Source: Bryobacteraceae bacterium (GTDB lineage Bacteria > Acidobacteriota > Terriglobia > Bryobacterales > Bryobacteraceae). From it: a DNA stretch of 34,085 nucleotides. The notes under the pieces were generated by a model, which ran no database searches, was not told the origin of the DNA, and worked only from the letters and a program-made list of their open reading frames with translations. The position numbers and the translations under genes are program-made. Below are positions 1 to 34,085 of this stretch, in pieces (positions within the stretch are counted from its first letter, which is position 1; every line of letters begins with the position of its first letter). The stretch lies in contig JASHOO010000353.1 of assembly GCA_030041035.1 (NCBI GenBank), positions 1-34,085 of the forward strand, read 5' to 3'.

Positions 1-544
1 GATGGGCCGGACCGGGAAGATGTGGGCGGCGGAGCATTTCCATGCCTCGCCCGACATTCTGGCGGTGGCCAAGGGAATTGCCAGCGGATTGCCGCTCGGT
101 GCTACGGTGGCGCGCGCGGACCTCATGTCTTGGCCGCCGGGCGCGCATGCTTCCACCTTCGGGGCCAACCCGGTTTGCTGCGCCGCAGCGCTCGCGACCA
201 TCGAGCTGCTGGAGCAGGAGCTGGTCGACAACGCCGCTCGCATGGGCGCGTACATCATGGACCGGCTGCGGGACTGGCCGGCGCGCTTCCCCGTTGTCGG
301 CGAGGTTCGCGGGCTCGGGCTCATGATCGGCATCGAGCTGGTGCGCGATCAAGCGACCCGGGAGCGGGCGCCGGTGGCCCGCAACCGCGTGCTCGAGCTG
401 GCGTTCGAGCGCGGCCTGCTGGTGCTCGGGGCGGGCGAGAACTCGATCCGCTTGTGCCCGCCGCTGGTGATCTCGCGCGACCAGGCGGCCTTCGCCGTGG
501 ACGTGCTCGAAGAGTGCCTGAAAATCGCGATTCAAGAAATGTGA
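1..544 (+). CDS. Class III (PLP-dependent) aminotransferase, 3' part
   Basis: This is the C-terminal part of an ornithine/4-aminobutyrate-type aminotransferase; the gene begins upstream of the window, so the ATG at position 2 is internal. The visible 180 residues open with GRTGKMWAAEH, the usual segment before the cofactor lysine. AKGIASGLPLGA follows, where the Lys at about residue 24 should form the Schiff base with pyridoxal phosphate. The segment HASTFGANPVCCAAA matches the conserved STFGGNP-type phosphate-binding motif. The C-terminal small domain (VRGLGLMIGIEL, then ENSIRLCPPLVIS) is complete. The substrate cannot be told from this fragment; acetylornithine, GABA or a related amino donor are all possible. 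The stop codon overlaps the start of the next gene (ATGTGA), which suggests translational coupling. Confidence 0.9.
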   Translation, partial: MGRTGKMWAAEHFHASPDILAVAKGIASGLPLGATVARADLMSWPPGAHASTFGANPVCCAAALATIELLEQELVDNAARMGAYIMDRLRDWPARFPVVGEVRGLGLMIGIELVRDQATRERAPVARNRVLELAFERGLLVLGAGENSIRLCPPLVISRDQAAFAVDVLEECLKIAIQEM

Positions 545-1068
545 GAGTGCTCGACGTCGGCTGCGGCATCAACAAGCGGCCCGGCGCCATCGGCATCGAC
601 CGCAACCCGGCCAGCCGCGCCGACGTTCTCTGCGATCTCAATCGCACGCCCTACCCGTTCCGCGAAAACAGCTTCGACCGTGTGCTCGCCATTCACGTCA
701 TCGAGCACGTTGATGACGTCATCGCCGCCATGGAAGAGTTCCATCGCCTGGTGCGCCCCGGCGGTACCGTGCGCATCGAGACCCCGCACTACACCGACTA
801 CAGCTCGTGGTGCGACCCCACGCACCGCAGCCATCTGAACAGCTTCTCATTCCGCTATTTCGGACCGGATCACGGCGGCTTCGGCTACTACTCGAAGGCG
901 CGCTTCCGCGAAATCTCGGTGCGCGTGAAGCTGCTCGCGTTCTGGCGCTGGCTGGGGTTCGAGTTCCTGGTCAACCGTTTCCCGCGCTACCGCCGCTTTT
1001 GGGAGCACTACCTCTGCTACATCGTGCGCGGCAAGGTGATGGAGTTCGAGTTCGAGGTGGTGAAGTGA
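541..1068 (+). CDS. Compact class I SAM-dependent methyltransferase
   Basis: A 175-residue methyltransferase of the type-11 family. The GTG at 541 is chosen because it overlaps the stop of the aminotransferase and because SAM-binding motif I (VLDVGCG, residues 3-9) follows at once; the open frame extends upstream only inside the neighbour. Other features are an acidic residue after strand 2 (GIDRNP, 18-23), the FDRVLAIHVIEHVDD segment (45-59) and RPGGTVRIETPHY (72-84). With motif I at the very N terminus there is no room for an N-terminal helix, and the C-terminal half is rich in aromatic and Arg residues, which probably form the substrate lid. The substrate is unknown. It converges on the GT2 gene with only seven bases between the stop codons. 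Confidence 0.85.
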   Translation: MRVLDVGCGINKRPGAIGIDRNPASRADVLCDLNRTPYPFRENSFDRVLAIHVIEHVDDVIAAMEEFHRLVRPGGTVRIETPHYTDYSSWCDPTHRSHLNSFSFRYFGPDHGGFGYYSKARFREISVRVKLLAFWRWLGFEFLVNRFPRYRRFWEHYLCYIVRGKVMEFEFEVVK

Positions 1069-1075
1069 GAGCTGG

Positions 1076-1894
1076 CTAGAGACCGCGGCCGCCCGCGCCG
1101 ATTCGGCGGATGCGATCGCCGCGATTCGACGCCTGCGGTGTGTAGCGGCGATGCAGGCTTTTCAGTTGTTTCAAAGACAGGACACCCATGCGATGCAGAA
1201 CGTACTTGCCCAGAAGCCACAGGATCTCGAAGCCGTAAACCGTGCTCTGGATGAAAGAGGCCGACGACGCTTCCTTCATGTATCGCGTGGGAACTGGAAC
1301 CTCGGCAATGCGCCCGCGCAGCGCGACCACCTGGGCGATGATCTCCTGATCGAAGACGAAGTTATCCGAGTTCATCTGGAAGTTGACCGCTTCGAGCATC
1401 TGGCGGCTGAAGGCGCGGTACCCGGTGTGGTATTCCGCCAGGTGCAACTGGAAGACCAGATTCTCCATGTAAGTGAGCGCCTTGTTGCCCACGAACTTCC
1501 ACCACGGCATTCCCTGATCGACGACGCTGCCGGCGAGCAGGCGCGACCCCAGCACGACATCGGCATCGCCCGCCTGAATCGGCGCGATGATCTCCGGCAA
1601 CAACGTGGGGTCGTATTGGTAATCCGGGTGCACCATCACCACGATGTCTGCGCCGGCATTCAAAGCTTCCCGGTAACAGGTCTTCTGGTTGGCTCCATAA
1701 CCGTAGTTGCGGTCATGAACAAACAGCTCCAGGCCGAGTTCGCACGCGATCTCGCGTGTCTGATCGGTGCTGCCGTCATCGACCACAATGACCAGATCCA
1801 CCAGGTGCTGCGGCAGCGCGGCGTACGTCATGCGGAGAGTGCGGGCCGCATTATAAGCCGGCATGACGACCACGACCTTTCCCTGAGCACCCAT
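1076..1894 (-). CDS. GT2 family glycosyltransferase (DPM/DPG-synthase-like)
   Basis: A 272-residue cytoplasmic family-2 glycosyltransferase. The ATG at 1894 puts the Rossmann-like start KVVVVMPAYNAA at residues 6-17; a longer frame upstream lies inside the preceding methyltransferase gene and lacks family features. The nucleotide-binding DDGSTD is at 39-44, HPDYQYDP at 89-96 sits where the DxD-like metal site is expected, and GYRAFS (158-163) and FDQEII (181-186) are typical of polyprenyl-phosphate monosaccharide synthases. There is no convincing C-terminal membrane segment. It lies two bases after the methyltransferase stop and downstream of a YfhO-type gene. In Firmicutes, GT2 plus YfhO build and use undecaprenyl-phosphate sugars, so a lipid-linked sugar donor is a reasonable but unproven product. 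Confidence 0.85.
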   Translation of the reverse strand: MGAQGKVVVVMPAYNAARTLRMTYAALPQHLVDLVIVVDDGSTDQTREIACELGLELFVHDRNYGYGANQKTCYREALNAGADIVVMVHPDYQYDPTLLPEIIAPIQAGDADVVLGSRLLAGSVVDQGMPWWKFVGNKALTYMENLVFQLHLAEYHTGYRAFSRQMLEAVNFQMNSDNFVFDQEIIAQVVALRGRIAEVPVPTRYMKEASSASFIQSTVYGFEILWLLGKYVLHRMGVLSLKQLKSLHRRYTPQASNRGDRIRRIGAGGRGL

Positions 1895-1896
1895 AC

Positions 1897-2595
1897 TTAC
1901 CAACTCTCGGCCACGACGACAAACTGATAGGCAAACAGCCTGGGCCACATCCGCGCCAACACTGCGTACGTGGATTCGACGAGCCCTGCAAAGCCCGGGG
2001 AATCCGGCCATCTGAGAGTGAACGGAATCACGCTCTGCCGTGCGCTTGTGATCCGGAAGCCACTCCGAGTCAAAAGACTGTGCCATCCCTTCCACATATA
2101 GAAATGTAAGTGCGTGCGATCGAATAAACCGCTATCGTGTTCCGGAAACCTACCCAACACGACGTTCAACCGGAAGTACAGGTTACCACTGTTGGGGAAG
2201 GAAGCGACCAGCTTACCTCCCGCGGCGATCGTGGAGCGTATCTGGCGCAACAACGCTTCCGGATGGCGGAGATGCTCCAGAATGTCGGCACAGACAACGA
2301 AGTCAAAGGCATCGGCGACGGGCGGCAGTCCATGGTCCAGGTCGGCTTCGAGGAAGGGGATCACGTCGGGCAGCGGCGGCTGGGGCGCAATGGCGTCGAT
2401 GGCGGTCACGGCAAAGCCGCGCGCCGCAAACAGCCGGCTGAGGTAACCATCTGCACATCCGACGTCGAGCAGTTTCAGCCCGTGCCCATTTTCCGGGAGC
2501 AGTTGCAGAATCAGGCTGTGGCTGCTGTGCGCCTGCGGTTTCAGGGCATAGGGCGAGTTGGTCTGAAACTCTGAGTAGGCCGCTCGCACCATCAT
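1897..2595 (-). CDS. Class I SAM-dependent methyltransferase (type 11/12)
   Basis: A 232-residue methyltransferase. Two adjacent ATG codons (2595 and 2592) lie four bases after the yfhO-like stop; the longer open frame beyond them overlaps that gene and looks non-coding. SAM motif I LLDVGCADG is at residues 42-50, the acidic strand-2 end is AIDAI (65-69), and motifs FDFVVCADILEHLRHP and LVASFPN follow. The segment RTHLHFYMWKGW is typical of methyltransferases found in sugar and O-antigen gene clusters. It sits between the YfhO-like gene and the GT2 gene with gaps of 4 and 2 bases, so all three are almost certainly one transcript. The likely target is a surface sugar or its lipid carrier, inferred from context only. 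Confidence 0.85.
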   Translation of the reverse strand: MMVRAAYSEFQTNSPYALKPQAHSSHSLILQLLPENGHGLKLLDVGCADGYLSRLFAARGFAVTAIDAIAPQPPLPDVIPFLEADLDHGLPPVADAFDFVVCADILEHLRHPEALLRQIRSTIAAGGKLVASFPNSGNLYFRLNVVLGRFPEHDSGLFDRTHLHFYMWKGWHSLLTRSGFRITSARQSVIPFTLRWPDSPGFAGLVESTYAVLARMWPRLFAYQFVVVAESW

Positions 2596-2599
2596 GCGA

Positions 2600-4879
2600 T
2601 TATCGCAGAGCGCTGGAGGGCGCCGCGTGTGCCAGCAGCGCGAGCAGGCAGGCACCCAGTACGCCGGCGGCGGACATCGCCGCGCCGAGCCAGGCTGAGG
2701 CGGGGTTGTAATGAAACTCGACGTGGTGCCCGCCCGATTCAAGAACCACTCCGCGCAAGGCGGAATAGGCCTGATAAATCGTGGCCGGGCGGCCGTCTAC
2801 CGTGGCGTCCCAGCCGGGATACCAGGTATCGGCGAGGATCAGCATGCCCCGGCAAGCCAGCCGCGCATCGATCGCTACCGAATTCGCAGTGCGCCGCGAG
2901 ACGCGCGCCTGGTCTTCGCCGGAGCAGGATTGGAGCGCCGGGGCGGAGCCGACGAGCAGCACGGTATTGCGGGCGTCAAAAGAAGCGTCGTTCACGCGCG
3001 CCGCCAGTTGCTTGACGGAGGACATCGTCTCGGCCCGGTGCGTGATGCGCACCCGCGGCAGAGCATCCACATTCTTCAGAACGGTGATGCCGCCGGCGCC
3101 GCGAAATACCACCTGCTGGTCGGCACGCGGAGGCTTTTTCGAGAGAGCGTAGTCCACCGCGAGCAGATTTTCGGTGCGAACCGAAGGCCAGTCGAGCAGG
3201 AAGATGTTCCTGGTGACACCGGCCCCAAAGCCCGTCAAGGTATCGATGTCTTCCCAGTCGCCCAGGTTGAAGGCATCGGTGACCTCCATTCCATTCACGC
3301 GCACCGGGCCCGGCTGATGGTGCAGGAAATCGGTGAGGTCACGGAACCGCGTCAGGTTTGGAAGGTAGGTCTCGGGGCGGTCCGGTGTTCGATCCCGATA
3401 GAGCGTTGTGACCACATTGCCCAATTCCAGCACGACCAGCGCCACCGTGGCCCATGCCACGGAGCGGCGGGAAAGGATCCCGTTCCGTCCCGACAGCAGC
3501 ACCGCCGTAAAAAGCAGGGCCAGCAGGCCCAGCATGAACAGATAGTCATCCGGTCCGGGCTGCTTGAATGCAGCGGCAGCCAGAGCCAGCACGGCTACCA
3601 AACCTGCGAGAGCCAGCAGAACGTAGCTGATTTTTCGCAGCAGCGGCGCGGCAGGGTCGGTGCGCAGAGAGTCCAGCCCAAACGCGGATAGGACGGCCAT
3701 CCCGAGACCGAACAGGCACAACAGACGAGCCGGGTTTCGCGCCTTCCCGAACAGCGGCAGGACCGCATAAAGAAGGCCGTGAAACACGTTCCACCCCCCT
3801 AGCGCGAGAAGCAGCCCGGCGAGCGCGAGACAGGCAAACAAGCGCACCCATAGGGTTTGCCATTTTGCGACAATCGCGATTACCGCGAGTGACAGCACGA
3901 CAACTCCGGTGAACACCCCGGTGTTACGGCCGCCCCAGGGAAGAACGATCGCGAGCAACGACGAAGGCGCCAACGAATAAGCCGCATGAATGCGGTATGG
4001 AATGACATCGTTCCATTCGACCGGCTGATCGATGCCTACCCACCGGAAAGCGAGCCTGGCGTACTCGTAGCCGGGGATGGTCTGAAATGCACTCGTGAGG
4101 ATCGTAAACAGGACAGCGGTCGATACCAGGGCCAGCCACTGGCGCCACCGGGAGCGCTGGGAAGCGAGATCGTAGAGCCAGACGGCAGCGACGGCCAGCG
4201 ACAGATAAGTGGGGATCTCATGGTGGCCGCTTAACCACGCAATTCCCAGGAACATCCCGCAGAGAGCCGCGCTAGCCACTGGACGGTCCCTTCTGACAAC
4301 GCGCAGAAGAAACAGAAGCACCAGAGGCGCGATCAACAGGCCGCTCACAACTTCCGGCCACAGCGTGATGCCAAAGAAACCGCTGAAGGAAAACACGAAG
4401 CCGCCAAATAAAGACGCGAACCGGGAAAGTTCGAGGTCGCGGCAGAGCCAATAGGCGAAGAGCGCGCCCAGAAAGTGCAGGGCCAGGTAATACCAGTTCA
4501 ACTGCCGGAAAGAAAGCTGTCCTTTCGCGTTGGGCTTCAGAAGGAAAAGGGGCCAGTTCAAAGGAAAGGCCGCTCCGACGATTTCTCCGAGGAATGGTTG
4601 GCCGCACCACGAATGAGGATCCCAGAGAGGGAATTCATGCTGATGCCAGGTCACCTGCTGGAATTCGAGCCGCGGCACATCCATGTCGACGATGTCGGGA
4701 TCGTCGATCCAGGTGTACTCGTTGGAAAGGACCAGCTTCCAGCAGAAGGCGCAGCAGAGCACCAGCAGGAGTGCGGGAGCCGCGAGCCGGGAGCGTGGAA
4801 TCGCGCGAAAAGCTGCTGCCAAGCGGAGGCCGCGCGATGCCGTCTGGGAGGATGTCACAGGAGTTGGACAACTCCGCAT
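2600..4879 (-). CDS. YfhO family multi-spanning membrane protein (GT-C-like)
   Basis: A 759-residue integral membrane protein. It has a cytoplasmic N terminus, a first membrane helix at about 28-50, a periplasmic loop with DDPDIVDMD and PLWDPHSWCGQPFLGE, and then roughly a dozen hydrophobic helices up to about residue 490. The last third is a soluble domain ending in one more helix (ASAWLGAAMSAAGVLGACLLALLAHA). The motif WYPGWDATVDG followed by HHVEFHYNPASAWLG is the hallmark of the YfhO family. In Bacillus and Listeria, YfhO proteins act at the outer membrane face with a GT2 partner to move a sugar from undecaprenyl phosphate to a polymer. Here the GT2 gene is two genes downstream. The ATG at 4879 is divergent from the yraN-like gene at 4954. 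Confidence 0.8.
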   Translation of the reverse strand: MRSCPTPVTSSQTASRGLRLAAAFRAIPRSRLAAPALLLVLCCAFCWKLVLSNEYTWIDDPDIVDMDVPRLEFQQVTWHQHEFPLWDPHSWCGQPFLGEIVGAAFPLNWPLFLLKPNAKGQLSFRQLNWYYLALHFLGALFAYWLCRDLELSRFASLFGGFVFSFSGFFGITLWPEVVSGLLIAPLVLLFLLRVVRRDRPVASAALCGMFLGIAWLSGHHEIPTYLSLAVAAVWLYDLASQRSRWRQWLALVSTAVLFTILTSAFQTIPGYEYARLAFRWVGIDQPVEWNDVIPYRIHAAYSLAPSSLLAIVLPWGGRNTGVFTGVVVLSLAVIAIVAKWQTLWVRLFACLALAGLLLALGGWNVFHGLLYAVLPLFGKARNPARLLCLFGLGMAVLSAFGLDSLRTDPAAPLLRKISYVLLALAGLVAVLALAAAAFKQPGPDDYLFMLGLLALLFTAVLLSGRNGILSRRSVAWATVALVVLELGNVVTTLYRDRTPDRPETYLPNLTRFRDLTDFLHHQPGPVRVNGMEVTDAFNLGDWEDIDTLTGFGAGVTRNIFLLDWPSVRTENLLAVDYALSKKPPRADQQVVFRGAGGITVLKNVDALPRVRITHRAETMSSVKQLAARVNDASFDARNTVLLVGSAPALQSCSGEDQARVSRRTANSVAIDARLACRGMLILADTWYPGWDATVDGRPATIYQAYSALRGVVLESGGHHVEFHYNPASAWLGAAMSAAGVLGACLLALLAHAAPSSALR

Positions 4880-4953
4880 TCGATGCTACCACGTTGAGAA
4901 ATGCAGTTGAACCGAGAATTCGGGCGGTTGCAGGCTACTTTGTTTCTAAGGCT

Positions 4954-5388
4954 ATGCTTTCACTTCTTTACCGTCTGGCGGACCGCGCGCGGCACGGTGC
5001 GCGGCGTGGGAAGTGGACGGCCGATTTGGCTGCCGGACGGCGGGGCGAGGACCTCGCTCACCGCTTCCTGCGCCGGAAAGGGCTGATGATCGTTGCGCGT
5101 AACTACCGGCCGCGTGCCGGTGCGGGAGAGATCGACTTGATCGCCTGGGAGAAGGGCCAACTGGCCTTCATTGAGGTGAAAACACGTGCCACCGGCGAGT
5201 TTGGAATGCCGGAAACTGCGGTCGATCCGGAAAAGCAGGTCTATGTGGAGCGAGCCGCGCGCGATTACGCCAGGCGCTCGGGCGTGGACTGGGGCGCGGT
5301 GCGGTTCGACATTGTCAGCATCTTGTTGACATCGCCGCCCGAGATCAGGTTTTTTCGGGATGCCTTCCGGCCCAGGCGGACGCTATAA
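4954..5388 (+). CDS. YraN family (UPF0102) endonuclease-fold protein
   Basis: A 144-residue protein of the YraN/UPF0102 family. These proteins have a restriction-endonuclease-like fold and are of poorly known function. The PD-(D/E)xK-type elements are visible: GRRGEDLAHRFLRRKG (29-43), RNYR (49-52), GEIDLIA (58-64) and AFIEVKTR (71-78), where Asp61, Glu74 and Lys76 would form the metal site. The end, VRFDIVSI...IRFFRDAF, is also standard. The ATG at 4954 gives the family's usual length; an open frame continues upstream but runs into the yfhO-like gene on the other strand. The ribosome site is weak (TAAGG directly upstream). The TAA stop lies inside the TATAAT proposed as the -10 box of galT. 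Confidence 0.85.
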   Translation: MLSLLYRLADRARHGARRGKWTADLAAGRRGEDLAHRFLRRKGLMIVARNYRPRAGAGEIDLIAWEKGQLAFIEVKTRATGEFGMPETAVDPEKQVYVERAARDYARRSGVDWGAVRFDIVSILLTSPPEIRFFRDAFRPRRTL

Positions 5389-5389
5389 T
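5384..5389 (+). promoter_or_regulatory. Probable -10 box (TATAAT) for galT
   Basis: A perfect TATAAT overlaps the stop codon of the yraN-like gene, within the context CGCTATAATA. The same CGCTAT(A/C)ATA context occurs before the genes at 6595 and 7829. No good -35 box is seen 16-18 bases upstream, so the call rests on the -10 match and the position. Confidence 0.45.
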
Positions 5390-5481
5390 AACCTGTCGCA
5401 GGCATCGTTGGCCTGCGCGCTTTCTGCATAACACCGCGGGTGCAGGCCCGGACGCCTGCGCTGTAAAGGCTTTCATCGAAA

Positions 5482-6486
5482 TTGCCGGAACTTAGGAAAG
5501 ATCCCATTACGGGCCGCTGGGTGATCATTGCCACCGACCGCGCGCGCCGCCCCTCGGATTTCAGCCGCGAACCCGTCATTACCGCGCCGCCTACGCGCTT
5601 CTGCCCGTTCTGCTTCGGAAACGAGCAGAAGACTCCGCCCGAGGTGCTGGCGTATCGTGTAAACGGCGGCGCCAACCAGTCGGGCTGGTCGTTGCGCGTC
5701 ATTCCCAATAAATTTCCCGTGCTGGGGATCGAAGGTGATCTGAACCGCCAGGGCGACGGCATGTTCGACAAGATGGCCGGAATCGGCGCCCACGAAGTGA
5801 TTATCGAAACACCCGAACACACCGCCACACTCTCCACGATGGGCGAGAAACAAGTAGAGGACGTGCTTTGGGCGTTTCGCGAACGGGTGCTCGATTTGAA
5901 AAAAGATCACCGCCTGCTTTACATACTGCTGTTCAAGAACCACGGCGAGCACGCCGGCGCCACACTCGAGCATCCACACTCGCAGTTGATTGCGCTGCCG
6001 GTGATTCCGAAGCGGGTGAAAGAAGAGCTGGACGGTGCGCAGGTCTACTACAATTTCAAGGAACGCTGCGTGTTCTGTGACATCGTACGGCAGGAATCGC
6101 AGGCCGGCGCCCGTCTGGTGACGGAAACCGAACGGTTCGTGGTCATCGAGCCCTATGCGGCGCGCTTTCCGTTCGAGACCTGGATCATACCCAAGCGCCA
6201 CGACTCGCACTTCGATGAATCGGGCGCACCGGATCTGCAAAACCTCGCCTGGGTGTTGCGCTCGACATTGCGCAAGCTCGACAAGACGCTGGAGCGGCCG
6301 GCGTATAACTTCCTGGTGCATACCGCGCCGGTGCAGGAAGCCGCCATGCGCCACTACCATTGGCATATCGAGATCATGCCGCGCCTCACCAAAGTGGCGG
6401 GGTTTGAATGGGGAACGGGATTCTACATCAACCCGACGCCTCCGGAGGAGTCCGCGCAATTCCTGCGCGAAGCGGGGCTGGGTTAG
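5482..6486 (+). CDS. galT: Galactose-1-phosphate uridylyltransferase
   Basis: GalT exchanges UMP between UDP-glucose and galactose-1-phosphate in the Leloir pathway, linking UDP-glucose and UDP-galactose pools in the cytoplasm. The 334-residue frame starts with TTG at 5482; LRKDPITGRWVIIATDR (4-20) is the usual beginning, so this start is preferred despite a poor ribosome site. Zinc ligands are expected at Cys41 and Cys44 (CPFC), His113 and His164. The active-site motif is HPHSQ (164-168), with His166 as the nucleophile that carries UMP; many bacterial enzymes have Ser here instead of the Gly of HPHGQ. A second CxxC (CVFC, 196-199) is present. The region AMRHYHWHIEIMPR near the C terminus is the second HIT-like half. 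There is no galK or galE beside it. Confidence 0.93.
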   Translation: MPELRKDPITGRWVIIATDRARRPSDFSREPVITAPPTRFCPFCFGNEQKTPPEVLAYRVNGGANQSGWSLRVIPNKFPVLGIEGDLNRQGDGMFDKMAGIGAHEVIIETPEHTATLSTMGEKQVEDVLWAFRERVLDLKKDHRLLYILLFKNHGEHAGATLEHPHSQLIALPVIPKRVKEELDGAQVYYNFKERCVFCDIVRQESQAGARLVTETERFVVIEPYAARFPFETWIIPKRHDSHFDESGAPDLQNLAWVLRSTLRKLDKTLERPAYNFLVHTAPVQEAAMRHYHWHIEIMPRLTKVAGFEWGTGFYINPTPPEESAQFLREAGLG

Positions 6487-6530
6487 GGGAACACGCGGCT
6501 TTCTGCTGGAACGCCACGCATCACAGGCTG

Positions 6531-6554
6531 CGCTATCATACCCGGAAGCTTGCC
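6531..6554 (+). promoter_or_regulatory. Putative -10 element, copy 1 of a 24-bp repeated motif
   Basis: The block CGCTATCATA followed by C-rich bases and AAGCTTGCC matches 20 of 24 positions with 7810-7833. TATCAT at 6534-6539 fits a -10 hexamer. From here the transcript would carry about 48 bases of leader, including the strong GGAGG at 6583-6587, before the ATG at 6595. Confidence 0.4.
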
Positions 6555-6594
6555 AAGGATCCCTCTGGCTGGGGCCCTATGTGGAGGATGCATC

Positions 6595-7728
6595 ATGCTC
6601 AAACGTTCAACGATTGGTGTCCGCCGAAAAGCGTCAGGCAGCCGGTGCGCGCACGCGGCTGTGTCCAGCATAAGAGGAATCTTTGGCTGCCTCGTGTGGC
6701 TGCTCGCTCTAGCGACGCCGGGCAACGGCGCGACCCAATACACGTCGGTCCTGACTCACTGGGCCGCTAACGCTGGATGGGGCAGCACGTGGTCCGTGGT
6801 GGACACTGCCACCGATGCGATTAGTTGCACTCTAACCATTAACGATCCCAACGGCCAGCCGTTCAGCCTGGCGACATCGGCGGGAACCGGAAGCTCCCTC
6901 GCTTTTACGGTGGCGCAGGGGGGAACCGCCCAGATTCAGGCTGGCGGCGCCGCCGGCACATTGGTGAGCGGCTGGAGCGAGGTGACGTGCTCGGATGCTT
7001 TCCTCGCTGACATCACCTACGTTTACATGCCTGGGGGCTTCCCGGTCACGGCTGTAAGCGTGCTACCGAGCGGCCAGTTCAATCTCTACACCTTTGCAGC
7101 GAACGCCTACACGGGGATCGCGATTTATCTCCCTGGCAGCAGTGGTGTCACCGTGACGGCCATCGACGCGAGCGGCAAAATGGTGGGGTCTGGCAGCCTC
7201 TCGATTCCCGCGGGCGGGGAAACGGCTGCGAACCTCGACCAGATCATTACCAACATCCCGAGTGACTTCGAGGGGAGTGTGCAGGTTGATTGCGCCAATT
7301 CATGCGCGCTGGTGGCACTCGATGTGCTTCCGGGCTCCAACGGATCGTTCGCACTGGCTAACGTACCCGTGGTTGCCTACAATAACCAGCCGTCCAGTTT
7401 CTCCGGAACTTACATCTTCCTCAGCGGAAGCCTCTCTGGTCAGAGCGGAACGTTTACCATCACCGGCATCTCACCTGCGGGCGCTTTCGGCGGACAAGCA
7501 GAGTTCCTGGCGACCGCGACCAGCGGATCCAACAGCACGGCGATGGGCCTGAACGAGTTTAACAACGGCGTGATGCTCCTCCATTTTTTCAGCGGATCCA
7601 GTTTTCCTCTGAGCGGCGGCGAAGCCGTCCTTACGCAGACAAGCTCAGGCTTTTCCGGCAGCCTCTACCTGCAAGGGACAAGCACCGGCAGCGTGGGGAC
7701 GATATCGTTGACATTCAATACCATGTGA
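6595..7728 (+). CDS. Secreted Ser/Thr/Gly-rich beta-sandwich protein, unknown function
   Basis: A 377-residue predicted exported protein. The ATG at 6595 is chosen over an upstream TTG at 6550 because GGAGG lies seven bases before it. A long basic leader (about 29 residues) precedes a hydrophobic stretch, GIFGCLVWLLALATPG, ending in NGA, the likely cleavage site. The mature protein is low in charge, rich in Ser, Gly, Thr and Ala, and looks all-beta. Short repeated patterns such as YTGIAIYLPGSS and TFAANAY resemble modules I recall from acidobacterial secreted proteins. Four Cys (in ISCTL, EVTCSD and VDCANSC) may form two disulfides. No catalytic motif or anchor is visible. A surface or extracellular structural role is possible but unproven. 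Confidence 0.7.
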   Translation: MLKRSTIGVRRKASGSRCAHAAVSSIRGIFGCLVWLLALATPGNGATQYTSVLTHWAANAGWGSTWSVVDTATDAISCTLTINDPNGQPFSLATSAGTGSSLAFTVAQGGTAQIQAGGAAGTLVSGWSEVTCSDAFLADITYVYMPGGFPVTAVSVLPSGQFNLYTFAANAYTGIAIYLPGSSGVTVTAIDASGKMVGSGSLSIPAGGETAANLDQIITNIPSDFEGSVQVDCANSCALVALDVLPGSNGSFALANVPVVAYNNQPSSFSGTYIFLSGSLSGQSGTFTITGISPAGAFGGQAEFLATATSGSNSTAMGLNEFNNGVMLLHFFSGSSFPLSGGEAVLTQTSSGFSGSLYLQGTSTGSVGTISLTFNTM

Positions 7729-7809
7729 TTGACACCGCCATCCAGCCGCGCGATGAGAGAGCCGCAGAGTCGATATCTCGAACATTCATCGACTGCCGGA
7801 TGGCAGCCG

Positions 7810-7833
7810 CGCTATCATATCGGCAAGCATGCC
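7810..7833 (+). promoter_or_regulatory. Putative near-leaderless promoter, copy 2 of the 24-bp motif
   Basis: CGCTATCATA and the following AAGCATGCC repeat the block at 6531-6554. TATCAT (7813-7818) lies ten bases before the ATG at 7829, so a transcript from it would start within a few bases of the start codon. No Shine-Dalgarno sequence is present, which fits a leaderless or nearly leaderless mRNA. Confidence 0.4.
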
Positions 7834-8944
7834 GGATGATCCGTTCGATGCTTTCGATGCTGCCGTGCGCTCCGGCGGCGCGGATGCGGGTTTCGAGCTG
7901 CTCCTCCAGCGATTCCGCGAAGAGAAAAAATATTCTCTCATGTTCGACGCGCGCGCCATGCAGAGCCGGCACGCTTTGGGGATGCCGCTTGTGCAGAATG
8001 GTCGGCTCGAGAATCTTCCTGCGGACAGTCGCACGGCGCTCGAGCGCGCATACGTTGAGGCGGCGCGCGAAACGGGCGGGTTGTTCCTGGCTGACGGCGA
8101 CATTGCCCGCGCCTGGCAATATTTCCGGGCTATCGGGGAGACGGCACCGGTTGCGGCGGCCATCGAACAGCTCACACCGGGGGAGAACCAGGAAGCCGTC
8201 ATCGAGATCGCCCTTCACGACGGTGTACACCCGCGCAAAGGATTCGAACTGATCCTGGCGAATTACGGTATCTGCCGCGCCATCACCTTTCTTGACCAGT
8301 ACCCGGATCGCAGCACGCGCGAGGACTGCATCCGGCTGCTGGTGCGCGCGCTGCACCAGGAACTGGCGGGAAATCTCAAGCGCGCCATCGTCAGAGCGGA
8401 AGGTTGCGCGCCCGAGGCCGCCAACGTTTCCGAGCTGATCGCCGGACGCGACTGGCTCTTCGGCGAGCACGATTACTACGTCGACACGTCTCACGTGCTT
8501 TCGATCCTTCGCTTCAGCCTGGATGTGGAAGACCGCGCCACACTGGCGCTGGCGGTGGAACTTGCCGAGTATGGCGGGCGCCTGTCACCGATGTTTCAGT
8601 ATCGCGGCGAGCCGCCTTTCGACACCTACCACGACTACACCATCTACCTGCGCGCCCTGCTCGGTGAATGTGTGGATGAGGCGGTTGCACACTTTCACCA
8701 GAAGGCCGCTAACGAAGATCCGCGGCCCGCTGAGACTCTGGTGATGTTGCTCGCGCGTCTAGGCCGATACGGCGAAGCGATCGATGTTTCTCTTGAACAT
8801 CTACGCGATGCTCATGGGTTACGCCCTGATTGTCCCTCGGTGTTCCAGTTGTGCCAACTGGCGGGCGATTACGTTCGTCTCCGCGAGCTCGCGCGCGAGC
8901 GCGGTGACCTTCTGCACTTCGCTGCTGGATCGATGCAAGCCTGA
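7829..8944 (+). CDS. Uncharacterised soluble 371-residue protein
   Basis: I do not recognise this family. It has no signal peptide or membrane segment and is rich in Ala, Leu, Arg and acidic residues. It looks mostly alpha-helical, with helix pairs that could be TPR-like (AWQYFRAIGETAPVAAAIEQL; TLVMLLARLGRYGEAIDVSLEHL). Two His/Asp/Tyr clusters, FGEHDYYVDTSHV at about 211-223 and FDTYHDYTIYL at about 261-271, could bind a metal or form an active site. The ATG is placed by the near-leaderless promoter motif. Its TGA overlaps the ATG of the next gene by one base (TGATG), so the two products are probably made together, and one may act with the membrane protein. Confidence 0.75.
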   Translation: MPDDPFDAFDAAVRSGGADAGFELLLQRFREEKKYSLMFDARAMQSRHALGMPLVQNGRLENLPADSRTALERAYVEAARETGGLFLADGDIARAWQYFRAIGETAPVAAAIEQLTPGENQEAVIEIALHDGVHPRKGFELILANYGICRAITFLDQYPDRSTREDCIRLLVRALHQELAGNLKRAIVRAEGCAPEAANVSELIAGRDWLFGEHDYYVDTSHVLSILRFSLDVEDRATLALAVELAEYGGRLSPMFQYRGEPPFDTYHDYTIYLRALLGECVDEAVAHFHQKAANEDPRPAETLVMLLARLGRYGEAIDVSLEHLRDAHGLRPDCPSVFQLCQLAGDYVRLRELARERGDLLHFAAGSMQA

Positions 8945-9642
8945 TGGGAGCGAGCGTTGTTTGGGAACTCACCAAGCTGCAACGCCACATGGGCGGCACG
9001 GCCGGCGTGACTCTTTATGTTCTCGGAATCCTGGTGCTGGGCGTATTGGCCCCGTTGTATTTTGGCTTCGCGTTAGTGAGTGCGCGCGTGTTGTTGTTGT
9101 ACACGTTCCTTCCGGTGTTGTTCGCGCCGCCGGTGGTGGCCGAATCCGTGGGCGGTGAGAAGGAGCTCAAGCCCGAGAATCCAGCGCAGCGCCGCGAATG
9201 GCTCTATGGGAAAGTGGGCGCGGGAGTCATCTATGGATGGGTCTCCGTAGGTCTTATTTTTGCGCTGGCCGGCATCTCCATGCGCTTGTCGGAAGGCCGT
9301 TTTTTCCTGATGCCCATGCAATTCGTGGCCGGCCTGGTGCTGGTCAGCCTGGCAGCTTCGTTTCTTGCTGCGTCGCTGGCAGCAGCCGTCGCTATCGGTG
9401 CGCGCAGCACGAAGGCCGCCAAGCGGACGATGCGTCAGGGCCTTTTGCTTCTCGTGATCATTCTGGTATACCTCTCGCGGCAACCGTGGGCCTGGACCCG
9501 GCGGCTCGCCGTCCCTGAATCCGGACCACGCTTTCTGGAATTTGCCCTGGTGATCAGTGTGGTTCTCACTGCCCTTGCAGTGGGCCTGGCCAGGCTGGCG
9601 TTGCATTCAGCGGAGCCGGCTGAGATCCGTCTCAACCTGTGA
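8944..9642 (+). CDS. Six-helix membrane protein, possibly ABC-2 permease-like
   Basis: A 232-residue integral membrane protein with about six hydrophobic helices: residues 22-45, 46-65, 98-115, 126-155, 168-184 and 203-226. A conserved-looking cytoplasmic loop (GGEKELKPENPAQRREWLYGK) follows helix 2. The layout, with an N-terminal amphipathic segment (VVWELTKLQRH) and a long loop, recalls ABC-2 type permease subunits, but no ATPase gene is adjacent, so this is only a suggestion. The start overlaps the stop of the 371-residue gene by one base, which indicates translational coupling. The gene converges on the beta-barrel gene with eight bases between stop codons. Confidence 0.7.
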   Translation: MGASVVWELTKLQRHMGGTAGVTLYVLGILVLGVLAPLYFGFALVSARVLLLYTFLPVLFAPPVVAESVGGEKELKPENPAQRREWLYGKVGAGVIYGWVSVGLIFALAGISMRLSEGRFFLMPMQFVAGLVLVSLAASFLAASLAAAVAIGARSTKAAKRTMRQGLLLLVIILVYLSRQPWAWTRRLAVPESGPRFLEFALVISVVLTALAVGLARLALHSAEPAEIRLNL

Positions 9643-9644
9643 GC

Positions 9645-9662
9645 GCCTGGTTAGCGCCAGGC
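9645..9662. terminator. Hairpin between convergent genes
   Basis: GCCTGG and CCAGGC flank a six-base loop exactly where two convergent genes meet; the hairpin includes the stop codon of the minus-strand gene. No T-run follows on either strand, so it is at best a weak bidirectional terminator. Confidence 0.3.
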
Positions 9663-10868
9663 CTTGGACAGAGGTTGAATACTGGTCACCAGTTCGACTC
9701 CCAGCACGTTATCGCGCGTGCCTGGAACTTCACTGCCGCGCAGCCATTCATAGCCGACTTTGAGCAACTGACGACGATTGGGCCGGTAGCCAAGAGCGAA
9801 TTCGTAGGATTGGAGGTTGGCTTCAAAGCCTGAAGTGGACGATTGGCCGACCGCGGCCACCTGGCCGTTTTGTTGATCGCCGACACGCAGCGCGGCATAG
9901 ATGCGCGGCGTCAGCGCAGCCTTCACCTCAGCGTACCCGATGGAGGTGCTGGGAGAGATACGGAAGCCGGGGTAATCGAAGCGAAACCACTGCCATTCAC
10001 CGCTCGTGCTCCAGCGCCCGCGCGCCCATTGCACATCCAGCCCGGCACCGGTTGCCGGAAAATCTCTAGCCGATTGCCCGGGCGCAAGCCAGACCGTCAC
10101 CCCACGGTCCAAGTACGGCCCCCGAAAGGCCGAGGCGCCGATGCGCAATCCCTGGATGACGGTGTATCCTCCACCGGCGGTCCACTGCGCATACTGATTA
10201 CCGGAGAGAAGCTCATGCGGGTTAGCCGGTGAACTGTTAGTTACCTGGAAGCGGCCGTCCAATTTATGATCGGATATGTCTATTTCGATTCCCGGCAATC
10301 CGTAGAGAGTAATTGGAGTCAGTCCATATGAACCGCCGCAGGTGTAGCCCGCGGATGCACTACTGCTATTTTGAGGAGCAGTACACAGTTGGTCCGGACT
10401 AACATTTACATAAGTTACATAACTAAGCGGCTGATCCAATAATGGATTATCAGCGTCGTCATAATGCAGAGGAAATGCACCGAAGGCGGTGGCAAGTTGT
10501 CCCGCCTTAACCAGTATTGTTGCTGACTTATAAGTTGTCGTATAACCGAGAAAGGCCTGGATTGCCTCTATATCTATATCGTGATCGTCCTCGAATGCAT
10601 CGTAATAATAGAATGGCGTAGAGCGGACCTGGATCGACGCATAAGCAAACCAATGCGCGCTCAGCCTGAGGCTGGGCGATAACGCGAGATGGAATCCGCC
10701 GGCCACGGGTCCTGCGGACGGATTGTCTCCCTGCATCCGGTGTGTATACAGTAGGTCGCCCGTGATGGTGATTGGCACTGCGATACCGGCTTCGGCATCC
10801 TGCGCAGCAGCCGGTAGCGAAATCACAGCCAGGAGAGAAAGCCCCGCCAAATATTTACACGCGGACAT
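9651..10868 (-). CDS. Outer-membrane beta-barrel (porin-like) protein
   Basis: A 405-residue exported protein. The signal peptide is [23 protein letters not shown], with cleavage after AAA or AQ. The mature part alternates polar and aromatic/hydrophobic residues in strand-like stretches ([39 protein letters not shown]), as in outer-membrane barrels. The stretch [18 protein letters not shown] (121-138) resembles a conserved element of porin-like proteins. Cys162 and Cys177 bracket a Ser-rich segment and may close a disulfide loop outside the cell. The last residue is Arg, not the usual Phe. Its ATG lies 14 bases inside the end of the kinase gene, so it is the last gene of the cupredoxin-kinase-barrel operon. 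Part of it (10381-10620) is only about 43% GC. Confidence 0.75.
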
Positions 10869-12675
10869 ATATCTGCTCGTGAGGAACCGAGGGCACCGCC
10901 TGAGTCGGAAGGCGCAACGTGAACCAGAAGCTGGAACCTTGTCCCACCCGGCTGTTTACGCCGATTTTACCTCCCATTGTCTCGACCAATTGTTTGGAGA
11001 TTGCGAGCCCGAGTCCCGTGCCGCCGTAGCGGCGGGTGATAGAGCCATCCGCCTGCACGAACTTTTCGAAGATCACAGAAATCTTGTCCGGCGGCACTCC
11101 GATTCCCGTATCCTCGACAGCGATGCGAAACAACGTGTCGGTTTCAGTCTGCTTATCGCCATCCGCGCGGATGGTCACGTGGCCTTGCTCTGTAAACTTG
11201 AGTGCGTTCGACACCAGGTTGGTGATGACCTGGCCGATCCGCTTGGGATCGCCGGTCACTACAGTAGGAAGTTCGGGCGGGTAGCGGACTGCCAGTGTCA
11301 GGCCCTTTTCCCGTGCTTTAGCTGAGTACAGCGCAACAATCTGGTCGATCACCTTTCGGAGGTTAAACGATTCCGGGTTCAAGGTGGTTTTGCCCGCTTC
11401 TAACTTGGAGAAATCCAGGATGTCGGAGAGAATGGCCATAAGCGAGCTCGAGCATTCGCGAACCGTTTCGGCAAACTCCCGCTGTTCCTCAGTGAGGTTG
11501 GTATCCAACAGCAGGCCATTCATGCCGATCACGCCATTCATGGGAGTGCGGATCTCATGACTCATATTGGCCAAGAACTCGCTTTTGGCGCGGTCGGCGG
11601 CCTCGGCGGCTTCCTTCGCCGCTTTTAACTCGTCGGAATAGCGGCTGGCAGCCGCAGCAGCACGGTTCAACGCTCGGGCCAGAAGATTGATTTCGCACGT
11701 TCCGGAATTTTCCGGCACGTCGGCGGGCAGCTCACCCGTGTGTTCGCTTCGTTGCAGGCGGGCAATGAAATCCTGAATGGGCTTAGTCACCGCCCACGAA
11801 GTGAGAGAAGCCAGAAGCAGAGCGAGTAATCCGCCACCGGCTGCAATTGCGGCAAATGTTCGTGCCAGGCTCGAAAGGAAGTTGTCTACGGCCTGGTCCA
11901 ACGAATAAAACATCAAAAGCTTATAGTCTCCGCCGAGGGCTGCTCTGCGCAAAGGTAGAACCAAGTAAGTTTCACCGTTCAGTTTCAGATCGCAACCGTT
12001 CATATTGGTTGCGCAGGAGCGGGGTAAGTCGCGCTCAATTTTCTGATTCAGCTTCTGGGGCAGCGTACTGAGTAGCAGGCGGCCGCGGTAAGTCAGAGCG
12101 ACATCACCGATGGAATTCAGCAATGTCAGATCAAAACGCTTTCCCAACGCCAAATGGCCGATCGGCTCTCCATCCAGGCTGATGGGCACGGTTTCCATTT
12201 CGTAAAGCACTCCGTCGACGTCGAGGAGGGAAGGTTCACTGGGAATCAGAGGCAGTGAATGGCATTCAATCAGATTGTTGCTGACTGCCTTCATTGCAGC
12301 AATGGTGCGATACTGCGAGTCGGCAATCACGACCAGGTCATAACCCAAGCCGTGCAGTTGCCTGAGTTGCTCCGCCACCGTGCGCTGCGCTTCAGCGCGG
12401 AGCACGGAATTGTCATCACCCTCGCGCAGCAGCCCGATGGAGGCTTTTAAGCCGGCGTTTTCCGTCAGTAAATGAGCGACTTCCAATGTTCGCTGCCTGT
12501 CGTTTTCGCTGGCTTTATCCAGCAATTGCTCTGAGCTGTGCACGTAATCCCGGATGCCATCGCGAGTTCTGTCTTTCAGAGCGACACTGAATCCAGTGAA
12601 TGCCAGGGTCATGACCAGCATCAGGGGCAGAAACGAAATCAAGAAGGTGCGGGCCGGGAGCGAGAGCTTATTCAT
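10855..12675 (-). CDS. Membrane sensor histidine kinase
   Basis: A 606-residue kinase. Helix 1 is at about 11-31, followed by a periplasmic sensor of about 235 residues that looks Cache-like ([31 protein letters not shown]) and carries Cys221 and Cys228. Helix 2 is at about 270-293, a HAMP-like linker runs to about 350, and a short coiled coil precedes the HisKA domain with the phospho-acceptor His373 in [10 protein letters not shown]. The ATP-binding domain has [10 protein letters not shown] (N box), VEDTGIGVP (G1) and [11 protein letters not shown] (G2). No receiver domain is attached and no response regulator gene is adjacent. The start overlaps the cupredoxin stop as ATGA, and its end overlaps the barrel gene, so it very likely serves that operon. 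Confidence 0.92.
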
Positions 12676-13364
12676 CGGTGATTATGCTCCCCATCGCGCA
12701 CCGGAATGGTGATCACCACGTCAGTCGCGCCGGCTGCCGGCAGATGAATCTCGCTACGAAAAAATCCGGCGTTCATATGCCACGCCACCAGGCGATAATC
12801 TCCGGGCGGGACATCATGGAACGTAAACGCGCCGTCATCTGCGAGTTTCGTGTACCACCGGTTCGGTACCACGACGATGGCACCGTACATATCCGGATGC
12901 AAGTGACAGTAGACCTGTACGACTCCCGGCTCATCGAACTTCACTACGCGCGTCTGGCCGGCGGGGTAGTAACCTAAGTCAAATTTCTTTGCGCTTGAAA
13001 GGGAAAAGACATTATGAAAGATGGGGTCGGCGTTGGGAAATGAGACAGTAGAGCCGACCGGAATGACGACCAACTGCGGTTCGAATCGCTTCCCTTGCTG
13101 CTCCAGCTCGGCACGAACCGTTTTATCGGGTGGGGGGAGTTGTCCTTCTAAGAAGATGACGACATTGCTGAATTCGTTGGCTGATTCGGTTCCGTCCGCG
13201 GCAGCCGGCACCGCGCCCCTGAGTTGATATACCGGCAGCGTTACCTGCTTCTTGCTCAGTTTTCTCGTAATCACGATGCGGCCACTCAACTCAGCCGCAA
13301 AACTTGCCGTGGCAACTAAGTTCAATGAGAGAGTAAGTGCCAGGATGACGAACAGACCCTTCAT
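12672..13364 (-). CDS. Periplasmic cupredoxin-domain protein with C-terminal CarboxypepD-reg-like domain
   Basis: A 230-residue exported protein. [23 protein letters not shown] is a classical signal peptide; an ATG 11 codons upstream (13397) is also possible. The middle is a plastocyanin-like fold with all likely type-1 copper ligands: His117 in IFHNVFS, then Cys153, His156 and Met159 in [11 protein letters not shown] small beta domain follows ([21 protein letters not shown]), like the carboxypeptidase regulatory-like modules seen after such cupredoxins in proteins often labelled methylamine utilization protein. The protein ends in EHNHR, which is His-rich. It is the first gene of an operon with a sensor kinase (ATGA overlap) and a porin-like barrel. 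Copper binding or electron transfer in the periplasm is likely, but no partner is evident. Confidence 0.85.
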
Positions 13365-13397
13365 AGTGAGGTGCCGCCAGACGCGCGTCTTCAACAT

Positions 13398-13566
13398 CAG
13401 CAGTCGCCAGTTATCTTGGTCACGCGCTACAAAGACACTAGCTCAGACCCGCCTTGTCACAATGTCCTGTTGCAATGTTAGTGGATTACCGCTGCAGTAA
13501 ACCAGTTATCTTTGATTAGCGTGGCAAATACACCGTCGGTCTAGTGTTGTAACACATGTAACTTAA
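13398..13566. other. Intergenic region upstream of the cupredoxin operon
   Basis: This gap between the end of hemG and the cupredoxin gene holds no gene. It contains GTGTT-GT-AACAC (13544-13555), a five-base-pair inverted repeat followed by ACATGT, and TGTCACAAT (13455-13463), which also occurs at 30960-30968. The operon promoter should lie here, but I cannot pick a convincing -35/-10 pair. Confidence 0.4.
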
Positions 13567-14925
13567 CTAGGTGGGGTTTGCGATCCGTTCCGCAGCCTGC
13601 TTTCCCATGCGCACGCAATCCGGAACACCGATTCCATGATAAGCATTGCCGGCGACGTGCAGACCCGCCAGTGCAGCCAGGCGTGATTCCAGTTCGGCGA
13701 TGCGTTGGCCGTGACCGACGGTGTACTGCGCCATGGATCGCGGCCAGCGGAAGACTTCGCCAAATACGGGCTGTGCCCGCACGCCCGCGATCTCGCGAAC
13801 CTCCTGGCGCATCGCGAACAGGAGAGCGTCGTCGCTCTCGGCCATAGCCGAGTCGCCTCCCGCGAAGCACCGCAGCAGCGCGAGCGTCTCCGGCACACGA
13901 TCGGGGAACTTATTGCCCACCCACGTGCAAGCCAGCAGCTGGCGGCGTTCGCGCTTGGGAACGAGGAAGCCGAAGCCGCGCATCTGGTCGCGCACTGCGT
14001 TCCGCTCAAAGCCGAGCGCAATGGTGATCGACGAGTTATATCCGATAGAGGCCAGCAACTCGGCGCAGCGCCCATCAACAACCGGCGTCAGGAGCGCCGC
14101 CTGGTGCGCTTCGCAGGCAAGAACCACATGGTCCGCTGTGAGCCATTCGCCGGCAATCCGCAAGCGGTACCCGCCGCGCAGAGGTTCCATGGCTTTCACC
14201 GTTCCGTGCACAACGCTGGTGCGCCCGGTGGCTTTCCAAAGCGCATCCACCAAAGACCCCAGACCTTTTCGCAGTGTGCGGAACAACGGCTGGCGCGGGC
14301 CGTTTTGTCGGGACCGTTCGCTCAGCACGCCGCGGGTCAGGCTTCCGTAACGGCTCTCCAGGTCCACGAAGCGCGGCAGCACGCTCGAGACGCTGAGTTC
14401 AGCCGGGTCGCCGCCGTAAATGCCGGCCAGCAGTGGCTCGGCCAGGTAGTCTACGGCCTCACGGCCGTAGTGTTCTTCCACGAATTCCGCGACCGACCGG
14501 TCGTCGCACGGCTGGGATCTGGGGCGGCGAAGATATTCGAGCCCCATGCGTATCTTGGTCGGCCAGCTCACCAAAGGGGTGGCTACCATAGGCCAAACTT
14601 TGGTGGGCACGAGCATCTGCACGCCGTCGGGGAGCGGCACCAGGCGCTTCCGCCGGCGGATGTAGGTGACGCGCTCGCCGTCATTGGACCCGATCACTTC
14701 GCTTTCCAAGCCCAGCTCGCGGATCAGGTCCATGGCCCACGGCTTGACGGAGATGAAACTATCGGGGCCGGCCTCCACCACGCAGTTCTGAATGTGCTCG
14801 GTTTGAATCACGCCGCCCAAGCGCGGGCGCGCTTCGATCAGGGTCGAAGAAATTCCCGCTTTCGAGAGGTAGTAAGCGGTGGAAAGGCCGGAGATGCCGC
14901 CTCCCACGATGGCGACCGAGGGCAT
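13567..14925 (-). CDS. hemG: Protoporphyrinogen/coproporphyrinogen oxidase (HemY type)
   Basis: A 452-residue flavoenzyme of the PPOX family, which removes six electrons from protoporphyrinogen IX (or from coproporphyrinogen III in the coproporphyrin-dependent branch) using FAD and oxygen. VAIVGGGISGLSTAYYLSKAG at the N terminus is the FAD dinucleotide fold. The segment RLGGVIQTEH and EAGPDSFISVKPWAMDL is typical of the family. The C-terminal FAD motif is LHVAGNAYHGIGVPDCV. Length and architecture are normal. It is the last gene of the rimP-to-hemG operon and starts nine bases after the hemE stop. Which porphyrin it uses cannot be settled from sequence alone. Confidence 0.92.
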   Translation of the reverse strand: MPSVAIVGGGISGLSTAYYLSKAGISSTLIEARPRLGGVIQTEHIQNCVVEAGPDSFISVKPWAMDLIRELGLESEVIGSNDGERVTYIRRRKRLVPLPDGVQMLVPTKVWPMVATPLVSWPTKIRMGLEYLRRPRSQPCDDRSVAEFVEEHYGREAVDYLAEPLLAGIYGGDPAELSVSSVLPRFVDLESRYGSLTRGVLSERSRQNGPRQPLFRTLRKGLGSLVDALWKATGRTSVVHGTVKAMEPLRGGYRLRIAGEWLTADHVVLACEAHQAALLTPVVDGRCAELLASIGYNSSITIALGFERNAVRDQMRGFGFLVPKRERRQLLACTWVGNKFPDRVPETLALLRCFAGGDSAMAESDDALLFAMRQEVREIAGVRAQPVFGEVFRWPRSMAQYTVGHGQRIAELESRLAALAGLHVAGNAYHGIGVPDCVRMGKQAAERIANPT

Positions 14926-14934
14926 GCGGCTGGA

Positions 14935-15957
14935 CTACGGGCGAAACTCCCGCACGATTTGCACCACGGCCTTTACGTTTTCCACGGGCGTGTCGGGCAG
15001 AATCCCGTGGCCGAGATTGAAAATATGGCCCGGTCTGGTCCCGGTGCGCTTCAGCAATTCGGTCACACGCATCTTCAGCTCCGCGAGCGGCGCGAACAGC
15101 GCCACCGGATCCAGGTTTCCCTGGATGGCGGAGCGGTAGCTGATGTCCATCCAGGCCTGGTCAATGTTGATGCGCCAGTCGACGCCCATGACATCGCCGC
15201 CGGCTGCATGCAGCTCACGGAAAAACCCGGAAGCACCGGTGCCGAAATGAATCACCGGCACACCGGTGGCGCGGATGCGTTCAATCAGGGCACGAGAATA
15301 CGGCGCCGCGAAGCGCACGTAGTCGTCCGGTCCCATGGCGCCGGCCCAGCTATCGAACACCTGGATGGCGCGCGCGCCCGCGGCCACTTGCAGGGAAGCG
15401 AACGGCGCCAGCACATCCACGATCTTCCCCATGAGCCGCCGCCACAGAGTCTCTTCGGCATACATCATTTTCTTCGTGCGGATGAAATTGCGCGAGGAGC
15501 TGCCCTCGATCATGTAGCTGGCCATAGTGAACGGCGCGCCCACGAAACCGATCACCGGCACCCTGCCGCCCAGCACCCGCACCACCTGCTGGATGGCTTC
15601 GCCGACGTATCCGAGATCATCCGTATTCCCGGTCGACAGCGTGTCAATGTCCGACCCGCTGCGCACGGGATTCGCAATCACCGGCCCTTCGCCCGCGGCG
15701 TAGCGCAGTTTCAAGCCCAGCGGCTCGACCGGCAACAGCAGATCGGCGAAAATAATAGCCGCGTCGACGTCGAGAATTTCCACCGGTTGCAGGGTGGCCG
15801 TGGCCGCCAGATCCGGGCGCTTGCAGATTTCCAGAATCCCGTGGTGCGAGCGGATCTCGCGATACTGCCGCAGGTACCGCCCCGCCTGCCGCATGAACCA
15901 TACCGGCCGCACGTCGGTGGGGCGGCGCCGGCAGGCATCGAGGAATCGGCTGCTCAT
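14935..15957 (-). CDS. hemE: Uroporphyrinogen decarboxylase
   Basis: HemE converts uroporphyrinogen III to coproporphyrinogen III by removing four carboxyl groups, without a cofactor. The ATG at 15957 overlaps the apbE stop (ATGA) and gives 340 residues, the family's normal length; upstream ATG codons in the same frame lie inside apbE. The first signature PVWFMRQAGRYLRQYRE follows at about residue 18. The second, GFVGAPFTMASYMIEG, contains the usual G-x-x-GAPFT core. The active-site region with the conserved Asp (DAAIIFADLLLPVEPLG) and the C-terminal FNLGHGILPDTPVENV are present. It sits directly between apbE and hemG, so this part of the operon makes heme precursors. Confidence 0.95.
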   Translation of the reverse strand: MSSRFLDACRRRPTDVRPVWFMRQAGRYLRQYREIRSHHGILEICKRPDLAATATLQPVEILDVDAAIIFADLLLPVEPLGLKLRYAAGEGPVIANPVRSGSDIDTLSTGNTDDLGYVGEAIQQVVRVLGGRVPVIGFVGAPFTMASYMIEGSSSRNFIRTKKMMYAEETLWRRLMGKIVDVLAPFASLQVAAGARAIQVFDSWAGAMGPDDYVRFAAPYSRALIERIRATGVPVIHFGTGASGFFRELHAAGGDVMGVDWRINIDQAWMDISYRSAIQGNLDPVALFAPLAELKMRVTELLKRTGTRPGHIFNLGHGILPDTPVENVKAVVQIVREFRP

Positions 15958-16973
15958 GGGAGCCACGCGCATGTTTGCTCCGGTGTGTCTTCGCAATAAA
16001 ACGCGCGAAGAAATGCTGGTTTGTGCTTCATCGCCCAGGCGCGTCCGTTGACGAACAGCGGTTTCGTCCAGGCTTCGCTGTCGAGGGTACGCGGTGTGAT
16101 TGCCGACACCGAAAGCACTCCCTGCGCCGGCCAGCCCGTGCGCGGATCCATGATATGGCTGTAAATCCGTCCTTCCGCGCGGAAAAATTTTTCGTAATTG
16201 CCGGATGTCGACATGGAATCGTCTTTCAGATAAATTTCGGCCACGCTCTTCTTTTCATTTTTCGGATCGCGGATCTCCACCTTCCAACCCTTCTCGCCCG
16301 GCGGCGCGCCTAAGCCGTAAATGCTGCTTCCCGACGCCGACACCAGCGCCGCCTGAATGCCGTACTGCTTCAGCACATCCACCATCCGGTCCACCGCGTA
16401 GCCCTTCCCGATGCCTCCCGGGTCCAGTTCGACGCCCTGCTTGGCGAACCACACCGTGCGGCGCGCGGCGTCCAGAACAATATTCTGGTACCCTACGCGA
16501 TCCATCGCGCCCAGAATCTCGGCGCGGTGCGGCAGCCTGCCGGTTCCCCTGTAAAATCCCCAGACCTTCATGAGCGGCCCGACCGTGATATCGAAGGCGC
16601 CTTCGCTCTGGCGGCTGTATTCCACGCACGCCGCGAGCAGGTTGAACATCTCCTGCGTCACAGGGACCGCGTGGTCACCGGCCTCGCGGTTGATTTGGCT
16701 CAGTTCGCTCTCCGGCTTATAGTTGGAGAGCATCTCGTCCAGCCGCTGGACTTCCGCGAACGCCGCATCCACCGCTTCCTCCATGCGCGTCCGGTCCTCG
16801 CCATACACCACCACCGAGTAGGCGGACCCCATGGCCACCACACTCGACTCCAGGCGCAGCGTCTCGCCCTTCGCCGAGGAAGCCGGCGCCGTTGGCACCG
16901 CTCCCAGCAGCGGCAACAAAAACAAAACTAGCACAATCTGTTTCAATTTAGGGCTGATTTTCCGCCGGGCCAC
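15954..16973 (-). CDS. apbE: FAD:protein FMN transferase (ApbE family)
   Basis: ApbE proteins attach FMN from FAD to Thr or Ser residues of periplasmic or membrane flavoproteins, such as Nqr/Rnf subunits, in a Mg-dependent reaction. The GTG at 16973 is the only sensible start and overlaps the rbfA end by 26 bases. A signal peptide or anchor follows (QIVLVLFLLPLLGAVPTAPASSA). Family elements are AMGSAYSVVVYG, FDITVGPLMKVWGF, ELDPGGIGKGYAVDRM (FAD binding), STSGNYEKFF and SHIMDPRTGWPA. The usual DALSTALFV-like metal segment reads DSEAWTKPLFV. No Nqr or Rnf gene is in view, so the target flavoprotein is unknown. The operon position between rbfA and hemE is unusual. Confidence 0.9.
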   Translation of the reverse strand: MARRKISPKLKQIVLVLFLLPLLGAVPTAPASSAKGETLRLESSVVAMGSAYSVVVYGEDRTRMEEAVDAAFAEVQRLDEMLSNYKPESELSQINREAGDHAVPVTQEMFNLLAACVEYSRQSEGAFDITVGPLMKVWGFYRGTGRLPHRAEILGAMDRVGYQNIVLDAARRTVWFAKQGVELDPGGIGKGYAVDRMVDVLKQYGIQAALVSASGSSIYGLGAPPGEKGWKVEIRDPKNEKKSVAEIYLKDDSMSTSGNYEKFFRAEGRIYSHIMDPRTGWPAQGVLSVSAITPRTLDSEAWTKPLFVNGRAWAMKHKPAFLRAFYCEDTPEQTCAWLP

Positions 16974-17316
16974 GCATTTTTTTTGCCCGCTTCAGCAGAA
17001 TTTCCACGCGCTCGTCGGCGCCGGCGGCGGGGTCGGGCTCGAAGTGCAACTCCGGCATTTTCCTCAAGTTGAGGCGCCGCGCCAGCTCATGACGCAAGAA
17101 ATGCCGCGCATGGTCCAGAGCCGCCATGGCCGCCTGCTTCTGGCGTTCATCCCCCCACACCCCGACCCGCACGTGGGCGTGCCGCAGATCCGGACCCACC
17201 TGCACGTCGGTCACATCCACCCCCGCCAGGCGCGGATCCTCCATCTCAAAGCCGATGAGCTCCGCCAGTTCCTCACGCACCGTTTCCGATACCCGCTCTC
17301 TGCGATGCTGATCCAT
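16948..17316 (-). CDS. rbfA: 30S ribosome-binding factor A
   Basis: RbfA is a small KH-fold factor that binds immature 30S subunits and helps process the 16S rRNA 5' end, which matters most at low temperature. The 122-residue frame starts HRRERVSETVREELAELI and has EDPRLAGVDVTDVQVGPDL and the AHVRVGV strand, all typical. The segment LRHELARRLNLRKMPELHF is the conserved helix-strand of the KH-like fold, ending in the usual DERVEILL. It lies 39 bases after the DUF503 gene in the standard nusA-infB-rbfA order. Its end overlaps the start of apbE. Confidence 0.93.
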   Translation of the reverse strand: MDQHRRERVSETVREELAELIGFEMEDPRLAGVDVTDVQVGPDLRHAHVRVGVWGDERQKQAAMAALDHARHFLRHELARRLNLRKMPELHFEPDPAAGADERVEILLKRAKKMRGPAENQP

Positions 17317-17355
17317 ACCGAACCGCGACCCGGGGCAACCGTACCCTTGGGCCCT

Positions 17356-17640
17356 CTAAATCCACTCGACGTTCACGCCCGCCAGCGCCGGTCCCAAGAT
17401 CGACGCGGTTTCGTGTTCCACCGATTGCAGCACCTTCTCGGCCTGCACGCGGTCGGCGGAAACCGTCACCGCCGCCAGCACCGACCTTTGCCACAGGTCC
17501 TGAAAATCGATCTCCGCCACCGACACGTTGAACTTGTGATGCAGCCGGTCCCGCAATCCTTTGATGACGTGCCGTTTTTCCTTAAGCGAATGCGAATTCT
17601 CGAGGCGCAACTCCAGCGTCAATACGCCGATTGAGGGCAT
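17356..17640 (-). CDS. DUF503 (YlxP-like) protein
   Basis: A 94-residue protein of the DUF503 family, which is often found between infB and rbfA, as in the Bacillus ylxP locus. The conserved elements are IGVLTLELRLENSHSLKEKR near the start, VIKGLRDRLHHKFNVSVAE, and WQRSVLAAVTVS. The biochemical role is not established, although the location suggests involvement in ribosome or translation functions. The ATG at 17640 is four bases after the infB stop. Confidence 0.9.
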   Translation of the reverse strand: MPSIGVLTLELRLENSHSLKEKRHVIKGLRDRLHHKFNVSVAEIDFQDLWQRSVLAAVTVSADRVQAEKVLQSVEHETASILGPALAGVNVEWI

Positions 17641-17644
17641 CGGA

Positions 17645-20521
17645 TTACGCGAATACTTCCGGCGCTACCTTCTCCGTCACGAACGCTTCGATCACGTCAC
17701 CGGGCTTGATGTCGCCGAAATTCTCGATCGTCACGCCGCACTCCATCCCGCTGCGCACTTCACTGACGTCGTCTTTGAACCGCCGCAGCGAGCCGACCTT
17801 CCCGGTGTGGATCACGATGTTGTCACGCAGCAGGCGCAGCTCGCTCCCGCGCTTCAGGAAGCCATCCTGTACGAAGCATCCCGCCACCATCCCCACCTTG
17901 CTGATGCGGAACGTATCGCGCACTTCGGCCTTGCCCTGATACACCTCTTTGTATACCGGCTCGAGCAGGCCAGCCATGGCGCGCTTAATCTCGTCGGTCA
18001 GGTTGTAGATGATGGTGTGCAGACGGATGTCGACCTTTTCCTCTTCGGCGATGGCTTCGGCGCCGCGCTCCGGGCGGACGTTAAAGCCGATGACGATGCC
18101 GTTCGATGTCGACGCCAGCAGGACGTCGGATTCGGTGATGGCGCCCACGCCGGCCCGCAAGACGCGGATGTGAACCTTGTCGTTCGAGAGTTTTTGCAGG
18201 GTGTCGGTTAACACTTCGGCCGACCCGCCCACATCCGCTTTCAGAATGATGGGCAGCTCCTTGACCTGGCCCTCTTCCATCTGCTGGTGCAGCTGCTCGA
18301 GCGTGATCCGGCTGGATTTGGCGAGTGTTTGCTCGCGCGCCTTGGCTTCGCGATAGAGCACAATCTGCTTGGCTTTGGCCGTGTCCGTCACCACCTGGAA
18401 CGAATCGCCGGCCTCCGGCAGATCCTCCAGGCCCAGCACTTCCACCGGCGTCGAAGGCTCCGCCTCGCGCACCGGTTCGCCGCGGTCGTTCAGCATGGCG
18501 CGCACCCTGCCGAACACCGCGCCGCAGATGAAGTAATCGCCCACGTGCAGCGTGCCGTTCGACACCAGCACCGTGGCCACCGGCCCGCGCCCGCGGTCCA
18601 GCTTGGCTTCCAGCACCGTCCCCATGCCCGGGCGGCTGGGGTTAGCCTTCAAATCCTGCAAATCGGCGACCAGCAGAATCATCTCGAGCAGCAGATCGAG
18701 ATTCTGCTTCATCTTGGCCGAGACCGGCACCATCACGACGTCGCCGCCCCAATCCTCGGCCAGCAGACCGCGGTCAGCCAGTTGCTGCTTGATGCGCTCC
18801 GGCTGCGCCTCGGGCTTGTCGATCTTGTTGATCGCCACGATGATCGGCACTTTGGCGGCGCGCGCATGGTCGATGGCTTCGATGGTCTGCGGCATCACGC
18901 CGTCATCCGCCGCCACAACCAGAACCACAATGTCGGTGACTTTCGCTCCGCGTGCACGCATGCGCGTGAACGCCTCGTGGCCCGGCGTATCGATGAACAC
19001 AATTTTGCGCCCGCTTTTTTCCACCTGATAGGCGCCGATATGCTGCGTGATCCCGCCGGCTTCCTTCTCCGCCACGCGCGACAGGCGGATGGCGTCGAGC
19101 AGCGAAGTTTTGCCGTGATCCACGTGGCCCATGATCGTGACCACGGGAGCGCGCTTGACCTGATCCTTCTCCTCCTGCGACGTCTCGACTTCGTGCATGG
19201 CCTCTTCTTCGAAGCTGATGGTGGCGGTGGAAGCGCCGAACTCGCGCGCCAGTTCGGTGGCGAGCTTGGCATCGAGCGTCTGGTTGATGGTGGCGAAAAT
19301 GTTGCGGTCGACCAGCTTCTTAATCACCAGGCTGGCCTTGACATCGAGTTTTTCGGAGAGCTCCTTAACGGTGATGCCTTCCGAGATGGTGATCTCGCGG
19401 TTGACCGGCGGCGGTCCGGCAGGCGCTTCGCGCTTCACCGGCCGCAGGATTTTCTCTTCCTGCTCTTGCTGGCGGTCGCGCTGCGACCGTGCGCCGCGCT
19501 TGTCGGGCGCGCGCCGCTGCTGCTCCATGGGCGGAGGCGCAAGACCCGGCGCCACCATGCCGCCGCGCGAAGTTGGATGCATGGGCCGCGGGCCGCCGGG
19601 ACGCATCACGCCCGGTGCTCCCGGCCGCGCTCCCTGGCGCCCGACAATCGGCTGGCCGGGACGAATGGGACCACGGTAGATCGGCTGGCCTGGAACCGGC
19701 GAACTTTGCGGCCGCAGGGGTACTCCGGGCCGCGGGGATACGGCGGCGCCCGGCCCGCCCGACCGCGGTTGAGACAATTTCGCGGCCAGATCCGGCCGCG
19801 GCGGCACTACCGGACGCACGGCCGGCTGCCCCGCCAGACCGGGCCGCGTGGACTGCGGCCGCAACGGTGCTGCGGGGGCGGCGGGTGATCCTGGCATCGC
19901 CGCCGACGCTCCGGAACGCGCTGCCGGCGAAGCAGCCGGGCCGCTCGCTACCCGCACCGGTTCCGCGGGCCGAAGCCCGCCAGGCAGCGGCTGCCGTGGG
20001 CCCGATAGAATTTGTCCCGGCCTCGGTGCTGCCGGAATGGGCCGGGGAGGCGGCGCCAGCGGACGAACAGGCTGCCCGGGTGTCACCGCGCCGGGAGCCG
20101 GAGCCACAGGCGCGTGAGGGGTTGGCACGGCAGGCGCCATCGGCGTCGCTGTCGCCAGTGGCGGCCGCAAGCGCTGGGGCTGCGGCGCAACACGCGGTAG
20201 AACGCTCTCTTGAGCAGGAGGCTCGTGCGGCTGCGGTTCAGACAGCGCTTCGTAAGCTTGCGTTAAAGGAGCTTCCGGCTGCCCGGCGTCTCCCGCTTCC
20301 TCCGCCACGGCAGCGGGTGAGCCGTTCGAACCCGCCGGCTCAGCCAGGGTGCCGCCTCCGCCATGACCGAAAATCTGGCGCAGTTTCTCGGCCACGTCAT
20401 CGTCGATCGAGCTCGAGTGCGTCTTTTTCTCCGTAACGCCTAACTCGGGAAGCTTATCCAGCAATTCGTGAGCTTTGACTTCCAGCTCCCGGGCCAGCAC
20501 GTTAATGCGAATCTTGTTCAT
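17645..20521 (-). CDS. infB: Translation initiation factor IF-2
   Basis: IF-2 is the GTPase that places fMet-tRNA on the 30S subunit and promotes subunit joining. The protein has 958 residues. The N-terminal IF2N-like segment ([21 protein letters not shown]) is followed by a very long Pro/Ala/Gly/Arg-rich disordered linker (about 60-350). A second IF2N segment ([20 protein letters not shown]) leads to the G domain: G1 GHVDHGKT near 465, G3 DTPGHEAF near 511 and G4 NKID near 563. Domains II-IV complete it, ending in the fMet-tRNA-binding C domain ([19 protein letters not shown]). It follows nusA by 23 bases, and no ylxR gene lies between them. The start has no clear ribosome site. Confidence 0.97.
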
Positions 20522-20544
20522 AAGTAAAGCGTCGTTGCGTACTT

Positions 20545-22101
20545 CTAGCTTTCCTGCCCTCCTCCGGCTTCCGGCTCCAAACTCCCGCTATCGTCGCCCT
20601 GCTGGGAAACTTTTATCGTATCAGACTCAGTACCCTCAGGCTGAGGATTCGCCTGTGTTTCCGCTGTCTCCACATCTTTCGTCTCTTCCGGCGCGCTGAT
20701 TTCATCGGCTTCCGGCGGTTCTTCCAAGGCTGCCGCGGTTTCCTCAGCGGACTCCGCCGCGCCCTCGATCTCCGGGGCCTGCTCCTGCACTTCCGCCGCG
20801 GCTTCCGAGGCCGGCGCACCACCCGCTTCGCCCGACTCGAACTGGCTGTAGTAATGATTCACTGCGAGCTGGATCTTCTCCACCAGCTCCGGTTCGATCC
20901 CCGGTATCTCTTCCAGTTGCTCGGGCGTCATGCTGCCCAGCTTCTCGACGGTCGAGACGCCCGCTTCCAGGAGTTTCTCGGCCAGCTGATCGCCCAATCC
21001 GTAATCGATCAGCACCGACACCGGCGCGCCGGGAACGGTGAGCGCAGCCATTTGCGATTCGACTTCCTGGCGCTTTTCTTCTTCGCTCTTGATGTCGATT
21101 TTCCAGCCCAGCAGCTTGGCCGCGAGCCGCACATTCTGCCCCTTCTTGCCGATGGCCAGCGACAGTTGCGAGTCGTCCACGATCACTTCCATGTGTTTTT
21201 CGCTGGCATCGACAATGCTGACGCGGCTGATTTTCGCCGGACTGAGCGCGTGCGTAGCGAAGGTCACGGGATCGTCGGAAAACTCGATGATGTCGATTTT
21301 TTCCCCGCGCAGCTCGCGAATGATGGATTGCACGCGCATGCCTTTCATGCCCACGCAGGCGCCCACGCTGTCGACGTCGCGATCGCGGCTGTGTACCGCG
21401 ATCTTGGTCCGCTCACCGGCTTCGCGCGCACAGCCCTTGATCACCACCGTGGAATCGTAAATCTCCGGTACCTCCTGCTCGAACAGGCGCATCACCAGCT
21501 CCGGCGCGGCGCGCGAAACCACCACGCCCGGCCCTTTGCTGGATTTATCCACCAGGCGGATGACGCAGCGCACGCGGTCTCCAATGGTGAAGCTCTCGAG
21601 CTTGGACTGCTCTTTTTTGGGCAGGCGCGCTTCGGTCTTCCCCATGTCCAGAATCAGGTCCGGGCCTTCGATGCGCTTCACCGTGCAGTTCACCAGTTCA
21701 CCCACGCGCCCGGAGTATTCGGCGTACACCGTTTCCCGCTCGGCTTCACGCACCTTCTGAAAGATCACCTGCTTGGCGGTCTGGGCCGAAATCCGCCCCA
21801 GCGCTTCGGTGGGTTTTTCGATCCGGACCTCGCAACCGATCTCGGCATCCGGTTTGATTTTCAGGGCTTGGGCGAGTGTGATTTCTTTGGCCGGATCGGT
21901 GACCTGCTCCACAGCTTTTTTTACGGCGTACAGCCGCAGAGCGCCGCTTTTGTCGTCCACGTCCGCCACGTAATCTTCTTCGGTGCGGAAATGCTTGCGG
22001 GCAGCGATCAGCATGGCGTCCTTGACGGCGTCCAGGACAATCTGCACATCGATGCCTTTCTCCTTGCTCAACATCTCAATGGACTGGTAGATCGTTTCCA
22101 A
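20545..22101 (-). CDS. nusA: Transcription termination/antitermination factor NusA
   Basis: NusA binds RNA polymerase and RNA and tunes pausing, intrinsic termination and antitermination. The 518-residue frame starts with TTG at 22101, placed six bases after AGAGGA. Domains in order: the N-terminal RNAP-binding domain (about 1-130), S1 (RVGELVNCTVKRIEGPDLILDMG, about 135-200), KH1/KH2 with VGMKGMRVQSIIREL and AIGKKGQNVRLAAKL, and a helix-hairpin-helix module (about 370-416). A strongly acidic, Glu/Ala-rich tail (about 425-518) follows. NusA enhances intrinsic termination, and a clear terminator sits in this operon's own leader (22638-22660), so self-control is an attractive inference. Confidence 0.97.
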   Translation of the reverse strand: METIYQSIEMLSKEKGIDVQIVLDAVKDAMLIAARKHFRTEEDYVADVDDKSGALRLYAVKKAVEQVTDPAKEITLAQALKIKPDAEIGCEVRIEKPTEALGRISAQTAKQVIFQKVREAERETVYAEYSGRVGELVNCTVKRIEGPDLILDMGKTEARLPKKEQSKLESFTIGDRVRCVIRLVDKSSKGPGVVVSRAAPELVMRLFEQEVPEIYDSTVVIKGCAREAGERTKIAVHSRDRDVDSVGACVGMKGMRVQSIIRELRGEKIDIIEFSDDPVTFATHALSPAKISRVSIVDASEKHMEVIVDDSQLSLAIGKKGQNVRLAAKLLGWKIDIKSEEEKRQEVESQMAALTVPGAPVSVLIDYGLGDQLAEKLLEAGVSTVEKLGSMTPEQLEEIPGIEPELVEKIQLAVNHYYSQFESGEAGGAPASEAAAEVQEQAPEIEGAAESAEETAAALEEPPEADEISAPEETKDVETAETQANPQPEGTESDTIKVSQQGDDSGSLEPEAGGGQES

Positions 22102-22149
22102 AGTAAATCCTCTTTCGCTCTGCCGCTGGTTCTTAGTTTCCGGAGGGAA

Positions 22150-22611
22150 CTACCACTCGAACTTCAGGTTGGCCCGTTCCACTTGGTTGAGAGGGAAGCG
22201 CAGGAGGCGATCGGGGCCCACTGACAGCACAACCGCGCCCTCGTGTAGCCCGGCCAGCGTGCCTTCAAAGTGGCGTTGCTGGCCGAGGGGTTCGCGCAAC
22301 ACGATTTTCGCCTTCTTCCCCTGAAACCGGATATAATCGTTTGGTTTGAGCAACTTGCGCTCCACGCCGGGCGAACTGACCTCGAGCGTGTAGTGCCCCG
22401 GTACGACGTCTTCGACGTCCAGAATCGTCCCCACCTGCTGCGAAACCAGCTCGCAGTCGGCATGACTCACCCCGGCCGGCTTGTCGATCGAGATGCGCAG
22501 CAACTGATTGCCGCCGCTGCCTTTAAGCTCCACCTCGACCACCTCAAGTCCATCCGAAGCCGCCACCCGCTGCGCGATTTCTTCTACTTTGGAAACTACA
22601 TCCTGCCGCAT
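22150..22611 (-). CDS. rimP: Ribosome maturation factor RimP
   Basis: RimP binds 30S precursors and is needed for assembly around S12. The ATG at 22611 gives 153 residues and a family-like start (VVSKVEEIAQRVAASDGLEVVEVEL); GAAGGG lies just upstream. An in-frame ATG at 22668 would add 19 residues encoded across a terminator hairpin, so it is not preferred. RISIDKPAGVSHADCELVSQQVGTILD and YTLEVSSPGVERKLLK are the conserved core, and the C-terminal SH3-like domain ends in VERANLKFEW. It is the first gene of the rimP-nusA-infB operon, with its own promoter and leader. Confidence 0.95.
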   Translation of the reverse strand: MRQDVVSKVEEIAQRVAASDGLEVVEVELKGSGGNQLLRISIDKPAGVSHADCELVSQQVGTILDVEDVVPGHYTLEVSSPGVERKLLKPNDYIRFQGKKAKIVLREPLGQQRHFEGTLAGLHEGAVVLSVGPDRLLRFPLNQVERANLKFEW

Positions 22612-22637
22612 GTGCCCTTCAAAAAGTGCCCGCCAAC

Positions 22638-22660
22638 AAAAAAGTGGGCTTGCGCCCACT
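22638..22660 (-). terminator. Intrinsic terminator in the rimP leader (putative attenuator)
   Basis: On the minus strand AGTGGGC, the loop GCAA and GCCCACT form a perfect seven-pair stem, directly followed by six T. It lies after the promoter at 22686-22713 and before the rimP ATG at 22611. No minus-strand gene ends nearby, so its only apparent task is to stop transcription before rimP. Confidence 0.8.
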
Positions 22661-22685
22661 CTGTTCATTCGACACTTACATTCTT

Positions 22686-22713
22686 ATTTTAGCCCCTCTT
22701 GAGGAAAAGGCAA
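22686..22713 (-). promoter_or_regulatory. Putative promoter of the rimP-nusA-infB operon
   Basis: On the minus strand the boxes are TTGCCT (22713-22708) and TAAAAT (22691-22686), separated by 16 bases. Transcription should begin near 22679, leaving a leader of about 68 bases with the terminator hairpin in its first half. The boxes are moderate matches to the sigma-70 consensus. Confidence 0.55.
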
Positions 22714-22722
22714 GAAAGCCTC

Positions 22723-22751
22723 TTGACAGACAGTACTGTTTGTCATACAGT
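22723..22751 (+). promoter_or_regulatory. Near-consensus promoter of padR
   Basis: TTGACA (22723-22728) and TACAGT (22746-22751) are separated by exactly 17 bases. The -35 is perfect and the -10 is good. Transcription should start near 22758, about 26 bases before the padR ATG. The spacer is almost entirely occupied by a palindrome. Confidence 0.75.
22724..22745. promoter_or_regulatory. Palindromic operator inside the padR promoter
   Basis: The 22-bp palindrome has 11-base arms with one mismatch, centred on ACAGTACTGT (22730-22739). It covers most of the -35 box and the whole spacer, so a bound repressor would block RNA polymerase. A partial copy, ACAGTAC, lies at 22775-22781 just before the ATG. 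Autoregulation by PadR is the simplest reading. Confidence 0.65.
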
Positions 22752-22783
22752 GTGTGCAGCACAATGTTCTGCGCACAGTACAG

Positions 22784-23140
22784 ATGAACGCCGAACTGTT
22801 TGAGAATCTTCGCCTGGAATTGCGCCGCGGGTGCCTGATTTTGGCGGTTCTGGCCGAACTACGTACCGAACATTACGGCTATGCATTACGTAAAGCTTTG
22901 GCAGACAGAGGGATGGCGATCGACGAGAATACGCTCTATCCGCTGTTGCGGCGTCTCGAAAGCCAGGGTCTGCTGACCAGCCAGTGGCGCGAGGAAGAAA
23001 AGCGGAACAAACGGTTTTACCGTCTGTCCAGCGACGGTGAATTGATTCTAAAGCAGTTGCTGGATGAATGGAACGCCATCAATTCGTCGCTCACCCGGAT
23101 CATCGCGGGCGGGCGGACGGTAGAGGAACTGAGTGTCTGA
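22784..23140 (+). CDS. PadR family transcriptional regulator
   Basis: A 118-residue winged-helix repressor of the PadR family. The ATG at 22784 is preferred over an in-frame GTG at 22754, which would fall at the expected transcription start. The core is typical: GCLILAVLAELRTEHYGYALRKAL, then the recognition helix and wing IDENTLYPLLRRLESQGLLTSQW, and the FYRLSSDGELILKQL strand. The C-terminal helix for dimerisation is short, as in PadR subfamily 2 proteins. The HAAS membrane protein gene begins two bases after the stop, so the operon resembles the widespread PadR-HAAS pairs. The near-perfect palindrome in its promoter suggests self-repression; the inducer is unknown. Confidence 0.92.
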   Translation: MNAELFENLRLELRRGCLILAVLAELRTEHYGYALRKALADRGMAIDENTLYPLLRRLESQGLLTSQWREEEKRNKRFYRLSSDGELILKQLLDEWNAINSSLTRIIAGGRTVEELSV

Positions 23141-23142
23141 CC

Positions 23143-24127
23143 ATGGAACTGATAGATCGCTATTTATTCGCGGTGCGATGCAGGCTGCCGAAAGGGCAGC
23201 AGGACGACATCATCGCTGAGCTGGCCGAGGATATCCGCTCGGAAATTGAGGATCTCGAAAACGGTCTCGGACGGCGAGTGGATGAAGCTGAAGTGGTCGA
23301 GATCCTGAAGCAGCGTGATCATCCGGCGTTGGTGGCGGGCCGTTATCTGCCGCAGCAGTATATGATTGGGCCGGTACTGTATCCGGCCTATCGGCTGGTA
23401 CTGAGGATTGTGATTGCGGTGCTGGTGCCGGTGTTTGCGCTGATCGTCGGTCCGCTCGCGGTGGCCAGCTCGGCGCAGGCCGGCCACGCGGTAGTGCAAT
23501 CGATGTGGGACCTGGCGATGGCGGTGGTCTTTGCGATCGGCGTAGTCACCCTGGTGTTCGCGATTCTGGAACGCTACCCGGTGGAGACCAAGCCGTTTGA
23601 GAAATGGGATCCGCGGAAACTGCCGCGCGCTCCGAAGACGCCGCCCGATACACGTCCGACGCCTCGCGCCACGGCCATTGCCGAACTGGCCGCCAGCCTG
23701 GTGTTCGGCTCGCTGTTCGTAGCCTGGTTCCGGACGTCGTTTGACTTCGGCGGAGTCGAGATCACGCTTGGCTCCGATCTGGCGCAGCCTCTACTGGCCT
23801 TTTCTGCTCGTGATCCTGGGCGGAGTACCAAAAGGATGGGTGGGCCTGATGTGGCCCGAGCGCACAGGCATTCATCTGGGCATTCGCGCGGCGATCAACG
23901 CGGTTACGGTGATCGTAGCCGCGGTATTACTCAATGCAGGGACCTGGGTGGACGTTACCGCCCCCGGCCTTGCAGCTCCAGACATCGCCGAAGCGGTAAA
24001 GTGGACAAATCTCGGCGTCAAAATCTTCCTCATTGCGACCGTCGTGATCGCGGTTGGAGATGTCATTCCGGAAGCGCGGCGGGTTTTCAGAAAGAGAACA
24101 TCATGGAAATACTCGACAGCTATTTAA
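23143..24127 (+). CDS. HAAS-domain membrane protein, interrupted by an apparent +1 frameshift
   Basis: The N-terminal part (MELIDRYLFAVRCRLPKGQQ...) is a HAAS domain, the helical module found with PadR regulators, followed by two membrane helices (about 85-110 and 117-145). After about residue 208 the frame turns into Arg/Ser-rich nonsense. The next frame instead continues with sensible protein (LAPIWRSLYWPFLLVILGG, then further helices) to a TAA at 24127. Removing one T from CTTGG at 23767-23771 restores a smooth reading ITLAPIWRSLYWPF and a 327-residue protein. As written, frame 1 stays open and runs into the paralogous next gene, giving a 649-residue fusion. A sequencing error, a real mutation or recoding could explain this. 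Confidence 0.7.
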
Positions 24128-25092
24128 AGGCCGTCAAGCTCTATTTGCCCAACAGGCAGAGGAACGACATCGCGCGCGAGCTTTCCGAGAACATTCTTTC
24201 GGCGATCGAGGAGCGGGAAATGGCGCTCGGCCGCATGCTTACGGAAGCAGAGCAGGCCAAGGTTCTCACCCAGTTCGGCGACCCGTGCGTGGTGGCGCGC
24301 CGCTACCGATCGGCCGACCATCGCCTGGCGATCGGTTGGGAACTGATCGGACCCGAGTTGTTTCCTGCGTATCTGATGCTGCTGGGATTCAATCTGGCGG
24401 TCACGTTGGTAACGACGGTCATCATCGCGTTGATGCTGCGTGTGCCCGTGACGGTGCGCATGTTTGCGACACCGGTGATGGCGCAGGTTGCCATACTTAC
24501 GGTGGTCTTCACAGCGCTGAACTACTTTCGGAACAGGTCCAAGTCGTGGCTCTTTGCACCGTGGCTGGGGCCATGGCTGCCGGTAGCACGCTGGGCCTCG
24601 ACCTCCGGACTGGTGCTGTGGTCCGCAACCAGTCTCTGGCTGCTGGCCCTGCCGCACTTCCCGTTTCTGCTTTTCGGGCCGGCCGCAGCGGGGCTCAGGC
24701 TGAGCGAGGCGTGGCTGCCGTTTTACGCGGCGATCCTGGGGCTGCTGGCGGCCGGGATTGTCCAGCGCTCGATCAATCTGGCTCATCCGGAGTGGAGCTG
24801 GCTGGTGCCGGTGTCGCGCGCGACGGTCAATGGGATCGGCCTGGCGCTGCAATATCCGATGATCAAGAGCCTCCCTTGGGTGATGGTAGCCGAGGGTGCA
24901 AAAGACCCCGCACGCTACAACCACCTGGCGCAACAGTTTAACGGAATGATCCAATGGGGATTGTTTAGTTGGTTATGGATATTCCTGCTGATCAACGGTG
25001 CCGTCTATGCGTGGCTGTGTGTGCCGCATATTCGCCGCTTCCTGCGCGAATGGTGTGGGGCTCGACGGGAGGCCTTGCGCTCGCAACCGTAG
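24103..25092 (+). CDS. HAAS-domain membrane protein (second paralogue)
   Basis: A 329-residue protein paralogous to the previous gene; both N termini follow the same pattern (MEILDSYLKAVKLYLPNRQRNDIA versus MELIDRYLFAVRCRLPKGQQDDII). The HAAS domain spans about 1-70, followed by about six membrane helices (roughly 88-110, 120-140, 165-185, 195-220, 230-245 and 285-310). The ATG at 24103 lies 25 bases before the stop of the corrected upstream frame, so translational coupling was probably the ancestral state. The product is probably an envelope-stress or signalling membrane protein controlled by the linked PadR; HAAS protein function is poorly known. Confidence 0.8.
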   Translation: MEILDSYLKAVKLYLPNRQRNDIARELSENILSAIEEREMALGRMLTEAEQAKVLTQFGDPCVVARRYRSADHRLAIGWELIGPELFPAYLMLLGFNLAVTLVTTVIIALMLRVPVTVRMFATPVMAQVAILTVVFTALNYFRNRSKSWLFAPWLGPWLPVARWASTSGLVLWSATSLWLLALPHFPFLLFGPAAAGLRLSEAWLPFYAAILGLLAAGIVQRSINLAHPEWSWLVPVSRATVNGIGLALQYPMIKSLPWVMVAEGAKDPARYNHLAQQFNGMIQWGLFSWLWIFLLINGAVYAWLCVPHIRRFLREWCGARREALRSQP

Positions 25093-25107
25093 TTCGCCAT
25101 TGAAACC

Positions 25108-25127
25108 GGTCGGTGTTTACGCCGACC
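25108..25127. terminator. Weak hairpin after the HAAS genes
   Basis: GGTCGG and CCGACC flank an eight-base loop 15 bases after the HAAS2 stop. No T-run follows, so it is a weak or Rho-assisted terminator at best, or a stem shielding the acyltransferase leader. Confidence 0.3.
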
Positions 25128-25166
25128 CGACTTAACCAGAGCATTCACAGCAAGGAGATATTCGCC

Positions 25167-26399
25167 ATGAGTGGAGCCCAAAGTGTGTTCCGAGGTGAGC
25201 CGTCGGCTGCGGCCGCGCAGCCCGCAAAGTCAGTCCAATATAACGTAGCCATCGGCTACTTGCGCGCGTTCGTCACCGCGCTGGTGGTGGCGCACCACGC
25301 CGTGCTCGCGTACTTTCAATATGCGCCGCCGCCCTCGTCCTTTACGGCCGAGCCGCGGCTGTGGCGGGCCTTTCCGGTGGTGGACAGCGCGCGCTGGCCG
25401 GGCTTCACCTGGTTGGTAGGATTCAACGACGTGTTCTTTATGTCGCTGATGTTTTTCCTCTCGGGTCTGTTTGTGTGGAACAGTCTCCAGAGGAAGGGAA
25501 CCGCGAAGTTCCTGCGCGATCGCGCCGCGCGCCTGGGCATTCCATTCCTGTTTGCGGCGGCTTTGATCGCGCCCATTGCGTACTATCCGGCATATCTTCA
25601 GGCGACTCAATCGCCGACTCTCGCCGGATACTCGCACGCGTGGTTCTCGTTTCGCGATTGGCCCGCCGGACCGGCGTGGTTTATCTGGCTGCTGCTCGCG
25701 TTTGACTGCGTTGCCGCCGCACTCTATCGCTTGAATCCCAAGTGGGGTGAGGCGGCCCGCCGCTTTAGTTCGCAATGGGACCGGCATCCGTTCAGATTCT
25801 TCACGTTGCTGGTGGCGATTTCGGCGGCGGTGTACATTCCGATGTCGCTGATCTTTACGCCGGTGGCATGGGCCGCACTGGGGCCGTTCACGTTTCAAAC
25901 CAGCCGGCTGCTTCATTACTTTGCGTACTTCGTGGCGGGGATCGCGGTGGGCGCGTGGGGCGTCGAGCGGGGCTTGCTGGCGGCTGAGGGTAAGCTGGCG
26001 CGGCGCTGGTGGCTGTGGCTGCTTCGGTCGCAGCTGGCTTATGCCATGGTCGTAGCCATTGTCATTGCGGCCGCGATGGCGCCGGCGCGGATGACTCTTT
26101 GGATGACGGTGGGCGGTTTCGCGTTCGCGATTTCCTGCGCCGCATCGGGATTCGCGTTTCTCGCACTTTTCGTGCGGTTCGCAAAGAAGCCACGCAGAGT
26201 CTTCGACAGCCTGCGCGACAACGCCTACGGGATTTACGTAGTTCACTACGCGTTCGTGGCCTGGGTGCAGTACGCGCTGCTGCCGGTCTCGATGCCGGGG
26301 TTCGCGAAAGGAGTAACTGCATTTGCCGGGGCGCTGGCGTTGAGCTGGGGGACGGTGGCGGCAATGAGGAAGATTCCGGCCGTGGAGAGGGTGATGTGA
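25167..26399 (+). CDS. Acyltransferase family 3 membrane protein (OafA/MdoC-like)
   Basis: A 410-residue integral membrane acyltransferase. The ATG at 25167 is set by the strong AAGGAG nine bases upstream. The first helix carries YNVAIGYLRAFVTALVVAHHAVLAY, in which the tandem His (HH) matches the conserved His region of acyltransferase-3 enzymes. About ten helices follow, with the Arg-rich segment FLRDRAARLGIPFLFAAAL (the conserved R-x-x-R-l-x-P element) and PAWFIWLLLAFD. The C-terminal DNAYGIYVVHYAFVAWVQY is also typical. Such proteins move acetyl or succinyl groups across the membrane onto sugars, glucans or lipids. The acceptor is unknown. It may be expressed with padR-HAAS or from its own promoter. 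Confidence 0.88.
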   Translation: MSGAQSVFRGEPSAAAAQPAKSVQYNVAIGYLRAFVTALVVAHHAVLAYFQYAPPPSSFTAEPRLWRAFPVVDSARWPGFTWLVGFNDVFFMSLMFFLSGLFVWNSLQRKGTAKFLRDRAARLGIPFLFAAALIAPIAYYPAYLQATQSPTLAGYSHAWFSFRDWPAGPAWFIWLLLAFDCVAAALYRLNPKWGEAARRFSSQWDRHPFRFFTLLVAISAAVYIPMSLIFTPVAWAALGPFTFQTSRLLHYFAYFVAGIAVGAWGVERGLLAAEGKLARRWWLWLLRSQLAYAMVVAIVIAAAMAPARMTLWMTVGGFAFAISCAASGFAFLALFVRFAKKPRRVFDSLRDNAYGIYVVHYAFVAWVQYALLPVSMPGFAKGVTAFAGALALSWGTVAAMRKIPAVERVM

Positions 26400-26421
26400 A
26401 AGACGCGATCACAAACACAAA

Positions 26422-26456
26422 CGCCGCGGCAGTTCCATTTGGAACCGGCCGCGGCG
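26422..26456. terminator. Strong GC-rich hairpin between convergent genes
   Basis: CGCCGCGG (26422-26429) and CCGCGGCG (26449-26456) pair perfectly, with an inner GTTCC/GGAAC pair and an ATTT loop. It lies between the acyltransferase gene (+) and the coiled-coil gene (-). There is no T-run, but its stability suggests a bidirectional transcription barrier. Confidence 0.55.
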
Positions 26457-26484
26457 CGAGGTTCACTCCCCTGGAGTGGATGCG

Positions 26485-27459
26485 CTAGTCGCCCTTGCTG
26501 GGCGAAGGGGTGGTGTCGGCGGGTAGCACCAGGTAACCGCTGACGGAATTTTTGGCCACGTTGGTGAAAATCACCTCATGGCGCTTGCCGTCATGGTAGC
26601 CGTAATATATGACCGGCTCCTGTGCGGCCTGGTTATGCAGCCAAATGGTGCGCCGGTCGGGGATGATCCACATCCAGCCGTTGACGCGGCGATGGGTAAT
26701 GTCGGTGCCGGTGATGCCCAGCGAGATCTCGTCGGTGAGCTGCTGGCTGTGGTTCCGTGTGACTTCAAAATCCACGCGCTTCACGGCGAGCTGGTTGTTG
26801 ATGCTCTCGACGTCGTGCTCCTGGCGGCCCATCTGCTGGTTGAGGCTGACGAGCTGCTGGTCGCGATTGGCGCCGTCGCGCTCCACATCCGTGCGCACGC
26901 TGCGGAGCTGTTCGGCCTGGCGGGCGGTCTCCTCGCGCAGGGTAGCAACTTCGGTTTGGAGCTTGGTGTAGTTGGCCGCGTCTTGCGATTCCAGGCGCGC
27001 GAGCTTCGCGTCAGTGGCCTGCGTTTGCGCCGCCAACTCCGCCTCCACGCGCTGATGAACCTTGTCGCTCAGAGCCTCGGCCTGCTTGCGCGCGGCCTGG
27101 ATGCGGGCTCCCAGGCTGTTTTCGATTTCTGCGACGTGGGCCCTGAGCTCCTGCTGGCCGCCGGCCCAGTTCTTGATCTGGCTTTCGGCATCGGTCATGC
27201 GGGTGGTCATGCCCTCAAACGACTTCTGCAACGTGGGGAACTGCGCGAGCACCCCCGGAAGCTGTTTGAAATAGGGGTAACCGTACCAGCCCAGGGCGGC
27301 GATGGCAATGGCCACCAGGAAAATGACGACCCAGCGGCCCGCGTGCGACTCATCGAGTTCGTCACGATACTTGAGGCGGTTGGGTAATTCGGGAAATTCG
27401 GGCCGTTCGGTCGACGGTCCTTCTTGTTCTTTCTCTTCCGTACTGCGGAGATCGTACAT
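26485..27459 (-). CDS. Membrane-anchored coiled-coil protein, unknown function
   Basis: A 324-residue protein with one membrane helix (about residues 42-62, WVVIFLVAIAIAALGWYGYPYF) after an acidic, Pro/Glu-rich cytoplasmic N terminus. About 150 residues of heptad-rich coiled coil follow (roughly 75-225; e.g. LREETARQAEQLRSVRTDVER). It ends in a small beta domain (about 230-315) with VNGWMWIIPDRRTIWLHN and EPVIYYGYHDGKRHEVIFTNV. The start at 27459 is favoured by GAGAGGTG upstream; the open frame continues 12 codons further. The coiled coil and beta domain should be periplasmic. I do not recognise the family. It follows the GT39-type gene by 51 bases on the same strand. Confidence 0.75.
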   Translation of the reverse strand: MYDLRSTEEKEQEGPSTERPEFPELPNRLKYRDELDESHAGRWVVIFLVAIAIAALGWYGYPYFKQLPGVLAQFPTLQKSFEGMTTRMTDAESQIKNWAGGQQELRAHVAEIENSLGARIQAARKQAEALSDKVHQRVEAELAAQTQATDAKLARLESQDAANYTKLQTEVATLREETARQAEQLRSVRTDVERDGANRDQQLVSLNQQMGRQEHDVESINNQLAVKRVDFEVTRNHSQQLTDEISLGITGTDITHRRVNGWMWIIPDRRTIWLHNQAAQEPVIYYGYHDGKRHEVIFTNVAKNSVSGYLVLPADTTPSPSKGD

Positions 27460-27510
27460 ACGCACCTCTCGACAGCCGGGAAATGCAACTGGCATTCCAG
27501 ACTGATGAAC

Positions 27511-29229
27511 TTACTGAGTTCCTGAGGTATTGGACGAAGGGCCGGCCGGGTGCGCGGCAGTTTTTACCACATCTCGTGTACGAATTTTCACACGTTGTGT
27601 GTCGAGAATCACACGATGGATCGCGAAGATCGAGCTGAAAGGTGAACGATAAATGAGCTCCAATGCCGGTTCACGAGACAAGATGCGGCGGACCTCGGTG
27701 CGCTCCGGCGTGGCCAAGTCACGATGGAAATCCGCGGCAGTGAAGAGGAAATAGTCGAGGTGCTGCTCGCGCGCGAAGTCAGGCATGGTGCGGAAGGGCC
27801 GCAGGATGCTTTCGCGGTCCTCGCGATAGAAGGGAAGAGGAGCAACCGGCAGGCTGGCGGCATGGTGGCCTGTATAAAGGTAGAAGACCGGATCGTCATA
27901 AGCGTAAAAGTTGCCTGCGGGCACGTGTTGTGCGATCCAGGCGAAAGCCAGCCGGTTGCTGGCCAGCACCGTGCGGTGTTGCGCCACGGCGAGCGGAATA
28001 TCCTCGACGAGGGCCCGGGTGTTCCAGACTGCGGCAATGGACAAGACACCTAAACAGCCGGCGGCAATCGCGGCGACCACCACTTGGTTCGCCCGCCCGT
28101 GCGGCCACTCGTTGCGAATGACGCGCGCGAGATTGGCGAGCTCTACGGCGGCTCCGGCCAGCAGCAGCGGAAACAGCGGGAGCAGAAAACGGTTGTTGGG
28201 CGGAAAATGCCAAACCAGCAGGATCGCCGTGTACGCGACGGCGAACCAATGGTAAGGGGTGATTCCGGAACGGCGCGCCAGCCGCACGGCGCCGGCGATC
28301 ACCACCACTCCGAGGAAACGCGACAGGTACGTCCCCCAAGGGCTCTTGGCGATGTCGAAAATCAGCAATTCCGCGATGCCGCAGAATACCCCGTCGAGGT
28401 TTTTCCACATCACCACCGGCAAATCGAGCCAGCCGACGTTGTAGACCTGATAACCGAGATAGTTGGTGTAGTAGAGCGTCACCAGATCGCGGGCGCGCGA
28501 CATGTGCGCTCTGCTCCACAGCGTCCAGCTCATGACGGCCGGCAACATTGCGGCGAGCATCAGGGCTGCGGCGCGGTATTTTTTTCGCAGCGCCAGCCAC
28601 AGCGGCCCGGTGAAAGCCAGGGGCAGGGCGGCGGTTTTGATCAGGTAGGCGACGGCTGAGAGCGCACCGGCCGCAAGCGCCCGCCACGTGCCGCTCTCCG
28701 CCCGCTCGATGGCCAGGATTGCCGCCAGGAGCGCCACGGCGAAGACCAGGTCGCTCATCACTCCGGCGCTCAGCACGATGGCGCACGGGCTCAAGGCGAT
28801 CATTACGCACAGCGTGGTGGACAGGCACGCGCCGAAGCCGCTGCGCCGGAACCAGCGCCACGCCAACGCCACAAATGCCGGCAGCATGATCCAGCCGAGG
28901 GCCATGGCCCAGCGCAGGTTTTCGGGAAAGTGCGGATCGAGCTTCCAGATCACGGCCAGCGCGAGCGGCCAGAGCGGCGGATATTTAGTTTGAAACGGCT
29001 CGGCGGGCAGGCTCAGAATGCGATAACCTCGGCCTTCGGCGAGAGATTTGGCGCAAACGAAATAGATGCTATCGTCGTGAAGGTGCCCGAAATGCGGCAT
29101 CGCGCGCGCCACCCACGCCAGATGCGCGGCGGGGGCCAGGGCCAGCAGGAGTACGCCGAATATCAGGGCCTTTCGCACCACATGAGCAGCATCGCCCGCG
29201 CAGTCGCCTGGCAGTATGAGGCGAATCAC
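27511..29229 (-). CDS. GT39/PMT-like membrane glycosyltransferase (ArnT-type fold)
   Basis: A 572-residue multi-spanning protein of the dolichyl-phosphate-mannose/ArnT-like GT-C superfamily, which moves sugars from polyprenyl phosphate to proteins or lipids on the periplasmic side. Helix 1 (ALIFGVLLLALAPAAHLAWVA) is followed by a loop with HLHDDSIYFVCAKSLAEGRGY, where the DD pair is the expected catalytic Asp site. PFQTKYPPLWPLALAVIW is the classic YPPL-type motif. About ten further helices reach residue 410, and a soluble C-terminal domain follows. The GTG at 29229 is the likely start, only 32 bases from the divergent start of the MBL gene. It may share polyprenyl-sugar donors with the GT2/YfhO operon. 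Confidence 0.82.
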   Translation of the reverse strand: MIRLILPGDCAGDAAHVVRKALIFGVLLLALAPAAHLAWVARAMPHFGHLHDDSIYFVCAKSLAEGRGYRILSLPAEPFQTKYPPLWPLALAVIWKLDPHFPENLRWAMALGWIMLPAFVALAWRWFRRSGFGACLSTTLCVMIALSPCAIVLSAGVMSDLVFAVALLAAILAIERAESGTWRALAAGALSAVAYLIKTAALPLAFTGPLWLALRKKYRAAALMLAAMLPAVMSWTLWSRAHMSRARDLVTLYYTNYLGYQVYNVGWLDLPVVMWKNLDGVFCGIAELLIFDIAKSPWGTYLSRFLGVVVIAGAVRLARRSGITPYHWFAVAYTAILLVWHFPPNNRFLLPLFPLLLAGAAVELANLARVIRNEWPHGRANQVVVAAIAAGCLGVLSIAAVWNTRALVEDIPLAVAQHRTVLASNRLAFAWIAQHVPAGNFYAYDDPVFYLYTGHHAASLPVAPLPFYREDRESILRPFRTMPDFAREQHLDYFLFTAADFHRDLATPERTEVRRILSREPALELIYRSPFSSIFAIHRVILDTQRVKIRTRDVVKTAAHPAGPSSNTSGTQ

Positions 29230-29261
29230 TTAGGCTCGGCGGGCGCGATTGGAATTTCACG

Positions 29262-30656
29262 ATGAAACTTACTTTCTGGGGAGCCGCCCGGACGGTCACC
29301 GGCTCCATGCATGAACTCGAAGCCGACGGCAAGCGCTACCTTCTCGATTGCGGCATGTACCAGGGCCGCCGCAAGGAGGCGGAGCAGCGCAACCGGCACT
29401 TTCCGTTTCCGCCCGGGTCGATCGACGCGGTCATTCTGTCGCATGCCCACATCGATCATTCGGGTAACCTGCCGTTATTGGTGAAGAACGGATTCAGCGG
29501 GCCGATTTATTCCACGCCGGCGACGGTGGATCTGGCGCAACCCATGCTGCTCGACACCGCGCATATCCAGGAGAAAGACGTCGAGTTCCTCAACAAACGC
29601 AGGCATCTGCGGGGGGAAGACGAGATCGACCCGCTCTACACCACCGAAGACGCCCAGCAGACTCTGCCCCTGCTCCAGCCGGTTCCTTACTACACGCCCA
29701 AGGCGTTCAGCGCGAATCTCAGCTACGAGGCTCACGACGCCGGGCACATTCTGGGGTCGTCGACCATTCTCGTGCGCTCGCGCGAGAACGGACGCGAGGT
29801 ACGCCTGCTGTTTTCGGGCGATTTGGGGCGCCCCAGCCTGCCGATCATTCGCAATCCCGATCCGCCGCCCGCGGCCGAGTACCTCATTATGGAGAGCACT
29901 TATGGCGGCCGCTCGCACGAAGAGGAGGGGCTGGTCAAAAACAAGCTGGCGGATGTTGTGAACCGCACGGCCGCACACGGCGGGAAACTCATCGTGCCGG
30001 CGTTTGCAGTGGGGCGCGCGCAGCAACTGGCGCTGCTGTTGCATGAACTCTCGGACGAACATGGCGTGCCGAATATTCCGGCGTTTGTCGATAGCCCGCT
30101 GGCGGTCGCGGTTACCGAGGTCTTTCGCCAACATCCGGAATGTTTCAACGACGAAACGCGGCGGTTTTTGAGCAATGGCAACGACCCGTTCGGATTCGAT
30201 CGCCTGACCTACATTCAGGAAGCCAGCGAATCGAAAAAGCTGAACGACCTGAAAGGCCCGTGCATCATTATTTCGCCATCGGGAATGTGCGAAGCCGGGC
30301 GCATCCTGCACCACCTGCGGAACAACCTGGACAATCCGCGGACCACCGTCCTCATTACCGGATATCAGGCCGCGGACACGCTAGGACGCAAGCTGCTGGA
30401 TGGCTGGCAGGAGGTGAAGGTTTTCGGCGAGCCCATGCGCGTGCGGGCCACGGTCGAAAGCTTGCAGGCGCTCAGCGCCCACGCCGATCAAGGCGAACTG
30501 CTGGCGTGGATGAAGCCGCTCGCCGGGACGCTGAAGAAAGTGTTTCTGGTGCACGGCGAGCCTGAAGGAGCCGAGGCCTTGCAGGCAGCGATTCAGAAGG
30601 AGTACGGAGTTGAAGCCGTGCTGCCGGGCTGGGGTGAGAGGTTTGAGCTCAAATGA
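29262..30656 (+). CDS. Beta-CASP metallo-beta-lactamase-fold RNase-like protein
   Basis: A 464-residue enzyme of the CPSF/YSH1-like beta-CASP group, probably a zinc-dependent ribonuclease. Metal ligands lie in LSHAHIDHSG (His61, His63, Asp65, His66), DAGHILGS, FSGDLGRP and VHGEPEGAEAL. Beta-CASP motifs are ESTYGGRSHEEE (A), VPAFAVGRAQQL (B region) and SPSGMCEAGRILHHL (C region), then QALSAHADQGELLAW. Unlike RNase J it lacks the long C-terminal domain. The ATG at 29262 begins the typical MKLTFWGAARTVTGSMHELE. No strong ribosome site is visible. The gene is divergent from the GT39-type gene and convergent with the small lipoprotein gene. Confidence 0.9.
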   Translation: MKLTFWGAARTVTGSMHELEADGKRYLLDCGMYQGRRKEAEQRNRHFPFPPGSIDAVILSHAHIDHSGNLPLLVKNGFSGPIYSTPATVDLAQPMLLDTAHIQEKDVEFLNKRRHLRGEDEIDPLYTTEDAQQTLPLLQPVPYYTPKAFSANLSYEAHDAGHILGSSTILVRSRENGREVRLLFSGDLGRPSLPIIRNPDPPPAAEYLIMESTYGGRSHEEEGLVKNKLADVVNRTAAHGGKLIVPAFAVGRAQQLALLLHELSDEHGVPNIPAFVDSPLAVAVTEVFRQHPECFNDETRRFLSNGNDPFGFDRLTYIQEASESKKLNDLKGPCIIISPSGMCEAGRILHHLRNNLDNPRTTVLITGYQAADTLGRKLLDGWQEVKVFGEPMRVRATVESLQALSAHADQGELLAWMKPLAGTLKKVFLVHGEPEGAEALQAAIQKEYGVEAVLPGWGERFELK

Positions 30657-30667
30657 GGGTGAAGGCA

Positions 30668-30704
30668 GGAAGGCGGCGTAGCCATTCGCAGCACACCGCC
30701 TCCC
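30668..30704. terminator. Hairpin between the MBL gene and the small lipoprotein gene
   Basis: AGGCGG (30671-30676) and CCGCCT (30696-30701) pair, and the arms extend outward with one mismatch. It falls between two convergent stop codons, which suits a bidirectional terminator. The loop is long (19 bases) and the T content is low, so the call is tentative. Confidence 0.35.
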
Positions 30705-30711
30705 TTTCCAG

Positions 30712-30837
30712 TTAGCGCCAGTAGCCATAGTAGTGATCGTGGTAATGGTGCCAATAAGGATCCGGGTAGTATGTCGCTCTTACGGCACAACCCGTCAAGG
30801 AGAGAGCCAGCAACAGCAACCCAAGTGCTCGTTTCAT
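30712..30837 (-). CDS. Small His/Tyr/Trp-rich lipoprotein (41 aa)
   Basis: A short gene absent from longer-ORF calling. On the minus strand AGGAGG lies five bases before ATG 30837, an excellent ribosome site. The product starts MKRALGLLLLALSLTGC, a textbook lipoprotein signal with lipobox LTGC (Cys17), so the mature peptide is only 25 residues. The mature part is strikingly rich in aromatic residues and His (AVRATYYPDPYWHHYHDHYYGYWR), counted as 7 Tyr, 2 Trp and 4 His. It might bind metal or heme or act at the membrane surface, but no family is recognised. It is divergent from the hybrid kinase at 31071 and convergent with the MBL gene. Confidence 0.8.
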   Translation of the reverse strand: MKRALGLLLLALSLTGCAVRATYYPDPYWHHYHDHYYGYWR

Positions 30838-31070
30838 ATCTACCTCCTGCTGTGGTGAACGTAGGGGCACGCCGAGTAGTTGCCCGATTCATCCAACGTT
30901 CATGCAAAGAAATGTAAAGAGGGATGGAGAGCACGATCGGTTGGTTCAAATGACCCTTGTGTCACAATCTTGTGTCGGATAACGGCTGCACGAGCGTCAA
31001 CGCTGATTTAGCGCACTACCTAACCGTTCCCCTCGACGCTGTGATACCGTAATCGGATACAGTGCGGACC
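30838..31070. promoter_or_regulatory. Divergent regulatory region between the lipoprotein and hybrid kinase
   Basis: No gene is seen in this 233-base gap. It contains the perfect palindrome TTGTG-T-CACAA (30957-30967) and two direct copies of CTTGTGTC (30956-30963 and 30969-30976), 13 bases apart. TACAGT at 31058-31063 is seven bases before the kinase ATG and could be a -10 box of a leaderless transcript. A minus-strand promoter for the lipoprotein is not evident. Confidence 0.45.
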
Positions 31071-33023
31071 ATGTCCTCGAGTGCGCCGCTCGCGGACCCC
31101 GCTGTGGGGACGCGGGATGCCCGGAAAACGCTGATTCGCGCCGAGCAGACTCGACTGCTTTACGCTAACTCCAATATCAGCGCCGAGGTTACCGTCATTG
31201 GCTCGACAGCCCTCGGTTTGCTCCAATGGACGGTCATCGCGCATCCGGTCGTCGTGGCCTGGTGGCTGTACATGGCGGCCGTTTCGCTCGCCAGGTTCAT
31301 ACTGGCGCGGCAGTATCGCCTGGCTGCGCCCGCCGGCGCCGAGCGCTGGTGCACCTTCTTCACCATTGGCGTTGCACTCTCGGCTGCGGGATGGGGCGCC
31401 GCGGGCATCTGGCTTTTTCCGCAAGGTGACCTGACACATCAGGTCCTGCTCGCCTTTGTTCTCGGCGGCATGATGCTGGGAGGAGGCTCGATCCTGGCCG
31501 CGCGCCCGGAAACGTTTCTGGCGTTTCTCATCCCCGCCGGCCTCCCTGCCTCCGCGCATTTTTTCTTTCCGGGCGATCCGGAGCACCTGGCGATGGGATC
31601 GCTGGCCACCATTTTCACGCTCGCCACTGTGGTGAGCACCCGGCGTATCTATCTCACCATCAACTCCGCTCTGAACCTCCAATTTGAGAATGAGGATCTC
31701 GTCCATGCCCTGCGGCTGGAAAAAGACCGGGTCGATTCTCTGAACCAGAAACTCGAGCTGCGCGTCCAGGAACGCACTGCCGAGCTGAATGAGGCCGTCG
31801 CGCTTCTGCGTGAGGAAATCGCCGAACGCAAACTGGCCGAGGAGGAGCGCGGCAGAATCGAGATCGATCTCCGCCATGCTCAAAAAATGCAGGCCGTTGG
31901 CGTGCTTGCCGGAGGCATTGCACACGACTTCAACAATATCCTGACCTCCATCGCCGGTTACGCCGAACTGGCTCAGGATCTGCTCCCGAAAGACTCCGAA
32001 GCCTACAGCCACCTGGAGCAGGTCATGAAAGCGGCCTTGCGCGCCGGCGACCTCGTCCGCGGCCTGCTCATGTTCAGCCGCAAAGGCGCACCCTCGCCCA
32101 GTCTGATTCCCGCAGGCGACATCGTGACCGAGGCCCTGGAGCTGCTGCGCGCCTCCCTTCCCGCCACCGTGGAATTCCAGCGGACCATCGATCCCGATTG
32201 CGGCTGCGTTTTCGCGGACCCGGGTTTGATCCACCAGGTGGTGATCAACCTGTGCACCAACGCTTACCAGGCGATGTCTGGCGGCCCGGGACGGCTGGAG
32301 GTGGTTCTGGCGCCCATCGAAGTCAGCGCGACTCACCCCGCCGCGCACGCCTGGATCCCCGAAGGCAGCTACGTCCGGCTGGCCGTCAGTGATACCGGGC
32401 CGGGTATCCCCGCGAAAATCGCCGACCGCATTTTCGAGCCGTTCTTCACCACCAAAGCCCCGGGCCAGGGCACAGGTTTGGGGCTCTCGGTGGTTCATGG
32501 CATTGTCACCGGTTACGGCGGCTTCATTCGCTTCGAGAATCACCAACCCACCGGCACGACGTTCTTCGTCTATCTGCCGCGCGTCACCGCCGACCGGCCG
32601 TCAGCGGCTCGGGAGCTCGGTCCCGCTCCGCGCGGCGCCGGGCGTATTCTTTTCGTCGATGATGAGGAGCCCATTGCGCTCCTGGGCGCGCGCATTCTTC
32701 GAGATCTCGGCTACCAGGTTACGGTCACGACCAGCAGCGTGGAGGCCCTGAGCCTGTTCGCCGGCGCGCTCCAGGAGTTCGATCTGGTCGTCACCGACTT
32801 CGCCATGCCCAAGATGAATGGCGGCGAGCTCATCTCCCGGTTGAAACAGTTGCGGCCCGATATTGCCGTGATTCTGCTTTCGGGATTCAACGAAGAAGTG
32901 ATCAACTCCGAGCAAAGCCGGCGGCTCGGCGTGAACGAGTACGTCCGCAAACCGTTCTCCAGCGCCGAACTGGCCCACGCCATCCGCCGCGCGCTCGATC
33001 CTGTGCATCCGCCCGGCGCGTAA
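31071..33023 (+). CDS. Hybrid membrane histidine kinase with receiver domain
   Basis: A 650-residue hybrid kinase. Residues about 40-200 form an integral membrane sensor of six or so helices with the pattern W-x-x-F-x-x-G...[11 protein letters not shown] and an [16 protein letters not shown] segment. Such domains are fused to various kinases and GGDEF proteins. A coiled coil (about 215-265) leads to the phospho-acceptor His285 in [12 protein letters not shown], a HisKA type common in NtrB-like and hybrid kinases. The ATPase domain has [19 protein letters not shown] and [11 protein letters not shown]. The C-terminal receiver has Asp576 in [12 protein letters not shown], the upstream acidic pair FVDDEE and Lys in VRKPFS. 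There is no output domain and no regulator gene nearby. ATG 31071 is preferred over GTG 31062. Confidence 0.92.
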
Positions 33024-33029
33024 CGGCGC

Positions 33030-34085
33030 TCACTCCTGTCTCAACATCACCGCTGGATCAATGCGCATCGATTTCCGCGCGGGTAGGTAACAGGCAGCCA
33101 GGGCCACGCCCGCCAGCAGCAGCGGCGCTCCCACCAGCAGCACCGGATCAGCGCTTTGCACGCTCGCCACCGTGAAGAAGAGGCGTGAGAGCGACCGGAT
33201 TCCCATCCATGCCAGCGCCAGCCCCGAAACCGTTCCCACCGCCACCAGCGCCGCGCCTTCCTTCATCACCAGCCCGAGCACGTTGCGCTTCTGCGCGCCC
33301 AGCGCCATGCGAATGCCGATCTCGTGTCCGCGCTGCGCCACCGCGTAGGCCGTCACTCCCGCCAGACCCACCGACGCCAGAATCAATCCGAAAACTCCGA
33401 TCAGCCCATACGTCCAGGATGCCGCCTGAAGCGTCGACATAAATTGTGCGATCTGCTCGCTCATGCTGCGCGCGTTGTAGGGCGTCAGCCTGGAATCCAT
33501 CGTTGCGATCTCGCGCCGCACGGCGCTCAAGATATCCACGCCCGGCGCCGACCGCACCATGAGCGTCATGCCGCGCAAGGACGGCTGCGCGTAATCCGCG
33601 CGGTGCAACGGAAAGTAAATCACCGGATGTTTGTAACTCGCGATGATGTCTTCGGCCACGTCCCCAACCACACCCACCACTTCAAACACCCGCCGCTCGT
33701 TCCCCAACACTCCACTGCGAAAATCAATCGTGCCGGGCATCGCTCCCAGATTGCCGGCTGCTTCCCCGCTAGCCACTTCGATCTGCCTGCCGACCGCTTC
33801 CCTTCCCTTCCAGTACCTCCGCACCAGTTCCTCGCTCACAACCACCGCCGTTGCCCCATCCCGCTCGTCGGACTGGCGGAATCCCCGGCCCCCCAGAATC
33901 CGGATGCCCGCCGTCTCAAAATATCCGCGGCCCACCATGTGTCTTCGCGCGTCCTGCACCTCGTGTGCGCCCTCGCTGCCCGCATCCCCGAACCGCACCC
34001 CGGCATTGCCGTCGATCGCCACCGGCACCGTATCCGTCAGGCACGCCGAAACCACCCCCGGCAGCCCCCTCACCCGGTCCAGCAC
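33030..34085 (-). CDS. MacB-like ABC transporter permease (ADOP type), 3' part
   Basis: The C-terminal 351 residues of a FtsX/MacB-fold permease; the gene begins beyond the right edge. The visible part has a periplasmic MacB_PCD-like domain (FETAGIRILGGRGFRQSDERD, VVVSEELVRRYW, RRVFEVVGVVGDV). It ends with an FtsX domain: helix FGLILASVGLAGVTAYAVAQR, the cytoplasmic HEIGIRMALGAQ, two more helices, and the signature CYLPARKSMRIDPAVMLRQE. This pattern matches the duplicated orphan permeases abundant in Acidobacteria, which lack a linked ATPase gene. The full protein would be about 800 residues. The substrate is unknown. Its stop lies six bases from the hybrid kinase stop. Confidence 0.88.
   Translation of the reverse strand: MLDRVRGLPGVVSACLTDTVPVAIDGNAGVRFGDAGSEGAHEVQDARRHMVGRGYFETAGIRILGGRGFRQSDERDGATAVVVSEELVRRYWKGREAVGRQIEVASGEAAGNLGAMPGTIDFRSGVLGNERRVFEVVGVVGDVAEDIIASYKHPVIYFPLHRADYAQPSLRGMTLMVRSAPGVDILSAVRREIATMDSRLTPYNARSMSEQIAQFMSTLQAASWTYGLIGVFGLILASVGLAGVTAYAVAQRGHEIGIRMALGAQKRNVLGLVMKEGAALVAVGTVSGLALAWMGIRSLSRLFFTVASVQSADPVLLVGAPLLLAGVALAACYLPARKSMRIDPAVMLRQE

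Follow-up and report, generated by a model that had tools for sequence, protein, structure and literature searches.

A 41-residue lipoprotein gene from a Bryobacteraceae bacterium, probably a repeat-less relative of the WXXGXW lipoproteins that shares their ECF-type promoter

The mini lipoprotein gene and its features

The window analysed here, a stretch of 34,085 nucleotides from the genome of a Bryobacteraceae bacterium (G000, 6.85 Mb), carries a very small lipoprotein gene, hereafter called the mini. Two other genomes of the genus, G001 and G002, were examined alongside it. The features of the gene and of the DNA upstream of it are as follows.

30712-30837, minus strand: coding sequence of the mini lipoprotein, 41 residues, stop codon included in the coordinates; translation MKRALGLLLLALSLTGCAVRATYYPDPYWHHYHDHYYGYWR-stop; orthologues in G001 and G002
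30790-30837, minus strand: predicted signal peptide, residues 1-16, with LTG just before the lipobox Cys; read from the sequence, LTGCAVRA being invariant in the three orthologues
30715-30789, minus strand: predicted mature peptide of 25 residues from Cys17, with conserved CAVRA-x-YY, a W and terminal WR; from the orthologue alignment and the C-terminal profile test
30843-30848, minus strand: Shine-Dalgarno sequence AGGAGG; read from the sequence, the same in the orthologues
30858-30862, minus strand: -10-like element ACGTT; from pattern searches and comparison of upstream DNA
30879-30883, minus strand: -35-like element GCAAC, with a 16-base spacer to the -10 element; from the same searches and comparison
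30884-30904, minus strand: upstream box CATGAAC-N4-GATGAAT, which has diverged from the ATTAAC..TTCAG/ATGAA box shared by the proposed regulon and has no exact TTAA

Five bases separate AGGAGG from the ATG, and the N-terminus has the charged n-region, the hydrophobic stretch and the lipobox ([LVI][ASTG][GA]C) of a type II signal, MKRALGLLLLALSLTGC. Searches with Pfam and NCBIfam returned only sub-threshold signal-peptide matches, the Pfam model LPAM_1 scoring 14.6 bits against a cut-off of 20. Short models such as LPAM_1 miss many lipoproteins. Three models of small lipoproteins were rejected as identifications since they matched in the signal part only: LptM (12.6 bits, NF047847 cut-off 27.7), entericidin A (14.3 bits for the G002 mini, cut-off 86) and RcsF.

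A protein search of 121 genomes, namely the source genome and 120 relatives, gave four matches at E<=0.01. They are the gene itself, its orthologues in G001 and G002 (51 and 50 residues, respectively, the latter on contig JAIQFK010000024.1), and a chance match inside an open frame of 1349 residues. Two further protein-search matches (L002 and L005) also lie inside longer open frames and were set aside as chance. Orthologues are thus present in both of the other genus genomes examined. Alignment of the three minis shows that they have in common MKRAL, LTGCAVRA, YY, a W, a Y and a terminal WR. A profile built from the three minis was searched against 237 family genomes; it brought up no additional mini gene at a comparable score, its next-best match being the N-terminus of a longer G002 protein (E=1.1e-5), discussed below. 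One similar start was rejected as a relative because the promoter described below is absent: an 84-residue lipoprotein of G131 (L022:1239-1490; TGCAVRTGYY...YWNWRHDHP), which represents a different aromatic-rich lipoprotein family.

As both other genus genomes hold an orthologue with the same Shine-Dalgarno context and conserved motifs, and as an upstream element is shared, the open reading frame does not look like a chance one, and from its sequence we take the gene to be real. This upholds, on the minus strand, the preliminary description of a small lipoprotein gene with AGGAGG, signal and lipobox, the last being LTGC in all three species. That description had made its case depend on orthologues keeping both lipobox and tail: the lipobox is kept, and so are YY, W and the terminal WR of the tail, whereas the rest of the tail differs.

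Kinship with long WXXGXW lipoproteins

The longer G002 protein and its counterpart in the source genome (C739:5141-5431) are 70% identical lipoproteins of 97-98 residues with WXXGXW repeats. Both start with MKR, contain ..GCA...YY and end in ..RGHWR. Two long relatives match PF12779 at 37.5 and 32.7 bits (cut-off 18). The shared start can be seen within G002 by comparing the long protein, MKRALLVPALAMFFLAGCAVHAGYY, with the mini, MKRALLLVLVALSLTGCAVRAGYY, and in the reciprocal search the long protein of G002 matches the mini of the same genome at E=0.018.

At the C-terminus, the last 26 residues of the G001 mini align to the end of the long profile, where the final repeat and the tail lie (RPRAHWVNGR...DRWR against raravWvagew...GhWr). 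When the profile was limited to the C-terminal 26 residues of 27 long proteins, shuffled mini tails scored as high in 0 of 1000 cases for G001, 9 of 1000 for G002 and 28 of 1000 for G000; with the full long profile, the figures were 2, 0 and 203 of 1000, respectively. Homology to the WXXGXW lipoproteins is therefore indicated by N-terminus, C-terminus and promoter, the C-terminal part being clear in G001 and weak in G000. Two observations weigh against it, namely this weak link of the G000 mini to the long profile and the failure of all three minis to match PF12779. In addition, the N-terminal likeness of lipoprotein signals can be convergent.

The best reading of these comparisons is that the mini is a shortened, repeat-less relative of the lipoproteins of about 100 residues that carry WXXGXW repeats (PF12779). 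In the simplest case, an internal deletion would have taken out the Pro-rich linker and the central repeats, after which the tail diverged; a duplication would have come first, and the linker and first repeats would then have been lost. Elsewhere in the family, L110 encodes an 84-residue WXXGXW lipoprotein whose repeat region is shortened, which suggests that repeats have been lost there too. L113 and L114 encode Tyr/Pro-rich exported proteins that end in WR and have the same promoter and, with L110, are further size variants of the theme.

The strongest alternative, although fairly unlikely, is that the mini is a decaying paralogue which, after its internal deletion, is still transcribed and exported while its tail drifts without function. 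The three tails differ greatly in length and composition, their homology to the long C-terminus fades from G001 through G002 to G000, and an intact long copy exists alongside the mini in G000 and G002. Codon differences over the first 24 codons cut both ways: the synonymous and non-synonymous changes, 9 and 4 between G000 and G002 and 12 and 7 between G000 and G001, lend support to selection on the protein, whereas those between G002 and G001 (7 and 8) do not and are what decay would give. Against decay, however, promoter, Shine-Dalgarno sequence, signal, LTGCAVRA, YY and the terminal WR followed by the stop are kept in all three species, the minis are free of frameshifts and premature stops, and G001 has a mini while no long lipoprotein with the shared promoter was seen in that genome.

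A shared promoter and its specificity

The DNA upstream of the minis and of the long genes follows a common plan: ATTAAC, then TTCAG or ATGAA 10-11 bases on, GCAAC, 16 variable bases, GCGTT or ACGTT, and the ATG 19-28 bases further. The promoter common to mini and long lipoproteins can be written GCAAC-N16-RCGTTY-N8-AGGAGG. In the whole 6.85-Mb source genome, the pattern GCAAC-N16-RCGTTY-N8-AGGA occurs at exactly two sites, one before the mini and one before the long gene, against none in a reversed control.

The association does not depend on having searched for the promoter. Among 33 lipoproteins compared for their -35/-10 pair, 16 had been found via the promoter itself and were excluded; of the remaining 17 WXXGXW lipoproteins, the pair is perfect in 11 (in one of them with a spacer of 15 bases), has one mismatch in two, two mismatches in three and four in one. 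Under the same scoring, none of 65 other genes in the loci compared has a perfect pair and two have one mismatch. Taken by itself, the -35/-10 pair is close to chance level: three genomes contain 51 sites, the reversed control 32. Among the 31 of these 51 sites that were inspected, an ATG stands at the right distance only for the two before long lipoproteins.

The element thus has AAC at -35, CGT at -10 and a constant spacing before the gene. AAC and CGT at these positions are hallmarks of promoters read by ECF sigma factors (PMC8103513, PMC4153023). The box upstream of GCAAC, other copies of which are found at L016, L051, L105 and further lipoprotein loci, may bind an activator or belong to the region that the sigma factor contacts. 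A phylum-wide search placed the element in one of 396 genomes, the source genome itself; outside the family it was not seen with this pattern, which required at least nine bases before AGGA, in a sample containing three genomes of the family.

The proposed regulon across the family

PF12779 matches were found in 137 of the 237 family genomes, a count that covers all proteins with the domain and not only lipoproteins. Two patterns were searched in these 237 genomes, with control counts that are summed table columns. The first, TTAA-N11-17-GCAAC-N16-GCGTTY, gave 43 sites against 26 in the reversed control. The genes behind them comprise 26 encoding WXXGXW proteins, one masked paralogue, the G002 mini and two encoding Tyr/Pro-rich exported proteins ending in WR; one more site stands before another open reading frame 56 bases away, and 12 are without one. 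The second pattern omits TTAA and includes AGGAG; it gave 80 sites (81 rows) against 25 in the control, reduced to 78 distinct 32-mers. An open reading frame lies directly behind the Shine-Dalgarno sequence at 44 of the 78 and at none of the other 34, so the bare pattern is partly noise. On the lipoprotein side the 44 frames include 20 WXXGXW lipoproteins and a masked one, the three minis, one exported WXXGXW protein and one Tyr/Pro-rich protein. The others are three LTXXQ proteins from three genera and two BON proteins from one genus, all above the Pfam cut-offs, and 13 of various kinds; three of these 13 are zf-HC2-type proteins whose site apparently lies in the coding end of the preceding gene (one of the three was tested).

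The TTAA box, which the second search did not require, is present at 19 of the 24 lipoprotein sites against 2 of the 54 others. This box, with its two halves (ATTAAC and TTCAG or ATGAA) spaced by 10-11 bases, favours another view of the shared element, as an operator or a promoter of a different type, for example a housekeeping-sigma start combined with a direct repeat for a response regulator. We regard that as unlikely, since the spacing between GCAAC and GCGTT is nearly fixed at 16 bases around a variable middle, the pair lies 19-28 bases before the ATG, and AAC with CGT is the ECF signature (PMC8103513).

LTXXQ genes (CpxP/Spy-like) and BON genes with GCAAC-N16-RCGTTY were observed in four genera (L198:1550-2047, L216:146-616, L220:112-588, L218:60-593 and L219:60-593), and their sites mostly lack the upstream box. 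LTXXQ proteins (CpxP/Spy) and BON proteins (OsmY-like) are known envelope-stress proteins. These sites suggest a wider envelope-stress regulon, and together with the ECF hallmarks they make an ECF envelope-stress regulon the best-supported explanation.

Taken together, the mini is probably a repeat-less version of the WXXGXW lipoproteins that shares with them an ECF-type promoter (GCAAC-N16-[GA]CGTT) and an upstream box. We infer a sigma factor for this promoter: envelope stress would free an ECF sigma factor, which would then transcribe the mini together with its long paralogue. The product would be exported and lipidated at Cys17, and, given that Ala and not Asp follows the Cys, its destination would be the outer membrane, on the inner face. 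There, at a guess, this short lipid-anchored protein might act together with the long lipoprotein, or compete with it, through CAVRA-x-YY and the terminal WR. In a bolder and improbable version, the family would have a dedicated ECF regulon of small size, centred on a single class of lipoproteins. The mini, carrying the C-terminal WR conserved in the long protein, would be the feedback part of this regulon: it would either compete with the long protein or inform the protease that liberates the sigma factor about lipoprotein traffic to the outer membrane.

The tail and the neighbouring genes

As the preliminary description had it, about half of the mature peptide in the source genome consists of Tyr, Trp and His (13 of 25 residues: seven Y, two W and four H). 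It had also proposed that such a lipid-anchored peptide could bind metals, heme or sugars; binding through this tail is made very doubtful by the orthologues. Their tails are rich in Arg and Asp instead, Y, W, H and F making up 10 of 34 and 9 of 35 residues in the two, and the positions of His and of the aromatic residues are not conserved. The high aromatic and His share is thus limited to the source species, the extreme tail is not a conserved feature, and binding through it is not favoured.

The neighbours differ as well. In the window, the mini is divergent from a hybrid histidine kinase gene at 31062-33023. Positions 29262-30656 encode a single beta-CASP metallo-beta-lactamase RNase; among NCBIfam models it scores best with the type VII CRISPR Cas14 (406 bits, cut-off 800) and next with aCPSF1 (278). 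In G002 the mini sits between an ORF of 334 residues and an M16-peptidase gene, and in G001 an ECF sigma gene on the same strand precedes it at a distance of about 770 bases. The proposal that the mini is a ligand, inhibitor or reporter of the kinase, for which the divergent arrangement speaks, can be dismissed as extremely unlikely, the link not being conserved: the orthologues have other neighbours, and kinase residues 1-279 found no match at E<=1e-5 in either G001 or G002, so that one of the three genus genomes, the source itself, has this region.

The ECF sigma gene beside the G001 mini is a candidate regulator, unproven as such; the GCAAC-N16-CGTT site was not found in the 200 bp upstream of it. 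In the same region (L004:1216-2183) it is followed by an ORF of 91 residues, without a family match, that could encode an anti-sigma factor.

Relation to known systems and significance

The minis resemble the WXXGXW lipoproteins (PF12779; 'YXWGXW') in N-terminus, lipobox, promoter and terminal ..WR, and the G001 mini retains the last WVxGR block; they differ in having neither the Pro-rich linker nor the two central repeats, and in not matching PF12779. With LptM, entericidin and other short outer-membrane lipoproteins, the mini has in common a signal, a lipobox and a tail some tens of residues long. Another small lipoprotein, BcpO of the Burkholderia CDI loci (NF037971), gives 25-27 bits with two long WXXGXW relatives, below the 80-bit cut-off, and no match at all with the minis. 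In Burkholderia thailandensis, full CDI requires BcpO, a lipoprotein whose predicted location is the inner face of the outer membrane (PMC3415462). Judged by these scores, the similarity of the long relatives to BcpO is a lead rather than membership.

As for the promoter, several features set this regulon apart from the EcfG type. The -35 element of EcfG-type promoters is GGAAC. Here it is GCAAC, an additional upstream box is present, and the target set is very small. AAC at -35 and CGTT at -10, on the other hand, are as in EcfG-type regulons (PMC8103513).

In the open literature searched, no functional work on WXXGXW or YXWGXW proteins was found under those names, nor any report joining Acidobacteria, Solibacter, an ECF sigma factor and a lipoprotein; PF12779/WXXGXW appears as a table row without a template in PMC8078820. 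The mini gene is modest in itself, and the informative part is its promoter and its kinship. An ORF of 41 residues that no protein model recognises can thus be placed by the sequence of its promoter. Through this shared promoter, an orphan family of repeat proteins and its mini become a testable regulon, joined in a few genomes by LTXXQ and BON periplasmic proteins, and a first functional hint is gained, which would be envelope stress.
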